A DNA stretch of 64,000 nt, taken from NCBI RefSeq assembly GCF_018476525.1, contig NZ_JAHCST010000004.1, positions 1 through 64,000 of the forward strand, read 5' to 3'. This document shows, piece after piece, positions 1-64,000 of this stretch (position 1 is its first letter; each line of letters starts with the position of its first letter). A program made the translations under genes and the position numbers. A model generated the notes under the pieces. The model made no database searches. It worked only from the letters and a program-made list of their open reading frames with translations, and was not told the origin of the DNA. This DNA is from Acrocarpospora catenulata (GTDB lineage Bacteria > Actinomycetota > Actinomycetes > Streptosporangiales > Streptosporangiaceae).

Positions 1-486
1 GTGGCGCACGCGCTGACGGGAACCGATGCGATGTTCGCCGCGCGAACCGACACCACCGTTGATCGTGGTCATGGACGGACCGAGACGCGCGTCCTGCGGA
101 CGGCTTCCGCCGACGGGATCGACTTTCCCGGCGCCGCCCAGGTGCTCCGCATTGTCCGTTATCGCGGCGGTCTGGACGGCGCCCGCGCCAGTAAGGAAGT
201 CGTGTTCGGTGTCACCAGCCTGCCGGAGGACCTGGCCGGTCCCGCTCACCTCAACCGGTACGTGCGGCTGCATTGGGGCGTGGAAAACCGCGGGCACTGG
301 GTCCGGGACGTCACCTTCCGCGAGGACGCCAACCAGGCCAGAACCGGCCAGCTCCCGCACGTGATGGCCGCCATACGAAACCTCGTCATCGGCGCGTTCC
401 GGCAGAAAGGCATCGCCAACATCGCTCATGCCCGTCGCCGCCACGCCTACGTCCCACACCGAATGCTGGTGCTGTTCTCGCTATGA
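1..486 (+). CDS. ISAs1-family transposase, C-terminal part (cut by window edge)
   Basis: The frame is open from the first base, so the N-terminus lies outside the window and the GTG at base 1 is probably not the real start. The 161 visible residues contain the ISAs1/H-repeat type block YVRLHWGVENRGHWVRDVTF followed by an acidic RED motif, an N-x-A-R-T-G turn and a helical C-terminus (AIRNLVIGAFRQKG). Transposases of this family are roughly 370-400 residues, so slightly less than half is seen. The end (RMLVLFSL) is plausible for the family. Whether the element is intact cannot be judged; gene debris downstream suggests an old insertion zone. Confidence 0.8.
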   Translation: MAHALTGTDAMFAARTDTTVDRGHGRTETRVLRTASADGIDFPGAAQVLRIVRYRGGLDGARASKEVVFGVTSLPEDLAGPAHLNRYVRLHWGVENRGHWVRDVTFREDANQARTGQLPHVMAAIRNLVIGAFRQKGIANIAHARRRHAYVPHRMLVLFSL

Positions 487-1393
487 GCAAATCCCTCAGA
501 TCAGCTCAGATCATCGATACGCCGGGGCCCTGGAGAACTCCCAGCTCAAGCCCTATGCGATGAGTTTTGAAGCGGTACAGGCGTATGGAGCCCTTCGTTG
601 CAGACCTCGACGATCACATCCACAGCGTCCTGGTGGGCCTCTGAGCGGCGCCGACCGGAGCCTGTCGATGATCTCGACCAGCTCTACCAGGGAACTTACC
701 TGCAAAGATGCTTCGGAAGACGACCACCTTGTTGGGTTCACCCTCGGATTCACGTTTCCTCCAGGCCGGTGGTGGGGAGGGTCCGCCGAAGCATCCCAAG
801 CTTTGTCGCGACGGCATCGACACTGACAGTCATCGAGTTGAATGTGGCCGCTGCAAATCGCAACCGCAGTATCGGGAAACACCTGCTTGACGAGCTACGG
901 AAAGGGCGATCGGAGCCGTTTGCGACCCTGATATCCGACCCGCAGGCGTCGGCGTTCGACACCCTTACGGCAAAGATCTCCCTGCGGGCGGCTGACACCA
1001 TCACCTCACGATGCTGAGCCGGACGATTCTGGGTCTTCGAACTTGATCGGGAGGGCCGGTCGCCCGAGCGAGGAGTCCGATTCTCCGCGACGTGGAGCCG
1101 ATGGTCGCGACTCTGGCCAAGCATCTGCTGGAAGGCTCGGAGGCGGAGACTCCCGGCCAACTTCTACGACCCACGATTCTTGACCACCGCATGGGGAAAG
1201 CCCGACCCAAACCCCTTCCGGGGCCTCGGTAGCCCGATCACGAACCGGCAATCCGGGCATTTTGCCGACCAGGATCGGCCGACCGTATGCCCACGTCGTG
1301 CCCATGAGCAACCAGCGAGCAACGTCTTGTGATCTCGCCTCGGCAACGAGACCCCAAATCGGGAGGAATCGGCAGGTCAAATTGGGGCAAAGG
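487..1393. other. Gene-poor stretch with degraded gene remnants
   Basis: About 900 bases between the transposase end and tRNA-Lys hold no convincing intact gene. Many short overlapping frames are open on both strands, none with a ribosome binding site and a recognisable full-length product. A GNAT fragment is listed separately. A minus-strand frame around 1160-1380 is open but not recognised. The stretch looks like decayed accessory DNA next to a tRNA. Confidence 0.5.
829..1017 (+). pseudogene. GNAT acetyltransferase fragment
   Basis: About 60 residues in this frame read VIELNV...NRNRSIGKHLLDELRKGR followed by PFATLISDPQASAF. This matches the acetyl-CoA-binding part of GNAT N-acetyltransferases: the beta-strand, the R-x-x-x-G-I/S-G-x-x-L pyrophosphate-binding loop, and the later ATLxxDP strand seen in many actinobacterial members. 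The N-terminal half, any start codon and the normal C-terminal strand are missing, so it is most likely a broken relic. The assignment rests on this single motif region. Confidence 0.45.
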
Positions 1394-1468
1394 TGGTGGG
1401 GCGCCAGGGATTCGAACCCTGAACCTACGGATTAAAAGTCCGGAGCTCTGCCGTTGAGCTAGCACCCC
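1394..1468 (-). tRNA. tRNA-Lys (TTT)
   Basis: On the minus strand the sequence folds as a full cloverleaf. The acceptor stem GGGGTGC pairs with GCGCCCC (one G-U), the T arm carries GGTTCGAATCC, and the anticodon loop is CTTTTAA, giving TTT for lysine. The 3' CCA is encoded (complement of 1394-1396), which is not the case for the three tRNAs near 6.6-6.9 kb. Confidence 0.95.
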
Positions 1469-1538
1469 TGTTGCAGGGTACAGCCGTTGGCCGGAGTACG
1501 GCGACCGGCTTTCCCTGTGATCAGGGTACCGGTAGGGG

Positions 1539-2693
1539 CTAGCGGTACGCGGGTAGACCCGTCAGTGCCTCGCCGAGGACCAGGGTGTGGATCTCCTGGG
1601 TGCCTTCGTAGGTGAGGACGGATTCCAGGTTGTTCATGTGGCGGATGACGGGATATTCCAAGGTCACGCCGTTGGCGCCGAGGATGGAGCGGGCCTGGCG
1701 GGCGATGTCGAGAGATGTCCGGACGTTGGCTAGCTTGCCGAAGCTGACCTGACGGGGGGTGAGTCGGCCTGCGTCCTTGAGGTGGCCGAGGTGGAGGGCG
1801 GTGAGGCCGGCCTGGCCGAGGCCGACTGCCATCCAGGCGAGTTTTTCCTGGGTGAGCTGGAAGGCTCCGATGGGCTTGCCGAACTGGACGCGGGTCTTCG
1901 CGTAGTCGAGGGCGGCTTCCAGGCAGGCTCGGCCCGCGCCCACGACGCCCCAGAGGATGCCGTATCGGGCTTCGGAGAGGCAGGAGAGGGGGCCCTTCAA
2001 GCCGGTGACTCCAGGAAGTACGGCATCCGCCGGCAGCCGTACGTCATCGAAATAGAGCGATGAGGTGACCGATGCCCTAAGGGAGAGCTTTCGGTGGATC
2101 TCAGGGGCGGTGAACCCCGGAGCGTCGGTTGGTACGACGAAGCCCCGGATGCCGGAATCGGTCTGGGCCCACACCACGGCCACGTCGGCGATGGAACCGT
2201 TGGTGATCCACATCTTGGCGCCGTTGAGCAGCCAGTCGCCGGACGGGTCCTGCTTCGCGTGGGTACGCATGCCGGCCGGGTCGGACCCCTGGTCGGGTTC
2301 GGTGAGGCCGAAGCAGCCGATCGCCTCCCCTGCGGCGAGCCGGGGCAGCCATTCGGTTTTCTGCTCCGCCGAGCCGTATTTCCAGATGGGGAACATGGCG
2401 AGGGAGCCCTGAACCGAGACGAAGGACCGCAGACCGGAGTCGCCGGCTTCGAGTTCGCGGCAGGCCACTCCGTACGAGATCGCGTCCACCCCCGCGCAGC
2501 CGTACCCGGACAGATGCATGCCGAGCATGCCGAGTGAGCCCAGGGCGGGAGCGAGTTCGGCGGCGGGGAAGGTGCCTTCTTCGAACCATTCGGCGACATT
2601 GGGGAGGACATGTTCACCGACGAAACCCTGAGCCGTGTCCCTGACCAGACGCTGGTCGGGGGTGAGCTGGTCGTCCAGGTTCAGAAGGTCCAT
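1539..2693 (-). CDS. Acyl-CoA dehydrogenase, glutaryl-CoA dehydrogenase-like
   Basis: A 384-residue FAD-dependent acyl-CoA dehydrogenase. Such enzymes oxidise acyl-CoA thioesters at the alpha-beta bond and pass electrons to ETF. Family signatures are CFGLTEPDQGSDPAGMRT (flavin/substrate loop), WITNGSIADVAVVWA, RYGILWGVVGAGRACLEAALDYA, RVQFGKPIGAFQLTQ, and near the C-terminus YEGTQEIHTLVLGEALTG. The last places the catalytic Glu as in glutaryl-CoA and isovaleryl-type enzymes. The frame is open further upstream, but the family N-terminus starts at MDLLNLDD, so that ATG was chosen. The gene is divergent from the PspC gene with an 85-bp gap. Exact substrate is uncertain; glutaryl-CoA dehydrogenase is the closest match by motif. 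Confidence 0.88.
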   Translation of the reverse strand: MDLLNLDDQLTPDQRLVRDTAQGFVGEHVLPNVAEWFEEGTFPAAELAPALGSLGMLGMHLSGYGCAGVDAISYGVACRELEAGDSGLRSFVSVQGSLAMFPIWKYGSAEQKTEWLPRLAAGEAIGCFGLTEPDQGSDPAGMRTHAKQDPSGDWLLNGAKMWITNGSIADVAVVWAQTDSGIRGFVVPTDAPGFTAPEIHRKLSLRASVTSSLYFDDVRLPADAVLPGVTGLKGPLSCLSEARYGILWGVVGAGRACLEAALDYAKTRVQFGKPIGAFQLTQEKLAWMAVGLGQAGLTALHLGHLKDAGRLTPRQVSFGKLANVRTSLDIARQARSILGANGVTLEYPVIRHMNNLESVLTYEGTQEIHTLVLGEALTGLPAYR

Positions 2694-2778
2694 GGGGTCA
2701 GGGTATCCGGGGGTCGTCGGGGTCGGACCAGGGGGAATCCCGATGTGCTGATGTCCGCGGAAAGGGCACGCTTTACTT

Positions 2779-3192
2779 ATGAACGAGATGATGACCAACG
2801 GTTCAGTCAAGCAGCTCCGCCGTACCAGGAACGGCAAAGTCATCGCCGGGGTTTGCTCCGGCGTCGGGGAGTACGTGGGGATCGACCCCAACATCCTCCG
2901 GGTCGGTCTGGCGATCGCGTCGCTCTTCGGCGGCCTGGGCGTCGGCATCTACGCCGTGGCCTGGCTCCTGATTCCGGCCGATGACCGCAACGCGTCGATC
3001 GTCCAGGACCTGATCGACAAGAACAAGGACAACCCGGTCTGGCTGGACGCCAAGTCCAAGGCCGAGAAGGGCTGGGCGAAGGCCACCAACCACCAGGGCG
3101 GCAACTCCTACCAGTACCCGCGGCCGACCAGCGACCCCTACGCCCACCACCCCTACGCGCAGCAGCCCAAGAACGACAAGCCGGCCGTCTGA
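2779..3192 (+). CDS. PspC domain membrane protein
   Basis: A 137-residue protein with a PspC domain at residues 12-70: a basic N-terminus, then GKVIAGVCSGVGEYVGIDPN, then one hydrophobic segment (LRVGLAIASLFGGLGVGIYAVAWLLIP). PspC proteins take part in envelope-stress responses in many bacteria. The C-terminal half is hydrophilic and proline/tyrosine/histidine rich and probably cytosolic. Two further ATGs (residues 4 and 5) are alternative starts. No other Psp gene is nearby. Confidence 0.88.
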   Translation: MNEMMTNGSVKQLRRTRNGKVIAGVCSGVGEYVGIDPNILRVGLAIASLFGGLGVGIYAVAWLLIPADDRNASIVQDLIDKNKDNPVWLDAKSKAEKGWAKATNHQGGNSYQYPRPTSDPYAHHPYAQQPKNDKPAV

Positions 3193-3202
3193 ACCAGCAA
3201 GA

Positions 3203-4489
3203 TCAGGCGGCACGAACCTTGGCGATGATCTCTGAACGGGACTCGGTCCAGGCCATGGCCAGCACGGCCGCCACGGTCAGCCCCGCCCCTCCGGCCAGGG
3301 CGACCACTGGCTCCGGACCGAGTTCCTGGGCGAGCGCGCCCCCGATCAGGATGCCCACCCCCTGCGCGGCCAGCAGGCCGGACTGGACCAGCCCGAACGC
3401 CTGCCCCCGCTGGGTCGACGGCACGCACTGCACGAAGGCGGCATTGGCCGCGAGCTGATAGGCCCCACCCACCCCCGACAACACCCACAGGATGAGCACG
3501 ACCTCCAGCGGTGGCCGCATCGCGCAGAGGATCAACGGCGCGCAGGTGAGCATGGACATCCACCCCATCGCGCGAAGCCGTCCCGATGGTGTGACAAATC
3601 TGCTGAAAAGGAAGGCTCCGAGCACGGTTCCGGTTGGCATCGCCGCCATCAGCAGACCGCTGATCACCGGCACCGGAATGCGGGCGTCCTTCAGCTCCAC
3701 CGCGTACGGCACCGCGAGGCCCTCGGGGAGCACATAGAAACCGCATAGCCAGGCGAAGAGGACCAGCGTCCGCAGGCGACGGTCGCCGAAGACCAGGCGG
3801 GCACCGGCCCGGGTCATGGTCCACATCGAGGGGAGGTTCCCCTCGGAGCGGGTGGGGGCCGGGCGGCGCCGTACCCCCGCGAGCAGGATGAGGCCGGATG
3901 CCAGGAATGTCGCGCAGTCCAGAGCCAGCGCCCGGTACGGCCCCAGGCCCGCGATCACCGCGCCTCCCGCGGCGAAGCCGAGCATCTGGACGGCCTGGTT
4001 CGTCATGTTCTGTATGGCCGAGCCCACAACGTACCGATCCCCTTCCAGGATTTCCGGGAGGAGCGCGGCCCGCGCGGCCGAGAACGGCGCGCTGAGCAGG
4101 ACGACCAGGAAGACCAGTACGCAGAGCACCGGGAACGGGACGCCGGGCACGGCCATGATGGCGACCAGACCGGCCCGGATCAGGTCGCAGAGCAGCATCA
4201 CGCGACGGCGGGGGAACCGGTCGGCCAGCCCGGCCAGCAGCGGGCCGCCGATGATCGGCGGCAGGTAGGTCAGCGCGTAGACGGCGGCGGTGGCCAGCGG
4301 CGACTGGGTGCGGTTGTAGACCAGGACGGCCAGCGCGACCTGGGCGAGTTGGTCGCCGAGAAGTGACATGCCCTGGCCGAGCCACAATGCCCGGAATTCC
4401 GGGATCGCGATGACCTCGCCGTAGGTCGCTTGGCGTTCGGGCGGACGGCGGTGTTTGCCCGGCAGCCGGTCGGGCTTGGTAGCCGCCAT
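3203..4489 (-). CDS. MFS transporter
   Basis: A 428-residue major facilitator protein with about 12 hydrophobic segments. The loop between helices 2 and 3 has the MFS motif A form GLADRFPRRRVMLLCD. Helix 1 begins FRALWLGQGMSLLGDQLAQVAL, typical of the MFS_3/enterobactin-exporter-like drug efflux group. A GGAG sequence lies just upstream of the ATG. The C-terminus faces the convergent PspC gene 10 bp away. The substrate cannot be predicted. Confidence 0.88.
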   Translation of the reverse strand: MAATKPDRLPGKHRRPPERQATYGEVIAIPEFRALWLGQGMSLLGDQLAQVALAVLVYNRTQSPLATAAVYALTYLPPIIGGPLLAGLADRFPRRRVMLLCDLIRAGLVAIMAVPGVPFPVLCVLVFLVVLLSAPFSAARAALLPEILEGDRYVVGSAIQNMTNQAVQMLGFAAGGAVIAGLGPYRALALDCATFLASGLILLAGVRRRPAPTRSEGNLPSMWTMTRAGARLVFGDRRLRTLVLFAWLCGFYVLPEGLAVPYAVELKDARIPVPVISGLLMAAMPTGTVLGAFLFSRFVTPSGRLRAMGWMSMLTCAPLILCAMRPPLEVVLILWVLSGVGGAYQLAANAAFVQCVPSTQRGQAFGLVQSGLLAAQGVGILIGGALAQELGPEPVVALAGGAGLTVAAVLAMAWTESRSEIIAKVRAA

Positions 4490-4583
4490 CTCTCTCCGCT
4501 GAGCTTGCAGGACTGCACCTGACAGACCGTGTTCAGTATGTCACCTACAGTGCCTACCTCGCTCGCGAATTGCAACCCTGCGA

Positions 4584-4925
4584 CTACCATCCGAGTTCAT
4601 GGAGTCGGTGATCGTCGATCCCAAAATGGTGCGCGATCTCGTGAACCACGGTGATCTGCACCTCGGCTACCACATCCTCCTCGGTGTCACATATCTCCAA
4701 TGTCGGATTGCGGTAGATCTCGATGCGATCGGGGAGTACGCCGGAGTACCAGTCTCCGCGTTCGGTGAGGGGTATGCCGGTGTAAAGACCGAGGAGTCCC
4801 TCCTCCGGCGGGTCGTCGACGACCACGACGACCACATTGTCCATGACTTTTGCCAGTTCGGGCGGGATCGTGTCCAGCGCTTCGGCCACGAGCTCCTCGA
4901 ACCTGTTCCGCGAGACCTCGATCAC
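4584..4925 (-). CDS. Metallopeptidase-family protein (minimal zincin)
   Basis: A 113-residue protein with the zinc-binding HExxH motif in VVHEIAHHFGIDDHRLHELGW at the C-terminus. This matches the small bacterial zincin family PF06262 (DUF1025-like). Length and motif position are normal for the family, whose substrate is unknown. It starts with GTG, 37 bp from the divergent metallophosphoesterase start used here. Confidence 0.85.
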   Translation of the reverse strand: MIEVSRNRFEELVAEALDTIPPELAKVMDNVVVVVVDDPPEEGLLGLYTGIPLTERGDWYSGVLPDRIEIYRNPTLEICDTEEDVVAEVQITVVHEIAHHFGIDDHRLHELGW

Positions 4926-4962
4926 AATGCCAAATCTACTTGCCCGTCATTTTCGGGTAGAC

Positions 4963-6714
4963 ATGAAGGACGTGAAGCTCTCGAAACTGAAGGAGACCGC
5001 CGCCGGCTTCGCCAGAGGCCGCACGGCGCGGGTCCTGACGATCGTCGCGGTCGCCCTGGCCGGCGCGTGGCTGGGGCTGGCCTTCGGCGCGTCCGTGCAG
5101 ACGCCCGTCGGCCCCGCGGAGATCGGGATGACCCTGCAGCCGTCCTGGAGCGGCGAGACGGTGGTCGACGTCCGGCCCCTGGGAACGCTCCGATTCGACA
5201 GCCACCACGGCCCGGTACGGCTCGGCCTGAGCATCGAGGCGGTGCATCCCGACGCCGCCCAGCAGATCCTGGAGAACCCGCGCTGGGCCGACCGCCTCCC
5301 CCAGACCATCGAGAACGATCTGGTCGCGGGCCTGCGCGAGCTGGTGATCCGTGCCCTGATCTGCGCGTTCGTCGGCGGCCTGGTGACCGGGCTGATCGTC
5401 TTCCGGCGCGTCTCGCGGTCGCTCTGGACCGGCGCCGGCGCGCTGGTGGCCGTCATCGCGCTCGGTGTCTCCTCCGCGCTGACCTTCAACCCGAGTTCGG
5501 TCTCCGAACCGAGATACACCGGTTTGCTGACCGGTGTCCCCTCGTTGGTCGGCAACGCCCAGTCGATCGTGACGAAGTTCTCCGAGTACCGCGGCCAGCT
5601 GGCCAAACTCGTGACCAACGTCTCCCGCCTGTACGAAGCCGGCTCCACTCTGCCGATCTACGACCCCGACCCCGACACGATCCGCGTGCTGCACGTCTCC
5701 GACCTGCACATCAACCTCGGCGCGTGGAACGTGATCCGGGCCCTCACCGAGCAGTTCAAGATCAATATGATCATCGACACCGGGGACATCAGCGACCACG
5801 GCACCGCCGCCGAGAACAAGTTCGTGGAGGAGATCGGCCAGCTGGGCGTGCCGTACGTGTACGTGCGGGGCAACCACGACTCCCGCGAGACCCAGCGCGC
5901 GGTCGCCCGCCAGAAGAACGCGATCGTCCTGGACGGCACCTGGGCCGAGGTCAAGGGCCTGCGCATCTATGGCGTGGGCGACCCACGCTTCACCCCGGAC
6001 AAATCCGTGACAGACGATTCGGACCCCGCCAAACTCACCGAACTTGGCAAAACCCACGCGGTACGGCTGGCGCCTCCCGAATGGCCGCGGAGTTCCTCCA
6101 CCTCGGGGCCCGACACGATCCCCGCCGACATCGTCGCCGTGCACGATCCGACCGTCGGGCGGGGTTTCAGCGGTTCTGTGGCGCTCGTCCTGGCAGGTCA
6201 CACCCACGCGCGGCAGACCGAGTTGCTGCCCACCGGGACCCGGATCCTCGTCCAGGGGTCGACCGGGGCGGCTGGGCTGCGCGGGCTCGAACACGACGAG
6301 CCGACGCCGTACCAGGCCTCTGTTCTGTACTTCAGCAAGGACACCCATCGGCTGCAGGCCTGGGACGACATCACTGTGGGAGGTATCGGGGAGCAGTGGA
6401 TCCAGTGTGAGCGTCATATCGAGGGGGACCCAGGTCGTACAATTTTCCCGGAGCCAGCGAACGCCCCGAGTCCCTCGGGAACGGTCTCTGACACCCCGTC
6501 GCCAATCGCTTTGGCATGGAGGGCTCGCGTCCCCTATGCTTCAGAGGTCTCCGACGGAAGACGGCATGGACAGGGAGAAATCTCTGAGCCCCCATCGTCT
6601 AGCGGCCTAGGACACCGCCCTTTCAAGGCGGCGGCACGGGTTCGAATCCCGTTGGGGGCACGGGCTTGGCAGGGAAAGGGCAGGTCGAAGACCTCCCCGG
6701 AACTGGTAAGCTAA
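4963..6714 (+). CDS. Membrane-anchored metallophosphoesterase; 3' end overlaps tRNA-Glu
   Basis: A calcineurin-like phosphoesterase with an N-terminal membrane anchor (about residues 22-45) and a second pair of hydrophobic segments (LVIRALICAFVGGLVTGLIV and ALVAVIALGVSSAL). The catalytic motifs are in order: LHVSDLHINLG, IDTGDISDHG, VRGNHDSRE and LAGHTHARQ, so the di-metal site looks complete. The ATG at 4963 is preferred; in-frame ATGs at 4927 and 4837 also exist, but the latter lies inside the divergent zincin gene. The recognisable protein ends near 6420. The open frame then continues about 95 codons through tRNA-Glu to a TAA at 6712, which is odd. Loss of the native stop codon or a sequence error are both possible. 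Confidence 0.8.
   Translation: MKDVKLSKLKETAAGFARGRTARVLTIVAVALAGAWLGLAFGASVQTPVGPAEIGMTLQPSWSGETVVDVRPLGTLRFDSHHGPVRLGLSIEAVHPDAAQQILENPRWADRLPQTIENDLVAGLRELVIRALICAFVGGLVTGLIVFRRVSRSLWTGAGALVAVIALGVSSALTFNPSSVSEPRYTGLLTGVPSLVGNAQSIVTKFSEYRGQLAKLVTNVSRLYEAGSTLPIYDPDPDTIRVLHVSDLHINLGAWNVIRALTEQFKINMIIDTGDISDHGTAAENKFVEEIGQLGVPYVYVRGNHDSRETQRAVARQKNAIVLDGTWAEVKGLRIYGVGDPRFTPDKSVTDDSDPAKLTELGKTHAVRLAPPEWPRSSSTSGPDTIPADIVAVHDPTVGRGFSGSVALVLAGHTHARQTELLPTGTRILVQGSTGAAGLRGLEHDEPTPYQASVLYFSKDTHRLQAWDDITVGGIGEQWIQCERHIEGDPGRTIFPEPANAPSPSGTVSDTPSPIALAWRARVPYASEVSDGRRHGQGEISEPPSSSGLGHRPFKAAARVRIPLGARAWQGKGRSKTSPELVS
6588..6660 (+). tRNA. tRNA-Glu (TTC)
   Basis: Full cloverleaf: the acceptor stem GCCCCCA pairs with TGGGGGC, the anticodon loop CTTTCAA gives TTC, and the T arm is GGGTTCGAATCCC. 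There is no encoded CCA. It is first in a Glu-Asp-Phe tRNA cluster that resembles clusters of other actinomycetes. Confidence 0.95.
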
Positions 6715-6754
6715 ACGAGCAGAACAACACGGAAGCCTAGCTTCCGGACATAGA

Positions 6755-6829
6755 GGTCCTGTAGAGCAGTTTGGAGTGCTCGCCACCCTGTCAAGGTGGA
6801 GGTCGCGGGTTCAAGTCCCGTCAGGACCG
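6755..6829 (+). tRNA. tRNA-Asp (GTC)
   Basis: The acceptor stem GGTCCTG pairs with CAGGACC, the discriminator is G, the anticodon loop CTGTCAA gives GTC, and the T arm is CGGGTTCAAGTCCCG. No CCA is encoded. It is second in the cluster. Confidence 0.95.
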
Positions 6830-6848
6830 CTCCGACGCCAGTCGTCGA

Positions 6849-6922
6849 GGTCAGGTAGCTCAGTTGGTACGAGCGACCGCCTGAAAAGCGGTAGGTCGGC
6901 GGTTCGACCCCGCCCCTGACCA
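6849..6922 (+). tRNA. tRNA-Phe (GAA)
   Basis: The acceptor stem GGTCAGG pairs with CCTGACC, the discriminator is A, the anticodon loop CTGAAAA gives GAA, and the T arm contains GGTTCGACCCC. No CCA is encoded. Its 3' half, from the anticodon stem onward, is copied again at 7697, the pattern left by site-specific integration at a tRNA. Confidence 0.95.
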
Positions 6923-6979
6923 CTCGTGATTGACCTGGTAAAACGCCCTGAGACGATGTTCGTCTTGGGGCGTTTTGAT
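6876..6979 (+). repeat. Left copy of 104-bp direct repeat (tRNA-Phe 3' half plus terminator), candidate att site
   Basis: This copy begins in the anticodon stem of the intact tRNA-Phe gene and ends just after its terminator. It matches 7697-7800 at about 96 of 104 positions by eye. The first 43 bases, within the tRNA, are identical. Confidence 0.85.
6940..6976 (+). terminator. Rho-independent terminator after tRNA-Phe
   Basis: A nearly perfect 17-bp hairpin with a 3-base loop starts with AAAACGCCC and ends with GGGCGTTTT. The A and U runs at its two ends suit termination on either strand. The same hairpin recurs at 7761-7797 in the repeated copy. Confidence 0.85.
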
Positions 6980-7077
6980 ATCCGTGGACGCAACCCTCAG
7001 ATCTGCTCACCGCATGCTGTTTGGAGACTCAAGCGAAGCGGGGTTGTGGCTGGGCTCCACCAGGTAGCCTCGAAGCT

Positions 7078-7368
7078 ATGACTGCGGAGCCACTGCACAC
7101 CACTAGAGATGATCCGGCCGAGATCTTGCGCGCCCTGCCCGCGAAGTGGCATGAGCAGTTCATGAGTGAGTATCACGCGGCGCTGGACGCGGCGCATGAG
7201 GTGTGGCGATTCAAGCAGCTCCGGGAAGTTCTGCACCGGTGGCGGCTCCACGCGATCGCTGTATCCAACCCGGACTTCGACCGTGCTGAGCAGGACGTGC
7301 GTGATGGCCGGCGGGAGGGATTCGTCTCGATGGACGACGCCTTTCCGGGCTGGGCCGCCCGCCAGTGA
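7078..7368 (+). CDS. DUF6247-like protein, probable antitoxin partner
   Basis: A 96-residue protein starting MTAEPLHTTRDDPAEILRAL. The helical middle (EQFMSEYHAALDAAHEVWRF) and the LHRWRLHAIAVSNP segment resemble the small actinobacterial DUF6247 family, which occurs beside RelE-like toxins. The in-frame ATG at 7078 is chosen over an upstream TTG. Its TGA overlaps the GTG start of the next gene by 4 bases, the usual coupling of antitoxin and toxin. The antitoxin role is inferred from position; no DNA-binding motif is obvious. Confidence 0.6.
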   Translation: MTAEPLHTTRDDPAEILRALPAKWHEQFMSEYHAALDAAHEVWRFKQLREVLHRWRLHAIAVSNPDFDRAEQDVRDGRREGFVSMDDAFPGWAARQ

Positions 7369-7610
7369 GCTACCGGGTCGAACTCCATCCGGCAGCGCTT
7401 GAGCAGATGAAGGGGCTTCCGAGCCAGGCATTCGACGCCTTGCTCTCCAGGACTGCCGATCTTCTGGAGGAGCCGTGGGACGCGCGATACCTGTACCCGG
7501 GCGAGACGGAGTATCGACAGACGACGTTCGGCGGTGCCGGGATCATGTATTTCAAGGTCGACGAGACCCAAAAGCTGATCACGATTTTCAACGTGACATG
7601 GGCGGGATGA
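7365..7610 (+). CDS. RelE/ParE-like toxin
   Basis: An 81-residue protein with the RelE/ParE fold pattern: YRVELHPAALEQMKGLP (first strand and helix), a second helix (AFDALLSRTADLLEEPW), then strands ending TTFGGAGIMYFKVDETQKLITIFNVTW. RelE toxins cleave mRNA in the ribosome and ParE poisons gyrase; which applies here is unknown. The GTG start overlaps the upstream gene. The copied terminator at 7761 lies downstream. Confidence 0.72.
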   Translation: MSYRVELHPAALEQMKGLPSQAFDALLSRTADLLEEPWDARYLYPGETEYRQTTFGGAGIMYFKVDETQKLITIFNVTWAG

Positions 7611-7696
7611 CAGCAACATCGGCCGCCGATGGCACACTCAGACAGTCGTCCAGAACCCGCTGACCTGGGTAACCAGACCCCGGCTAGTGCGATTGC

Positions 7697-7800
7697 ACCG
7701 CCTGAAAAGCGGTAGGTCGGCGGTTCGACCCCGCCCCTGGCCACCCACAATTGACCTGCTAAAACGCCCTGGGACGATGTTCGTCTTGGGGTGTTTTGAT
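7697..7800 (+). repeat. Right copy of the repeat: partial tRNA-Phe plus terminator
   Basis: The anticodon arm, variable loop, T arm and 3' acceptor strand of tRNA-Phe are present, followed by the same terminator hairpin. The 5' acceptor strand and D arm are missing, so this is not a functional tRNA. Differences from the left copy cluster just after the tRNA end and one lies in the acceptor strand (CCTGGCC for CCTGACC). Confidence 0.85.
7761..7797 (+). terminator. Second copy of the terminator hairpin
   Basis: Same hairpin as at 6940 with two base changes, which leave pairing largely intact through G-U or wobble pairs. It would terminate transcription of the toxin-antitoxin-like pair and possibly of the convergent MATE gene. 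Confidence 0.7.
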
Positions 7801-7885
7801 CCTCATTGATAGCAACGTCGCCTGTCGCCGCTTTGAAGCTTCTGCGGTCCGGGTGCTGATGTCCTCCCTGAGCTTTGTGAGCAGA

Positions 7886-9202
7886 TTATCGAAGGGTGCC
7901 GAGTACCGCCCAGCGGCCGGAACGCAGTCTGGCCAGGACTGCGATCAGGCGAATCATTAGGAAGGCCGATAATCCCGACCAAATCCCTACGAGTCCCCAG
8001 TCGAACTTGAGGGACGCCCACACCACCGGCAGGAAGCCCAGCGTGGCCGCGCACAGGGTCGCCGAGCGCATGTACGCCGCGTCCCCGGCGCCCAGCAGCA
8101 CGCCGTCCAGGGCGAACACGACACCGCCGATCGGCTGTAGCGCGACGAAGAACCACCATGCGCCGGGTATCTCCGCGAGCACCACCGCATCGGTGGTGAA
8201 CGCGTACGGCAGGACGCCGGCCAGCGCCGCGAACACCGCGCCGAGTAGCGCACCGAAGACGAGGCCGCAGCCGGTCACCTGCCAGGCCAGGCGGCGCGCC
8301 CGCTCCCCGTCGTTCGCACCGAGTGCCGCCCCGACCAGTGCCTGGGCCGCGATGGCCAGCGCGTCCAGTACGTAGGCCAGGAACATCCAGAGCCGGAACA
8401 CCACTTGGTGGGCCCCGGCCACGGGGGCGGAGGTGTGGGCGGCCACAACGGTCGCCGACACCCAGCACGCCTGGAAGGCGAGCCCGAGCAGTACCAGGTC
8501 GCGGGCCAGGCCGAGCTGGGCACGGATGGCGGCCGGGGCCGGCGCGAGCGGCACCTTCTCGACCAGTAGTGCCCGTACGAACAGGCCCGCGGCGACCAAC
8601 TGCGCGACCACGTTGGCGACGGCCGACCCGCTGAGGCCCCAGCCGAGCCCGTACACCAGGACCGGGCAGAGCACTGCGGAGATTCCGTTGCCGATGAGCA
8701 TGAAGCGCAACGGCCGCCACATGTCCTGCACACCGCGCATCCAACCGTTGCCTGCCATGGCGATCAGGATCATCGGGGCGCCGAGCAGGGCGATTCGCAG
8801 CCATTCCACCGCGCTGGCGGCGACCTGCTCGTCACCGGCCAGCGCCCGGGCGATCGGGGCGGCGAGCAACTGCCCGGCTATGACCAACACCAGGCCCACG
8901 AGCAGGCCGAGCCAGGTCGCCTGCACGCCCACGGCGACGGCGTCGGCCCGCCGTCCGCCGCCGTGCAGCCGGGCCGTACGTGCGGTCGTGCCGGAGGACA
9001 GGAACGTCATCTGAGTGGCGATCTGCGCCAGCACGATGGAAGCGACCGAGAACGCGGCCAGCGGCACCGCGCCGAGATGGCCGACCACGGCCGTGTCCAC
9101 GAGCAGGTAGAGCGGCTCGGCGGTCAGGACGCCAAGCGCGGGCACGGCAAGCGAGAAGAGCTCACGCAGCGTGGACCTTGCCCGGTCGGCGTGCTCCGCC
9201 AT
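7886..9202 (-). CDS. MATE family efflux transporter (DinF-like)
   Basis: A 438-residue multidrug/toxin extrusion protein with about 12 hydrophobic helices in two related halves. The N-terminal half has the family pattern EPLYLLVDTAVVGHLGAVPL. The second half includes GAHQVVFRLWMFLAYVLDALAIAAQALVG cut by a charged loop, as in the DinF branch. The ATG at 9202 has a strong GGAGG seven bases upstream and is preferred over an upstream in-frame start. MATE proteins export organic cations or other small molecules using Na+ or H+; the substrate is unknown. Confidence 0.9.
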   Translation of the reverse strand: MAEHADRARSTLRELFSLAVPALGVLTAEPLYLLVDTAVVGHLGAVPLAAFSVASIVLAQIATQMTFLSSGTTARTARLHGGGRRADAVAVGVQATWLGLLVGLVLVIAGQLLAAPIARALAGDEQVAASAVEWLRIALLGAPMILIAMAGNGWMRGVQDMWRPLRFMLIGNGISAVLCPVLVYGLGWGLSGSAVANVVAQLVAAGLFVRALLVEKVPLAPAPAAIRAQLGLARDLVLLGLAFQACWVSATVVAAHTSAPVAGAHQVVFRLWMFLAYVLDALAIAAQALVGAALGANDGERARRLAWQVTGCGLVFGALLGAVFAALAGVLPYAFTTDAVVLAEIPGAWWFFVALQPIGGVVFALDGVLLGAGDAAYMRSATLCAATLGFLPVVWASLKFDWGLVGIWSGLSAFLMIRLIAVLARLRSGRWAVLGTLR

Positions 9203-9370
9203 GCACCCCTCCGGTAAGGAGCCAAGCGAACTTTCACTAATGACGCCAAAGCCTAGCCGTAAGGAGTGGTAGGGCACAATGCCTCTTACATGCACCTGTC
9301 CAGAAGCACGAACCGTGGGCAGGCACGTCGCCAGCTTGGGGCACATCTGAGCGACTGCCAGAATTCTGAT

Positions 9371-9580
9371 GTGAGCCGGACCGATAACACGATGCCGTTA
9401 CGCATTCAGGAGCAGGACGGCCGCCGCTACAGACACGACGTGGGCGGGTCCTACCAGGGCATTGGCGAAGACACGAACATCGCTGAGCGGAAGGCCCGGC
9501 AGCGCGTGCGACTGACTTTGCTGCAGGGCGAGGAACCGGAGCCGACGAGGCATCGCCACTGCGAGAAGTGGCGCTATTGA
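9371..9580 (+). CDS. Small hypothetical basic protein
   Basis: A 69-residue frame starting MSRTDNTMPLRIQEQDGRRY and ending EPEPTRHRHCEKWRY. It is basic, has no membrane segment and no motif that I can assign. It has no close neighbour on the same strand. An upstream in-frame GTG at 9266 would add 35 residues of low quality. The ordered look (TNIAERKARQRVRLTLLQGE) suggests a real gene; function unknown. Confidence 0.4.
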   Translation: MSRTDNTMPLRIQEQDGRRYRHDVGGSYQGIGEDTNIAERKARQRVRLTLLQGEEPEPTRHRHCEKWRY

Positions 9581-9622
9581 GAATATGAAGAAGCGCCACC
9601 TTCGATCACGTCAAGCGCAGGG

Positions 9623-10207
9623 TTACCACTCGCAGACGTAGCTTGCCCTGGCGCCCTGCCACTCCCAGGTGATGCCGCTGTCCTCGTCCGGTACGGAGCC
9701 GTTGAAAGGATCCGGGTCCTGGAGCGGAGGATCGACGTAGACGGTCTGGGTGCCCCAAGGCCGCTCCACCTGTAGCGGGATCGGCCATTTGTCGCCGGGA
9801 ATGTTGTTGCAGTCGGTGACCTCGTAGACGAACTCGAGGTCTGCTGTGTCGCCGGGGCGCAGGGTGATGGGTGGGCGGGTGCCCTCGATCCTGAGTAATC
9901 GCATGAAGGAGCTGCTCCGGCCGGCGTCCACAATGGTGATGGACGTCCAGGCCTCGTTTCTGACGCCGAACCGGATGGAGACAGTTCGGGTGGCGCTGTC
10001 GCTCGAACCGCTGCTGCCCTCCAGTGAGATCGTCTGGAAACGGGCGTTGATCAAACCGGAGGTCGCCAGGACCGCGACCGCCACCAGTGCGAGCACGGTG
10101 ACGAGCGCCGCGACCACGATCCACCGCACCCGTCGTTTCGAAGGCTCGGTCTCTGCCACGACACCCACCGCTCCTTGGCTCGCACTGTGATCGTCATTGG
10201 CGAACAT
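9623..10207 (-). CDS. Membrane-anchored hypothetical protein
   Basis: About 194 residues: a short cytosolic N-terminus (KRRVRW), one transmembrane helix (IVVAALVTVLALVAVAVLAT), then an extracytoplasmic domain of beta-strand character ending in ASYVCEW. Two cysteines (DCNN and VCEW) could form a disulfide. There is an alternative in-frame start at 10243. No family recognised. It is divergent from the DUF72 gene, with 125 bp between starts. Confidence 0.65.
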   Translation of the reverse strand: MFANDDHSASQGAVGVVAETEPSKRRVRWIVVAALVTVLALVAVAVLATSGLINARFQTISLEGSSGSSDSATRTVSIRFGVRNEAWTSITIVDAGRSSSFMRLLRIEGTRPPITLRPGDTADLEFVYEVTDCNNIPGDKWPIPLQVERPWGTQTVYVDPPLQDPDPFNGSVPDEDSGITWEWQGARASYVCEW

Positions 10208-10332
10208 GTCATACGGGCGTGTGGTTGACCATGTGATGTCCATGGTGCGACCAGCGACGGCGGCTTTGGTCAGCCGCGGTTCTTGGCTGTGGTCATATCC
10301 GGCGCGCTGGGTCGCGGGGATAGGCTGGGAAC

Positions 10333-11067
10333 ATGTTCGTCGGCACGTCAGGCTGGCAGTACGACGACTGGCGGGGGGTGCTTTATCCGCCCGGCTGCGC
10401 GCAGAAGCGGTGGCTGGAGCGGTATGGCGAGTGCTTCCAGACGGTGGAGAACAACGGGACCTTTTACCGGCTGCCGGCCAGGGAGACGTTTGAGAGCTGG
10501 CGGGATCGTACGCCTGACGACTTCGTGATGGCGATCAAGGCCAGCCGGTATCTGACGCATGTGCGGAAGCTCAGGGAACCTGCTGAGCCGGTTGGGCGGT
10601 TGATGGGGGCCGCGGCTGGGCTGGGGGGCAAGCTTGGGCCTGTTCTGGTGCAGTTGCCGCCGACCATGCAGGCCGATCCGGGGTTGCTGGCCGAATGTCT
10701 GGGCTGTTTCCCCGATGGGGTACGGATTGCTGTTGAGCCGCGGCATGCCTCCTGGTGGTCGGATGAGACGGAGGAAGTGCTGGCCAAGCATGGGGCCGCG
10801 CTCTGCTGGAGTGATCGGCTGGGGCGGCCTCTGACGCCTCTGTGGCGTACCGCTGACTGGGGTTACCTGCGGCTCCATGAGGGTGGGTCGGCGCACTACC
10901 CGTCGTATGGCGACACCGCGCTGCGGTCGTGGGTGCGCCGGGTGGGGGATCTGGATGAGGTCTACGTCTACTTCAACAATGACGCGACCGGTGCAGCGGT
11001 CCGCGACGCCGTACGGTTCGCCGAGTTGGCGGAGGCCGCTGGGCACGTGGTCAGCAGGACGCCGTGA
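10333..11067 (+). CDS. DUF72 (YecE-like) protein
   Basis: A 244-residue TIM-barrel-type DUF72 protein. The diagnostic start FVGTSGWQYDDWRGVLYPPG is followed by VENNGTFYRLP, FVMAIKASRYLTH, LGPVLVQLPP, VAVEPRHASWW (here IAVEPRHASW), and the C-terminal VYVYFNND. Length is normal for the family. The biochemical function of DUF72 is not established. Confidence 0.93.
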   Translation: MFVGTSGWQYDDWRGVLYPPGCAQKRWLERYGECFQTVENNGTFYRLPARETFESWRDRTPDDFVMAIKASRYLTHVRKLREPAEPVGRLMGAAAGLGGKLGPVLVQLPPTMQADPGLLAECLGCFPDGVRIAVEPRHASWWSDETEEVLAKHGAALCWSDRLGRPLTPLWRTADWGYLRLHEGGSAHYPSYGDTALRSWVRRVGDLDEVYVYFNNDATGAAVRDAVRFAELAEAAGHVVSRTP

Positions 11068-11090
11068 CTCCCGTTCGGTAGCTGGGCCCG

Positions 11091-12353
11091 TCAGCTTCTG
11101 GTGTTGACGATCAGGCCCGCGTGGCGGGCCAGTTCGTCCCAGCGGATCAGGGCGAAGGAGTTGCCTGTTGTCCGGGCGGCCAGCATGCCCTTGGCGTACG
11201 GGGAACCCAGGGAGAGGTTGGTGATCGCCAGGCTGCCTGTGGCTGGGACGGAGGCGATGCGGAAGCGGCCCGCGTACGCGATGGGCTGGCGGGTGTAGAC
11301 GGCGAAGCGGCCGTCGCCTGGGGTGGCGGCGATCAGGTAGCCGGTGGTGCCGGGGGCTCGGTAGAGCGCGAGGGCGCCCACGTCGTTGAGGCGGTCGCTG
11401 CCCTCGCCCATGCCGCAGGTGCCGTCGGGGTTGGGTGGGGCGCCGAATTGGGCGACGACATCGATGAGGGTGGGTTCGCCGGTCAGGTCGGGGTTGATGC
11501 GCCAGATGCCGACGCCTCGCTGGGAGATGAACACGGCTGATGCGTCGGACGTCAGGCCCGCGATGGGGGTGGGGCCGCAGGGGGTCCACGGGGTCAGGTC
11601 GTGGGTGACGAAGTCGGTGGGGAGGTCGATGGTGCGGATGACCTCGAAGGCGACCTTTCTGTCCGTTGCGGGGGTTAGGCGGACCAGTGCCAGGCGGGTT
11701 GCGGACTCCTGGGCCACGACGGCGTAGACGCCGGTGGGGTCCTGCCAGACTGTCACGTCGCGTGGGGATCCGTCGGGGAAGATGGTCGGGGCGTCCGGGG
11801 CTGTGACCTCCTGGACGAGGGGTTGGCCGTAGCTGGCGGCCACTGGGCGGAAGGCCAGGGCGCGTAGTCTGCCGGTCGCGCCGTCGCTGACCACTGCGAT
11901 GTCGTTGGTCCATTGCGGGTCGAAGCGGAAGCGGTAGTGGATGTCGACGCCGGTCAGGCGGGATTCTGGGCCCTGAAGGCGGAGGAAACGGCGGCCTGCC
12001 AGGTTGTACGCGGCGATGCCGCCATCCTCGGCTGCTCCCAGGACGACGCTCTTGCGGCGGTCGGTGGGGTGGCGCCAGATCGCTACGCCGGCGGGTGTTC
12101 CTGCGGTGACCTTTGCCAGTCCATTAGGGCGGACGTAGACCAAGGCCTGGGACTGGGGCTGGGGTTTCGGTTTCGGCTGGGGGGCCGGAGTGGGCGGGGA
12201 CGGCTGCTCCGGGGTGGGCACGATGACGACATCGACCTCGGGATCCGAGAGCAACGCGTTCCCGGGCAACTCCGCTGTGGTGGAAACCACCATCGCCACA
12301 GCGACAGCCGCCAACACGGCCCCGACGACCGGCAGCCTTCTCACAGCCAACAC
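11091..12353 (-). CDS. Secreted beta-propeller phytase-like protein
   Basis: About 420 residues with an N-terminal signal or anchor (VVGAVLAAVAVAMVV), a proline-rich linker (PQPKPKPQPQ) and a six-bladed propeller-like region. The repeated patterns resemble beta-propeller phytases: VAIWRHPTDRRKSVVLGA, DGGIAAYNLAG, RDVTVWQDPTGVYAVVA, GVGIWRINPD and, most telling, GTTGYLIAATPGDGRFAVYTR followed by AGRFRI. Such phytases release phosphate from phytate, which would fit the pst region nearby. Calcium and phosphate ligands were not verified. The frame opens at 12395; a GTG at 12353 just before the signal peptide is a plausible start. Confidence 0.65.
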   Translation of the reverse strand: MLAVRRLPVVGAVLAAVAVAMVVSTTAELPGNALLSDPEVDVVIVPTPEQPSPPTPAPQPKPKPQPQSQALVYVRPNGLAKVTAGTPAGVAIWRHPTDRRKSVVLGAAEDGGIAAYNLAGRRFLRLQGPESRLTGVDIHYRFRFDPQWTNDIAVVSDGATGRLRALAFRPVAASYGQPLVQEVTAPDAPTIFPDGSPRDVTVWQDPTGVYAVVAQESATRLALVRLTPATDRKVAFEVIRTIDLPTDFVTHDLTPWTPCGPTPIAGLTSDASAVFISQRGVGIWRINPDLTGEPTLIDVVAQFGAPPNPDGTCGMGEGSDRLNDVGALALYRAPGTTGYLIAATPGDGRFAVYTRQPIAYAGRFRIASVPATGSLAITNLSLGSPYAKGMLAARTTGNSFALIRWDELARHAGLIVNTRS

Positions 12354-12395
12354 TCCATTTTCGTCGGGATCTGGGCTAATACCCCGCCCATCCAA

Positions 12396-12873
12396 AGAAC
12401 ACAGGGCGGCCGATCATCGCGAAACGCAGCGAACCCCAGCTGAACACCACAACAACAACCCCGCCAACAACGGTGAAGACCACGAAGTATCCACACCGCG
12501 GAACTCCCACTCCCTTACGACCAGTGGTTCCACCGCTCCCACAGGGAGATTGACTGCCATGGACCCACCCAGCCCTTTGCTGACTTCCCGTCAGACCCGG
12601 CTCCCGCCGGGGCGGCTGCTTACCGCCACCCGCACGGAAGAACTGGTTGCCGTGGAACTCCCCGCCCTCTTCAACCTTCTGTCACGGACCCAGCCGCCGG
12701 GACCGGTCGGCCACCACGTCCCCCGAAATAGGCACGGCCAGGGACAACCACCGAATTGGGTTGGCAGGTGGGGAGCCTTGCCGCGATTGAGTGGTGATTA
12801 GGTCGAGCATCAGCAGTCCGCGTGACCTTTGGTCCGGATGCGGCCCTGCCGGGGGCTGTCGTGGTCCTCCCAG
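12396..12873. other. Intergenic stretch, no confident gene
   Basis: Nearly 480 bases between the phytase-like gene start and the end of the TIGR04141-like gene. A plus-strand frame is open (for example an ATG at 12559 giving about 80 residues), but it has no ribosome binding site and no recognisable protein pattern. No tRNA or clear terminator was seen. Confidence 0.4.
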
Positions 12874-14565
12874 TTACCAGTCGCCCTTGAAGCTCTGGCC
12901 GATGGTGTGCGCGGCACGGGCGCTGTTCGTGGCTCTGATGCCTATCACTTCGACCTCGATGCCGTACGTCTTCAGTAAGCGGGCGGCGTTGGCGAGGGCG
13001 ACGCGGGCCAGGGGGAACAGGGAATCAGGGGTGAGGAGTGCGCCGGTTTTGAGGTGGATCGCGTAGATGACTTTGTGAGGGCGGAAGGTTGGGGGGACTT
13101 TGCGGCGGCCGTGGGTGGCTGACTGGACGAGGGAGCGGAAGCGGTTGAGGGCCTCGTCGGAGTGGAGGAGGGCTTGGGCGGAGGCGACGCCCTGGTGGAA
13201 GAGGTGGCTGAGGGTGCTGGCGCTGCGGGCGAACTTGACGTGGATGAGGGTGTTGTCGGGGGCGAGGATGTCGCAGGCTTCGAAGCCGTTTCCGGTGTGG
13301 AAGGTGGTGCGGATGAGGTGGCGGTCCAGGCACAGGTAGCCGTCGCGGACGTCTGAGACGTAGGTGTTGTAGGACTGCTCGTCCTGGCCGGGGTGGACGA
13401 GTGGGAGGTCGACCGAGGGACGTGGGACGAAGAGGGGAATGATCTCGGTCAGCTTGGTGTCCAGGTAGCCGGCGTCGATCTCGTACCAGTCGCCGTCGAG
13501 GAGGAAGTAGCGGCGGCCGTCGAGGGTGAGCACGACCTCCAGCCATTTGATGGCCGCCGAGCCGCCGACCTCAAGGGTGCCTTCGGGGTCGCGGTACATC
13601 TTGACTTTGCCCTTGCGCAGGGCCTCCACCCGCCGGCCGGGGCTCTGGAGGCGGGCGCGGAGGCGGATGTGGTCGGCGTCGAACTCGGTGAGGCGCTGGC
13701 ACGCGGTGCCGATTTTCACGTCGAATCGGCAGGCCTGGGCGTACCCGGGGAGGCAGTCGGCGGGCACGGCGCAGACCAGGTCGATCGGGTCGTCGGTGCG
13801 GCCGAGTGCGTCGTCGAGGGCGGCGTCCAGGCGGCGGGTGCGGGCGCTGTCCATGACGGGGCGGATGTGGTCGACGAATTCCAGCGACGGATGCGGCGGG
13901 TCCTCCGCGCAGACGCGGGCGATCTCGCGGATGTCGGCGACGAGGTGGTCGGGCCGTACGCCGAAGCGCATGGTGAGCCCGACGCCTGCCTCCAGGCGGA
14001 CCGGGCGGTCGTCGGCGGCGGAGAAGGTGACCTTCAGTTCCCGTGAGCGGCCGCCCATGCGGCGGATCACTTCGGCCTGCTCCTCGATGCCGAGGGCCCA
14101 GATCGGTAGCCCAGAAGGGACGAGGGTCAGGTCGCTGCGGCCACGGGCGCCGATGCGCCGCCGGGCCACGTCCTGGACGTACTCGGGATCGAGGCGGCGC
14201 ACGGCGAAGCGGATGCCGAACCCGTGGTCCTTGCAGTCGTCGGGGATGAGCCAGTGGCCCTGGCCGTACCCGATCGCGTAGACCTGACCGTCGACGACCA
14301 GCATGAGCAGCCCGAAGGAGCGGCGCTCGTCGTAGGTGACGGCCAGGCCGGTGGTCGTCGAGGCGTCCTCGCACCAACCCGCCAACGGTACGTCGTGGTG
14401 GCCGGCGACCCACAGCGCGGGCGCTCCGGCGACGGTCAACTCCACCGGAGTGGCCCGCAGGGCGGTGAGTCTGTCGAGGTCCAGGGCGGTCAGCATCCCG
14501 TACGGCGTGGGTGGGATGCCGGTGAGCCGGTAGATGGTCAGGTCTCGGGTTCTGGCTCTGGTCAT
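12874..14565 (-). CDS. TIGR04141 / DUF6119-like sporadically distributed protein
   Basis: A 563-residue cytosolic protein. The C-terminal third carries the family pattern: DGYLCLDRHLIRTT, GNGFEACDILAPDNTLIHVK, then FARSASTLSHLFHQGVASAQ, and later KVIYAIHLKTG. This matches the family named TIGR04141 (sporadically distributed protein, DUF6119), whose function is unknown. The conserved I-H-V-K plus S-H-L-F-x-Q-G core looks like a possible active or nucleic-acid-binding site, but that is a guess. It is divergent from the nuclease-helicase operon, with less than 200 bp between starts, so the two may share a control region and belong to one accessory island. Confidence 0.7.
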   Translation of the reverse strand: MTRARTRDLTIYRLTGIPPTPYGMLTALDLDRLTALRATPVELTVAGAPALWVAGHHDVPLAGWCEDASTTTGLAVTYDERRSFGLLMLVVDGQVYAIGYGQGHWLIPDDCKDHGFGIRFAVRRLDPEYVQDVARRRIGARGRSDLTLVPSGLPIWALGIEEQAEVIRRMGGRSRELKVTFSAADDRPVRLEAGVGLTMRFGVRPDHLVADIREIARVCAEDPPHPSLEFVDHIRPVMDSARTRRLDAALDDALGRTDDPIDLVCAVPADCLPGYAQACRFDVKIGTACQRLTEFDADHIRLRARLQSPGRRVEALRKGKVKMYRDPEGTLEVGGSAAIKWLEVVLTLDGRRYFLLDGDWYEIDAGYLDTKLTEIIPLFVPRPSVDLPLVHPGQDEQSYNTYVSDVRDGYLCLDRHLIRTTFHTGNGFEACDILAPDNTLIHVKFARSASTLSHLFHQGVASAQALLHSDEALNRFRSLVQSATHGRRKVPPTFRPHKVIYAIHLKTGALLTPDSLFPLARVALANAARLLKTYGIEVEVIGIRATNSARAAHTIGQSFKGDW

Positions 14566-14750
14566 GGCGGGGCTCCTACTCGCGGTCAGGAGGGCAGGCA
14601 GGCATACGGACGAGGCCGTGCGCGGAAGGTCACGATGGCCGTCACTCAGGCCACGTGAGTCACGTCAGAACGTAACAGTGGAAAATAGTGGATGCAAGTG
14701 GAATAGCTTGGCTTACCGTGGGGCTGTTGGTAGGCTGCCGAAACGTGAAC
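14566..14750. promoter_or_regulatory. Divergent intergenic region between TIGR04141-like gene and nuclease-helicase operon
   Basis: Roughly 185 bases separate the two starts. It includes a less GC-rich part (about 14670-14710, with AACGTAACAGTGGAAAATAG) that is a reasonable place for promoters. No clear operator was identified by eye. Confidence 0.35.
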
Positions 14751-15488
14751 ATGGATGGGCTGGAGGAGCGGATGTTGACGCTGCGGCGTCAGATACGCGC
14801 CGCGGCAGCCGCGAACGACCACGTCCGAGTGCGGTCGCTCCGGGCCGAGCTTCGCGAAGTCGAGCGACGCTGGGAGGAGATCCTTGAGCCGCCGACGCTG
14901 CGCCGGCCCCCGGTGCGGGAACATGTCCACCAAGTCCTGACCCTGCTCGGCACGCCGTCGGCCGCCAAGCTCATCGTCACCGTGGACGAGGCGTTCTTCG
15001 CGGGGCTGCTGAGCAACACCCAACTCACCAGCCTGCGCCGGGACGAGGAGAAGTCGTTTCGGGCCTCCCCCAACGCCCGGCCCTACTACCTGTGCGCGGC
15101 CCTGACCACCGAGCGGCTCTCCCCCGTGCGCGGTCTGCTCGCCGTCAGCACCTGGCCGCTGCCGCAGCGGATGATCGGGCCGCTCAGCCCCCGGGTGGAC
15201 TTTCTCCTCGCCACGATCCGGATCGCCGACCACGTGCGGCGGATCGAGCCTTCGGCCGTCGCGCTGCGCCTGCTCACGCAGTTGGCGCAGAACGTCCCCG
15301 GCGCGACAGAGGGCTACGGGCCGGCCGATCCGGCGGCCGTCGCCGCCGCCGCCCGGGCCGAGCTCGACGTGCACCAGGAGAAGGACCGGCGGCAGCGCGC
15401 GGAGGCCGCCCAGCGCGCGGCCGAGCAGTTGCCGGAGGTCAAGCAGCTGTTCGGCGCGGGCCTGCGAACGGCGGCGAGGAGCGCATGA
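14751..15488 (+). CDS. Coiled-coil hypothetical protein, first gene of nuclease-helicase operon
   Basis: About 245 residues from the ATG at 14751; a GTG at 14745 and an earlier in-frame start at 14688 are alternatives. Residues 1-45 form a charged coiled coil (LEERMLTLRRQIRAAAAAND and RSLRAELREVERRWEEIL). The middle is a compact domain (VHQVLTLLGTPSAAKLIVTV, then FRASPNARPYYLCAALTTER). The C-terminus is again helical and charged (HQEKDRRQRAEAAQRAAEQL). No catalytic motif is visible. Its TGA overlaps the ATG of the first micro-ORF. Family not recognised; a structural or adaptor subunit is a reasonable guess. Confidence 0.7.
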   Translation: MDGLEERMLTLRRQIRAAAAANDHVRVRSLRAELREVERRWEEILEPPTLRRPPVREHVHQVLTLLGTPSAAKLIVTVDEAFFAGLLSNTQLTSLRRDEEKSFRASPNARPYYLCAALTTERLSPVRGLLAVSTWPLPQRMIGPLSPRVDFLLATIRIADHVRRIEPSAVALRLLTQLAQNVPGATEGYGPADPAAVAAAARAELDVHQEKDRRQRAEAAQRAAEQLPEVKQLFGAGLRTAARSA

Positions 15489-15523
15489 GCGGGCTCAACA
15501 CCACGGCGGTGAGGAGCAAATGA
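15485..15523 (+). CDS. Micro-ORF 1 (12 aa)
   Basis: MSGLNTTAVRSK. Its ATG overlaps the TGA of the coiled-coil gene and is preceded by a strong GGCGAGGAGCGC. Its own TGA overlaps the ATG of micro-ORF 2. It is shorter than the others because 27 bases of the unit are missing. Translation is inferred only. Confidence 0.35.
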   Translation: MSGLNTTAVRSK

Positions 15524-15585
15524 GCAAGCTCGACACCCCACGCGAGTCAAGCAGGCTCGACACCACAGCGGTGAAAAGCAAATGA
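15520..15585 (+). CDS. Micro-ORF 2 (21 aa)
   Basis: MSKLDTPRESSRLDTTAVKSK, two related 9-residue halves (SKLDTPRES and SRLDTTAVK). GAGGAG lies just upstream. The TGA overlaps the next ATG. Confidence 0.35.
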   Translation: MSKLDTPRESSRLDTTAVKSK

Positions 15586-15647
15586 GCAAGCTCGACACCC
15601 CACGCGAGTCAAGCAGGCTCGACACCACAGCGGTGAAAAGCAAATGA
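15582..15647 (+). CDS. Micro-ORF 3 (21 aa)
   Basis: Same peptide as micro-ORF 2, from an identical DNA unit read in a different global frame. Its upstream Shine-Dalgarno-like sequence is weaker (GTGAAAAGCAA), so initiation would depend more on coupling. Confidence 0.35.
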   Translation: MSKLDTPRESSRLDTTAVKSK

Positions 15648-15709
15648 GCAGGCTCGACACCCCACGCGGGCCAAGCAGGCTCGACACCACAGCGGCGAGG
15701 AGCGCATGA
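15644..15709 (+). CDS. Micro-ORF 4 (21 aa)
   Basis: A 21-residue variant starting MSRLDTPRGPSRLDTTAARS. The unit is intermediate between the exact repeats and the real gene start. Its TGA overlaps the ATG at 15706, and its 3' end supplies GGCGAGGAGCGC, the strong ribosome binding site of the nuclease gene. Confidence 0.35.
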   Translation: MSRLDTPRGPSRLDTTAARSA

Positions 15710-16842
15710 GCGGGCTCGACACCTGGCGCGGGCCAAACCGGCTCGATGCCCTGCGCGGGCCGAGTAAGCCCGTGGACCACAATGCGCGCAGTATCGCCGC
15801 GCTGGCCGCGAATCCGGCCTGTCAACGCCGCGCCATCCTGGACGCCGCCGGCATCGACAAGGGCAGCACCATCCAGCATCTCGGCTACCCGCACCAGTTC
15901 GGTCAGTCGCCGTTCGCGCTGGCCCGCCAGGAACAGTTCAAGGCGATCGTCAAAGCGCACGGCGGCGCGCACATCCTGCGGCTGCTGCGTGAGCTGCTGC
16001 ATCTCTCCGTCGAGGAGGCCGGGTACCACAACGTCGAGGACGCCGCCGACGACAACGGACGGGCAGTGCGGCACCGCCACACCAGAACGGTGCTGCGGTC
16101 GGCGGCCGAGCAGCCGGAGCACGCGGCGACGCTGTTCGACGACCCCCTGCTCAAGCTCAACGTGGCGGGCTACGACGTCTACCTGGAGCCCGACGTCATC
16201 GCCTTCCAGGTGGGCCGCCAGTTCCACGTGGTGGCGATCAAAACCTTCGCCGTGGTGGACGGGCAGGCCGACACCCCCAAGGTGTCCGCTGCCGCCCGCG
16301 AGGCCGCCGTGTACGTGCACGCGCTGCGCGAGCTGTTCAGTTCGCTCGGCCTCGACCCGGCCCGGGTGGCCCACGACGTGGTCCTGATCTGCCCCAAGGA
16401 CTTCATGAACTTCCCCACGGCGGCCCTCGTCGACGTGCGCCACCCGCTGGAGGTGCTCCGCCGACAGCTGGAGCGCCTGTCCCGGATCGACGACATCCTC
16501 GATGAGCTGCCCCCGGGCCTCAGCCTCGACCTGCGGATGGAGGGAAAGACGCCGACCCGCCCGGCCGCCGAACTCGCCGCAGCCGTCTCGGCCCTTGAGG
16601 CCCGGTACGCTCCCGAGTGCCTGGCCGTCTGCGAAATGGCCTACTTCTGCCGCGCGGAGGCACGGGCGTGCGGCTCGCTGGAGGCCCTCGGCCGGACCGT
16701 CCGCGACGACCTCGGCGGTCTCGAGTCCATCGACACGGCGATCCACCTCATCTCCGGCGACCCCGTCTGCTCACCCGAGCAGGACGCGATCGCCACCCGG
16801 CTCCAGTACCTGCGGCGGCTCCATGACGAGGCGGTCGCATGA
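15706..16842 (+). CDS. Cas4/RecB-like nuclease candidate with Fe-S-type cysteines
   Basis: A 378-residue protein whose N-terminus (MSGLDTWRGPNRLDALRGPS) is the parent of the upstream repeat. Core features resemble RecB/Cas4-type PD-(D/E)XK nucleases: EPDVIAFQVG (Asp163), VVAIKTF (Lys179), then AREAAVYVHALR (Glu199-x3-Tyr203, in place of QxxxY). The acidic residue normally two before the Lys is Ala177, so the site is degenerate or shifted. An N-terminal cysteine (NPACQRR, Cys39) and a C-terminal CLAVCEMAYFC (Cys305, 309, 315) match the 4Fe-4S arrangement of Cas4, AddB and Dna2 with one extra spacer residue. It overlaps the next gene by 4 bases. The assignment is from motif reading only; structure prediction would settle it. 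Confidence 0.55.
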   Translation: MSGLDTWRGPNRLDALRGPSKPVDHNARSIAALAANPACQRRAILDAAGIDKGSTIQHLGYPHQFGQSPFALARQEQFKAIVKAHGGAHILRLLRELLHLSVEEAGYHNVEDAADDNGRAVRHRHTRTVLRSAAEQPEHAATLFDDPLLKLNVAGYDVYLEPDVIAFQVGRQFHVVAIKTFAVVDGQADTPKVSAAAREAAVYVHALRELFSSLGLDPARVAHDVVLICPKDFMNFPTAALVDVRHPLEVLRRQLERLSRIDDILDELPPGLSLDLRMEGKTPTRPAAELAAAVSALEARYAPECLAVCEMAYFCRAEARACGSLEALGRTVRDDLGGLESIDTAIHLISGDPVCSPEQDAIATRLQYLRRLHDEAVA

Positions 16843-18275
16843 GTCTTCTGCGCTCCTACCTGAAGGTGGCGGCGGTGCGCGACGGCCGGGCCCAGCGTGC
16901 CACGACCGTGCGCCACGTCCATCTCGCGGACGCGCCACTGGTGTTCGTCCCGCTGCGGTTGGCCGGGGAGGCGGCGGCCCCGCTCGCCGCGATGGTCGGC
17001 GACGACCGGGCCCACCCGCACCTGCTGGTGGTCACCAATCCCCGGAACCGGGATGAGCGCTTCGCCTTCATGGCCGAGCTCGCCGAGGTGGTGGTTTCTT
17101 ATATCGAGCGATTCACCACCCAGGTGGAAATGTCTGACACCAGGACCCCGTACGAGCGGTGCCTGGACGCGCCGCAGATCCTGGTCCCCAACCCGGCCGG
17201 GGTCGCCTTCACCCGCCTGCTCGGCCGGTCCACCCGGTTCCGCAAGATCGAGGGCCCGCACGCGGTCCCGCCGCGCGTGCCGTTGCTCGGCCGGTGGCTG
17301 ACCTTCCTGCACGATCGCAGCGAGTTCGCCGACTCGGCGATGCTGCTCGCCATGACCGGCCTGCTCAGCGAGCACTGGGTGACCGGTCAAAGCGCCGCCG
17401 AGGACGCGAAGCTTTCCACGCAGCTCGCGTGGATCGATCCACCGCACGGATTGACGGGCGCCGAGGCCGCGGTACAGGCCGAGGATCCGCTGCGGTCGCC
17501 GCCGGCCGGTCCCGACACCGACCCCGGCTTCGACCACGCCGTGTTGCAGCCCCTGATCGGCGGATACGGCGTCACCGCCCAACTCCGGGAGGCGCTGCAC
17601 GAGCAGCTCGAACCCACCTGGAACGACATGTGGCAGGCCGTCGACCTGCTCCGTCCCCTGCCGGAGGGGGCCAGCGTCGCCGCCCGCTGGGAACGCGACC
17701 GCGCCGCGCTGGCCTGGCACCAGAGGTGGCTCACCGACGGAGGTCTGCCGCAGGGCCGCCTGGACAGCGCGGTCGCGGCGGCGCGGCGGCTGGCCACGCT
17801 GGAGGCCGCCCAGCAGAGCTACGAGGCCAATCGCGCCTTCGACGATCCGCTGGTGATGGCCGACTACCGGGCCGCGGGCGTCGCCTTCGCCGGCCGGGTC
17901 ATCGCGGTCGAAGCCGACCGGAAGATCACACCACCGGGTGGGAAGCGGGCGGTCCTGCGGCCGCTCGTCAGCGTACGGACCGACGACTCGGTCCGGCTTT
18001 CCCCGGGGACGCGGCTGTTGTCACCGGCCCGGCCCAAGCAGAAGGCCCATCTGGAGTCCGTCGAGGGCGATGTCGCGGTGCTGCAGCTGAACGGCGGTCT
18101 GGGCAAGGGCACCACCCTGCCGGGCGTGGGGGAGATCATCTGCTACGCCGACCTCGACCCCGAGGGTCACCGCCATCCGTCGCTGCCCGACCTCGCCGAC
18201 ACCCCGTGGACCCACGGCGGGCCCCCCGCCGAGTACGTGCCGACCGACGAGGACGCGCAGGAGGTCTGGTCGTGA
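16839..18275 (+). CDS. Hypothetical protein, third gene of nuclease-helicase operon
   Basis: A 478-residue protein with no signal peptide or membrane helix. Residues 1-150 look like an alpha/beta domain (LVFVPLRLAGEAAAPLAAMV, HPHLLVVTNPRN, APQILVPNPAGVAF). The middle is helical and rich in Trp, Arg and Ala. The last 130 residues look like a small beta-barrel: AGVAFAGRVIAVEADRKI, RPLVSVRTDD, LSPGTRLLSP, VAVLQLNGG. Such a fold could bind nucleic acid or the partner helicase, but this is inference. It starts within an ATGA overlap and ends in a GTGA overlap with the helicase, so fixed stoichiometry is likely. Family not recognised. Confidence 0.65.
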   Translation: MSLLRSYLKVAAVRDGRAQRATTVRHVHLADAPLVFVPLRLAGEAAAPLAAMVGDDRAHPHLLVVTNPRNRDERFAFMAELAEVVVSYIERFTTQVEMSDTRTPYERCLDAPQILVPNPAGVAFTRLLGRSTRFRKIEGPHAVPPRVPLLGRWLTFLHDRSEFADSAMLLAMTGLLSEHWVTGQSAAEDAKLSTQLAWIDPPHGLTGAEAAVQAEDPLRSPPAGPDTDPGFDHAVLQPLIGGYGVTAQLREALHEQLEPTWNDMWQAVDLLRPLPEGASVAARWERDRAALAWHQRWLTDGGLPQGRLDSAVAAARRLATLEAAQQSYEANRAFDDPLVMADYRAAGVAFAGRVIAVEADRKITPPGGKRAVLRPLVSVRTDDSVRLSPGTRLLSPARPKQKAHLESVEGDVAVLQLNGGLGKGTTLPGVGEIICYADLDPEGHRHPSLPDLADTPWTHGGPPAEYVPTDEDAQEVWS

Positions 18276-19570
18276 CACCGCAGCAGCAGGCGGGGGCCGC
18301 CACCGCCGGCATCCTCGCCGACTACTCCAGCGGAAGCCACCGCGGCCTGGTCGTCGACTCCCCGCCGGGGGCGGGCAAGACCACCCTGGTCGCCGCCACC
18401 ACCACGGAGCTCGCGCGGGCCGGGGAACGGCTGATGATCGTCGCCCAGACCAACGAGCAGGTCGACGACCTCGTCGACAAGCTGGCCGGCAAGTCCCCCG
18501 GGCTGGCCATCGGCCGCCTGCACGCCGAAGGCTTCCAGCCGCCGCCCCGCGTCACCCGCCACGCCAACGTGATCGCGCACAACAAGATCGAGACCGTCGA
18601 GCAGTGCCAGGTCGTCGTGGCCACCGCCGACAAGTGGGCGTACGTCAAGGGACGCACCTGGGAGTGGGCGATCGTGGACGAGGCCTACCAGATGCGCTCG
18701 GACAAGCTGCTCGCCGTGGCGCCGCTGTTCGCCGACGGGCACGCCCTGTTCGTCGGCGACCCCGGCCAGCTCGACCCGTTCTCCGTGATCGACAGCGAAC
18801 GGTGGACCGGGCTCGCCTGGGATCCGCTGCAGAGCGCCGTCGCGGTCACCCAGCGCACCAACGACCTCAAGGTGCACCAGCTGCCCGTCTCCTGGCGCCT
18901 GCCCGCCACCGCCGCTCCGATCGTCTCGCGCGCCTTCTACCCGGCGGGTGGCTTCGCCGCCGGCACGGGCGACGGCGATCGCCGGCTGGAATTCGCCGTC
19001 AGCGGCCTGAACAGCCCGTGGGACGCCACCCTCGAACACGCGGCGGCCACCGGCTGGGCGCTGCACGAGCTGCCCAACCGCTACACCGTGCGCACCGACC
19101 CGGACGTGGCCGAGGCGTGCGCCGGCCTCGCCCGCCGCGTGGTCGAACGCGGCACCCTCGCCCACGACGAGCAGGGCTCGCACCGCGTCGACCCGCACCG
19201 CGTCGCCGTCGGCTGCGCCCACAACGACCAGGTCACCGCCGTCCGCGCGGCCGGCGTGCCCGAGGGCGTCACGGTGGACACCGCCAACCGGCTCCAAGGC
19301 CGTGAGTACGACGTCACCATCGTCTGGCACCCGCTCTCCGGCCGCCGCGACGCCACCGCCTTCCACCTGGAATCCGGGCGCCTGTGCGTGCTGACCTCCC
19401 GCCACCGGCACGCCTGCGTCGTGGTCGCCCGCGCCGGCATCGCCGACCTGCTCGACCAGCATCCGCCGAGCTCCCGCGTCCAGCTCAACGTCCCGATCAA
19501 GTTTCCGGACGGCTGGGCGGCCAACCACGCGGTCCTCGCCCATCTCGCCGAACACCGCGTCCGCGTCTGA
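18272..19570 (+). CDS. Superfamily 1 helicase / AAA-type ATPase, Upf1-Dna2-like
   Basis: A 432-residue helicase core. Motif I is PPGAGKTT (residues 31-38), motif II IVDEAY (134-139), motif III VGDPGQLD (161-168), a motif IV-like QLPVSWRLP (203-211), motif V TVDTANRLQGREYDVTIV (334-350) and a motif VI region CVLTSRHRHACVVVARAG (372-389). GDPxQL together with QGxExD points to the SF1B Upf1/Dna2 branch. It is short for a free-standing helicase, so it probably acts in a complex with the three upstream products. The GTG start overlaps the preceding stop; the frame is open further upstream only as a shadow of gene 3. Confidence 0.85.
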   Translation: MTPQQQAGAATAGILADYSSGSHRGLVVDSPPGAGKTTLVAATTTELARAGERLMIVAQTNEQVDDLVDKLAGKSPGLAIGRLHAEGFQPPPRVTRHANVIAHNKIETVEQCQVVVATADKWAYVKGRTWEWAIVDEAYQMRSDKLLAVAPLFADGHALFVGDPGQLDPFSVIDSERWTGLAWDPLQSAVAVTQRTNDLKVHQLPVSWRLPATAAPIVSRAFYPAGGFAAGTGDGDRRLEFAVSGLNSPWDATLEHAAATGWALHELPNRYTVRTDPDVAEACAGLARRVVERGTLAHDEQGSHRVDPHRVAVGCAHNDQVTAVRAAGVPEGVTVDTANRLQGREYDVTIVWHPLSGRRDATAFHLESGRLCVLTSRHRHACVVVARAGIADLLDQHPPSSRVQLNVPIKFPDGWAANHAVLAHLAEHRVRV

Positions 19571-19572
19571 CC

Positions 19573-19619
19573 CATCATCGCTGTTCTCCCGCTGTTCGTC
19601 GGCGGGAAGGGCGATGTTG
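19573..19619 (+). terminator. Hairpin after the helicase gene
   Basis: An outer stem pairs CATCATCGC with GCGATGTTG and an inner stem pairs CCCGC with GCGGG. There is no T-run, so it could be a weak terminator or an mRNA 3' end structure. Confidence 0.4.
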
Positions 19620-19643
19620 GCGGGGTCTCGCTAGGAATCCAGC

Positions 19644-20510
19644 ATGAGTACCGCTGAGGAGACTCCGGTCATCGGGCCGGGTCGGTTGAGTTTGTCGGCC
19701 GCGCGGCATCCGAATGGGTTCTGGTACGTGGTCGGGCTGGGGATGGGGCTGGCCAACGCCGTACGGCACCGGCGGACGGGGTATCGGCGGCCGAGGCCGT
19801 ACACGACGGAAGAGGTCACGCGGAGTGTGAACTACGTGGTGGCGGTGGTCGATCGCTGGGAGGAGGACGGGGTTCGGAGTTGGCGGGGGATGCGGGTTCT
19901 GGAGTTGGGGCCGGGGCCCGATCTGGGGACGGGGGCGGTGATTCTGGCTCGGGGGGCCGCGTCGTACACGGCGGTGGATCTTTTTCCGCTGGCGGGGGAC
20001 GCGGGGGCGCGGTACTACGAGGCGCTGGGTGAGCGGCTGGGCGGGCCGGTGGATCTGGGGCGGCTGGGCTATCACGTGACCGCCTACCCCGGGATGCCTG
20101 GGGTGGACGGGCCGTTCGACGTGGTGGTCAGCAGTGCCGCGCTGGAGCATTTCGAGGACGTGCCGGGGACGTTCGCGCGGCTGGCGGAGTTGGCGGCGCC
20201 CGGGGCGACGATGGTGCATCACGTGGACGGCATGGTGCACATGCGGGGAATCCGGCCGCGCGACCCGCTGAACCTGCTGCGCTACTCGGACTGGACGTAC
20301 CGGCGGATGAGCTTCCCCGGGGTGCCCAACCGCCTGCGGGCCGACGACTACCTGGCCGCGGCCGAGGCGGCGGGCTGGCGGGCGCGCATCGTGCCGGGCC
20401 GTACCGCGCCGGACTCCTACCTCGATCGGGTACGGCCCGGGCTGGCCAGGCCCTACCGGAACCGGAAGGACCTGGCCGCGTTGACCTTCAGCGTGGCCGG
20501 GGAGCGTTAA
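19644..20510 (+). CDS. Class I SAM-dependent methyltransferase
   Basis: A 288-residue protein with the Rossmann methyltransferase pattern: MRVLELGPGPDLGTGAVILA (motif I, residues about 84-104), YTAVDLFP (motif II acidic residue), FDVVVSSAALEHFEDVPGTF (motif IV/post-II) and a C-terminal domain. The substrate is unknown. It is transcribed away from the helicase and converges on the Ig-module gene, whose stop overlaps its own by 4 bases. It may belong with surface glycopolymer genes downstream rather than with the nuclease operon. Confidence 0.8.
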   Translation: MSTAEETPVIGPGRLSLSAARHPNGFWYVVGLGMGLANAVRHRRTGYRRPRPYTTEEVTRSVNYVVAVVDRWEEDGVRSWRGMRVLELGPGPDLGTGAVILARGAASYTAVDLFPLAGDAGARYYEALGERLGGPVDLGRLGYHVTAYPGMPGVDGPFDVVVSSAALEHFEDVPGTFARLAELAAPGATMVHHVDGMVHMRGIRPRDPLNLLRYSDWTYRRMSFPGVPNRLRADDYLAAAEAAGWRARIVPGRTAPDSYLDRVRPGLARPYRNRKDLAALTFSVAGER

Positions 20511-22852
20511 CGACGGCCCCAGGCGGTCGCCACCGTAGCCGGGTCCGCGTACGTGGCGCCGCGGGCCTGGTTGAGGGCGGTGGTGAAGTCGGCGGCGCAG
20601 TAGGACTCGCCGTCGCTGGTCCAGTGGGTGCGCCAGTCGGCGCCGGTGCAGTCCCACTGGGTGCCGGTGCCGCCGAGGCGCTTGCCGCGCAGCAGCTTGT
20701 AGAACTGCAGGATGCGCCACTGGCCGGGGACGCCGGAGAGCATCGCCGCCAGCTGGTCCGGCGGGGTGTAGCGGGTGCCGATGGCCGCGCCGAGCACCGG
20801 AACCCAGTGGTAGCAGGTGAGGGCGGGGTCGTTGCACCAGTTGCCGGCCAGGCCCAGGACGCTCACGAAGTACGGCGAGGCGACCTGTTCGCGCAGGTTG
20901 ACCCCGTACCCGTAGGTGCGGCCGTAGGCGAAGCAGGTGGCCACCGGGTCGAGCTGGACCGACGTGGTGGGCGGGCTGCCCGCGTAGCCGGGGTACAGGA
21001 ACAGGCCCCAGGCGCGGTGGTGGCCGTGGGCGGCGAAGGCGTCGAGGGAACCGCAGGTCTCGGCGCGCAGCGTCGCCGGGGACGGCTGGGGTTGCCCGGC
21101 CGGCGGAGTGAGGTTGAGGTAGTTGGCGCTGTGGCTGACGAAGCTCCAGCCGTACTCGTCGCGGAGGCGTTCGGTCTCCGGCCAGGTGGCGTAGTCGGCC
21201 AGGGTGGCGTCGCAGAAGTTCTCGTCGGCGTAGCGGACCACGATGGAGCCCGTCACCGGGATGCCGCGGTTGCGCAGGTCGTCGGCGAGGTCGCCGAAGA
21301 GCGGCACGGAACCGCGCCGGAACCGGCAGTTCTGGTCGACCGCGCCGAGCTGGGAGCGGCTGGCCAGCAGGGTGACGTACCCGGGCCCGGCACCGCTGCC
21401 CCGGCTGAACGGCACGCTGGCGACGGTGGTCAGTCCCCGATCGTCCACGGCTTCAGCACGAAGGGTGAAATTTCCGTACGAGGGCGGGGTCCAGGTCGCC
21501 GACCAGGTACGCGTGCCCGTTGCCCGGAAGGTGGTGAAGGGCCCCCAGGCGCCGGTGGCAGGCTGCCAGTACTGGCTGGTGTCCCGATTGAAGACGGAGA
21601 GCCGGACCTCGGCGACCGCGGTGTCGTCGGACGCCGTGCCGGTGAAGGTGATCGTACCCGCGCCGTACCCCTTGCCGAGCACCGGCGCGGTGATCGTGAC
21701 CTCCGGGGCGAACGCCGCCGAATCGGGCTCGCCGACCGTGAACGGGATCCGGGAGTAGGCCGGGTCCTCCTGGCCCGCGGCGTCGATGGCGGTGAACTCG
21801 GCCTGGTAGCTGCCGGGGCCGGGCGGCGTCCAGGCCCAGGTCCAGCCGGTACGGGTGAACAGCTGCTGCCCGTTGGCCACCAGCGCCTTGCCGCCGTCCC
21901 GCGGACCGGTCAGGGTCACGGTACGCCGCTGGTAGGCGCCCCAGGTTCCGTCGGTTCGGAGCCACTTGCCGGTGGCACGGTCGAGCAGGGCCACCGCGAC
22001 CGAGGCGACGCCCCGCGCGTCGTCGGCGACGCCCTCCCATTTCACCGGCCCGCCGCCGGGGAAGGCCCGGCGGGTGGTGGTGACGGTGGTGGCGGGTACG
22101 GCGCCGTCGGCGAAGAAGGTCCGGCTGATGTCGCGGGTGGCACCGGAGCCGTCCCGGACCTTGACCGCGAAGGTGTACTGGCCGTCCTCCTGCGGGGTCC
22201 ACCGGAAGGTCCAGGTGAAGGTGCCGGAACCGGCGAAGGGGGTGGCCTGGAGGGCCTCGTAGTTCGCGTCCCAGGTGCCGTTGGGGTGCCACCACTGCTG
22301 GGTGCCGACGTTGCGCACCGCCACCCGCACGTCGGTGACCGCCACGTCGTCGACGGCCAGGCCGCGCAGCACGACCTCCCGGCCCCGGGACACGATGGCG
22401 TCCTTGGCCGGCTCGGCGATGGCCGCGTTCGGCTGCGCCTCGACGGCGGCGGGCAGCTCGGTCACGGTGAACCGCCGGTACGGCAGCGCGGGGTCGGTGC
22501 CGCCGTCGGCCGCCGTGGCGACGGCCTGGACCAGGTAGTCGCCCGGCTCACCGCCCGGCCAGGTGTAGCTCCAGGTCCCGCCCGGGCCGACCGGCACGCT
22601 CTGCGCGCTGTACTCCCCCCAGCCGTCCGGCCGCCACCAGAGCTTGCCCACCCGGTCCTGAATACCGACCCGGACGGAGACCGCCCCGGTCGCGGTGCCG
22701 CCGACGGTGACGGGCGCGCGCGAGTACAGCGTCCCCTCCCCCGGGGTGGCGATCTGCGCGGCGGGGGCCGCCGCGGCGGTCCCCGCGAACGGTGGGATCA
22801 CGAGGACCGATGCGCCCAGCAGGACGGCGACGGCCAGCCGTCGGAAGTTCAT
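20507..22852 (-). CDS. Secreted multi-Ig-module protein with C-terminal enzymatic-type domain
   Basis: 781 residues with a signal peptide (AVAVLLGASVLVIPPFAGTAAAA). Four Ig-like modules of about 110 residues follow, each with a signature D-R/x-x-T/V-G-x-x-W-x-x-x-[DN]-G-x-W-G-x-[YF], such as DRATGKWLRTDGTWGAY. From about residue 500 a different domain begins (GYVTLLASRSQLGAVDQNC, then PVTGSIVVRYADENFCD, YGWSFVSHSANYLNLTPP). The S-H-S and repeated Trp/Tyr recall polysaccharide deacetylase barrels, but the metal ligands are not clear. It lies 14 bp after pstS and probably shares its transcript. Three related modules occur in the gene at 44886. Confidence 0.75.
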   Translation of the reverse strand: MNFRRLAVAVLLGASVLVIPPFAGTAAAAPAAQIATPGEGTLYSRAPVTVGGTATGAVSVRVGIQDRVGKLWWRPDGWGEYSAQSVPVGPGGTWSYTWPGGEPGDYLVQAVATAADGGTDPALPYRRFTVTELPAAVEAQPNAAIAEPAKDAIVSRGREVVLRGLAVDDVAVTDVRVAVRNVGTQQWWHPNGTWDANYEALQATPFAGSGTFTWTFRWTPQEDGQYTFAVKVRDGSGATRDISRTFFADGAVPATTVTTTRRAFPGGGPVKWEGVADDARGVASVAVALLDRATGKWLRTDGTWGAYQRRTVTLTGPRDGGKALVANGQQLFTRTGWTWAWTPPGPGSYQAEFTAIDAAGQEDPAYSRIPFTVGEPDSAAFAPEVTITAPVLGKGYGAGTITFTGTASDDTAVAEVRLSVFNRDTSQYWQPATGAWGPFTTFRATGTRTWSATWTPPSYGNFTLRAEAVDDRGLTTVASVPFSRGSGAGPGYVTLLASRSQLGAVDQNCRFRRGSVPLFGDLADDLRNRGIPVTGSIVVRYADENFCDATLADYATWPETERLRDEYGWSFVSHSANYLNLTPPAGQPQPSPATLRAETCGSLDAFAAHGHHRAWGLFLYPGYAGSPPTTSVQLDPVATCFAYGRTYGYGVNLREQVASPYFVSVLGLAGNWCNDPALTCYHWVPVLGAAIGTRYTPPDQLAAMLSGVPGQWRILQFYKLLRGKRLGGTGTQWDCTGADWRTHWTSDGESYCAADFTTALNQARGATYADPATVATAWGRR

Positions 22853-22866
22853 GATTCCGGTGTCTT

Positions 22867-24807
22867 TCAGTGTTGGCGTCGGCGCAGGCGGGCCACGGTG
22901 CCGCCCAGGGCCGGGCCGAAGACCACGGCGATCAGGGCGAGCACGGTCGCGAGCAGCGTCCAGGGGGTGCTGGCGGCCTCGGCCACCTTCTTGACCTCGG
23001 TGGCGGCGCCGCCGGCCAGTTGCGGGTTGATGTTGGCGTTGCCGCCGCTGGTGCCGCCGGTGGTGTTGAGCGGGAGCACCTGGCCGTCCGGCGAGAGGGT
23101 GCCGATCGGCGTGCCGCTCGGGTCGGTCACCACCGTCCCGGTTCCGGAGCCGTCCCCCGTGCTCTGGTCGGTCGGCGTGCCATCCGGGCTGAGGGTCCCG
23201 TCGCCGCCGTTCCCGGTCGGGGAACCGTCGCCGCTCGATTTGCTGGGGCCGCCGTTCTGGTTGTTCTTCCCGGAGCCGTTGCCGGACCCCGAACCGGACC
23301 CCGAGCCGGAGTTGGAGGCGGACGGCGTGGGCGAGGACCCGTTTCCGCCACCACCGTTGTTATTACTGTTGTTGTTGTTATTGCTCGCCCCCGGCGACGG
23401 GCTGGCGCTGGGACTCGGCGAATTTCCGCCACCGTTGTTGTTATTATTGTTGTTACCGCTGTTGTTGTTATTGTTGTTATTATTATTGTTGTTGTTGGTG
23501 TTCGGCGGATTCTCCTCGATCGCCTTCTCGCCTTGCTCGCCGCACTTCTGGCCGTTCGGCAGACTCAGGCTCTTGTAGTACTCACCCCACTGGTTGCCGT
23601 TGGCGGGCAGGGTGGGATGGCCGGGCACCGAGGCGAGCGCCTGCAGGCCCTGGTTGATGAGCTCGGTCGGCAGCTGCGAGTAGCCGATCTGGTCGACGTT
23701 CTTCTGGCCCTCGGTGATCGCGTGCAGGGTGAACTTGCTGATCACCTCGCCCTTGGCGGCGTCGAACCCGTCGGTCGGCACGATGATGTAGTTGTAGCTG
23801 GAGATCGGGTACGCGTTGGGATGCGTGTGCGCGTACACGTCGGTCAGGTCGTAGGTGCCGTCATTCTTGCGGCGGGCGGCGGTCAGCGCGATGGCCTGGC
23901 TGCACGCGGTCGGCTCGGCGTAGTTGCCGGAGGCGTTCTTCAGCTTGACCACCGACAGACCGGCCTGGATGGCGAAGGCGTACTCGGCGTACCCGATGGC
24001 GCCCTTGCCCGCCTGCCCCTGCTGCACGGTGATGGCCACGGTGTCGGAGCCGCTCTTGTACTCCATGCCGGAGCCCCGGTTCTCCGGCCACTCGTCGGTC
24101 GCGCCGCAGGTGTTGCTCTGGCAGTCCTCCGACGGCGAGGCGGGCGGCAGCCCGGGGCAGCCCTCGCCCTTGGTGCAGCTGCCCTCCATGTAGCCACGCC
24201 ACCGCTGCGGGTCCTGCTTGCTGAGGTACTCGGTGAACACCGACGTGGTCCCGGAACCGCCCTTGCGCACCACGGGGTAGATCGGGGCGTGCGGCAGCCG
24301 GGCCGCGATCTCCGGGTTCTCGTCCTTGATCCCCTGATCGTCCCAGAACATCTCCGCCTCGCCCCGGTACTGGTTGTAGTACGCGGCGGTGAAGATCTTC
24401 ACCAGCAACGGCCCCGACAGCTTCAGCCCGCTGATCGACTGCCCGGCGTTGTCCTTGATGTTGTACATGACCGCCGTACCACCCCCGACCAGCGGCATGT
24501 ACGTGTACGGAAAGTTCGGCACAGCCTCGGTCCCAAGCCCCTCAGGGAACCGGTAGGACACGTCACTGGAGGCGAAGTCCGCGTTCTCCTTCTTGGCGAA
24601 GCGATCCCGCCCCGCGGTGGACCCCACCTGCTGGTAGTTGATCGACAGCCCCTGCCGCCGCACGTCCACGATCCACTGCTGAATCGCCAGATACGCGAAC
24701 GTCGACCCGGCCCCGTTCACGGTGGGCAGATCGGCACCACTCGCGGGCCCCGGACCGATCCCCACCAGGAAAAGGGCCATGAGGACCGCCACCAGAGCGC
24801 GGTTCAT
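22867..24807 (-). CDS. pstS: Phosphate ABC transporter substrate-binding protein PstS with Asn-rich linker and C-terminal membrane anchor
   Basis: 646 residues. A signal peptide (ALVAVLMALFLVGIG) precedes a PstS-type domain: VNGAGSTFAYLAIQQWIVDV, NYQQVGSTAGRDRF, ADFASSDVSY, PVVRKGGSGTTSVFTEYLS. Unlike normal PstS (about 370 residues) it continues with an Asn-rich tract (about residues 435-480), a long Ser/Gly/Pro linker and a C-terminal helix (PWTLLATVLALIAVVFGPAL) with a basic tail. It is therefore anchored in the membrane by its C-terminus, not as a lipoprotein. It follows pstB on the same strand, separated by a TnpB element; SD AAGGAG precedes the ATG. Confidence 0.85.
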   Translation of the reverse strand: MNRALVAVLMALFLVGIGPGPASGADLPTVNGAGSTFAYLAIQQWIVDVRRQGLSINYQQVGSTAGRDRFAKKENADFASSDVSYRFPEGLGTEAVPNFPYTYMPLVGGGTAVMYNIKDNAGQSISGLKLSGPLLVKIFTAAYYNQYRGEAEMFWDDQGIKDENPEIAARLPHAPIYPVVRKGGSGTTSVFTEYLSKQDPQRWRGYMEGSCTKGEGCPGLPPASPSEDCQSNTCGATDEWPENRGSGMEYKSGSDTVAITVQQGQAGKGAIGYAEYAFAIQAGLSVVKLKNASGNYAEPTACSQAIALTAARRKNDGTYDLTDVYAHTHPNAYPISSYNYIIVPTDGFDAAKGEVISKFTLHAITEGQKNVDQIGYSQLPTELINQGLQALASVPGHPTLPANGNQWGEYYKSLSLPNGQKCGEQGEKAIEENPPNTNNNNNNNNNNNNSGNNNNNNNGGGNSPSPSASPSPGASNNNNNSNNNGGGGNGSSPTPSASNSGSGSGSGSGNGSGKNNQNGGPSKSSGDGSPTGNGGDGTLSPDGTPTDQSTGDGSGTGTVVTDPSGTPIGTLSPDGQVLPLNTTGGTSGGNANINPQLAGGAATEVKKVAEAASTPWTLLATVLALIAVVFGPALGGTVARLRRRQH

Positions 24808-24825
24808 CGGTTGCTCCTTCGCTGG

Positions 24826-26177
24826 AGACCACGGGCTTCAGCCCTGAGGAGGAAAGCGAGCCCGCCGCGTAGCGGCGCAACGGACATCAACCCGCCGTAA
24901 AGGCGGAATAACGCTAAGCCAGTGCGGCTGTTCCCGCTAAGATCTCGACGGTGCGAACGGCGTACAAGTGCCGGGCCTACCCGACCCCCGAACAAGCCGC
25001 GGTGCTGAACCGCACCTTCGGTTGTGTGCGCGTGGTGTGGAACCAGACGCTCGCCTGGCGACACCGCCGCTGGCACGAGGAGCAGACCTCCACCAACATG
25101 CCGCAGGCCAACGCCTTCCTCACCCAGCTCAAGCGGACCGAGGAGTTCGCCTGGCTGAACGAGGTGTCCTCGGTGCCGTTGCAGCAGGTGCTGCGCACCC
25201 AGCAGCGCGCCTTCGCCAACTTCTTCGCCAAACGCGCCCGCTACCCGAGGTTCAAATCCCGGCGCGGCCGCCAGTCGGCCGAATACACACGATCGGGATT
25301 CCGCTGGCGCGACGGACACCTGTACCTGGCGAAAATGGACGCACCGCTGGAGTTCGTGTGGTCCTGGCCAGAGGTGGACCCGGCCGGCTTCACTCCGACG
25401 ACGGTGACGATCTCCCGCGACCCGGACGGCCGCTGGTACGTCTCCCTGGCCGTGGAGACCGAGACCAGCCCTGAGTACCCCGAGTCGCTCCCGGCGGCGG
25501 GGGCGGCGGTCGGCATCGACCTCGGTGTGACCGACTTCGCCGTCTTGTCCACAGGGGAGAAGATCGCCAACCCGCGCCACCTGGAGCGCAGGGCGAAGAA
25601 CCTGGCCCGTTACCAGCGCCGCATGGCCCGCAAGACGAAGGGGTCGAACAACCGGGCCAAGGCGAAGGCGAAGGTCGCCCGTGCCCACACCAAGATCCGT
25701 GAGGCCCGGCGGGATTTCCTGCACAAGACCAGTACCCGGCTGGTCCGCGACCACGACCTGATCGTGATCGAAGACCTCAACGTCAGGGGTATGCTCCGCA
25801 ACCGGTCCCTGGCCAGGGCGATCTCCGGCTGTGGGTGGGGTGAGTTCCGCCGCCAACTGGAGTACAAGACCACCAGGTACGGCCGTCACCTGGTCGTGAT
25901 CGACCGCTGGTACCCCAGCTCCAAGACATGCAGCGCGTGCGGGCACCTGCTCGCCGAACTGAGCCTCTCCACCCGGCACTGGTCGTGTCCGGGCTGCGGC
26001 ACCCGGCATGACCGGGACGTCAACGCCGCCAAGAACATTCTGGCCGCTGGTCGAGCGGTGTCTGCCTGTGGAGGTGAGGTCAGACATCCGGGCAACCGGA
26101 TGCGCTCGCCGGGGAAGCAGGAATCCAAACCGGCGACGGTTGGAATCCCCCAGCTTCGGCTGCGGGGAGGAAGTCAA
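24826..26177 (+). mobile_element. IS200/IS605-type tnpB-only element inserted between pstB and pstS
   Basis: The element carries tnpB but no tnpA transposase. The left end shows hairpins (GGGCTTCAGCCC, GCCGCGTAGCGGC, CCGCCGTAAAGGCGG at 24834-24908). The right end has a hairpin CCCCCAGCTTCGGCTGCGGGG (26147-26167) followed by AGGAAGTCAA, resembling right ends of actinobacterial IS605-group elements. The left end also has GAGGAGGAAAG after its hairpin, matching the right end. Exact left boundary is uncertain. It would have to be mobilised by a TnpA encoded elsewhere. Confidence 0.7.
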
Positions 26178-26198
26178 CCAAATCTCCCGTTCACGTAG
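24951..26198 (+). CDS. tnpB: RNA-guided endonuclease TnpB
   Basis: A 415-residue TnpB with an intact RuvC site: Asp190 in [13 protein letters not shown], Glu274 in [10 protein letters not shown], Asp356 in [13 protein letters not shown] zinc ribbon (Cys327, 330, 346, 349) sits between the last two. The N-terminal part ([22 protein letters not shown]) is typical. TnpB cleaves DNA using an RNA made from the element's right end plus flanking sequence as guide. The start is GTG. The reading frame runs through the right-end hairpin, past the element end and stops at TAG inside the pstB gene on the opposite strand, so the last residues are encoded by host DNA. Confidence 0.93.
26060..26193 (+). ncRNA. 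Candidate TnpB guide RNA (omega/reRNA) with guide into pstB
   Basis: By analogy with characterised TnpB elements, the 3' end of tnpB and the right-end hairpin form the scaffold, ending at AGGAAGTCAA (26168-26177). The next 16 or so bases, CCAAATCTCCCGTTCA, would be the guide. These are antisense to the last codons of pstB. The 5' boundary is a guess. Confidence 0.45.
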
Positions 26199-27004
26199 TC
26201 GGCGGTGCGTGGGTCCTTGGGGGAACCGAAGATGAAGTCGGTGTCGCCCTGTTCGACGACCCGTCCGGGCTCGTCCTCGGCCGCCAGGAAGAACGCGCAG
26301 TGCTGGGAGACCCGCTGCGCCTGTTGCATGTTGTGGGTGACGATCACGATGGTGAGCTGGTCTTTGAGTTCGAGGATGGTTTCCTCGATGCGGCGGGTGG
26401 AGGTCGGGTCCAGGGCTGAGCAGGGCTCGTCCATGAGCAGGACGTCCGGCCGGACCGCCAGGGAGCGGGCGATGCACAGGCGCTGCTGCTGGCCGCCGGA
26501 CAGGCCGCCCGCGGGGGCGCCGAGCCGGTTGCGTACCTCGTTCCAGAGGCCGGCGCGGCGGAGGCTCTCCTCGATGAGCTGTTCGCGGTTGGGGACCTTG
26601 CGGCCGGTCAGTTTCAGGCCCGCCAGCACGTTGTCGCCGATGGTCATGGCCGGGAACGGGTTGGGCTTCTGGAAGACCATGCCGATGCGCCGCCGTATCT
26701 CGGTGATGGGCAGCGCGGTGCCGTAGATGTCGTCGCCGTCCAGCAGCACGCTGCCGGCCAGGGTGGCGATCGGCACCAGTTCGTGCATGCGGTTGAGGAT
26801 GCGCAGGAAGGTGGACTTGCCGCAGCCGGACGGGCCGATCAGCGCGGTCACCACCCCGGCGCGCATGTCGATGTCCACGTTCTCCAGCACCTTGCGGGCG
26901 CCGAACCAGGCCGACACGCCGACCCCGCGGAGCGTGCCGCCCGCCGGTTCCACGACGGGGGCGAACTCCTCCACTGCGGTCACTTCTGCGGTCGTTTCGG
27001 TCAC
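26174..27004 (-). CDS. pstB: Phosphate ABC transporter ATP-binding protein PstB
   Basis: A 276-residue ATPase. It has Walker A ([10 protein letters not shown]), Q-loop (VFQKPNPFP), signature [16 protein letters not shown], Walker B ([13 protein letters not shown]) and H-loop (IVIVTHNM). PNPFP and EPCSALDP with DYVNGRFG at the end are PstB hallmarks. The GTG start overlaps the pstA stop. An N-terminal extension of about 25 residues precedes the ABC domain. The TGA stop codon coincides with the GTCAA end of the TnpB element, so the element probably supplies or preserves the stop. Confidence 0.95.
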
Positions 27005-28140
27005 TTCGCCGTCCCCTTCCGGCGCCGGCTCCGGCCCCCGGGACCCGCGCCGCCCGCCAGCCGCGCCAGTACGAAGAGCACCAGCACGAGGATGAGCAGG
27101 AGCAGCGCGCCGCCCCAGGCACGGTCGACGAAGGTTTGTTTGGAGCTTCTGATCTGGTTGAACACGAAAAGCGGGATGTTGTCCTGGTAGTCGGAGAACG
27201 GGTTGGTGTTGAGGATGTTGGTGCCGCCGACGGTGAGCAGCACCGGCGCGGTCTCCCCCACCACCCGGGCCATGCCGAGGATGACCGCGGTGGCCAGGCC
27301 CGCCCGCGCGGTCGGCAGCACCACCAGCAGCACGCTCCGCCAGTACGGCGAGCCCAGCGCCAGCGCCGCCTCCCGCAGGCTGCCCGGCACCACCCGGAGC
27401 ACCTGCTCGGCCGCGATGGTCACGGTGGGCAGCATCAGGATGGTCAGCGCCAGGCTCCCGGCGAACCCGGAGAACCCCCACCCGGTACGGATCACCACGA
27501 GCGAGTAGATGAACAGCCCCGCCACGATGGACGGCAGCGCGGTCATCGCGTCGGCCACCAGCCGGGTGGGCCGGGCCAGCGGGCCGGCGATCTCGCTCAG
27601 GTAGACCGCGGTGAGCACACCGAGCGGCACCGCGATCAGGGTGGCGATGCCGAGCTGCTCCAGGGTGCCGACCAGCGAGTGCAGCAGGCCGCCGTCGGTG
27701 GCCTCCGAGAGCGGGCCGGTCAGCTCCATGGTCTCGGTCAGGAAGCCGAAGTCGACCACGGCCAGGCCGCGGACGGTCACGTACCCGACCACCAGGAAGA
27801 TCGGCGAGAGGGCCAGCGCGGCGCCGGAGGCGATCAGGACGGTGGCCAGCCGGTCCTTGGCGGCGACCGGGCCGTGGCCGTCCCTGACGACCAGCCAGTA
27901 GACGGGCAGGGTCAGCACGTACCAGCCCACCACGAAGGCCACGCCCTGGATCCGGAACGGGAGCAGCCGGTCGAAGATCAGCCAGGTGAGCAGCAGCGCG
28001 GAGGCGGCGGAACCGGCGAACTCCCCGATGTCGGCCCAGCGCCAGGCCCGGGGGCGGCGGCGCGGCACCTGCCGGGCCGCGTCCGCCGGCTGGTCGGGCT
28101 TCGGGGCGGGCTTGGCGTCGAGAGCGCGGGTGGTGGCCAT
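27001..28140 (-). CDS. pstA: Phosphate ABC transporter permease PstA
   Basis: A 379-residue inner-membrane permease. The N-terminal part has extra helices ([39 protein letters not shown]) before the usual PstA domain. The cytoplasmic EAA-type loop reads [20 protein letters not shown]. It ends with a TM helix and a basic tail. Start ATG overlaps the pstC stop (TGATG); the stop overlaps the pstB GTG. It is longer than typical PstA (about 300 residues) because of the N-terminal extension. Confidence 0.93.
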
Positions 28141-29150
28141 CACGCCGCCTTCGCGCGCTCGACCACCACGGCGGCCAGCAGGTTGATCACGATGGTCACC
28201 ACGAAGAGCGAGAGCCCGGCCGCCATCAGCGCGCTCAGGCCCAGTTTCTGGGCGTCGAAGAACTCGACCGCGATGCCGCTGGCCACGGTGATGCCACCGG
28301 TCTCCAGGATCTGCGGCTTGATCTCGAACCGGATGTTGAGGATCAGCGTGGCCGCGATGGTCTCGCCGAGCGCCCGGCCCAGGCCGAGCATGGCGCCGCC
28401 GATGATGCCGGTCCGCCCGAACGGCAGGATGACCGTGGTGATCATGCCCCACCGGGTGCCGCCGAGGGCCAGCGCGCCCTCGCACTCGTGCCGGGGGGCC
28501 TGGGAGAGCACCTCGCGGATGATCGAGGTGGTGATCGGGATGCACATCAGCGCGACCACCAGGCCGGCGTTGAAGAGCGAGGAGCCGGTGGCGATGGCCC
28601 GCATGAACGGCAGGGTGCCGCCCAGCTGCTCGACCAGCCAGCCCTCGATCGGCTGGAGCCACGGCACCAGGAAGAACAGCCCCCAGAGCGCGAAGATGAG
28701 GCTGGGGATGGCGGCCATCAGGTCGACCAGCGAGGTGAGCGCGGCGCGCGCGGCGCGGGGGGCGTACTCGTTGATGAACACCGCGGTGGCGATGGCCAGC
28801 GGCACGGTCACCAGCATGGCCACCACCGCGGTGACGGCGGTGCCGAACATCATGGCGGCGACGCCGAACTCGGGGGTGGCCGCGTCGGGGTCCCAGCGCT
28901 GGGTGGTGAAGAAGCCGAACCCGGCGGTCTGGAACGCGGGCAGCGCCTCCAGGAACAGGAAGATGCCGATGAGCACGATGATCAGCAGCGTGATCCCGGC
29001 GCCCCCGGAGGCCACCACGCGGTAGAGGCGGTCGCTGGGACTGAGCCTCGCCTCGATCCGGCGCGGACCCTCCTCCGGCGTCTCCTCGGGTGCCTCTCCC
29101 AGGCCGAGGGCGGCCAGGCCGGTCTGTCCCTCGGAGTCTTTCGCTTCCAC
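28140..29150 (-). CDS. pstC: Phosphate ABC transporter permease PstC
   Basis: A 336-residue permease with six main helices after a 50-residue cytosolic N-terminus rich in Glu and Pro. Helix 1 reads [20 protein letters not shown]. The ABC coupling loop is [20 protein letters not shown]. It is the first gene of pstC-pstA-pstB-[tnpB]-pstS; start is GTG with GGAAG upstream. The order with pstS last is unusual, since pstS most often comes first. Confidence 0.93.
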
Positions 29151-29461
29151 CGTGCTTCCCTTCGCGGGGCTTCCCCTCTAACGGGGACGCCCGTCGCAGG
29201 GGCTCCCTTTCGCGGGCATGTGACAGACGGAAGTGTCGCCATGGCGAGCTGTCCGAACTACCAATCCCGGGTTAACGAAAACCGGCGCGGCAATTGCCAG
29301 TCGTGGCGAATTCCGAGGTCAGGTGAATTCCGGCGGGCGGGGCATGTCCATGGCGCGACGTGCCAGTGAACACTCATGTGCGGGCCCCGGCGCCATTGCC
29401 GGGGAACCGGTCGACCGCTTTCCTTTTGGGGGGTTAATGCCATTTTCCAGTGGAGAGCATC
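29151..29461. promoter_or_regulatory. Divergent control region between pst operon and PstS-like/sortase-like operon
   Basis: About 310 bases without a gene. Near pstC there are two related GC-rich elements (CCCTTCGCGGGG and CCCTTTCGCGGG) and a short inverted set around CCCCTCTAACGGGG. Further right, GAATTCCG occurs twice (about 29310 and 29328). Promoters for both directions must lie here; no convincing PhoP box was found by eye. Confidence 0.4.
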
Positions 29462-32128
29462 GTGTTACGAGCGTCACGCAGGACCATCGCGGCCGTGGGG
29501 ACGATCGCGATCGCCGCGGCCCTGCTGACTCTTTCCCCGCCGAAACCGACCAGCGCAAGCGTGGCCGCGGAACTTCCGGCCGTGGAGGTCTGGACCGCTC
29601 CGACCGGGGGCGTCCGGGCTGACGGCGCGGAAGTGGACCTTGAGCCCAACCAGCTGGTGACGGTCCGGTGGCGGAACTACGCCCCGAACAGTCCGGTCAT
29701 GCTGACCCAGTGCATCAACCCGTCCCGGATGTACTACACGATCACCGGCCAGCTGCCGGTCTGGGACGACCGCAAGGGCTGCGCCCACCAGACCCGGGTA
29801 CGCGGCGTGACCGGCCCCGACGGCACCGGCTCGGTGAGCTTCCCGGTCCGGGTGGGCATCATCGACCCCAGCGTGGTCTCCGAGTGGGAGAACGGCGGGC
29901 GCGCCGCCAACCTGGCGTTCCCGTGCAACGGGCAGAACAAGGGCCGGCCGCAGGAGACCACCTGCGCCATCGTGGTCAGCGAGTGCGAGTGGAGCCAGCC
30001 GCTCGACCTGTCTCCCGAGACCGCCCCGCCGACCGTGCGCACCCGCGCCACCGGCCCTGGCGACCCCTCCGGTACGGCGGTCGCCGCGATCAGCGGCCTG
30101 CTCCGTTTCAAGAACGACGCCGCCGGGGCTCCGATCAACACGCACGTCCCGCCGCTGGAACCTCCGCCGGTGCCCAAGCCGAGCGATCCGCCGCTGCCCG
30201 ACCCGCCCACCACGCCCCGCCTGGGCGACCCGGTGAGCCTCTCCGGGAGCAGCAACATCGCGGCGGTGATGGAGCAGTGGACGGAGGCCGCGCTCCAGCT
30301 CCCCCAGCACGTGGACGTCTCGGTCACCCGTTCCACCTCGGAGTCGGGCCCCGCCAGCCTCAAGGCCGGGTTCGACAGCAACTTCGCGCGCGGCGCCGAC
30401 TTCACCGTCACCAGCGTGCCCTTCGACGAGCTGGAGACCAGGGACAGCCCCGAGATCGCACCCAAGGTGGTGTACGCGCCGGTCTCGCTGACCGCGCTGG
30501 CCATCGCCAACAGCGCCGAGTACGCCGGGGCGATCGTCCGGGACGCCCGGATGGACGCCGACACGGTGGCCCGCATGCTCAACGGCGACTCCGGCGAGAC
30601 CGCCACCCACGTGCCCAGCTGGGGCTGGCTCGGCATGCCCACCCGCCCGACCCTGCTCTCCACCCACAACCGCGGCTGCGAGCTGCCGCCCAAGAAGACC
30701 GTCAACCGCGGCGTACGGATCGGCCTGTCCGGCCAGAGCCAGCTGCTGTCCCGGTGGATGGGCGCCAACCTCACCTCCGAGCAGTACGACAAGCTCTTCG
30801 AGACCCCGGCGGGCAGCACCCGCCTGGTGCCGGTCTACCCCGGCTACAGCGGCTACATCTACGGCTGGGAGGCCAGCGAGCGGATCGCCAGCCGGTACGG
30901 CACGGTCAAGGACGACGACCCCAACGCCACCCGGGTCCGCGGCGAGACCGGCGGCTTCGGCTACGTGGACATCACCGAGGTGACCGCGCTGGCCAACCGC
31001 GGCTTCGCGCTGGGCGTGTCGCCGCTGAAGAACGCGGCCGGCAAGTACGTGTCTCCGGACGCGGCCTCCATCCTGGCCGGGTTCGGTCTGATGACGGAAC
31101 GCCCGAACGGCATCAAGGTGCCCCGCTTCGACGGGACGACCGCGACCGGGGCGTACCCGATGCCGATGGTCCACTACCTGGCCATCCCGGCCAACAACGC
31201 CAACGGCACCAACTCGCTGCCCGCGGGCAAGCGGAAGGCGATCGCCGGGTTCCTCAGGTACGTGGTGGGCGACTCGGCGCAGGCCCAGGTGACCGCGCTG
31301 GGCGGGGCCGCCCTGCCGCAGGCGTTGCGGGCGCGGACGCTGGCCATCGCCGCGGACCTGGAGGCGGCCACCGACGCGACCACCCCCTCGCCCTCACCGT
31401 CGCCCAGCCCGACCACGTCCAGTACGCCGCCACCCGGGAACAACGACAATCCCCAGGAGAACGGGAATGGGAACGGCAACGGGAACGGCGGCGGTGGCGG
31501 GCCTCTTCAGGAGACCGGCGAGCGGCAGGCGCCGATCAACGACGCCGACATCATCGCCGGGGAGTCGCCGAAGCCGGTGACCGTGCGCGTCACCGTCACG
31601 CCCAGCCCGACCGCCTCCACTCGGCTCCCCGCCGCGTCCTCCGATCTGGGGGCACGGGACGACGCCGCCCGAGGGAACAGTGGAGACAGCGGGAGCAGCG
31701 GCGGAGGCTCAGGGAACTCGGGCGGCTCGGGGGACTCGGGCGGCAACCAGCCGGTCGCCGAGGATCCGGGGAATGTGCCGTCCGACCCTGCAGCCGCGGA
31801 TCCGGGCGCGAGCCAGGAGCCCCTGCCGACCGCCACGAATTCCGAAGCGCCGGTCAGCCTCACCGACGACGGCAGTTCGGTGCGCGGGGGCACGATCCCG
31901 GCGGGCGCGGCCGTGCTGCCGCTGCCGGTACTGCTCCTGCTCGGGCTGCTCGGCGTCATGGTGGGCGGGTCCTGGCGGGGCTACCTGTACTGGCAGACGC
32001 TCCAGACCCGCCATAAGTCGGACCCGCAGACCCCGCAGACCCCGCAGACCGAGCAGGCGACCCAGGCGGCCCAGCCCATGCAGGCCACGCAGCCCATGCA
32101 GGCACCGGCCACGGGCACCCCGGCATGA
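29462..32128 (+). CDS. Large secreted PstS-like surface protein with C-terminal membrane anchor
   Basis: About 888 residues. A GTG at 29462 has GGAGAG at the right distance and is preferred to GTG 29450. A signal peptide (TIAAVGTIAIAAALLTLSPP) leads into an N-terminal beta domain with paired cysteines (CINPSRMYY, CAHQTRV, CNGQNKG). Then comes a PstS-type periplasmic-binding domain (VSLSGSSNIAAVMEQWTEAA; SWGWLGMPTRPTLLS; FLRYVVGDSAQAQVTALGG). A Ser/Gly/Pro-rich linker, a TM helix (LPLPVLLLLGLLGVMVGGSW) and a 40-residue cytosolic tail with PQT and PMQA repeats follow. ATGA overlap with the sortase-like gene suggests they act together. The ligand is unknown; a structural role is possible. Confidence 0.7.
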   Translation: MLRASRRTIAAVGTIAIAAALLTLSPPKPTSASVAAELPAVEVWTAPTGGVRADGAEVDLEPNQLVTVRWRNYAPNSPVMLTQCINPSRMYYTITGQLPVWDDRKGCAHQTRVRGVTGPDGTGSVSFPVRVGIIDPSVVSEWENGGRAANLAFPCNGQNKGRPQETTCAIVVSECEWSQPLDLSPETAPPTVRTRATGPGDPSGTAVAAISGLLRFKNDAAGAPINTHVPPLEPPPVPKPSDPPLPDPPTTPRLGDPVSLSGSSNIAAVMEQWTEAALQLPQHVDVSVTRSTSESGPASLKAGFDSNFARGADFTVTSVPFDELETRDSPEIAPKVVYAPVSLTALAIANSAEYAGAIVRDARMDADTVARMLNGDSGETATHVPSWGWLGMPTRPTLLSTHNRGCELPPKKTVNRGVRIGLSGQSQLLSRWMGANLTSEQYDKLFETPAGSTRLVPVYPGYSGYIYGWEASERIASRYGTVKDDDPNATRVRGETGGFGYVDITEVTALANRGFALGVSPLKNAAGKYVSPDAASILAGFGLMTERPNGIKVPRFDGTTATGAYPMPMVHYLAIPANNANGTNSLPAGKRKAIAGFLRYVVGDSAQAQVTALGGAALPQALRARTLAIAADLEAATDATTPSPSPSPSPTTSSTPPPGNNDNPQENGNGNGNGNGGGGGPLQETGERQAPINDADIIAGESPKPVTVRVTVTPSPTASTRLPAASSDLGARDDAARGNSGDSGSSGGGSGNSGGSGDSGGNQPVAEDPGNVPSDPAAADPGASQEPLPTATNSEAPVSLTDDGSSVRGGTIPAGAAVLPLPVLLLLGLLGVMVGGSWRGYLYWQTLQTRHKSDPQTPQTPQTEQATQAAQPMQATQPMQAPATGTPA

Positions 32129-33645
32129 GCGCCGGCGACCCCGCGCTGACGGCGGCGGTGGAGACGGCGGTTCGCACGATCGAACGCCTGGAGGCCACCG
32201 TCGACCGCGCCGCCAGCGGCCTGGCCCCGCACGAGCACGCCAACGCGCTGGTGATCGCGGGCTCGGCCTCGGTACTGCTCGGCCAGCTGGAACTGGCCGC
32301 GCCCCGGAACGACGAGTCCCTGCGCGAGCGCACCACCAGCCTGCGCAGCCGGTACGACAGCGCGCTGCTCCGGCTGGGCGGGGCTCCTGCCCCCGCGCCC
32401 TATCCGTATCCGGCGGTGGGGACGGCCTCCTGGGTCCAGGTGGCGCCCGGCCAGTTCGTGATGGCACCGGCGCAACCGCTCATGCCGTACCAGCTGACCC
32501 AGCCGATGATGGCCCCCCAGATGGCACCACCCGTGGGTCCCCAAACGGGGCCCACGATGACACCGCCCACCAGCCCCACAATGGCACCCCCCATGGGGCC
32601 CACGATGGCACCTCCCACGGGTCCCGGGATGGCACCCCCTATGGGTCCCGGAATGACGCCTCCCATGGGACCCGGGATGGGGCCCATGATGGCGTCCCCG
32701 ATGGCGGTGCCCTTCCCGGGGGTCGGGGCGCCGCCGGTCAAGACGCGGCGGAAGTTGTCCGAGCGGATAGACGCGCTTCCGCCCGAGGCGCGCCGCGCGG
32801 GCAAGGCCGCCCTCAACGCGGTCGGCATCATGGGCGTGCTGCTGATCGCCTTCACCTTCTACGCGTCCTGGTTCGGCCACCTGATGTACGAGCGCAACCA
32901 GCGCATCATGCTGGACGCGCTCAACGACGACCTGACCGCCGCCGCCACGATCGCCGCCGCCCCCCAGGCCACCGACCGGGACCTCACCGCCATCCCCGAG
33001 CGCGGCAAGCCGATCGCCCTGCTGGAGATCCCCAAACTCGGCCTGCGCGAGGTGATCGTGCAGGGCACCGGCACCGCCGAACTGCGGGCGGCGGTGGGCC
33101 ACTACCGGCCCAGCCCGATGCCGGGGCAGTCGGGCAACGCCGTACTGGCGGGGCACCGCAACCTGTACGGCAGCCCGTTCAGCCGCCTGGGCGAGATGGC
33201 CGCCGGGGACAAGATCGTGGCCACCACGCAGGAAGGCCAGTTCACCTTCACCGTCGAGCTGGTGGAGCAGGCCGGGACCGGCCGCGACGACTTCCTCGGC
33301 CAGGAGACCTTCGTCAACCGGCTGACCCTGCTGACCACGTCCGAGGACGCCGGTTCCGGCGGGCGGCTGGCGGTGGTCTCCCGGCTGGACGGTCAGCCGG
33401 CCTCGCTGAAGACCGTGGACCCCTCCCAGCCCAAGTCCGACGAACTCGGGCTGGGTCGGGACACCAGCGCCTGGGGGGCCGCGCTCGGCTGGGGCGGGCT
33501 GCTGCTGGCCCTGCTGGCGGGGACGATCCACCTCTACCGCATCTGGCGGCGCGCCTCCGCGTACCTGATCACGACGCCGCCGCTGCTGGCCGTCGGACTG
33601 CTCTGGTTCGAGGCGCTGGCCCGGCTGATCCCCTCGACGTACTGA
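32125..33645 (+). CDS. Sortase-like membrane protein lacking the catalytic cysteine
   Basis: 506 residues: a helical N-terminus, a Met/Pro/Gly repeat (about 127-192, MAPPMGP and TPPMGPG units), a TM helix (VGIMGVLLIAFTFYASWFG), a sortase beta-barrel (residues about 295-420) and two more TM helices at the C-terminus. The barrel has ALLEIPKLGL, the catalytic-His motif AGHRN (His344) and the Arg strand GGRLAVV (Arg414). The expected TLxTC strand reads LTLLTTSED, with Thr405 (ACG) at the cysteine position. No cysteine occurs anywhere in the protein, so it cannot be a normal transpeptidase. It overlaps the PstS-like gene and precedes polysaccharide export genes. Confidence 0.8.
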   Translation: MSAGDPALTAAVETAVRTIERLEATVDRAASGLAPHEHANALVIAGSASVLLGQLELAAPRNDESLRERTTSLRSRYDSALLRLGGAPAPAPYPYPAVGTASWVQVAPGQFVMAPAQPLMPYQLTQPMMAPQMAPPVGPQTGPTMTPPTSPTMAPPMGPTMAPPTGPGMAPPMGPGMTPPMGPGMGPMMASPMAVPFPGVGAPPVKTRRKLSERIDALPPEARRAGKAALNAVGIMGVLLIAFTFYASWFGHLMYERNQRIMLDALNDDLTAAATIAAAPQATDRDLTAIPERGKPIALLEIPKLGLREVIVQGTGTAELRAAVGHYRPSPMPGQSGNAVLAGHRNLYGSPFSRLGEMAAGDKIVATTQEGQFTFTVELVEQAGTGRDDFLGQETFVNRLTLLTTSEDAGSGGRLAVVSRLDGQPASLKTVDPSQPKSDELGLGRDTSAWGAALGWGGLLLALLAGTIHLYRIWRRASAYLITTPPLLAVGLLWFEALARLIPSTY

Positions 33646-33654
33646 GGCGTGCTC

Positions 33655-35907
33655 ATGGCCGGGGCCGGTAACGCGATCAAGTCGCTGGCGGGGTTCGCCG
33701 ACCAGGCGGTCGCGAGCGCCACCAACGTGGCGCTGACCATCGTGGTGGCCCGCCAGGTGGATCCGTGGACGCTGGGCGCGTTCGCGGTGGCGTACACGCT
33801 CTATCTGGTCGCGGTGGGGCTGTCGCGGGCGGTGGCCAGTGAGCCGCTGCTGGTCAGGTACAGCCACCTGCCGCCGCAGGCGCACCGGGACGGCGCGCGG
33901 GGGTCCACCGGGATGGCCGTCCTGATCGGTCTGGCCGGTGGGCTGGGCATGGCGGCGGTGGCACTGGCCGTGGGCGGGGCGATCGCCGAGGCGGTGGTGC
34001 CGCTCGGTCTCGCGCTGCCCGCGCTGCTGCTCAAGGACGCCTGGCGGTTCGTCTTCCTGGCCGCCGGGCGGCCGGGGCAGGCCATCGTCAACGACCTGGT
34101 CTGGGCGGGGGCGCAGGTGCTCTGCGTGGGCGGGGTGCTGGTGGCCGGGCTGGGCCAGGTCGGCTGGTTCGTGGCCGCCTGGGGGGTGTCGGCGCTGGTG
34201 GCCTGCGTGGCGGGAGCCGTACAGGCCGGGGTGGCGCCGGCGCCGTGGCGGGCCGGGCGGTGGCTGCGGGAGCACCGGGACCTGCTGCCCGGGTACACGG
34301 TGGACTTCGTGGCCCGGGCCGGGGGGCGGAACCTGACCCTGCTGGCGGTCGGCTGGGTGGGCGGGCTGCCCGCGCTGGCCGCGATCCGGGCGGCCGAGGT
34401 GCTCTTCGGCGGGCTGAACGTGGTGCTCCAGGCGGGGTACCTGGTGGCCATCCCACAGGCGGTCGGTGCGTACCGGCGGTCGGCGGCGGCGCTGCGGACG
34501 GCGGTGGCCGTGCAGTCGGGGCTGCTGGTGGTGCTCTCGCTCGGCTATTCGGCGGTGATCCTGCTGGTCCCGGACGGCTGGGGCCGCGCGCTGGTCGGGC
34601 AGAGCTGGTCCATCGCCGAAGAGGTGCTGCTCGCCCAGGCCCTGCTCTACACCGGCATCGCCGCGATCACCGGTCCGGTGGTCGGGCTGCGCGCGCTCGG
34701 CGACGCCCGGCGCAGCGCGGGGGTCCGGCTGCTGCTGGTGCCGCTCTACGTCGCGTCAAGCGTGGCGGGGGCCTACTTGGCGGGGGCGGCGGGCGCCGTC
34801 CTCGGTCTGGGGCTCGCCCACCTCGTCGGGCTGGTCCTGTGGATCGTCCAGTTCCGGTCTCTCCTCAACCCTCCACCTTCTCTGCAAGGAACCCCCATGG
34901 AACTCAACGAATACGGCCGGCGGCACCGCAGGATCCTGGCGCCGCTCATCCTGGTCCCGGTGGTCGCGGCGGCCGGTGGCCTGAGCTGGGCGATGATCCA
35001 GCCCACCGAATACCGGCACATCACCGAACTGCAGATCCCCGCCCCCTCCGACACGGCCAGCGCGGCCACCGCGGAGCAGAGCGTGGCCACCTTCCGCAGC
35101 CTGATCAACTCGCCCTCGGTGGTCAACGCGGTGTCCAGGGACACCGGCGTGGACGTGGCCGAGCTCCGGGCCGGGCTGAGCACCGAACGGCCGTCGGAGG
35201 ACAAGGAGCGCGGCAACGTGGTCCAGGTCGTGTTCACCGGCAAGGACCAGGCGGTGGTCCCCAAGGTGACCAGCGTGGCCGCGGCCACCGCCGCCAACGA
35301 GTTGCTCGGCCCCAACATCGAGCGGGCCAAGGCCAACGTGGACGGCGCGCAGGCCGCCGCCGACGAGCGGGCCAAGGCGGTCTCCGACGCGATGGCGAGC
35401 GACGGCCTGGTGCCAGACCGGTACCGGGTGCTGATCGGCGAGATCACCCGGCTGAAGACCGAGCTGATCGCCCCCAACGGCAACCGGCGGCGCGGGGTGA
35501 TCGCGCGGGCGCTGCGCGAGCGGGAGGCCGAGCAGAAGGCCATCGCCGCGGAGGTGGTGCCGTTCATGATGCTGCAGAACCGGGCCGACCAGGCCAACCG
35601 GTCGCTCATCGACACCACCGCCAAGCTCCGCGAGACCGAGGCGCGGCTGGCCCAGGCGCGGGCCTCCATCGTGCCGCTGACCACCGAGGCGGAGGCGATT
35701 CCCAAGGGCCCGGTGATGCTCCGGGCCGGGGCCATGGGCGCGGGTGTCGGCGCGCTGCTGGCCATCGTGGTGGTGGGCCTGCGCGAGATGCTCAGCCCCC
35801 GGCGGCGCGGCGACCACCGGGACGACCGCGACGACCAGGACGGCCGGGACGCTCTCGACGCCGGCGACACCACGGCGGCGCACCGGCTGCCCTCGCGGGT
35901 GGTCTGA
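33655..35907 (+). CDS. Fusion of Wzx-like flippase and Wzz-like chain-length protein
   Basis: About 750 residues. The first 415 form a 12-14-helix flippase of the polysaccharide-transport type ([40 protein letters not shown]). The last 335 form a Wzz/polysaccharide co-polymerase: TM helix ([20 protein letters not shown]), a large coiled-coil extracytoplasmic part ([20 protein letters not shown]), a second TM helix and a charged DR/DD-rich tail. At the junction an in-frame ATG at 34897 with AAGGA upstream could still make Wzz separately. ATG 33655 is chosen since GAGG sits seven bases upstream; GTG 33649 is too close to it. Confidence 0.8.
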
Positions 35908-35909
35908 GC

Positions 35910-36548
35910 GTGTACCTGGCGCTGGTCCGGCGCTGGTACCGGGCCTGGCGGCTGGTCGGCATCGGCTGCTGGACGCTGCTGTTCCGGGTGCGGTACGCGC
36001 CGTTCGTGCGCATGCACGCGACCAGCAGCGTCTGGGGGCCGGTCAAACTGCGGCCGTTCTGGTTCAGGGACGGCCGGCTCCGGGCGGACATGCTCCGGGT
36101 CGAGCTGGGGCCGCGCGCCCACCTGGAGGGGTCGGTGATCATCCAGGGCGGCGGGCGGTTCACGCTGGGGGCGCGCTCCTTCGTGGGGAGCCTGTCGGTG
36201 ATCGGCGTCAACGACGCGGTGCTGGTCGGGGCGGACGTGATGATCGCGCAGGCGGTGTCCATCCGGGACACCGACCACCGGGCCGGGCCCGCGGACACGC
36301 CCATGCTCTGGCAGGGCATCGAGACGGCCGGCGTGGTCATCGAGGACGACGTGTGGATCGGCCACGGGGCCACCGTGCTGCGCGGGGTGCGGATCGGCCG
36401 GGGGGCGATCGTGGCCGCCGGGGCCGTGGTCACCCGGGACGTGCCGCCCGGCGCTGTGGTGGGCGGGGTGCCCGCCCGGGTGCTCCGGGTCAGATCGGAT
36501 AGCCCCGGGCTTCCAGATGGCCTCGGAGCGCGCCCGTCAGCAGGCTGA
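35910..36548 (+). CDS. Hexapeptide-repeat acyltransferase
   Basis: A 212-residue left-handed beta-helix acyltransferase of the WbbJ/maltose-acetyltransferase type. Hexapeptide repeats run from about residue 75 on ([18 protein letters not shown]...), with the active-site His in IRDTDHRAG and the typical end [39 protein letters not shown]. It probably acetylates a sugar of the surface polymer. Start GTG lies 2 bp after the upstream stop. The 3' end overlaps the convergent sulfotransferase gene by 59 bp. Confidence 0.85.
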
Positions 36549-37356
36549 GCTGGTCGCGGGTGAGATCGCGGGTGTAGGCGTCCGCCCGGGAGCCGGAGAA
36601 GGAGTGGCGGGCGAAGCCGCGCTCGAAGGCGGGGGTCCAGGGCAGGCCGAGGAACTCCAGCATGACCTCGAACTGTTTGCGGGGGTTGTCCAGCACGTCC
36701 TCGTACCTGATCTCCAGCCAGTCGCCTGAGCCGGCCTCGTCGTAGGCGTCCAGCAGGAGTTTCCAGGCCAGGCCGGCCAGCAGTACCTGGGAGCGTCCGG
36801 CGGCCTCCCACTCCTGGGCGTACGCGGCGGGCAGCGGGCCGAAGTGCCAGCCGGACGGGCCGAGGTGGCCGCGCCACCAGGGCATCTGGAGGAACGAGTT
36901 GGCCACGGCGCGGCCGTCCCTGACCACGTGCAGGACCTTGGCCTCGGGGAAGACCGCGCGCAGCAGTCCGGTGCGTGGCCAGCCGGTGAACTTGTGCAGG
37001 TAGTGCGGTGCCCCCTCGGCGGTGGCGCGGCTCTCGAAGAACGCGCGGAGACGGGCGGCCAGCCACGGGGTGACATCGGCGGCGCGCAGGTCCCGCTCGG
37101 GGTCCACGAGCAGCGGGCCGACCTCCCTGGCCAGGGCGCGGTAGCCCTCGGAGGGCGCGAAGCGGAGCCGTCCCTTGGTGGTGAACCGGGGCGGGGTACG
37201 GCGGTAGAGCACGCCGCTGCGACGGCGGAGCGCGCCGGGGAGGCGGGGGTAGCGGTCGTCCAGGTTGGAGACGAAGCCGACGTCGGGGTGGCGGGCCAGC
37301 ACCTCGTGGACCAGCGTGGAACCGCACCGGCCGGTGCCCACGACGAAGCTCAGCAC
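36490..37356 (-). CDS. Sulfotransferase family protein
   Basis: A 288-residue cytosolic PAPS-dependent sulfotransferase. The 5'-phosphosulfate loop is [20 protein letters not shown] at the very N-terminus, and the 3'-phosphate motif is [15 protein letters not shown]. The C-terminal [14 protein letters not shown] is also typical. The acceptor is unknown; beside exopolysaccharide genes a sugar polymer is likely. Its 3' end overlaps the acyltransferase gene on the other strand. Confidence 0.85.
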
Positions 37357-37451
37357 AGGGTCTCCTCACGGACAGGGCACGAACAGGGGTAGCCGGGCCC
37401 GGCGTGGCGCGCCGGGCCCGGCTTCGATCAATCGGCTTCAGCCGATCGGCC

Positions 37452-38648
37452 TTAGTTGAAGTTCACGGAGTTGCACTTGTTGCCGGTCGGGTTGACCTTG
37501 ACGAAGCCCGCGTCCGTGATGACCTTGTCGACCGCCAGGCCCCAGTTGCGGTCAACGTTCCCGTTGGCCTGGCCAGGGTTGGTGTCGCCGTTCTTCTTGC
37601 TGTGCAGCGCGTTCGGCTTGCAGATCCAGCCGTTGATGCCGACGTAGCCCTCGATCCAGCCGGGGCCGCCGCGGCGCAGCACGTTGTACAGCGTGCGGTT
37701 GTACTGGTAGGTGCCGTTCTGGATGGTGGTCGGGGTGGGCGCGATGCCACCCACGTTGAGCAGAGCGGTGTCGGTCAGGCTGCAGGCGGCGGCACCGGTG
37801 GACCACTTGCCGAAGGAGATCGGCCAGAGCGAGGCGCCCCGGGCGGCCGGCAGCAGGTTGTTGATGTCGGTGCAGTCGTTCTCGAACAGGACCTGGCCAC
37901 CGGTGGCCGCGACGCACGCGTTGGCGTCACCGCCGAGGAAGGAGCTGATGGTGGCGTAGGTGCCCGAGCTGGTCTGGATGCCGTTCACGATGATCTTGAC
38001 GCCGGGGGTGCCGCCGTAGTTGCCCCAGTCCTCCTGGCAACCGTTGCCGGACACGTCCCGGAAGATCTCCTGGAGCTGCGCGTGGGTCAGGTTGGTCACC
38101 GGACCGGAGGCGCCGCCGCTCCACTTGACGATGCCGATGGCGTCCTTGGCCCAGCCGACGTACTGGAGCTGGTCCCCGGCGTTGCACTGGGAGGGGATGC
38201 TGCTGACCGAGGACGAGGAGCGCGCGTAGCTGACCGGAGACACCCCGGCCAGCCCGTCGTTCTGCTGGCAGAGCTGGCGCAGACCGGCAGAGGACCCCTG
38301 CGGGAACTGGCTGATGGCCACCTCGTGGTCGTAGTTCTCGGTCAACACGGTGGTGGCGGGCTGGGTCGCCAGGCAGGTGTACTGCGGCGTCGCAGGAGGC
38401 ACCACCATCTCGCAGCCGGGCGAGCCGTTGAACAGCGCGTCCATGGCCTGCATGGCGAAGAAGGTGGTGTCGGAACCCGACCCACGGATGACGCTGTTCA
38501 TCTTGCCGTCGGCGAAGTCCGGCAGCGCCGCCAGGGCGGCGGGGGTGGCGAGCGCGGTCACGGTGGCCGCGGCGACCGCCACGGCGCCGACACGCCGGGC
38601 CAGGCGGCGGAACCGCCCCTGGGTGCCTGGCTGGATTTCGGTGGACAT
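37452..38648 (-). CDS. Secreted PstS-like substrate-binding protein
   Basis: 398 residues from ATG 38648, which has AGAGGG upstream. The signal peptide is AVAVAAATVTALATPAALAA. The mature protein begins with a PBP-type pattern (VIRGSGSDTTFFAMQAMDAL) and continues with ISQFPQGSSAGLRQLCQQ and LTHAQLQEIFRDVSGNG, as in PstS-like proteins. About ten cysteines suggest disulfides. There is no anchor or lipobox, so it is probably released or wall-bound by other means. It is the third PstS-like protein in the window and has no transporter genes beside it. Confidence 0.75.
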   Translation of the reverse strand: MSTEIQPGTQGRFRRLARRVGAVAVAAATVTALATPAALAALPDFADGKMNSVIRGSGSDTTFFAMQAMDALFNGSPGCEMVVPPATPQYTCLATQPATTVLTENYDHEVAISQFPQGSSAGLRQLCQQNDGLAGVSPVSYARSSSSVSSIPSQCNAGDQLQYVGWAKDAIGIVKWSGGASGPVTNLTHAQLQEIFRDVSGNGCQEDWGNYGGTPGVKIIVNGIQTSSGTYATISSFLGGDANACVAATGGQVLFENDCTDINNLLPAARGASLWPISFGKWSTGAAACSLTDTALLNVGGIAPTPTTIQNGTYQYNRTLYNVLRRGGPGWIEGYVGINGWICKPNALHSKKNGDTNPGQANGNVDRNWGLAVDKVITDAGFVKVNPTGNKCNSVNFN

Positions 38649-38867
38649 GGAACCCTCTATCCTCTCGGGCCATACTGACACCCGTTGATATTGTTCAGCG
38701 ATCCGCCCATAGCCAACAAACCCGAAACGACGGATAGGGAAACGGATACCCGACTTCTAGGCGACATTTCGGAACTACCGGATTGATGTTGCTTTTTGGG
38801 GTCTGTTTACCGTTATGGCATTTCCTGGCAGCCCCCCGGGCACCTGCACTGCCGACACTGCCATGCC
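38649..38867. promoter_or_regulatory. Divergent intergenic region
   Basis: About 220 bases between the PstS-like gene and the small lipoprotein gene, locally less GC-rich (for example TTGATATTGTTCAG near 38690 and TTGATGTTGCTTTTTGG near 38783). It is a likely promoter area; no operator assigned. Confidence 0.35.
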
Positions 38868-39242
38868 ATGAGAAAGCTCTTGGTCGTCGGTACGGCTCTC
38901 GCCGTCGCGACCGCCTGCGCCACCAAAACCCCCGAGCCCACCCCCACGGAGACCACCGTCAACCGCGAGGCCGCCTTCGGCCATGAAGTGCGGATAACCG
39001 GCGACGGAGTGGTGCCGCGACGACTGGTCTCGGGTGTCGGCGAGGAGGTCTCCTGGCGGAACGAGTCGGGCACCCCGGTGACCGTGAAGCTGATCGACGG
39101 GACCCCGCCGTCGGGCGCGCTGAAACCCGGCGAGGTATTCACGCACACCTTCGAAACCGCCGGGACTTTCGCCTACAAACTGGATGCGGAAAAGGACCCC
39201 GTCGGTATCGTCGAGGTCCTGCCGCACGCCCCGGCCAACTAG
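38868..39242 (+). CDS. Small cupredoxin-like lipoprotein
   Basis: A 124-residue lipoprotein. The signal peptide MRKLLVVGTALAVATAC ends in a lipobox cysteine. The mature domain (VRITGDGVVPRRLVSGVGEE, VSWRNESGTPVTVKL, GEVFTHTFETAGTFAYKL) follows the strand order of cupredoxin/EfeO-like domains. The usual copper ligands (His, Cys, Met at the C-terminal loop) are not all present, so metal binding is doubtful. Its TAG shares the palindrome CTAG with the stop of the convergent methyltransferase. Confidence 0.7.
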   Translation: MRKLLVVGTALAVATACATKTPEPTPTETTVNREAAFGHEVRITGDGVVPRRLVSGVGEEVSWRNESGTPVTVKLIDGTPPSGALKPGEVFTHTFETAGTFAYKLDAEKDPVGIVEVLPHAPAN

Positions 39243-39916
39243 TCGCGGACCGCGATGAGCGATTTTCTGAGCCCGAAGAGTCGCTCGGAGAGATGCTCGG
39301 AGCCGGGAAAGTAATAACGCATCAGGGTTCGGGTCATCAGCTCGATCTCCAGCACCTTCGGCAGCGCCTCCGCCCGGGTCCGCGGCCGTACTCCCCCGGA
39401 CAGCGGCCACCTCGCGGCGATGGCGATCTGCACCGGCAGCGGCAGGAACTGGAACATCGGGAACAGCCAGTGCGGCTCCAGCGGGAAGTACTGGTACGGC
39501 GCCTGCACCCAGTGCCGCTCCGCCAGCCGGTGCACGCTCTCGGCGAACCGCAGCCGGCGTTCGTGGCCGCCCACGTGCTCGATCACCGAGTTGGAGAAGA
39601 CCAGGTCGAAGGTGCGGCCGGCCAGGTTGGACGGCAGCTCGCAGGCGTCCCCGAGCTGCACGGTGATCCAGTCGGGCGGCTCGTCCACCGGCGGCTCGAT
39701 GTTGAGCAGGTGCACGTGGGCCGGCCGGGCCGGGGCCCTGGTCCAGGTGCGGACCGAGCCGCCGAGGTCGATCACCTCCATGTCCGGCAGGTCGGGGAAG
39801 CGCTCAAGCAGCAGGTTGAAGCGGCGGGTGCGCAGCTTGGTGTTGACCGAGTCGGGGCGGCCGATGAACCGCTGGCGGATCCGCCGCCCCAGGTCGGGGG
39901 CCTGATCGATGCTCAT
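39239..39916 (-). CDS. Class I SAM-dependent methyltransferase
   Basis: About 225 residues. Motif I region is MEVIDLGGSVRTWT, the later motif is FDLVFSNSVIEHVGGHERRL, and the C-terminus has W-x-Q-A-P-Y-Q-Y-F. These are typical of methyltransferases in polysaccharide clusters. Start ATG overlaps the stop of the upstream glycosyltransferase (ATGA). It is the last gene of a six-gene minus-strand operon starting at 46145. Confidence 0.8.
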   Translation of the reverse strand: MSIDQAPDLGRRIRQRFIGRPDSVNTKLRTRRFNLLLERFPDLPDMEVIDLGGSVRTWTRAPARPAHVHLLNIEPPVDEPPDWITVQLGDACELPSNLAGRTFDLVFSNSVIEHVGGHERRLRFAESVHRLAERHWVQAPYQYFPLEPHWLFPMFQFLPLPVQIAIAARWPLSGGVRPRTRAEALPKVLEIELMTRTLMRYYFPGSEHLSERLFGLRKSLIAVRD

Positions 39917-41169
39917 GACGCCTTCTCGGCCTGCCGGTTGCGGGTGAGCCTGGCCGCCTCCAGGTAGAACTCGCGCAGGCGGTTGGTGTGCCCTTCCGGC
40001 AGGAACCTGCGCATGGCCAGGGAGCGCGCGGCCTGGCCCATCGCCAGCGCGCCCTTCGGGTCGCGGATCAGGGCCAGCGCGGCGGAGGCCAGTTCCATCG
40101 GCACGTCGGCCGCGATCAGGCGGCCGGTCGCGCCGTCGGTGACCAGCTCGGGGATGCCGCCCATGGAGGTGCCGATCACCGGGACGCCGCAGGAGAACGC
40201 CTCCAGGATGGTCATCGGCTGGTTCTCGTACCAGCGGGAGGGCAGCACCAGGGCGATGGCCGAGCGCATCAGGTCCAGCACCGCCTCGCGGGGCTGCCGT
40301 CCGACGAAGGTGACCCGGCCGGGGGCGACCTGCTCGGCCAGCGTCTCCAGGGCCCGCCGCTCCGGGCCGTCCCCGGCGACGACCAGGCGGCCCTGGGCGC
40401 CGAGCAGGCCGACCGCGCGGATGGCGGTGTCCACGCCCTTGCCCTGGTGGAGCCGCCCGGCGTACAGGAGCGGTCCACCCGGCTCGGTCTTGGGTGTGGT
40501 GGCGTACGGGTCGCCGAAGTTGTCCAGCACCTGGAGCCGGTCGGCGTAGATCCCGGCCCTGGTCAGCTGGCCGGCCAGGAACTTGCTGGGGCTGATGAAG
40601 ACGTTGACCGGGTCGTAGGCGCCGAACCTGCGGTGCAGCCAGGTCTCGGTGGCCACGGCCAGGCTGGCGGCCAGCGAGTCGTCCTTGCACCGGCGGCGGA
40701 TCGGCTCACCCAGACCGCCGTCCACGCAGGCGGTGCAGATCTGGCCGTGGTCCAGGAAGGAGTAGGACGGGCAGGCCAGCTTGTAGTCGTGCAGCGTCAT
40801 GACCATCGGCACCCCGGCGTCGCGGAGCGCGGCCACCACCGACGGGGAGAGCTGGTGGTAGATGTTGTGCAGGTGGGCGACGTCCGGCTGGAACTCCGCC
40901 ACCAGCTTGGCCATCCCACGCCGCGCGCTGGTCGACCAGACCATGCGCCCAACCCCGCGCAGCTTGGAGATGGGCCCCCGCGGCATCGGATTCATGTCCA
41001 GAAATTTCGGGAAATAGCGGTCGTGGCCGGTGGGCAGGTTCTCGGGGTGGGCCATGCCGAAGAAGGCCACCTGGTCGCCCCGCCTGGCCTGGAGCTCGGC
41101 CAGGTCCAGCATGTACGACTCCGCCCCGCCCCGGCGGTACAGGAACTTGTTGACGTGCAGGATCCTCAT
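39913..41169 (-). CDS. GT4-family glycosyltransferase
   Basis: A 418-residue GT-B glycosyltransferase. The N-terminal domain starts MRILHVNKFLYRRGGAESYM. The C-terminal nucleotide-sugar domain carries LLYAGRLHQGKGVDTAIRAV and the E-x7-E type motif around PSRWYENQPMTILEAFSCGV. It probably adds a sugar to the lipid-linked repeat unit. Start ATG overlaps the Wzy-like stop by 4 bases. Confidence 0.9.
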   Translation of the reverse strand: MRILHVNKFLYRRGGAESYMLDLAELQARRGDQVAFFGMAHPENLPTGHDRYFPKFLDMNPMPRGPISKLRGVGRMVWSTSARRGMAKLVAEFQPDVAHLHNIYHQLSPSVVAALRDAGVPMVMTLHDYKLACPSYSFLDHGQICTACVDGGLGEPIRRRCKDDSLAASLAVATETWLHRRFGAYDPVNVFISPSKFLAGQLTRAGIYADRLQVLDNFGDPYATTPKTEPGGPLLYAGRLHQGKGVDTAIRAVGLLGAQGRLVVAGDGPERRALETLAEQVAPGRVTFVGRQPREAVLDLMRSAIALVLPSRWYENQPMTILEAFSCGVPVIGTSMGGIPELVTDGATGRLIAADVPMELASAALALIRDPKGALAMGQAARSLAMRRFLPEGHTNRLREFYLEAARLTRNRQAEKAS

Positions 41170-42551
41170 CTGGTCACCGACCCGCCGCGCCACAAGGCGA
41201 TCCCGGCGAACACCGCGAAGTACCACATGACCACCACAGAGGTCATGGCGTTGTCGGAGATCGCGGAGACCAGCAGCGCGGCCGTGCACCCGGCGAACGC
41301 CACCGCGCACCCCCGTTCAAGCCCGCCGTCGGGACGGGTGGCGCGGAGCGCGCGATAGGCGGTGACCACCAGCGCGGCCAGCAGCCCCAGGTAGGTGACC
41401 AGGCCGAGCAGCCCGCTCTCCACCAGGGCGCGCAGGTAGTCGTTGTGCACCTCCTTGTAGATGAGCAGCCGGGTGGTGCCGAGACCGGTGCCGGTGATCG
41501 GGTTGAGCCCGAGCAGGTCGAGCGCCTGCCCCCAGTGGTCGAAGCGCCAGACCAGCGAGTTGGCCTCCAGGCCGCCCTCGGTCCGGGTCTCGGTCAGGTC
41601 GGCGAACCGGGCCACCACGCCGGGCACCGCGATCACCACCGCCACCACCAGCGCGAACAGCCCGAGCAGCAGCCGCCGGTTCTGCAGCAGCCCGACCACC
41701 ACCAGACCGGCCAGCGCCGCGATCATGGCCCCGCGCGCGCCGCTGCCCAGCAGCGCCACGCCGGTCAGCGCCAGCACCGCCGCGATGCCGATCCTGGCCC
41801 GCGTCGCCACATGTGGGAAGATCGCCACTCCGGCGACGATCAGCACGTAGCAGAACATACCCAGCGCGTTCGGGTGCCAGAAGGTGCCGTGCGGGCGGAG
41901 CGAGCCGTTCAGCTCGACCAGCCCCTCCCCGGTCAGCAACTGCTGGATGGTGACCAGCGCCGGCAGCACGGCGGCGGCGAAGACCGCGACCAGCAGGCCC
42001 GGCAGGCGGGCCGGGTCCTCGGCCACCAGCCGGGCCACCACGAAGATCATGATGAGCACGGCGCCGATCCGGACCACCTCCCCCAGGCTGGTGTTCAGGT
42101 AGAGCGAGCCCAGCGTGCTGAGCAGGCAGGCCACCAGGAACGCGCCGGCGGCGACCGGAAGCAGGGGCTGGGACGCCCCCGCCGTCCGGCGGCCCTGGGC
42201 GACCAGCCAGGCCAGCCCCGCCACCAGGAAGAGCGCGCCCAGCATGGAGGACGGGTCGAGCCAGCTGGCGGCGGTCTCCCCGCCACCGGAGGGACTGATG
42301 GACCCGGCGAGCTTGGTGGCGTCGAGGCTGGCCCGCACCCCGAGCACGATGAGGACGAAGACGTAGAACCGGGTCAGCGCGACGACGCCGAGCGCCAGGC
42401 TGAGCGCGACGGCCACCGGGATGACCACGGTCGCCCTCGACTCCCCCGAGGCGAAGGCGATGCCGCTGTAGACGGCGAGCACGGCCGCCGCCACGAAGAC
42501 GGCGGTCCAGCCGGCGCCCGCACGCGTGGGCCCGGCCAGGGTGAGACTCAT
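41166..42551 (-). CDS. O-antigen ligase / Wzy-type polymerase
   Basis: A 461-residue membrane protein with about 12 helices and one large extracytoplasmic loop containing RFDHWGQALDLLGLNPITGT and VHNDYLRALVESGLLG. The H-N-x-x-L pattern is that of the Wzy_C/WaaL family (PF04932). In this context, with flippase, Wzz and glycosyltransferases nearby, polymerisation of an exported repeat unit is more likely than ligation to lipid A, which actinomycetes lack. Confidence 0.85.
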   Translation of the reverse strand: MSLTLAGPTRAGAGWTAVFVAAAVLAVYSGIAFASGESRATVVIPVAVALSLALGVVALTRFYVFVLIVLGVRASLDATKLAGSISPSGGGETAASWLDPSSMLGALFLVAGLAWLVAQGRRTAGASQPLLPVAAGAFLVACLLSTLGSLYLNTSLGEVVRIGAVLIMIFVVARLVAEDPARLPGLLVAVFAAAVLPALVTIQQLLTGEGLVELNGSLRPHGTFWHPNALGMFCYVLIVAGVAIFPHVATRARIGIAAVLALTGVALLGSGARGAMIAALAGLVVVGLLQNRRLLLGLFALVVAVVIAVPGVVARFADLTETRTEGGLEANSLVWRFDHWGQALDLLGLNPITGTGLGTTRLLIYKEVHNDYLRALVESGLLGLVTYLGLLAALVVTAYRALRATRPDGGLERGCAVAFAGCTAALLVSAISDNAMTSVVVMWYFAVFAGIALWRGGSVTR

Positions 42552-43966
42552 GGGGACTCCAGCCACCGCTTGGCGCGGTCGAAGGGGGTGGGCAGGGTGA
42601 CGAGCAACGGATCGGGCCCCACTTGGAGCGGTCCCGACCCCCAGATCCTGGGCTCCCCCGAGGGCAGCGCGACGACCTCGGCCGCGCCCACCGGCTCGCC
42701 GAAGGCGAGCGGGACCACGGCGCCGTCGACGCTCCACACGACGAACACGGTGCGGTCGCCCAGGTCGACCGCGCCGCCGTCCACCCCCCGCTTGCCGAGT
42801 GGCCGCCACTCGCCGGTCGCGGTGTGCGCTCTGAGCTGGTCGAACACCGTCTTGGCCGGGCGCGCCCTGTCGTCGGCGCCGTACAGGCCGCGCCAGGTCT
42901 CGTTGGGCGCGATGGCGCCGGGACGGTAGTACAGCGGCAGGTACACGACCCGGCGCACGCCCGCCGCCAGCAGGGTGACCACCAGCTTGGCGGTCTCCGC
43001 GCCGTGGGTGCGCTCGTCGTAGTCGGGGCCCGGCCAGAACGTGCCGACCTCCCACGCCTCCACCTTGACGGTGCCGGGCAGGCCGCGGCGCACGTAGTCG
43101 AGGACCTCGGGCAGCAGCGCCCACGGGTCGTAGTAGTGCAGCTGGTAGACGTCGAAGACGCCGCCTTCGACGAGTTCTCGCACTGCCTGGTGGGCGGCCA
43201 GCGTGCGCTGCCCGGCCGGGGAGTCGAAGGCGGCGCGCAGCGCGTCCAGGTCGGGGGCGGCGGGGAAGCGGCCGGTGCCGCGCCGGGCGTAGTAGGCGGT
43301 GTAGAGGCGCAGCGCTTCGGCCGGGCGGGCGCCGAGGTCGTAGGCGCGGGCCACCGCGATGCCGTAGCTGGAGCTGGACAGGCCAGGGTCGGTGACGGTC
43401 GCGGTGGGGTCCGCGCGGCGCACGGCCTGCGCGCCCGCGCGGCCGATCTTCGCGTACGTCGCCGGGTCGTCCGCCCAGAAGTTCGCCGCGTCGATCTCGT
43501 TCTCGATGGCGTACTGGTGCACGCCCATGGCCGCGTACCGGCGGACCAGGTCGTCCACGAACGCCTGGTAGGCGGTTAGGTCGGCGGGCGGGCGGGAGGC
43601 GGCGGCCCGGGGTCTGGGGTCGGCGGGGTCGCCGGTGGCCCAGCAGGTGCCGATCCTGATCCGGATCATCACGTGGTAGCGCACGGTGAGCAGGCCGGTG
43701 ACCACCCGGTCGTCCAGCGTCCAGTCGCGGGCGCCCGCCACGGGTTCGACCGCGCACCAGACGATGTCGTGGAAGGTGGCGCCGCCCGCGTACGCGCCGA
43801 TGTCGGCGTCGTACCGGGGCGGGTGCTGGTAGCCGTCCCACTTCAGGCCGAACGGGTTGCTCCCGGCGACCTTCGGGGACGGGCGCGGAGGTTCGGGGGT
43901 GGTGGTCGCGCAGGCCGTGCCGAGCAGGGCCAGTGCGAGGGCGGCCGTGCGGAGTGCGCGGTTCAC
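42548..43966 (-). CDS. Lipoprotein glycoside hydrolase-like (clan A TIM barrel)
   Basis: About 472 residues with a lipoprotein signal (LALALLGTAC). The barrel has the clan GH-A acid/base pattern YAIENEID after strand 4 and a second acidic residue in VKVEAWEVGTFW near strand 7, where the nucleophile would lie. DVYQLHYYDPW and a C-terminal beta domain agree. It may trim the surface polymer. GTG start overlaps the sulfotransferase stop (GTGA). The exact GH family is uncertain. Confidence 0.7.
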   Translation of the reverse strand: MNRALRTAALALALLGTACATTTPEPPRPSPKVAGSNPFGLKWDGYQHPPRYDADIGAYAGGATFHDIVWCAVEPVAGARDWTLDDRVVTGLLTVRYHVMIRIRIGTCWATGDPADPRPRAAASRPPADLTAYQAFVDDLVRRYAAMGVHQYAIENEIDAANFWADDPATYAKIGRAGAQAVRRADPTATVTDPGLSSSSYGIAVARAYDLGARPAEALRLYTAYYARRGTGRFPAAPDLDALRAAFDSPAGQRTLAAHQAVRELVEGGVFDVYQLHYYDPWALLPEVLDYVRRGLPGTVKVEAWEVGTFWPGPDYDERTHGAETAKLVVTLLAAGVRRVVYLPLYYRPGAIAPNETWRGLYGADDRARPAKTVFDQLRAHTATGEWRPLGKRGVDGGAVDLGDRTVFVVWSVDGAVVPLAFGEPVGAAEVVALPSGEPRIWGSGPLQVGPDPLLVTLPTPFDRAKRWLESP

Positions 43967-44907
43967 CGGGCCCTCCCGTAGCCGTACCAGGTGCGGACCG
44001 GGTAGGTGGCGTACTCGACCAGGGCCCGGTCCCGGCGGGGGAGCGCGTGGGACCACTCGTCGTCGAGACGGAGTTCGACCTCGCCGCTCTGGTGGCGGCC
44101 GACGTTGCCGGCCACGGTGTGGGTGGGGCTCATCTTGACCGTCGAATCTCCGATCAGCGGGAGTTCGGGATCGGTGATCCCGGCCAGCGCGGCGGCGGCG
44201 CGCAGCCACCTGGCCGGGTCCTCGATGAGGTCCTCGTAGCGGACGAGCAGGTACCGGCCGGGGTCGCCCGCCCAGCTGCCCCTGGCCGCCAGGTTGCCGA
44301 GGTTCCACATGATCGACGTGGTGAGCACCGGGCGGGTGCGCATGGCGTCCGGTCCTGTGCCGGTCTTCTCGCGGCGCCAGGACCAGGCCACCGCCCTGGG
44401 GTCGCGGACCAGGTGGAGCACGCGGAGCTCGACACCGGGGAGCTCGTCGAGCAGCCGGCCGTACGCGACGGGTTTGGTGGAGTCGACGATGACGCGGCGG
44501 CCGGAGACGGCCGCGGCGGCGTGGATCAGCCGGGCCAGGATCTCCCGGTACTCCGGGGGTTCGGCCGGGAGGCGGCCGCGCAGCCAGAGCGCGGCCACGT
44601 CGCGGCCCCGGGAGGTGGCGCTGTGGAAACGCGCCAGGCGCGCCACGTCCTGTTCGCCGGGGCCGCCGGGGCCGAAGACCTCTCGCAGGATCTCCCGCCA
44701 GACCGGACAGGTCCTGACCTGGCTGCCGCAGCCGCACCTGCCTTCCTGGCGCAGGCCGCGGTCCCACAGGTAGCCGAGCTCGCCCGCGTCGAAACAGTCG
44801 TCGAGCTGGCCGAGCAGGCTACCGAAGAGGGTGCTGCCGCTCCGTCCGGTCCCGGCGATGTGCAGGACGACGGGCGACGCGGGACTTACTTGCACACCCA
44901 CTGCCAT
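43963..44907 (-). CDS. Sulfotransferase family protein
   Basis: A 314-residue sulfotransferase. P-loop-like motif: LHIAGTGRSGSTLFGSLLG. 3'-phosphate motif: VLHLVRDPRAVAWSWRREKT. A cysteine group (GRCGCGSQVRTC) near residue 60 is common in this branch. It is the second sulfotransferase here, and is embedded in the glycan operon, which supports a sulfated polymer. The ATG lies inside the 3' end of the Ig-module gene; a GTG two codons later is an alternative. Confidence 0.83.
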   Translation of the reverse strand: MAVGVQVSPASPVVLHIAGTGRSGSTLFGSLLGQLDDCFDAGELGYLWDRGLRQEGRCGCGSQVRTCPVWREILREVFGPGGPGEQDVARLARFHSATSRGRDVAALWLRGRLPAEPPEYREILARLIHAAAAVSGRRVIVDSTKPVAYGRLLDELPGVELRVLHLVRDPRAVAWSWRREKTGTGPDAMRTRPVLTTSIMWNLGNLAARGSWAGDPGRYLLVRYEDLIEDPARWLRAAAALAGITDPELPLIGDSTVKMSPTHTVAGNVGRHQSGEVELRLDDEWSHALPRRDRALVEYATYPVRTWYGYGRAR

Positions 44908-46145
44908 TTCGATCGTTGGTAGACCCAGGCGCAGACCGGCTTGAGCTTGTAGGTCACCGTCGGAGTAGGCGCGGGCTTCGGGGTGGGCTTCGAAGTCGGT
45001 GTCGGCGTGGGCGTCTGGGTGGGGGTGGGCGACGGGGTGGGCGTGGGCGGTGCCACGGCCGTCACCACTCGCCATGGCTTGTCCTGGTCCACCAGTCCCA
45101 CCCGGTCGATCGCGGCGATCTGCACCACGAACGCCCCCAGCGCCGGCGGCTGGAAGGTGTACGACCAGGAGGTGGTCGGGGACCCGGGACGGTCCACCGG
45201 GAGTTCCACCCGGGTGAACGCGCCCCAGGTGCCGTCCGGCCGCAGCCAGGAACGGGTGGTCTGGTCCTGTACGGCGAGCCAGAGCCCACTCACCCCGTAG
45301 TCGTCGGTGGCGCTGCCGCTCAGCGTGACGGGGGTGTTGAGCGGGGTGCTCACGTCGGTCGCGGCGGGCGCGGCGATCACGGTGCGCGGCGGGGTGTTGT
45401 CGACGTTGATCCGCCGGAACGGAATGGCGGCGTCGGGGTTGCCCGCCTTGTCGAGGACCACGACCTGGAGGGAGAACTGCCCCGCGCGCGGCGGTGTCCA
45501 GGTGAACTGCCAGTTGGCGGTCTTCTCGCCGGTGGCGGTGAGCTGGGTCGGGTACCGGTGGTAGTCACCGAAGGTGCCGTCCGGCCGGTACCACTGGCCG
45601 GTGACGCGGTCGCTCACCGCGAAGCCGACCTCGCCGATCTTGCGGTCGTCGGTGGCCCAGCCGCTGAAGGTGAGCGGGCGGACGCCGAACACCTCGTCGT
45701 TGATCGACGGCTGGTTGAAGTCCGCGTGCGGTGGCACGTTGTCGACCGTGAACGAGCGCCAGGCCGAGGTGATCGAGCCGTCGGCGTCCTTGGCGAAGAC
45801 GGTCACGCCGTAGTCGCCGGGGGCCGACGGCGTCCAGTCGTACGCCCAAGCGGCGGAAACCCCCGGGGTGATGGTGACCGGGACCCGGGCGAACGCGCCC
45901 CAGGTGCCGTCGAGATGCCACCACAGCAGCGTGGATCGGTCCTGGATGCCGAGCCAGACTTCGACGACGCCGACGTCGTCGGTGGCCGTGCCGCGCAGCG
46001 CGACCGGACCGGGCTTCACGAAGGCCCCCGCGGCCGGTTCGCTCATCGCGACGGCGGGCGCCGCCGCCGCCGCGGGCTGCGCCGCCAGCACGGAGGCCAG
46101 CAACATCCCGGTAATAAAGAGAGGGGTGGTCGAGGACGGTTTCAT
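44886..46145 (-). CDS. Secreted three-Ig-module protein
   Basis: 419 residues: signal peptide (FITGMLLASVLAAQPAAAAA), three Ig-like modules each with a D-x-x-T-x-x-W-x-x-x-D-G-T-[WF]-G signature (DRSTLLWWHLDGTWGAF, DRVTGQWYRPDGTFGDY, DQTTRSWLRPDGTWGAF), a Pro/Thr-rich stalk and a short cysteine-bearing C-terminal segment (VCAWVYQRSKWQWVCK). No membrane anchor. It is the first gene of the glycan operon and a paralogue of the four-module protein next to pstS. It may bind the polymer. Confidence 0.75.
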   Translation of the reverse strand: MKPSSTTPLFITGMLLASVLAAQPAAAAAPAVAMSEPAAGAFVKPGPVALRGTATDDVGVVEVWLGIQDRSTLLWWHLDGTWGAFARVPVTITPGVSAAWAYDWTPSAPGDYGVTVFAKDADGSITSAWRSFTVDNVPPHADFNQPSINDEVFGVRPLTFSGWATDDRKIGEVGFAVSDRVTGQWYRPDGTFGDYHRYPTQLTATGEKTANWQFTWTPPRAGQFSLQVVVLDKAGNPDAAIPFRRINVDNTPPRTVIAAPAATDVSTPLNTPVTLSGSATDDYGVSGLWLAVQDQTTRSWLRPDGTWGAFTRVELPVDRPGSPTTSWSYTFQPPALGAFVVQIAAIDRVGLVDQDKPWRVVTAVAPPTPTPSPTPTQTPTPTPTSKPTPKPAPTPTVTYKLKPVCAWVYQRSKWQWVCK

Positions 46146-46422
46146 CAGACCCCCGCCAGGTCATGAGTATTGCTATATCCATTGGGTCTGATATTTATAC
46201 CTGGGGATTAGCTTATGAATCAGTGTGCAAAGTCGAAACGGGGCCGCTCCTGAAAATGAATTCAGGGTAAACGAATGGGGTCCCCGCCCGGCGGCGGGAC
46301 GAAGAGACCAACCGGTGGTTAAGAGTGCGGGAATACCCGCGCCGCCCCTTTTCGCTCAGACGGCAATTCCTTAGCGTCCAGCCCGGAAGCGCGTTCATGC
46401 GTTGTCATATAGGGGCGTCCAG
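46146..46422. promoter_or_regulatory. Divergent control region of two glycan transcription units
   Basis: About 280 bases, clearly less GC-rich than the surroundings near 46155-46260 (ATTGCTATATCCATTGGG, then GATATTTATACC). This suits promoters for the minus-strand operon and the plus-strand glycosyltransferase. Confidence 0.4.
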
Positions 46423-47580
46423 ATGCGTGCCGTAGAGACCTCAACATCAACGACCACCACGGGGCGCCCCGGCCGTGCGCTCCGCATCGCGATGATCGGC
46501 CAGCGCGGCCTGCCCGCCACCTTCGGCGGCATCGAACACCACGTCGCCCAGCTCGGCCGGCGCCTGGCGGCCCGCGGCCACGAAGTCACCGTGTTCTGCC
46601 GCGCCAACTACACCGGCGAGCGGCTCGACCAGCTCGACGGCATGCGCCTGCGCCACCTGCCCACCCTCGGCACCAAACACCTGGACGCGCTGACCCACAG
46701 CCTCACCTCGACCCTGGCCGCCGCCGGGCGCCACGACATCGTGCACTACCACGCCCTCGGCCCGGGGCTGTTCGCGCCCGTGCCGCGCTACCTGACCCGG
46801 GCCAGGGTGGTGCAGACCATCCACGGCTGGGACGACCTGCGGGCCAAGTGGGGCGGGCTGGCGCAGCGGGTGCTGCGGGCCGGGCGGTGGATGAGCGAGC
46901 GGGTGCCGAACGCGGTGATCGGGGTGTCCAGGGAGATCTCCGACGCGTACGGCGACTCGGCGACGTACATCTCCAACGGGGTGGAGCGCCCGCCGGACGA
47001 CCTCGGCCCGGAACCTGTGATGGCCCGCGGCCTGAAACCCGGCGGCTACGTGTTGTTCGTCGGCCGTCTGGTTCCGGAGAAGGCCGTGGACCTGCTGCTC
47101 CGCACGTTCAGCCGGCTGCCGGGGGATGTTTCGCTGGCCGTCGCCGGCGGTTCGGCGTTCACCGAGGGGTACGTCACCACCCTGCGCGAGCTGGCCGCCC
47201 GTGACCCCCGCATCCACCTGCTCGGCTACGTGTACGGCGACGACCTGGCCGCGCTCTACCGGCACGCGGCCGCCTACGTGCAGCCCTCCCACCTGGAGGG
47301 GCTGCCGCTGGCGCTGCTGGAGGCCGCCTCGCACGGGGTGCCCCTGATCGCCAGCGGCCTGGGCTGCCACCGCGAGATCATCGCCACCGAGGGGCCCGGC
47401 GGGCGCATCTTCCGACCCGGCGACCCGGCCGGGCTGCGGGACGCGCTCACCCAGGTGCTCGGCGACCTCGACCGGGAGCGGGCCGCGGCGCTGGCCAGGC
47501 GGGACGACATCCTGCGCCGGTACTCCTGGGACCGGGCCACCGACCTGACCGAGGAGCTCTACCTACAGCTGGTCAGGTGA
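46423..47580 (+). CDS. Glycosyltransferase family 4 protein
   Basis: About 385 residues. The N-terminal domain reads IAMIGQRGLPATFGGIEHHV, a pattern of rhamnosyl- and related transferases (DUF1972-type start). The C-terminal domain has YVLFVGRLVPEKAVDLLLRT and the acceptor-sugar motif PSHLEGLPLALLEAASHGVP. ATG 46423 is preferred, with ATG 46402 also possible. It stands alone on this strand but probably serves the same polymer. Confidence 0.9.
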   Translation: MRAVETSTSTTTTGRPGRALRIAMIGQRGLPATFGGIEHHVAQLGRRLAARGHEVTVFCRANYTGERLDQLDGMRLRHLPTLGTKHLDALTHSLTSTLAAAGRHDIVHYHALGPGLFAPVPRYLTRARVVQTIHGWDDLRAKWGGLAQRVLRAGRWMSERVPNAVIGVSREISDAYGDSATYISNGVERPPDDLGPEPVMARGLKPGGYVLFVGRLVPEKAVDLLLRTFSRLPGDVSLAVAGGSAFTEGYVTTLRELAARDPRIHLLGYVYGDDLAALYRHAAAYVQPSHLEGLPLALLEAASHGVPLIASGLGCHREIIATEGPGGRIFRPGDPAGLRDALTQVLGDLDRERAAALARRDDILRRYSWDRATDLTEELYLQLVR

Positions 47581-47739
47581 CGGCGTCACGGTCACCTCGT
47601 CCAGGCCCAGCCAGGCGTCCACCAGCGGGAAGACCACGTACCAGAGGAGTACTACGGCGGCGGCGAGCAGCCCGAGCGCGCAGACGGCCTTGACGAGCCG
47701 GCCGCCGGGCAGCTTCGCCCAGATCCACGGATAGAACAC
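47563..47739 (-). CDS. Small membrane protein downstream of class E sortase
   Basis: A 58-residue frame starting at GTG 47739: MFYPWIWAKLPGGRLVKAVC, a TM helix (ALGLLAAAVVLLWYVVFPLV), then DAWLGLDEVTVTPSP. Small proteins with this N-P-W...LPG...K-A/V, TM, V-F-P-x-V layout are common beside class E sortases in actinomycetes. It starts 10 bp after the sortase stop with GGGA upstream. It overlaps the convergent glycosyltransferase end by 18 bp. Function unknown. Confidence 0.65.
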   Translation of the reverse strand: MFYPWIWAKLPGGRLVKAVCALGLLAAAVVLLWYVVFPLVDAWLGLDEVTVTPSPDQL

Positions 47740-47749
47740 GATTTCCCGC

Positions 47750-48445
47750 CTACTTCAGCTCGGGTGGGCGTCCGTCGGTCTTGGCCTGGGCGCGGACAAG
47801 CTCGGCGAACACCACCAGGCGCTGCCAGTTCTGCAGCTTGGGATTGCAGGTGGTCAGCGTGAGCATCGCCCGCTCCGGGGGCGCGTCCGGCCGCTCCGGG
47901 GTGGGGGCGATCACTTCGACGGCGGTCGGCAGCACCTCGCGGTGGCTGGTGACCCGGTAGACGAACCAGGCGCTCCTGGTCTCCGCGACGATCGGGTCGC
48001 CGGGCTTGAGCCGGTCCAGGTCCCAGAAGACCGAGGGGATGCGGTGGCCCGCCACCGCCATGTTGCCGATCTCCCCCGGGCGGGCGGTACGCGGGTAGTG
48101 GCCGGGGCCTTTTCGCAGGTCGGCCTGGGTCACGCCCTCGACCACCGCCCACTTCCTGTGCAGCCGGGGGATGTGCAGGCGGGCCAGCGGCTGGCCGGGG
48201 ACCGGGGCGGCCGCCTCGCCGGGAGGGGCCGCCCAGGTGTGGTCCAGGCGGGCTTCCACCTGGGCCTGTTCCGCCTCGATCTGCCATGCCTTGCCGTATA
48301 CGGCGTAGGCGGCGAACAGCAGCGCCACCAGGCCGAGGGTGAGCATCAGCTCGCCGGCCCCCCTGGACAGCCGCCGGGACGGCGGCTCCCAGGAATCGTC
48401 GTCGTCCTCGTCCTGGTACGGCCGGGCCGCCTGATCGGTGACCAC
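47750..48445 (-). CDS. Class E sortase
   Basis: A 231-residue membrane-anchored transpeptidase: acidic cytosolic N-terminus (QDEDDDDSWE), TM helix (LMLTLGLVALLFAAYAVYG), then a sortase barrel. All three catalytic residues are present: His134 in VAGHRIP, Cys200 in TLTTCNP and Arg209 in WQRLVV. Class E enzymes join LAxTG proteins to the wall. The gene directly upstream ends in LAKTG, so that protein is the obvious substrate. GTG start lies 2 bp after the upstream stop. Confidence 0.93.
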   Translation of the reverse strand: MVTDQAARPYQDEDDDDSWEPPSRRLSRGAGELMLTLGLVALLFAAYAVYGKAWQIEAEQAQVEARLDHTWAAPPGEAAAPVPGQPLARLHIPRLHRKWAVVEGVTQADLRKGPGHYPRTARPGEIGNMAVAGHRIPSVFWDLDRLKPGDPIVAETRSAWFVYRVTSHREVLPTAVEVIAPTPERPDAPPERAMLTLTTCNPKLQNWQRLVVFAELVRAQAKTDGRPPELK

Positions 48446-48447
48446 CG

Positions 48448-49812
48448 TCAGAGCTCACCCAGGGCGTACCCGCCGCGCCTGGCCACCCGGAGGGTGAACG
48501 CGCCGCCGATCACCAGGAAGAGACCCAGCATGGCCAGCGGTGCGACGAAACCGTCACCGGTCTTGGCCAGTTCCGGGTCGTCGCCACCGCCGCCGCCGGG
48601 GACGGGGGCGGTGTAGGTCTCGTAGACGGTGGAAGGGGACTTGCTCGGGGTGGGGCTGTTGCCGCCGCTGGCGGGCGGCGTGTTGGTGTTGGTGTTGGAG
48701 TAGGAGGTGGACGGCGTGTGCGAGCGGGACGGGGACGCCGACGAGGAGATACACGGGGAGAAGCTGGGAGACGGGCTGGCCGAGGGGCTCGGGGACGGGC
48801 TCTCGTCGTCGTCCTCGTTCGGGGAGGCGCTGGCCGACGCGCTGGCGGAGGCACTGGCGGAAGCGCTGGCGGACGCACTCGCGGAGGCCGAGGCGCTCGC
48901 CGACGCGCTGGGGCTCGCCGACGGGGACGGGCAGGGGAGGAGCGAGGGGCTGGCCGAGGAGCTGGCCGAGGTGCTCGCGCTCGCGCTGGGGCTGGTGGAG
49001 CCGCTCGCCGAGGTGCTGGCCGAGGGGGACGGCGTGCCCGACTCGCTGAGCAGCAGCTGCGCGTTGGGCTGGGCGGCCGCGCTCAGCGTGAGCAACACCG
49101 AGACGGGGGGATCCTGGGCGAGCCGTGCCGTGAGCAGGGACGCCGGGCTCGCGCTCGGGGTGGGCTCCGCCTCGTTTTCCGCGGCGTGCTCAGGGGTCGA
49201 GCTGGGCGAGTGGCCGGAGGTCGCGGTCGGGTCGGCGCTGGGTGACGGGGTGGCCGCCGCCGCGGTGCCCGTCCAGCGTACGGTCAGGCCGGTGACCTGG
49301 GGGGCCTCCATGGTGAGCCGGACCAGGTCGGCGGCGACCGGCGGGCTGGTGAGCAGTGAGGGCGTCGGGCTGGGGTCGGGCTCCGGGTCGGCGGGCGACG
49401 GGCTGGGGCTCGCCGCCACGGTCACCCGGTCGGCGCGTACCACGGCGTTCCTGCCGTCGATCCGCAGGTGCGGTTGGCTGATCACCACCGTCTTGTCGCC
49501 GGCGACGAAGCGGACCGTGCCCTCGTAGTCCACCTCGGCGTCGCCGGTGTGCGGGTCGAAGGCGCCGTCCGCCGCGTGGAAGCGCACTCCCCCCTCCGGG
49601 GTCAGCTCCGCGCCGCCCTCCACCAGCACGTGCTCCGCGCCGGGGTCGGCGAGGGCCCGCAGGCCGATGGTCAGCGTGCCCGCCGTCACGTGCCGGGCCG
49701 CCGGGGCGTCCGGGGCGGTCGCCGCCAGTGCGCCCATGGCCAGGGCCGCGCCAAGAGCGATCTGCGCGAATCCCAGGGCCGCCAGTCGTTTATGCGCCAC
49801 CCTCATCATCAA
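48448..49812 (-). CDS. Wall-anchored LAKTG surface protein, HtaA-like N-domain and Ser/Ala-rich stalk
   Basis: 454 residues. Signal peptide (GFAQIALGAALAMGALAATA). The N-domain (TAGTLTIGLRALADPGAEHV, then GGVRFHAADGAFDPHTGDAE, VDYEGTVRFVAGDKTVVISQ) resembles HtaA domains of haem-binding surface proteins. A long low-complexity stalk follows (PSPSAS, then an almost pure SASASA run encoded near 48830-48910), an acidic NEDDDE break and another Ser/Pro stretch. The C-terminus has the sorting signal PELAKTG, a hydrophobic helix and a basic tail. It is the likely substrate of the adjacent class E sortase. Confidence 0.85.
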   Translation of the reverse strand: MMMRVAHKRLAALGFAQIALGAALAMGALAATAPDAPAARHVTAGTLTIGLRALADPGAEHVLVEGGAELTPEGGVRFHAADGAFDPHTGDAEVDYEGTVRFVAGDKTVVISQPHLRIDGRNAVVRADRVTVAASPSPSPADPEPDPSPTPSLLTSPPVAADLVRLTMEAPQVTGLTVRWTGTAAAATPSPSADPTATSGHSPSSTPEHAAENEAEPTPSASPASLLTARLAQDPPVSVLLTLSAAAQPNAQLLLSESGTPSPSASTSASGSTSPSASASTSASSSASPSLLPCPSPSASPSASASASASASASASASASASASASASASPNEDDDESPSPSPSASPSPSFSPCISSSASPSRSHTPSTSYSNTNTNTPPASGGNSPTPSKSPSTVYETYTAPVPGGGGGDDPELAKTGDGFVAPLAMLGLFLVIGGAFTLRVARRGGYALGEL

Positions 49813-49869
49813 AAACCACCAAAGAGAAACCGAATTACCGGGGAACCGAGATCAGAACAGTTGGCTACA

Positions 49870-50697
49870 TTAAGTAGATGACACAGAAGTAAGCGTGGCG
49901 TAGACGATGAGATTATCGGTGTAACTGTGTGTTTTTCTGTTGTACACCCCGCCACAGGTGATCAGACGGAGCGCCGGATAGGCGGTGTTGCCATAAACGC
50001 GCGCGGTCGGGAACGCCGATTTGGACACCTGTTCCACGCCGTCCACGGTGAATACGGCGACCGAGCCGTCGGCGCGACCGATCTTGATGGTCTGGCCGCG
50101 GGTGACTTCGCGGAGGCGCTGGAAGACCGCCGGTCCCGACCGGGAGTTGACGTGGCCGACGATGACAGCCGGTCCGAGTTCCCCGGGGGTGGGGCCGTAC
50201 TTGAACCAGCCGGCCAGGTTGCGGGCCGACAGCGGCGGGACCTCGATCTCCCGGCGTTCGGTCACCCCGACCGGGCGGAGCGGGGCGTCCACCCGGATGT
50301 CCGGGATGACCAGGCGGGTCGGGCCGGCCTTGCCCATTGGCCCGGCGGGCTGCCCCGCGGGCTGCGGGGGTGGCGCGCCTTCGACGGCCGCCGTGAGCAC
50401 CGCTCCCGGGCCGCCGGGGCCGACCTCGTTGGGGAAGGCCAGCACGCCCGCCGGTCCGGGCGGGTTCACTACGCCCAGCGAGCGGCGTACCGATGACTCG
50501 CTGGGTTCGGTGGCCACCAGCACCACGCCGGTCAGCGCGGTGACCACCGCCGCCGCGGTCCCGATGAGCAGGAGCAGGCGGACCGGCCCCATCAGCCGGG
50601 GGCCAGGATCACCAGGTTCACCGAGGATTCGGGTGAGCCACCCGGGTCGCTGGGCGACCATGGGGGTGCTCCCCTCGTTCATGGTCCCGTCGTTCAC
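49870..50697 (-). CDS. Class F sortase
   Basis: A 275-residue sortase. A TM helix (LLLLIGTAAAVVTALTGVVL) is followed by a Pro-rich linker and the barrel: RLVIPDIRVDAPLRPVGV, GPAVIVGHVNSRSGPAVF (His182), LRLITCGGVYN (Cys248) and Arg254 before HSYTDNLIVYATL. This is the class F layout (VGHV plus ITCGG). The GTG start overlaps the stop of the upstream secreted protein, its probable substrate or partner. Confidence 0.92.
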   Translation of the reverse strand: MNDGTMNEGSTPMVAQRPGWLTRILGEPGDPGPRLMGPVRLLLLIGTAAAVVTALTGVVLVATEPSESSVRRSLGVVNPPGPAGVLAFPNEVGPGGPGAVLTAAVEGAPPPQPAGQPAGPMGKAGPTRLVIPDIRVDAPLRPVGVTERREIEVPPLSARNLAGWFKYGPTPGELGPAVIVGHVNSRSGPAVFQRLREVTRGQTIKIGRADGSVAVFTVDGVEQVSKSAFPTARVYGNTAYPALRLITCGGVYNRKTHSYTDNLIVYATLTSVSST

Positions 50698-51536
50698 GCT
50701 CGCCTCCAGATCAGGCAGCCGATGAGGGCCGCGCTCGCGGTACCGAAAACGATCAGGAAGAGGCCGAGCGCGGAGCGCTGGGCCGGGCTCTCCTCGCCGG
50801 TCGCAGCGCCGCCGAGCGGGGTGAGCATGACCTGCGGCTCCTCCGTCACGGAGACGGTGACCGTGGTGCGCGGCGACGGGGACGGCGAGGGGCTGGCCGA
50901 CGGGCTCGGCGACGGCGTCGGGGTGGCCGACGGGCTCGGGGTGGGCGTCGGCGTCAGGCTCGGCGTCGGGGACGGCGACGGGCTGGACGCGGCGGTGACC
51001 TGGAGCTTGGTGCCCTGGGCTATCTCGGTGACACAGGTGATCTTCCCGGTGCCGGGCAGTTCCAGCTGGAAGTCCCCTGGCATGATCGTCACGCTGGAGC
51101 CGGTCGGGAGGTTGGTCGGGATGGTCATGTAGCCCGTCATGGGGGGTACGGCGATGGGCTGGCCGGGGTCGATCGACGCGGTCAGCGCGGATCGGCCGGT
51201 CATCGGGGCCAGTTCGCCGCGGATCGCTCCGTCCAGGCGGAGCCTGCCGTACGAGCCGATCTCGGTGCCCGGGGCGGCGGGGGTCTCGCCCGCGTTGGGC
51301 AGGCCGTTTGTCACCGACCACACCACGGTGATCGTGGTCCCGGGCAGCGCCTGGGCGGGGGCCTCCAGGGTGACGTCGAGTTCGGCGCCCTTGCCGGCAC
51401 AGGTGTAGGGCACGTTCACGATCCGGGTCTCGGCCAGCGCGGCGCGCGGGAGCCAGGCGGCTCCGGCGGCGATCGACAGGACGACGGCGACCCTGGACCA
51501 GGCCGACAGCTTGGGCACGGTCGCATGGCCTTTCAC
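50694..51536 (-). CDS. Secreted DUF6801-like protein with Ser/Pro stalk and C-terminal anchor
   Basis: 280 residues. Signal peptide (VAVVLSIAAGAAWLPRAALA). The mature part (VPYTCAGKGAELDVTLEAPA ... GKITCVTEIAQGTKLQV) has two cysteines framing a beta domain like that of DUF6801. A P-S-P-T stalk, then a TM helix (LGLFLIVFGTASAALIGCLI) and RRA follow. The stretch just before the helix (LGGAATGEE) might be a divergent sorting signal, but no clear LPxTG is seen. Translationally coupled to the class F sortase. Confidence 0.7.
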   Translation of the reverse strand: MKGHATVPKLSAWSRVAVVLSIAAGAAWLPRAALAETRIVNVPYTCAGKGAELDVTLEAPAQALPGTTITVVWSVTNGLPNAGETPAAPGTEIGSYGRLRLDGAIRGELAPMTGRSALTASIDPGQPIAVPPMTGYMTIPTNLPTGSSVTIMPGDFQLELPGTGKITCVTEIAQGTKLQVTAASSPSPSPTPSLTPTPTPSPSATPTPSPSPSASPSPSPSPRTTVTVSVTEEPQVMLTPLGGAATGEESPAQRSALGLFLIVFGTASAALIGCLIWRRA

Positions 51537-51750
51537 GAGGGGTTCTCCTCGCCGGAGGGGTGGGCGAGGCAGCAGCGAAAGGCTGACGACCTTGGGTTAC
51601 GCCGGGGCGCTTTTCTGGCGAAATATGGGTGTGGACCGTGTGAAAGCGGATGCCTGGGGGTGGGCGTCGGCGACGCGGAGGTGTCCGGGGGGTGACGGGA
51701 GCCTGGCATCCATCCGGAAATCACCGCATATCGGACAAAATCAGGATTTA
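51537..51750. other. Intergenic region
   Basis: About 214 bases between the DUF6801-like gene start and the end of the nitrate reductase gene. It probably holds the promoter of the sortase cluster. No hairpin or motif is clear. Confidence 0.3.
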
Positions 51751-54700
51751 TCAGTACACGTCACGGAGGTAGCGGCGGGTCGTCGTGAGCTGCTTGACGT
51801 ACGCGGTGGCGTCCTCCGTCGTGAGACCGCCGTGGGTGGTGACGATCTCGCGGAGGGTTCGGTCGACGTCCTTGGCCATTCGGGTGGCGTCGCCGCAGAC
51901 GTACAGGCAGGCGCCGGATTCCAGCCAGGCCCAGAGCTGGGCGCCGTGCTCGCGCATCCGGTCCTGGACATAGATCTTGCTCCGCTGGTCCCTGGAGAAG
52001 GCCAGGTCAAGGCGAGTGAGGAAGCCGTCCTCGTGCAGCGCGGTCAGGTGGTCGCCAAAGTAGAAGTCCGTGGCACGCCGCTGCTCCCCGAAGAAGAGCC
52101 AGTTGGCTCCCCGATGCCCAAGCGCCCGACGTTCATCGAGGAACCCAAGAAACGGGGCCACTCCGGTCCCTGGACCAATCATGATCATCCGGGTGTCCGG
52201 ATCGACCGGCGGCCGAAAATGCGGTGTGGGCTGAACGTACACGGGGATCGGCGCAGCACCCCCGGCAACGCGCCCATCAGCTCCCCCGGAAACCCACCCT
52301 TCAGGTCCCTCGACAGGTCCCCCGCCAGTTCCTCCAACAACCCGTCCGCCAGCCCCACTGCCAACCTCACCGTCAGTTCCCCTGACAACCCGCCCGCCAG
52401 CACCACCGTCAGTTCCCCCGACAACCCGCCCGCCAGCACCACCGCCAACTCCCCCGTCCGCCAGGTACGCCGAGCAGGCCCCTCGCCGCAGGACTCCCTT
52501 CGGGTTGTCGAACCGCACCACCGACACCACGAGCCGGATCTCGTCGGGGTGCACCAGCGGGCTGGAGGCGATCGAGTACCGCCGGGGCTGGAGCCGGGGG
52601 AACACCCCGGCCCATTCCTGGGCGGTGGCGCGCACCCTGAGGTCGGCGGCGACGTCCACGGCTTGGCGGCCCCACGTCCACTTGGCCAGCTCGCCCTCAT
52701 TGCCAGGTCGCAGAAGCCGGATCAGGTCACGGTCCTTCGTACGCTCGGCGGCGAATCGCAACAGCGCAGGAGTGATCTTGGTGATGTCGAGGTGCCGGGC
52801 CAACGCCTCCCCCAGCGACACCGGCCCGCGTTCGGGCAGCTCCACGATGGTGGCAGAGTTCAGCCCCGTCACCGCCAGCCATTCGGCGACCAGGGTGTCC
52901 GAGTTGACGGGCACCACACCGAGAGAATCTCCCGCCTGGTAGGTCAGCCGCCCTTCCGTTCCGACGACGAACTCGCGGACCTCCTTGGCCGAGCCGGGGA
53001 GGCTGAGCAGCCGGTTCCCCAGCAGCGGGGCGGGCAGCGGCGCATCCCGGCTCGGGGGTGGTTCGGCGAGGGCGGTGATAACGGCGTCCAGCCAGTCCTG
53101 GGCGCGCCGCCCGTCGTCGGGCTCGCAATCCATCCGGGGCACGATGCGTCGGCCGCCGAGTTCGGCCAGCCGCTGGTCCAGGCGACGACCGTGGCCGCAG
53201 AAGTTCGCGTAGCTGGAGTCCCCGAAGGCCAGAACCGCGTACCGAACCCCGTCCAACTGGACGGCGTCCGGGTGGGCCAGCGCCTCCCAGAACCCGGTGC
53301 CGTTGTCGGGTGGTTCGCCGTCGCCGAAGGTACTGGAAATGACCAGCACGTCGGCGCCGGGCGGCAGCGTCACCGGTCCGTCCATGCCGACCAGCCGGGC
53401 CGCGTACCCGGACGCGGCAAGCCGCTGCGCGCTGGCAGTGGCGAACTCCTCGGCGGTGCCCGTCTGAGAGGCCCAGAGCACCAACAACTCCCGTCCGGGA
53501 GCGGGAGCCTCGGACAGAGCGGAGGACAGAGCGGAAGACGGGGCGGCGGGCTGGGTGGATGACGGGGATGGGACGGGTTCCCGGGCGAACATCCCGGCCA
53601 GCAGCCCGTTGATCCACAGCGCGTGGCCGGGATCGACCGGGGCGTGCGCGGGCAGCACAGGCGTGCCCTCGCCACCGCCCCGGGACAGCCCGGTGAGGAA
53701 TCCGGCCAGATAGAACTGCTCGTCCTCGGAAAGCTGAGGCGGCGTGAGGCCGGAAACGCCCAGCAACTCGGCCGCCACAGCCATCTGCCCCGCTATCCGC
53801 TCGGCCACAGATCCGATCGCGGCCCCGTTCACGGCCCCAGCCACAGACCCCTTCTCGCCGACAGATCCAGCTCCAGGCCCGGCCATGGATCCGAGCGCGG
53901 CCCCAGACCCATTCCCAGACCCGACCCCAGAGCCGGTCACGGATCCGAGCCCGGACACCGACCTGGGCACGGACACGGCCCCATTCCCGGACCCGAGCCC
54001 AGCCTCAGCCCCAGCCATGGATCCGAGCACGGACTCGGCCGCCGACCCGGGCGCGGATGCGGCCCCAGATCCATTCCCGGGCCCGACCCCAGGGCCAGTG
54101 GATCCGAGCGCGGACCCCGCCACCGACCTGGGCGCGGACGCACCCCCATTCCCAGACGCGACCCCAGGGCCAGGCACGGATCCGAACCCGGACCCCGCCA
54201 CTGACCCGGGTGCGAGTTCGGCGGGGACCTTGGTCAGCGACACCGCGCACACCTTCAGCTCTGGCTGGAAGGAGAGTGGATCGACGGCGTCGCTGGTTAC
54301 CGCGTTGACGCTCAGGTACTCGCCGAACAGGTCGTTCCAGTGGAAGGGCGCGAAACAGGTGCCGGGGAGCACCCGGTCGGTGAGGACGGCGGGCAGTACC
54401 GCGCGGCCGCGCCGGGACTCCACCGCCACCAGGTCGCCGTCTGTGATCTGGTGTCCGGCTGCGTCGTCTGGGTGGATTTCGACGAAGGGGCCGGGGTTGA
54501 GCTTGTTCAGCTTGGCGACCTTGCCGGTTTTGGTCAGGGTGTGCCACTGGTGCTGGAGGCGGCCGGTGTTGAGTACGTATGGGTAGGCATCGTCGGGCAA
54601 CTCAGCCGGGGGCAAGTGCGGACGTGGGTAGAAGACCGCCCGGCCGCTCGGGGTGGCGAAGGCCAGCCTCGGCCGGGTTCCGTCGGGTCTGGTCAGCAGC

Positions 54701-56373
54701 GTCTGGCTGATGCCGTCGTTGCGGTAGCGCACGGGGTTGCGAGCGCCGGAGTCGGGCGCGGCGGGCCACTGGACAGGGGTCTCCCGGAGGCGTTCGTAGG
54801 TCACGCCGCGCAGGTCGTAGCCGGTCTTCGGGTTCCAGGCCTGCTTGATCTCCTCGAAGATCTCCTCGGCGCTGCTGTAGGTGAAGGCATCGGCGTACCC
54901 CATCGCACTGGCCACCCGGGCGATGAGCTGCCAATCGGGCAGGGCATCCCCCGGCGGATCGGCGGCCTGCTGGAGCAGCGTCAGATTGCGCTCCGAGTTG
55001 ATCATGACGCCTTCGCTCTCCGCCCACATCGTGGCCGGCAACACCACGTCCGCGTACGCGTTGGTCTCGGTGGCCGCGAAAACGTCCTGGGTGACGACGA
55101 ATTCGGCCGCCTCCAGACCCGCGATGACGGTTCTCCGGTTGCCCACACTGGCCACGGGATTGGTGCAGATCACCCAGCACGCCTTGATCTCGCCCGCGGC
55201 CATCCGGGCGAACATGTCCACCGTCCCGGCCCCGACCTCGGCACGGAGCGTCCCCGGCGGCAACCCCCACAGTTCCTCGGCGAACCTCCGGTCCTCCGCA
55301 ACCACCACCGACCGCTGCCCGGGCAGCCCCGGCCCCATGTACCCCATCTCCCGGCCACCCATCGCGTTGGGCTGCCCGGTGAGGGAGAACGGCCCGCTGC
55401 CGGGACGACAGATGGCCCCGGTGGCCAGGTGCAGGTTGCAGAGCGCGTTGGTGTTCCAGGTCCCGTGGGTGCTCTGGTTGAGACCCATGGTCCAGCAGCT
55501 CATCCACTCCCCGGCGGCGGCGATCATGTCGGCCGCCCGGCGCAGATCGGCCTCGGGGATTCCGGTGACGGCGGCCACCGTGTCGGGCGGGTAGTCGCGG
55601 AGGAACTCCGGCATCCCTTCCCAGCCCTCGGTGTGCTCCGCGATGAACTCCTGATCCAGATGCCCACCCTCGGCCAGCAGGTACAGCAACCCGTTCAGCA
55701 GCGCCAGATCGGTACCCGGCCGGATCGGCAGAAACAGATCGGCCTTGGCGGCGGTAGCGGTCCGCCGGGGATCCACCACGATCAGCTTGGCCCCCGCCTT
55801 CACCCGGTCCATCAGGCGCAGGAACAGGATCGGATGACAGTCGGCCATGTTCGCGCCGATCACGAAGAACAGATCGGCATGGTCGAAGTCCTCGTACGAG
55901 CCCGGCGGCCCGTCCGACCCCAGCGAAAGCTTGTAACCGGTCCCCGCACTGGCCATGCAGAGCCGCGAGTTGGACTCGATCTGCTTGGTCCCGACGAACC
56001 CCTTGGCCAGCTTGTTGGCCAGATACTGGGCCTCCAGGGTCATCTGACCGGACACGTAGAAGGAGATCGCGTCAGGCCCGTGCTCATCAAGGATCGCCCG
56101 AAGCCGCCGCCCGGTCAGCTCGATCGCCTCGTCCACCCCGACCGCGACAGGCCCGGCACCACGCTCCCCCCGAACCAGTGCCCCGGCCAACCGCCCGGGC
56201 GCCATCGCCATCTCGGCACTGGTGGCTCCCTTCGTACAGAGCCGACCCGCATTGGCCGGATGCTCACGATCCCCGGAAACCTTCACCACCCGGCGCCGGC
56301 CCTCGGCATCCCGCTCCGTCTCAACGACGATGCCGCAGCCAACCCCGCAATAGGAGCAGACGGTTCTGGTCAC
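51751..56373 (-). CDS. Assimilatory nitrate reductase fused to sulfite-reductase-type flavoprotein
   Basis: 1540 residues. Residues 1-720: molybdopterin-bis-MGD oxidoreductase, with a 4Fe-4S binding start CSYCGVGCG...LCTKG, ESNSRLCMASAG (Cys ligand region), WTMGLNQSTHGTWNTNALCN and the C-terminal molydopterin domain NTGRLQHQWHTLTKTGKV. Next is a Gly/Ser/Ala-rich repeat linker (about 720-840). Then a flavodoxin domain (VLWASQTGTAEEFA; SSTFGDGEPPDNG), an FAD domain (RYSIASSP) and an NAD(P)H domain (MIMIGPGTGVAPFLGFLDER; LYVCGDATRMAKDV). A second Gly/Val repeat of about 65 residues interrupts the FAD/NADPH part. It probably takes electrons from NADPH to nitrate. GTG start with GGAGAG upstream. 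Confidence 0.9.
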   Translation of the reverse strand: MTRTVCSYCGVGCGIVVETERDAEGRRRVVKVSGDREHPANAGRLCTKGATSAEMAMAPGRLAGALVRGERGAGPVAVGVDEAIELTGRRLRAILDEHGPDAISFYVSGQMTLEAQYLANKLAKGFVGTKQIESNSRLCMASAGTGYKLSLGSDGPPGSYEDFDHADLFFVIGANMADCHPILFLRLMDRVKAGAKLIVVDPRRTATAAKADLFLPIRPGTDLALLNGLLYLLAEGGHLDQEFIAEHTEGWEGMPEFLRDYPPDTVAAVTGIPEADLRRAADMIAAAGEWMSCWTMGLNQSTHGTWNTNALCNLHLATGAICRPGSGPFSLTGQPNAMGGREMGYMGPGLPGQRSVVVAEDRRFAEELWGLPPGTLRAEVGAGTVDMFARMAAGEIKACWVICTNPVASVGNRRTVIAGLEAAEFVVTQDVFAATETNAYADVVLPATMWAESEGVMINSERNLTLLQQAADPPGDALPDWQLIARVASAMGYADAFTYSSAEEIFEEIKQAWNPKTGYDLRGVTYERLRETPVQWPAAPDSGARNPVRYRNDGISQTLLTRPDGTRPRLAFATPSGRAVFYPRPHLPPAELPDDAYPYVLNTGRLQHQWHTLTKTGKVAKLNKLNPGPFVEIHPDDAAGHQITDGDLVAVESRRGRAVLPAVLTDRVLPGTCFAPFHWNDLFGEYLSVNAVTSDAVDPLSFQPELKVCAVSLTKVPAELAPGSVAGSGFGSVPGPGVASGNGGASAPRSVAGSALGSTGPGVGPGNGSGAASAPGSAAESVLGSMAGAEAGLGSGNGAVSVPRSVSGLGSVTGSGVGSGNGSGAALGSMAGPGAGSVGEKGSVAGAVNGAAIGSVAERIAGQMAVAAELLGVSGLTPPQLSEDEQFYLAGFLTGLSRGGGEGTPVLPAHAPVDPGHALWINGLLAGMFAREPVPSPSSTQPAAPSSALSSALSEAPAPGRELLVLWASQTGTAEEFATASAQRLAASGYAARLVGMDGPVTLPPGADVLVISSTFGDGEPPDNGTGFWEALAHPDAVQLDGVRYAVLAFGDSSYANFCGHGRRLDQRLAELGGRRIVPRMDCEPDDGRRAQDWLDAVITALAEPPPSRDAPLPAPLLGNRLLSLPGSAKEVREFVVGTEGRLTYQAGDSLGVVPVNSDTLVAEWLAVTGLNSATIVELPERGPVSLGEALARHLDITKITPALLRFAAERTKDRDLIRLLRPGNEGELAKWTWGRQAVDVAADLRVRATAQEWAGVFPRLQPRRYSIASSPLVHPDEIRLVVSVVRFDNPKGVLRRGACSAYLADGGVGGGAGGRVVGGTDGGAGGRVVRGTDGEVGSGAGGRVVGGTGGGPVEGPEGWVSGGADGRVAGGAAPIPVYVQPTPHFRPPVDPDTRMIMIGPGTGVAPFLGFLDERRALGHRGANWLFFGEQRRATDFYFGDHLTALHEDGFLTRLDLAFSRDQRSKIYVQDRMREHGAQLWAWLESGACLYVCGDATRMAKDVDRTLREIVTTHGGLTTEDATAYVKQLTTTRRYLRDVY

Positions 56374-56487
56374 GGACTCTCCTGCGCCGACGATCCAACG
56401 CAGGAAACATAAGAACGCGCCGTTACGCGGGAGTCACACGTGATCGGCTCTGGCGGTTACATCTGTTTCACCGAGGATGCGCCACCG

Positions 56488-57636
56488 TCAGAGGCGGCCG
56501 CCGGTGTGCGCGAGGATCTCCCGTACCCGCTGCTTGGCCAGCGTGCAATAAGCGCGGGCGGAGGCCCGGGCGGCGGCGGCGTCGGCGCGCTCGAACGCCT
56601 CGGTCAGGTCTCGCTGCACGTCGATGAACTTCTGCGAGGTCACCGGGGTGGACCCGAAGCTGCGGGTCATCACGCTCTTGATGCTCAGCCCGCCGAACGT
56701 GGCGGTCAGCAGCGGGTTGTGGGCCAGGCCGACCAGCCACTCGTGGAAGGCGTAGTTGGCGTCCAGGTAGTCGTCGAAGTCCACGAACCGGTCCCCCACC
56801 AGCAGCACCGCCATGCGCTCGAACCGGGCCCTGAGCTCGGCCAGCTCCTCGGGGGCGGCCCGGCCGACGCTCAGCTCGATCACCCCGAGCTCGATGGCCA
56901 GCCGGGCGTCGAAGGTCGCGTCGGAGGTGGTCACGTCGAACTGGGTGACCACGTAACCCCGGTCGGGGTCGCGGCGGACCAGGCCGTCGGCGGCCAGCCG
57001 GGTCAGCGCGTAGAACGCCGCCGACGGGTCCACGCCCAGCTCGTCGGCCAGGTCGTCCAGCAGGATCACCTCGTTGGCCGGGTAGACCCGGCTGAGCACC
57101 TGGTGGCGTGCCTTCTTGTAGACCCGGTCGTCGCGGGCGAACTCGAACCGGCCGAAGTCGCCCCGGTAGTAGGTGAGCGGGGAGCCCCGGCCCGCGACGG
57201 CCGAACGCACCCGGCCGATGAAGACCGAGTGGGTGCCGCCGTCCACCTGCTCGGTCACCTCGCACTCCAGGTGGGCCAGCGCGTCGGTGAGCACCGGCAG
57301 GCCCAGCTCCCCGGTGTGCACGCGCACGTCGCGGAACTTGTCGGGGCCTGGCGCGGCGAACTGGTGGGCCAGCCGGCTCTGGTCCTCGCCGAGCACGTTG
57401 ACCACGTACTTGCCGGCCCTGGCCACCGCGGCGGCGGTCGGCACGGCGTTGTTGATGCAGGCCAGCATGGTGGGCGGGTCCACCGAGAGCGAGGTCACGG
57501 AGCTGGCGGTCATGCCGAACCGCTGGTGTCCTTCGGCCGTGGTGAGCACGGTCACCCCGGTGGCCAGGTGCCCGACGACGTGGCGGAAGAGCAGGGCGTC
57601 GACCGCCGCCGGGACCGGACCGGCCGTCCGTTCCAT
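56488..57636 (-). CDS. Flavin reductase domain fused to GntR/FCD regulator domain
   Basis: About 382 residues from ATG 57636, which has GGAGG upstream. Residues 1-165 are a flavin reductase of the HpaC type (VVGHLATGVTVLTTAEGHQR, FGMTASSVTSLSVDPPTMLA, HSVFIGRV). Residues 180-240 form a winged helix (LADELGVDPSAAFYALTRLA, then ADGLVRRDPDRGYVVTQFDV). The rest is an FCD ligand-binding domain (RLAIELGVIELSVGRAAPEE; ANYAFHEWLVGLAHNPLL). It could both supply reduced flavin to the monooxygenase at 61374 and control the cluster. Confidence 0.8.
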   Translation of the reverse strand: MERTAGPVPAAVDALLFRHVVGHLATGVTVLTTAEGHQRFGMTASSVTSLSVDPPTMLACINNAVPTAAAVARAGKYVVNVLGEDQSRLAHQFAAPGPDKFRDVRVHTGELGLPVLTDALAHLECEVTEQVDGGTHSVFIGRVRSAVAGRGSPLTYYRGDFGRFEFARDDRVYKKARHQVLSRVYPANEVILLDDLADELGVDPSAAFYALTRLAADGLVRRDPDRGYVVTQFDVTTSDATFDARLAIELGVIELSVGRAAPEELAELRARFERMAVLLVGDRFVDFDDYLDANYAFHEWLVGLAHNPLLTATFGGLSIKSVMTRSFGSTPVTSQKFIDVQRDLTEAFERADAAAARASARAYCTLAKQRVREILAHTGGRL

Positions 57637-57852
57637 ACCCCCACCTCCGTGGAGTTCGCTGGTACCCCGAGTCATGCGCTCATTGAAGCGAGGCCGGGGC
57701 CGTACCCGCAGTGGCGCTCACCGTGAAATTGCCGCAAGTCCGGTGGCGGAGGACGTTACGCACCGCCGGAATGACGGATCACGGCAACGTACGGCCGAAA
57801 ATTCACGGCGCTGACCAGGGCGCACGGTCGGCCGGCGCGGTTGACTGCGCAC

Positions 57853-58839
57853 GTGATTAGGGCAGCGGTGGTCGGCCTCGGCTGGTGGGGCCAGAAGATC
57901 GTACGGGACCTGACGGGCAGTCAGTACCTCCAGGTCGTCTTGGGCGTGGACCCTGACAAGGCGAGCCGGGAACGGGTCGAAGGGCTGCGCACCGCCCCCG
58001 CGTACGAGGACGCGCTGGCGGACCCGGCCGTGGACGCGGTGATCCTCTGCACCCCGCACAAGTTCCACGCCGAGCAGATCGTCGCCGCGGCCCTGGCCGG
58101 CAAGCACGTGTTCTGCGAGAAGCCGCTCACCACCTCGGGGGACGAGGCCAGGACCGCCCTGGCGGCGGTGGCCGCGGCCGGGGTGCAGCTCGGCATCGGC
58201 CACGAGCGCCGGTTCGAACCGGCCGTGATGCGCCTGCGCGATCAGTGCCGGGCAGGGGAGCTGGGCACGCCGCTGGTGTTCGAGGGCAACTTCAGCCAGG
58301 ACAAGTTCCTGGCCCTGCCGCCGGACAACTGGCGGCTCTCCGACCGCGACGCGCCGGTGGGGCCGCTCTCGGCCACCGGCATCCACCTGGTGGACCTGGC
58401 CATCGCGCTGTTCGGCCCCCCGGTCGAGGTCTGGGCCCGGCTGTCCACGCTGGCCACCTCGTTCGCCAACGGCGACACGCTCACCGTCACCATGGGCTTC
58501 GAGGGCGGCCAGACGGCGCTGATCACCGCCATCCTGACCACACCGTTCGCCGGGAGGGTGGCCGTGCTGGGTTCGCGGGGCTGGGTGGAGATCCGGGACC
58601 GCAACCACCCGGAACTGCCGCGCGGCTGGGACGTGACCACCGTGCACCGGGGAGCTGAGCCGGTCTCCACCTTCTACCCGCCGCACCCGTCGGTCCGGGA
58701 GAACATCGAGCGGTTCGCCCGGGCCGCGGCGGGCGAGGTGAGCTACCCCGTCACCCACGAGGAGATGCTGGCCAACGTGCGGACCTTCGAGGCCATCACC
58801 GCCTCGGCCCGGTCGGGCCGGGTCGAGCCGGTGCGCTGA
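57853..58839 (+). CDS. Gfo/Idh/MocA family oxidoreductase
   Basis: About 328 residues. The Rossmann NAD(P) loop is AAVVGLGWWGQKIVRDL at the N-terminus. The family motif AGKHVFCEKPLTTSG carries the catalytic-type Lys of EKP, and GIGHERRFEPAVMRLRD and ATGIHLVDLAIALFG follow. GTG 57853 is chosen; TTG 57841 is the earlier option. The gene is divergent from the reductase-regulator. The substrate is unknown, probably a sugar-like or carboxylated intermediate of the same pathway. Confidence 0.88.
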   Translation: MIRAAVVGLGWWGQKIVRDLTGSQYLQVVLGVDPDKASRERVEGLRTAPAYEDALADPAVDAVILCTPHKFHAEQIVAAALAGKHVFCEKPLTTSGDEARTALAAVAAAGVQLGIGHERRFEPAVMRLRDQCRAGELGTPLVFEGNFSQDKFLALPPDNWRLSDRDAPVGPLSATGIHLVDLAIALFGPPVEVWARLSTLATSFANGDTLTVTMGFEGGQTALITAILTTPFAGRVAVLGSRGWVEIRDRNHPELPRGWDVTTVHRGAEPVSTFYPPHPSVRENIERFARAAAGEVSYPVTHEEMLANVRTFEAITASARSGRVEPVR

Positions 58840-58888
58840 CGGTACCCCGGCGATGCGGCACCGACCGCCGCCGCCCTAGAGTGCCCCG

Positions 58889-60166
58889 ATGGGAGACGAC
58901 ATGCTGGTGAACCACCCCCTCACCGAGCCGCGTGCCGACTTCTTCGACAGCCGGCCGCTGCCGCCGACGGTGCGCGACTGCGCCCTCGACTTCGACGTGC
59001 CGACCATGGTGGACGTGGTGGTCGAGCGGTGCAGCACGGCCGTGTTCACCAGCCACCGCAGCGACGAGGCGTTCCTGGAACGGCTGCGGGCAAGCGTCAC
59101 CCAGAACGCGTACGCGCTGCGCGACGTGCTGGCCGGGCGGGTCGAGCTGGAGGACGTGCGGCTGGACCAGGTGCTCTCCTTCGCCACCGTGCAGGTGCAC
59201 CTGCGCATTCCGCAGAAGTCCATGCAGCGGTCGTACCGGGTGAGCTTCCTCACCCAGTGGGAGCTGTGGACGGCGCACCTGCGGCGGCACATCGAGCGGG
59301 CGGACCTCGGCCGGGACGAGGCCGCCGACGCGCTGGGCCACCTGACCCGGGTCATCCTGACCTACCAGGACCATGTCGCCTCCCGGGTGGCCGAGACCTA
59401 CACCCGGGACTACGAGGCGCTCAGCCGGTCCCGGGCGCACGTGCGGCAGAACCTGGTGCGGGACATCCTGCGCGGCGAGGAGGCCCGGCTGACCACCTCT
59501 GACCTGGCCATCCTGGCCTACCAGACCGACGCCCACCATGTGGCGGTGCTGCTGCCGGCCATGACCGAGGGGGCGGCCACCCAGCTCGCCGACGGGTTGC
59601 GGGTGGCGGCCAAGGCGTACCAGACCCTCTCCTATCCGCTGGCGTTGACCAGCAACGTGGTCTGGCTCTGCCGGCTGGAGCCGTGGCACGCCGCCGGGCT
59701 CGCGGCGCTCTGCCGGGTGCTGACGGAGATCGGGGTGACCGCGTCGGTCAGCGACCCGCAGACCGGGATGGACGGGTTCCGGGCAGCGCTCCGGCAGGCC
59801 CAGGAGGTGGAGCGGGTGCGCGCGGCCTGGGGCCTGCCGCACGCGCCGCCGGTGATCAGGTACGCCGACGCGGGCCTTGAGGTGCTGCTGCTCCAGAACG
59901 AGGCGCTGGCCAGGAACTTCGTGGCCGCCGAACTGGGCGCGCTGGCCGGGAACACCACCGAGGCGGTCCGGCTGCGGGAGACGCTGGACGCCTCGTTCCG
60001 GTTCGGCAGCCACGTGGCGGCGGCCGAGTACCTCCAGCTGCACGAGCACACCGTGCGCAACCGCCTGCAGAAGGCCGAGCAACTGCTCGGGCACTCGCTC
60101 CAGGAGCGGCGCACCGAACTACAGGTGGCGATCCGGCTGGTACGGCTCCTGAGCGAGGATTCATAG
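58889..60166 (+). CDS. PucR family transcriptional regulator
   Basis: A 425-residue regulator with a long N-terminal sensor region, a GGDEF-like middle domain (DLAILAYQTDAHHVAVLLPA) and a C-terminal PucR HTH: VAAAEYLQLHEHTVRNRLQKAEQLLG. PucR proteins often activate catabolic genes in response to a substrate. It sits 50 bp after the oxidoreductase and converges, with a 6-bp overlap, on the hydrolase of the monooxygenase operon. Confidence 0.88.
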   Translation: MGDDMLVNHPLTEPRADFFDSRPLPPTVRDCALDFDVPTMVDVVVERCSTAVFTSHRSDEAFLERLRASVTQNAYALRDVLAGRVELEDVRLDQVLSFATVQVHLRIPQKSMQRSYRVSFLTQWELWTAHLRRHIERADLGRDEAADALGHLTRVILTYQDHVASRVAETYTRDYEALSRSRAHVRQNLVRDILRGEEARLTTSDLAILAYQTDAHHVAVLLPAMTEGAATQLADGLRVAAKAYQTLSYPLALTSNVVWLCRLEPWHAAGLAALCRVLTEIGVTASVSDPQTGMDGFRAALRQAQEVERVRAAWGLPHAPPVIRYADAGLEVLLLQNEALARNFVAAELGALAGNTTEAVRLRETLDASFRFGSHVAAAEYLQLHEHTVRNRLQKAEQLLGHSLQERRTELQVAIRLVRLLSEDS

Positions 60167-60832
60167 GAACCGGCGGACGGCCTCGGCGAACTCGCGCGGG
60201 CGTTCCAGGACGGCGGCGTGCTTGCCGTCCAGCCAGGTCAGCTCGGAGTCCGCGATGTGCTCGTGCAGCCAGCGGGCGGCCTCGGTGAACGGCGACAGGT
60301 CGTCCACGCCGCAGACGACCAGCGTGGGGGCCTGGATGGTGAGCGCGGTGGTGTCGGCGGTCTCCAGGGCCTCGCAGGCGCGGGCGTACCCTTCGGGGTC
60401 CATGGCCAGGAAACGTTCCCTGACGCGCAGGGCGGCCGGGCTCGTACGTTCGGTGAACCACATGGCGGCCATCGGATCGGCCAGTTCCGCCAAGCCGCGT
60501 TCGCGCGCGATGATCGCGCGTTCCCGCCACATCTCCCGCATGAACGACGGGTAGACGGCGACCGTGCTCACCAGCACGAGCCGATCCACCAGATCGGGCC
60601 GCCTGGCCGCGATCTCCTGCGCGACCAGGCCCCCGAGGGACAACCCCGCCAGGTGCACCCGCTCCCCGGCCAGTACGTCGATCACGGCATCGGCGAATCC
60701 GCTGATCCCCCCGGACTCCAGGCAGGGAGCCGAACCGTGGCCCGGCAGGTCGAGCGCCAACGCGTCCGCGAACATGCCGTCCCAGAAGCCCCCGTCCACC
60801 CCAAGCGGATGGAGGAGGACGAGCCGCGTCAT
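60161..60832 (-). CDS. Alpha/beta hydrolase
   Basis: A 223-residue alpha/beta-hydrolase. Nucleophile elbow GLSLGG (VHLAGLSLGGLVAQEIAARR), oxyanion region LLHPLGVDGGFWDG, acid in VCGVDDLSPF and catalytic His in WLDGKHAAVLERP. It resembles 3-oxoadipate enol-lactonase (PcaD)-like enzymes. The ATG overlaps the CMD gene stop. Last gene of a three-gene operon, so it may hydrolyse a lactone or ester made by the monooxygenase. Confidence 0.87.
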   Translation of the reverse strand: MTRLVLLHPLGVDGGFWDGMFADALALDLPGHGSAPCLESGGISGFADAVIDVLAGERVHLAGLSLGGLVAQEIAARRPDLVDRLVLVSTVAVYPSFMREMWRERAIIARERGLAELADPMAAMWFTERTSPAALRVRERFLAMDPEGYARACEALETADTTALTIQAPTLVVCGVDDLSPFTEAARWLHEHIADSELTWLDGKHAAVLERPREFAEAVRRFL

Positions 60833-61377
60833 CGGTCCGGCAGCCGCGCCCCGCCCGGCGGAGGCGGGGTGCGCGCGACGTTCATGACCATGGCCAGCGT
60901 GGTGTAGTACCCGGCGGTGGCCACCGCCGCGACCACCTGCTCCTCCCCCAGGGCTGCCAGCGCGGCGCCGTACGCCTGGTCACCGACGCCTCCGGTGCGC
61001 TGCAACTCGTCGATCAGATCCCAGACCAGGCGAAGCTCCGGCCGTCCCGCCGCCGGGGGCAGCCCTTGGCCGACGCTCTCGACGGCCTCGGCCGGAACCC
61101 CGGTGGCCAGGGCGATCGGATGGTGGAAGGCCCACTCGAACTCCTGGTCCCAGCGCCGGGCCACGGTCAGGATGACCAGCTCGCGCAGGTCGTCGTCGAG
61201 CGCGCCGCCGAACCGGAGGTGCTCGCCGACCAGTTGCAGCCGGGTCATCAGCTCCGGGCTGCGCAGCAGCGGCACGAACGGGCCGGAGATCTCGCCGCGC
61301 GGCCCGGCCGTGATGCACTTGACGGCCTCCCGCTGCGCCTCGGTCAGTTCCGGCGGGAACGGCAGGCGGTCGCTCAT
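60829..61377 (-). CDS. Carboxymuconolactone decarboxylase family protein
   Basis: A 182-residue CMD/AhpD-fold protein (GPRGEISGPFVPLLRSPELM, LRELVILTVARRWDQEFEWA, HHPIALATGVPAEAV, VAAVATAGYYTTLAMVMNV). The CxxC of AhpD peroxidases is absent; E-W-x-x-H-H is seen instead, as in the non-redox branch. It overlaps both neighbours by 4 bases (ATGA). The reaction is unknown. Confidence 0.87.
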   Translation of the reverse strand: MSDRLPFPPELTEAQREAVKCITAGPRGEISGPFVPLLRSPELMTRLQLVGEHLRFGGALDDDLRELVILTVARRWDQEFEWAFHHPIALATGVPAEAVESVGQGLPPAAGRPELRLVWDLIDELQRTGGVGDQAYGAALAALGEEQVVAAVATAGYYTTLAMVMNVARTPPPPGGARLPDR

Positions 61378-62474
61378 CGGGCCCCGATCCCGGCGTTGAC
61401 CGCCGGCATGACCTTCTGCGCCATCAACTCCATGGAGCGCCGGGCCAGCTGCGGGTCCACCCAGTCGAGCCCCGCGTAGACCAGTTCGCCGAAGTCCCCG
61501 GTCTGCTCGCGGAAGGCGAGGATCTGCTCGGCCACCGACTCCGGCGTGCCGGTGATGACCAGGCGGTCCAGCACGTAGTCGAGGGTGATCTCCTCGTCCG
61601 GCTGGTCGCGGTGGGTCTTGAACAGGCCCAACCGGCCGATCTTCCGCATCTTCGTGAGCATCTGCGCGTAGTAGAAGCGGTAGGGGCTGGTGGCGTCCGC
61701 CCGGCCGTACCGTTCGGCCACCCGGGCGTCGTCAGCCACGAAGACGGTCCTGGCGATGCGCCAGTCGGCCGGGTCCGCCACGGCCCCGACGGCCTGCTTG
61801 CCCTCCACGTAGTTGGGCCAGTGCGTGGCCACCCACTGCGGCAGCAGGAAGTTGGCCGAGAGCGGGTGGAAGTCCCGCCGTCCCATCGCCACCACGCCCT
61901 TGGAGTACGGCGCGACCACCGTGCCCACGATTTCGGGGCGCGGCTCCTGGAACGGCTTGGGCAGCACCCCCACGCCCAGGTCCAGGTCGATGGTGGACTC
62001 CGTGGTCACCTTGAACCGGTTGCCGGGCAGCTCGATCCGGTACGGCGGCTCACCCTCCCAGATCGCGGTGATCACGTCGATCGCCTCGGCGAAGAGCTGG
62101 TTGCGGTCCTCGTCCAGGATGCCCAGCACCTCCGCGTCCGACGGCAGCGCGCCGGGGCTCACCCCGAGGATGAACCGCCCGCCCGACAGATGGTCGAACA
62201 TCGCCGAGTTCGCGGCCACCAGCACCGGATGCTGCTGGGACAGGTTGGTGGTGCCGGTGGCCAGGCGGATCCGCTCGGTGTCGGAGATCAGCGTGGCCAG
62301 GAAGAGCAGGCTGTTGGTGATGTTCTCGTGCTTGTCGGTGAGGTGTTCCCCGATGAAGGCGTCGTGGAAGCCCAGGCGGTCGGCGAGGATCACCGCGTCC
62401 CGGTCCTCGGTCAGCGTCTCGCGCCAGGACCGGCCGAGCGGGTGGAGCGGCATCGAGAAGTAGCCGAGTCTCAT
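61374..62474 (-). CDS. LLM-class flavin-dependent monooxygenase
   Basis: A 366-residue bacterial-luciferase-like enzyme: MRLGYFSMPLHPLGRSWRET, ADRLGFHDAFIGEHLTDKHE, RIRLATGTTNLSQQHPVLVA, LSGGRFILGVSPGALPSDAE, and the C-terminal GTPESVAEQILAFREQTG. Members use FMNH2 supplied by a separate reductase; the fused reductase at 56488 is the likely source. First gene of the operon. The organic substrate cannot be predicted. Confidence 0.9.
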   Translation of the reverse strand: MRLGYFSMPLHPLGRSWRETLTEDRDAVILADRLGFHDAFIGEHLTDKHENITNSLLFLATLISDTERIRLATGTTNLSQQHPVLVAANSAMFDHLSGGRFILGVSPGALPSDAEVLGILDEDRNQLFAEAIDVITAIWEGEPPYRIELPGNRFKVTTESTIDLDLGVGVLPKPFQEPRPEIVGTVVAPYSKGVVAMGRRDFHPLSANFLLPQWVATHWPNYVEGKQAVGAVADPADWRIARTVFVADDARVAERYGRADATSPYRFYYAQMLTKMRKIGRLGLFKTHRDQPDEEITLDYVLDRLVITGTPESVAEQILAFREQTGDFGELVYAGLDWVDPQLARRSMELMAQKVMPAVNAGIGAR

Positions 62475-62812
62475 CGCGTCGTCTCCCTTGTCGGATGTAC
62501 GCGAAGAGTCAACGCCGCAGGCCGTACGGGCACAGTGGCGCGCCCTGTGAAATCCGGCTCCGACCGCTGACGCGAAGTGTCATAGGCCCCAAGCAGCAAC
62601 AATTTAACAACATCGGACGATCGGCACAGAGCGCCAATTAACACCCGCGTTACAGTCTGCGGCACCGTCCCCGGCCAAAAATCACGCGAACTGACAGTGC
62701 GTCCTGAAGGGCGCGTCAGTCTAATCGGTGACACGCGTCACAGGTCCAGCGGCCCCGTGCTCCCCCGGTGACGCCGAGGCCACAGCGGCTCGCGAGAAGG
62801 GCAGACGCCGGT
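62475..62812. promoter_or_regulatory. Divergent control region with palindrome
   Basis: About 340 bases between the monooxygenase and the ABC binding-protein gene, with a less GC-rich part at 62590-62645. A 14-base inverted repeat, GTGACACGCGTCAC (62729-62742), is a candidate operator for the GntR-type or PucR regulator. This is inference from symmetry. Confidence 0.4.
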
Positions 62813-63869
62813 GAGAACCAAATTCAAGATCATATTAGCGGCCTCGACGGTGGCGGCGTTCACGGCCGCGTGCGGCGGCGGTGGGACCGGCGCTTCCGGA
62901 GGCGGTGCCGACCCCAAGGTCATCCGCTTCGCGTTCGCCCCCGACCCCGTCTGGGACCTGATGAAACAGGCCGGGACCATCCAGAAGTGGGAGCAGGAGA
63001 ACAACGCCCGCATCGAGACCAGTACGACTTGGGACGAGTTCACCTACTTCGCCGGCGGCCACGGCGACATCGTCTCCATGGCCACCCAGGAGACCCCGGT
63101 CCTGGAGGCCGAAACCAAGATCAAGACGGTCACCTTCGGCAAGTACAACTACCAGCGGGTCCCGCTCTTCCGCCGAGCCGGGGACCCGTACAGGACACTG
63201 GCCGACATCCCCAAGGGCTCCAAGATCTGCGTGTCAGGACCCACGTCCAACACCGGATTCTGGACCCTCGCCGCCAACCGCATGCACAACCTGGACTATC
63301 GGGTCGGCGGTGGCGACTTCAACCTCCTCGTCAACGACCACTTCGTCAACCCCACCAACCTGCTCCGCGGCGACTGCGAGGCCGCGGCGATCATCCCCGA
63401 GGCCGCGGTGCCCCAGATGCGCCGGGGCGAGCTGGAGATCATGTACGACGGCAAGCTGCCCTTCCAGCTCTACCAGGAGTTCGCCCCCAGCAACGACGGC
63501 AAGCTGCACGTCTCCGGCAACAACTTCGTGGCCACCGAGAAGTGGTTCGACGCCAACCGGGACCTGGCGGTGAAGTTCCTGGAGCTCTGGCAGACCGGCA
63601 TCGACATGTGGAAGCAGCAGAAGGCCGAGACCGTCAAGAAGTTCCCGCAGCACTTCTCGGTGGAGTCCGCCGAGGACATCGCGTACATCACCGAGTTCGT
63701 CAGCGGGGACAAGGACTGGTTCGTGGACAGCGTCTTCCTCACCGAGGACTGGATCAAGGTCGAGACCGAGATCTGGGACCTGATGAAGGCCCTGCACCCC
63801 GACAACCACAACTACCTGGCGGCCGACGCGCCGAAGCCCCGGTTCGTCGCCCTCACCCCCAGCAACTAG
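62811..63869 (+). CDS. ABC transporter substrate-binding lipoprotein (NMT1/SsuA-like)
   Basis: A 352-residue lipoprotein; signal MRTKFKIILAASTVAAFTAAC with lipobox cysteine at residue 21, then a Gly/Ser-rich linker. The binding domain follows the aliphatic sulfonate/nitrate/taurine type (VIRFAFAPDPVWDLMKQAGT, WDEFTYFAGGHGDIVSMATQ, IPKGSKICVSGPTSNTGFWT). GTG start at 62811. It is followed by a permease gene and divergent from the monooxygenase, suggesting uptake of the monooxygenase substrate. Confidence 0.87.
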   Translation: MRTKFKIILAASTVAAFTAACGGGGTGASGGGADPKVIRFAFAPDPVWDLMKQAGTIQKWEQENNARIETSTTWDEFTYFAGGHGDIVSMATQETPVLEAETKIKTVTFGKYNYQRVPLFRRAGDPYRTLADIPKGSKICVSGPTSNTGFWTLAANRMHNLDYRVGGGDFNLLVNDHFVNPTNLLRGDCEAAAIIPEAAVPQMRRGELEIMYDGKLPFQLYQEFAPSNDGKLHVSGNNFVATEKWFDANRDLAVKFLELWQTGIDMWKQQKAETVKKFPQHFSVESAEDIAYITEFVSGDKDWFVDSVFLTEDWIKVETEIWDLMKALHPDNHNYLAADAPKPRFVALTPSN

Positions 63870-63879
63870 AGGAGAGCCC

Positions 63880-64000
63880 GTGTCGACCGCCGTCGCCCCC
63901 ACCACGAGCCCGCCACGCCGGGCCAGCCAGGCGGAACTGGCCAGGAAAGCCCAGCGCAGGGACCGGATCAAGGCGTGGGGCTGGCGGCTGGCCGGCTACC
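63880..64000 (+). CDS. ABC transporter permease, N-terminal fragment (cut by window edge)
   Basis: GTG start with AGAGGAG upstream, 10 bp after the binding-protein stop. The 40 visible residues are a basic cytosolic N-terminus (ASQAELARKAQRRDRIKAWG) leading to the first hydrophobic turn. Identity as the permease rests on gene order only. Confidence 0.6.
   Translation, partial: MSTAVAPTTSPPRRASQAELARKAQRRDRIKAWGWRLAGY

What the first reader, a model, noticed from the sequence alone, without database searches (positions are those of the whole stretch)
14751..19570. Four-gene operon resembling a split Dna2: Cas4/RecB-like nuclease plus SF1 helicase with two unknown partners
Seen: four large genes joined by 4-base overlaps or by the micro-ORF chain. 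The helicase has clear SF1B motifs (GAGKTT, DEAY, GDPGQL, QGREYD). The second large gene has D...AxK...ExxxY and Cys39 plus CLAVCEMAYFC, like the Fe-S nucleases of Dna2, AddB and Cas4. Known: Dna2 combines exactly such a nuclease with an SF1B helicase. Inference: the products form one DNA-processing machine, possibly an antiphage or plasmid-control system, since no housekeeping gene of this layout is known to me and the neighbourhood is accessory (TIGR04141-like gene, unusual repeat).
Basis: partly seen in the sequence, partly recalled or inferred. Interest (0 to 1): 0.85.

Follow-up and report, generated by a model that had tools for sequence, protein, structure and literature searches.

The report
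Three-part Dna2-like DNA-cutting motor
A set of tightly coupled genes in many large-genome soil actinobacteria appears to encode, in separate pieces, the same kind of DNA unwinding-and-cutting machine that our own cells carry as one protein (Dna2), probably to process broken or stalled DNA.

Summary
Observation confirmed. Window 14751-19570 holds four co-directional genes: P0002 (245 aa), P0003 (378), P0004 (478), P0001 (432), linked by ATGA/GTGA overlaps and a four-micro-ORF relay. P0003 is a PD-(D/E)XK nuclease with four cysteines (136/136 homologues) spaced as in Fe-S nucleases; its AlphaFold model (pLDDT 91) weakly matches MGME1, RecE, Cas4, AddB. P0001 is a Upf1/Dna2-type SF1B helicase. 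P0004 has no family, but Dna2 is its top (weak) fold match, so gene order mirrors Dna2's domain order. A P0004-like protein also precedes a P0001-like helicase on Rhodococcus and Mycolicibacterium plasmids. The trio is together in 112 of 113 loci, P0002 in 95. The helicase is in 114 of 121 genomes of a genus inferred to be Streptomyces; loci are mostly fixed in three genera. SbcCD adjoins in 9 of 115 loci, Wadjet on two plasmids. Window neighbours are ordinary. Most likely a three-subunit Dna2-like end-processing complex for genome maintenance, sometimes recruited to conflict. The window's nuclease belongs to a clade whose catalytic acid seems to have moved from ExK to the QxxxY helix. I found no description in the papers searched.

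The parts
14751..15488 (+). P0002, 245 aa, partner: N-terminal coiled-coil-like stretch (by eye), then a conserved core (LRRDEE...RPYYLC); no family
   Evidence: no Pfam/NCBIfam/PADLOC hit (10-12); of 14 members scanned, one weak winged-helix hit at E 0.061 (76); found by tblastn in 95 of 113 loci, not found in 15 trio loci including the six g70 core loci
15485..15709 (+). four micro-ORFs (12, 21, 21, 21 aa) joined by ATGA overlaps, linking the stop of P0002 to the start of P0003
   Evidence: read by hand; in relatives P0002 and P0003 mostly overlap directly by 4 bases (72 of 120 loci)
15488..15723 (+). 62-bp tandem array, 3.8 copies, repeating the translation start region of P0003
15706..16842 (+). 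P0003, 378 aa, PD-(D/E)XK nuclease with four conserved Cys (39, 305, 309, 315); active-site residues D163, A177-I-K179, E199xxxY203
   Evidence: alignments 24, 37, 83; residue counts 35, 110; AlphaFold pLDDT 91.2 (49); Foldseek MGME1/RecE/Cas4/AddB, E 0.0035 at best; PF12705 weakly in 7 of 52 members, not in P0003 itself
16839..18275 (+). P0004, 478 aa, no sequence family; C-terminal helices (246-346) and strands (349-437), proposed stalk and barrel subunit of the helicase
   Evidence: AlphaFold pLDDT 89.8 (54); Foldseek rank 1 Dna2 5ean, weak; conserved TPWTHGGPP near the C-terminus; no profile hit in the PDB; profile match to a 395-aa protein upstream of a P0001-like helicase on plasmids
18272..19570 (+). 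P0001, 432 aa, Upf1/Dna2-type SF1B helicase
   Evidence: PF13086, PF13604, PF13245; PDB hits Dna2 and IGHMBP2/SMUBP-2; helicase motifs conserved in A3 (26)
12874..14565 (-). P0005, DUF6119/TIGR04141 protein, divergent neighbour; possible partner only in this clade
   Evidence: same place in extra copies of three genomes of the Nonomuraea genus code (two with full-length genes seen), and 266 aa in Herbidospora

Best explanation
The operon encodes a multi-subunit DNA helicase-nuclease that works like Dna2. P0001 (SF1B, by family 5'-to-3') moves on single-stranded DNA; P0004 is its constant partner and supplies the stalk and barrel that in Dna2 sit between nuclease and helicase; P0003, a nuclease with an Fe-S cluster, cuts the strand fed through it; P0002, where present, is a DNA-binding or loading partner. 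Its usual job is genome maintenance: processing double-strand-break ends, flaps or stalled forks, at times together with SbcCD (Mre11-Rad50). Extra mobile copies may be used in plasmid or phage conflict. Shown: gene set, order, coupling, motifs, predicted folds, distribution, repeated SbcCD adjacency, a P0004-like/P0001-like pair elsewhere. Inferred: the complex, the cluster, the polarity, any activity, and the biological role.
For: Nuclease fold and motifs; helicase family with Dna2 and IGHMBP2 as nearest solved relatives; P0004's best fold match is Dna2, with spliceosome chains that I take to be Aquarius (recalled as Upf1-like) also high; Dna2 order nuclease - barrel/stalk - helicase (PMC4716839, passages) equals the gene order; trio in 112 of 113 loci and coupled starts; the same trio in distant Actinomycetota, P0004 homologous over 422 columns; on four plasmids looked at, of 47 with a helicase relative, a protein with a profile match to P0004 precedes the helicase (control with P0003 negative); helicase in 114 of 121 genomes of the genus inferred to be Streptomyces, shared loci in three genera; SbcCD beside it in 9 of 115 loci in two arrangements, in one 30 nt downstream of the helicase.
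Against: Foldseek values are weak (P0003 best E 0.0035; P0004-Dna2 E 0.0037, probability 0.41, TM 0.18), give no aligned range, and Dna2 is not among the top 50 for P0003. No profile link of P0003 or P0004 to Dna2 in the PDB (the two significant hits in 64 are to designed repeat proteins, judged compositional). Active-site residues vary: D163 is lost in 11 of 136, E177 is absent in 24 of 136 (19 of these carry E199), so some members may not cut DNA. On plasmids the helicase pair goes with MoxR-like and VWA genes instead of a recognised P0003, so the helicase module is not tied to the nuclease. One locus (L167) lacks an adjacent helicase; in L172 the P0004-like reading frame is in two ORFs. SbcCD is not adjacent in most loci. 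Two distant loci lie beside a UvrD-Cas4-type or methyltransferase gene, a setting called defence in PMC5704561.
Confidence: 0.6

Rival explanations
1. A defence or plasmid-conflict system: the complex degrades phage or plasmid DNA, with P0002 (or DUF6119, SbcCD) as sensor or partner.
For: Quartet beside SbcCD and Wadjet genes on two Streptomyces plasmids; extra copies near contig ends in two single-contig genomes; helicase relatives on 47 plasmid records, 26 of them Rhodococcus; two distant trios beside a UvrD-Cas4-type fusion (L174) or a DNA methyltransferase and UvrD-like ORFs (L172), like the type III restriction-modification loci of PMC5704561 (section 8, 104); DUF6119 neighbour.
Against: Present in nearly all sampled genomes of one genus and at shared loci in three genera; adjacent genes not clearly richer in PADLOC hits; no relative found in viral contigs; no PADLOC model covers the set.
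Confidence: 0.25
2. The nuclease subunit is largely structural or regulatory (a dead or weak nuclease) and the set is a helicase/translocase, for example clearing proteins or RNA from DNA.
For: D163 lost in 11 of 136 and E177 absent in 24 of 136; [quoted passage not shown] on plasmids the helicase pair occurs with MoxR-like and VWA genes and no recognised P0003.
Against: 102 of 136 keep D-E-K-Q-Y, including 19 of the 21 f3/g70 rows; distant trios keep D, ExK, Q and Y; the 19-row clade that lost E177 has E199 in every row.
Confidence: 0.15

Closest known systems
Dna2 (eukaryotic nuclease-helicase)
   Same: PD-(D/E)XK nuclease with Fe-S-type cysteines, then stalk/barrel, then Upf1-like SF1B helicase, in the same order; among the nearest solved relatives of the helicase; best fold match of P0004 (60)
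   Different: three separate polypeptides; CX3CX5C against CX2CX5C (recalled for Dna2); no sequence link of P0003 or P0004 to Dna2; extra N-terminal half of P0004 and the extra subunit P0002
AddAB / AdnAB
   Same: bacterial helicase-nucleases for break ends; AddB shares the Fe-S nuclease type with Dna2 (77)
   Different: those helicases are UvrD/SF1A type (recalled); here a Upf1-type SF1B helicase and split subunits; Streptomyces already has AdnAB as main activity (PMC5869714, passage)
Cas4 and Cas4-like (PF12705) pairings with UvrD or YprA helicases
   Same: Cas4-like nuclease coupled to a helicase; some lie beside type III restriction-modification (PMC5704561, section 8, 104)
   Different: helicase is SF1B Upf1-type; P0004 is extra; P0003 itself has no Pfam hit and only 7 of 52 members touch PF12705 weakly
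MoxR-like/VWA-like/395-aa/helicase gene set of Rhodococcus and Mycolicibacterium plasmids
   Same: P0001-like helicase (about 34% identity to the g70 homologue) preceded by a protein with a profile match to P0004
   Different: no recognised P0003; MoxR-like ATPase and DUF2201 metallopeptidase/VWA genes instead; four of 47 records looked at
PLuB helicase NF040671, MkoA (PADLOC), TM0106/TIGR03491
   Same: distant similarity in the helicase for PLuB (24-389) and, over short stretches, MkoA; the TM0106 nuclease-helicase arrangement is recalled
   Different: no similarity of the other three proteins; TIGR03491 not found in the window's genome

Membership tests
Dna2 | nuclease and helicase on one polypeptide | tested here: not met
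   separate genes in the window and in the loci examined; no fused form was seen, though none was searched for specially
Dna2 | PD-(D/E)XK nuclease with N-terminal Cys plus C-terminal Cys triplet | tested here: met
   136 of 136; spacing CX3CX5C; the cluster itself is not testable here
Dna2 | Upf1-like SF1B helicase | tested here: met
Dna2 | stalk and beta barrel between nuclease and helicase | tested here: inconclusive
   Foldseek rank 1 is Dna2 but weak and without aligned range; secondary structure fits
Dna2 | detectable sequence relationship of the nuclease to Dna2 nucleases | tested here: not met
Cas4 (PF01930 / CRISPR adaptation) | match to the Cas4 family model, neighbouring cas genes | tested here: not met
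   no such Pfam hit for P0003 or its 52 members; ten window neighbours scanned by Pfam show no cas gene; cas genes were not sought by name elsewhere
PD-(D/E)XK superfamily, RecB/Cas4/AddB group | core fold with D, (D/E)xK and QxxxY | tested here: met
   met for the family; in the window itself the ExK acid is A177 and the helix Q is E199
known anti-phage systems (PADLOC-DB 2.0.0) | match to the models of a system over most of its proteins | tested here: not met
   only the helicase hits, best stretches short
TM0106/TIGR03491 | family model | tested here: not met
   no P0003 hit; none in own genome

The most novel reading that the evidence does not exclude
Large-genome Actinomycetota carry an undescribed class of DNA end-processing machine beside RecBCD, AddAB and AdnAB: a three-subunit bacterial Dna2 (Fe-S nuclease, stalk/barrel subunit, SF1B motor), with an optional fourth subunit and SbcCD as upstream partner, i.e. 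a bacterial counterpart of Mre11-Rad50 plus Dna2 resection. Its motor and stalk/barrel pair is a module that plasmids have joined to a MoxR-VWA set instead. In one clade, the window's, the nuclease active site has been rewired by moving the catalytic carboxylate from the ExK strand to the QxxxY helix, a change known in restriction enzymes.
Probability: 0.4. Interest if true: 0.82.

Novelty: new variant of a known kind. Interest (0 to 1): 0.64.

Why it matters
If right, many large-genome actinomycetes, probably including most streptomycetes, have a second, overlooked helicase-nuclease beside AdnAB, built like eukaryotic Dna2 but from separate parts. That would show how a Dna2 architecture can arise by joining or splitting subunits, make a bacterial Mre11-Rad50/Dna2 type of resection testable in Streptomyces, and bear on the instability of linear actinomycete chromosomes. 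The active-site move offers a natural series (E177/Q199, A/T/V177/E199, neither) for testing catalytic plasticity in this nuclease group.

Tried and rejected
Considered and set aside: (1) a defence system as the main role; see rival 1. (2) A match to a named family for P0002, P0003 or P0004: none in Pfam, NCBIfam or PADLOC, apart from a weak FliX hit of P0003 (E 0.045) judged chance. (3) PDB profile hits of P0003 to designed repeat proteins: two at significant E-values (3.8e-11, 1.4e-7), built from many weak stretches, judged compositional. (4) The covariation of residues 177 and 199 as statistical evidence: the table is striking (Fisher p 6e-19 ignores the tree), but E199 changed once on the tree (quick method, SH-aLRT only; independent pairs gave no support), so it is one event, not many. 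(5) IGHMBP2-type relatives for a profile test of the P0004 barrel: only two partial matches in 149 genomes, so that test was not made. (6) DUF6119 as a general part of the system: it was found adjoining only in the window, extra copies of the Nonomuraea genus code and, shortened, Herbidospora. (7) Viral spread: none of 83 pattern matches in viral contigs encodes a relative. (8) A named record to confirm that genus g70 is Streptomyces: not obtained; it stays an inference from genus and genome size. (9) The distant nuclease on plasmids: no match.

Rows dropped or chosen: residue counts used 136 of 160 P0003 rows (identical sequences and those with E above 1e-30 left out; the four distant rows are thus not in it). 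The six g70 core loci were picked after seeing that they share neighbours: they are one locus from each of the six g70 genomes fetched with flanks, the other two of the eight loci (L163, L168) being second copies elsewhere. Of 108 'far' neighbours listed, 12 short or end-cut ones were left out by hand, so 96 were scanned; all 126 'near' ones were. PADLOC tables show only the first 25 of 124 and of 85 families. Five of the 115 loci of 12 kb or more repeat a genome (wrongly named a sixth); the census did not remove repeats and set aside 6 loci with short flanks. Four of 47 plasmid records were looked at.
Full report
What is in the sequence. Four ORFs on the + strand fill 14751-19570. P0003 and P0004 overlap by ATGA (16839-16842), P0004 and P0001 by GTGA (18272-18275). 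P0002 ends at 15488; its stop overlaps a micro-ORF start, and four micro-ORFs of 12, 21, 21 and 21 aa, each joined to the next by ATGA, lead to the start of P0003 at 15706 (read by hand). They lie in a 62-bp tandem array of 3.8 copies that repeats the start region of P0003. In relatives P0002 and P0003 mostly overlap directly: gap -4 in 72 of 120 loci; P0003/P0004 gap -4 in 88 of 156; P0004/P0001 gap -4 in 50 of 101 (some genomes counted twice). The window belongs to a 10.3-Mb genome. Two genomes of its genus code have contigs of the same number and length as Acrocarpospora corrugata and A. macrocephala records, so the host is probably an Acrocarpospora; this is an inference.

P0003 is a nuclease. 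The window protein has no Pfam hit; 7 of 52 diverse members touch PF12705, PDDEXK_1, best E 0.0025. Motifs in A1: LEPD163, (E/A/T/V/L/Q)177-x-K179, Q/E/L199-x3-Y203, Cys39 and C305-x3-C309-x5-C315. AlphaFold gave pLDDT 91.2, pTM 0.88. Foldseek's best PDB matches include MGME1, RecE, Cas4 SSO0001, AddB, a bunyaviral endonuclease, ACE1, Cas4 of type I-C, lambda exonuclease, AdnAB and Exo5, at E 0.0035 to about 0.4; none passes 0.001, and Dna2 is not in the top 50. All four cysteines are kept in 136 of 136 distinct sequences. In nine aligned rows with four distant homologues (23-25% identity to P0003) D163, K179, Y203 and the four Cys are invariant, and the four distant rows show EIK and Q. That pattern matches Fe-S nucleases of the Dna2/AddB type; the cluster itself is an inference.

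Active-site change. Of 136 sequences, 112 have E177 with Q or L199; 19 have A, T or V177 with E199; 5 have neither; none has both. The 19 rows, which include the window, form one clade (SH-aLRT 99, quick tree), so this is a single switch, after which 177 varied and E199 stayed in all 19. It resembles the PD-XXK-E arrangement of Cfr10I, NgoMIV and others described in PMC551604 (passages). D163 is lost in 11 of 136, all in the 31-row clade that also holds the 19, one of them (L017) in the E199 clade itself.

P0001 is a helicase: PF13086 E 6.9e-12, PF13604 E 2.3e-9; best PDB relatives Dna2 for the single sequence (E 1.6e-8), SMUBP-2/IGHMBP2 and Dna2 for the profile. Walker B, motif III and QGRE are invariant and Walker A nearly so in 21 rows (some rows start late). 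No other gene of this family was found in the own genome at 1e-10.

P0004 is the key unknown. No sequence family and no PDB profile hit up to E 10. AlphaFold pLDDT 89.8: after an N-terminal part come helices 246-271, 280-299, 311-335, 337-346 and strands between 349 and 437. Foldseek rank 1 of 350,542 chains is Dna2 5ean (E 0.0037, probability 0.41, TM 0.18); ranks 3, 14 and 29 are spliceosome chains that I take to be Aquarius, recalled as Upf1-like; rank 18 is Dna2 again; many other matches are small ATP-synthase pieces. The Dna2 paper (PMC4716839, passages only) describes a nuclease domain, then a barrel on a stalk of two long helices, then helicase domains 1A and 2A. Gene order P0003, P0004, P0001 is the same. 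The scores are weak, so this is a supported inference.

A second setting for the helicase pair. tblastn of the g70 helicase against plasmids found 47 records: Rhodococcus 26, Mycobacterium 7, Mycolicibacterium 4, Streptomyces 2, others. Outside Nonomuraea and Streptomyces the listed ones have about 34-36% identity. In four looked at (two Rhodococcus, two Mycolicibacterium) the helicase gene is preceded by an AAA/MoxR-like ATPase, a VWA-like gene, a small gene and a protein of about 395 aa. The last has no Pfam family but matches the P0004 profile over 259 columns, positions 103-454, E 1.3e-5, probability 81; against the P0003 profile there is nothing (probability 0.1). As a yardstick, the P0004-like proteins of distant trios match at E 1.3e-17 over 422 columns. 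These E-values are for single comparisons. So a P0004-like protein seems to be the constant partner of this helicase, and the nuclease one of its options. P0003 itself was found on three plasmid records, a distant P0003 on none.

P0002 has no family; of 14 members scanned one has a weak winged-helix hit (E 0.061). The N-terminus looks like a coiled coil (by eye).

Conservation. P0003 occurs in 171 of 297 genomes of the window's family and 28 of 396 of a phylum sample, four of these distant. All 15 genomes with P0004 in a second, not identical phylum sample (15 of 396) are among those with P0003; the reverse was not checked. Of 113 loci with enough flank, 95 have the quartet, 15 the trio without P0002, 2 are distant trios whose P0004 is too divergent for BLAST but aligns at 20-21%, and 1 (L167) has P0003-P0004 followed by a gene I read as GGDEF-EAL. 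Distant L175 also has the trio; in distant L172 the P0004-like frame is in two ORFs. In genus g70, inferred to be Streptomyces from its size and genome sizes (not confirmed by a named record), the helicase is in 114 of 121 genomes; 10 of these have more than one copy, and in two single-contig genomes extra copies lie close to the ends (G739 at both, G779 at 8 kb).

Context. Eight g70 loci from six genomes were fetched with flanks; one from each genome shares its neighbours (c33, c49, c50, c51, c52, c53 in 6 of 6; chosen after seeing this), the other two are second copies. 24 Actinomadura loci share c5 (24 of 24) and c8 (23 of 24); 18 Nonomuraea loci share c11 and c16 (14 of 18). Neighbours in one g70 locus include PAP2, histidine phosphatase and a Prim-Pol domain protein. 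On those plasmids Wadjet genes follow on the same strand. The distant trio of L174 lies beside a UvrD-Cas4-type fusion (PF00580, PF12705), that of L172 near a DNA methyltransferase (PF01555) and UvrD-like and nuclease-like ORFs, and those of L173 and L175 beside RNase_H_2 proteins (PF13482), which fits TM0106-like genes (recalled). As a test of a defence setting, 126 adjacent genes of 32 loci and 96 more distant genes of the same loci were scanned with PADLOC at 1e-8 (first 25 families of each shown). Adjacent: mad3 5, LmuB 5, MkoA 3 and 3, PD-T4-6, mad6 and a kinase model 2 each; LmuB may be the SbcC neighbours (not checked). Distant: mad6, mad3, mad2 and AriA 2 each, BrxC, type IV and III restriction, type I methyltransferase, JetA and PD-T4-6 once each among others. 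Neither set is clearly richer, and the test is weak. The window's neighbours are ordinary.

Reading. The parts fit a Dna2-like helicase-nuclease in three subunits. Wide presence and shared loci favour genome maintenance; repeated SbcCD adjacency suggests joint processing of DNA ends; plasmid and chromosome-end copies, and copies beside Wadjet or UvrD-Cas4, leave room for use in conflict. Streptomyces has AdnAB as its main helicase-nuclease (PMC5869714, passage), so this would be an additional machine.

Literature. Searches were aimed at such a system, 41 and 42 at two relatives; no listing showed a paper on this trio, but I read only titles and abstract starts there. The Cas4 paper PMC5704561 (section 8 and passages) describes Cas4-like nucleases with UvrD and YprA helicases but no such set in the parts I read. 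The library lacks most subscription papers, so absence here is weak evidence.

Noticed in passing
window 15485-15723: A 62-bp tandem array repeats the start region of the nuclease gene and makes a relay of four micro-ORFs each coupled by ATGA; relatives mostly have one direct overlap. Copy-number change would keep the coupling.
   Followed up: partly
window 12874-14565, minus strand: DUF6119/TIGR04141 gene divergent from the operon; at the same place in extra copies of the Nonomuraea genus code, and shortened to 266 aa in Herbidospora. By eye its C-terminal part has a restriction-nuclease-like motif (recalled).
   Followed up: partly
L204-L207 (plasmids of Rhodococcus and Mycolicibacterium): Five-gene set MoxR-like ATPase, DUF2201/VWA protein, small gene, 395-aa P0004-like protein, P0001-like helicase; helicase relatives occur on 47 plasmid records, some mobilizable.
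   Followed up: partly
L182 (274558-300239 of NZ_CP108489.1, reversed) and L183 (NZ_CP027023.1): Streptomyces plasmid segments with SbcCD, the quartet and Wadjet genes side by side near a record end; in L183 the SbcCD genes are in pieces.
   Followed up: partly
L167 (G488:C1): Only exception to the trio in the census: P0003-P0004 without adjacent helicase, followed by a gene read as GGDEF-EAL.
   Followed up: no
L161 12607-13194 and other g70 core loci: A small Prim-Pol domain protein (Pfam hit seen in L161 only) lies downstream of the g70 trio; its cluster c79 is in 4 of 6 loci, after an unknown 122-aa protein (c52, 6 of 6).
   Followed up: no
L172 and L174: Distant trios near a DNA methyltransferase (L172) or a UvrD-Cas4-type fusion (L174); in L172 the P0004-like frame is in two ORFs and a UvrD-like and a nuclease-like ORF lie next to each other on the other strand.
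   Followed up: partly
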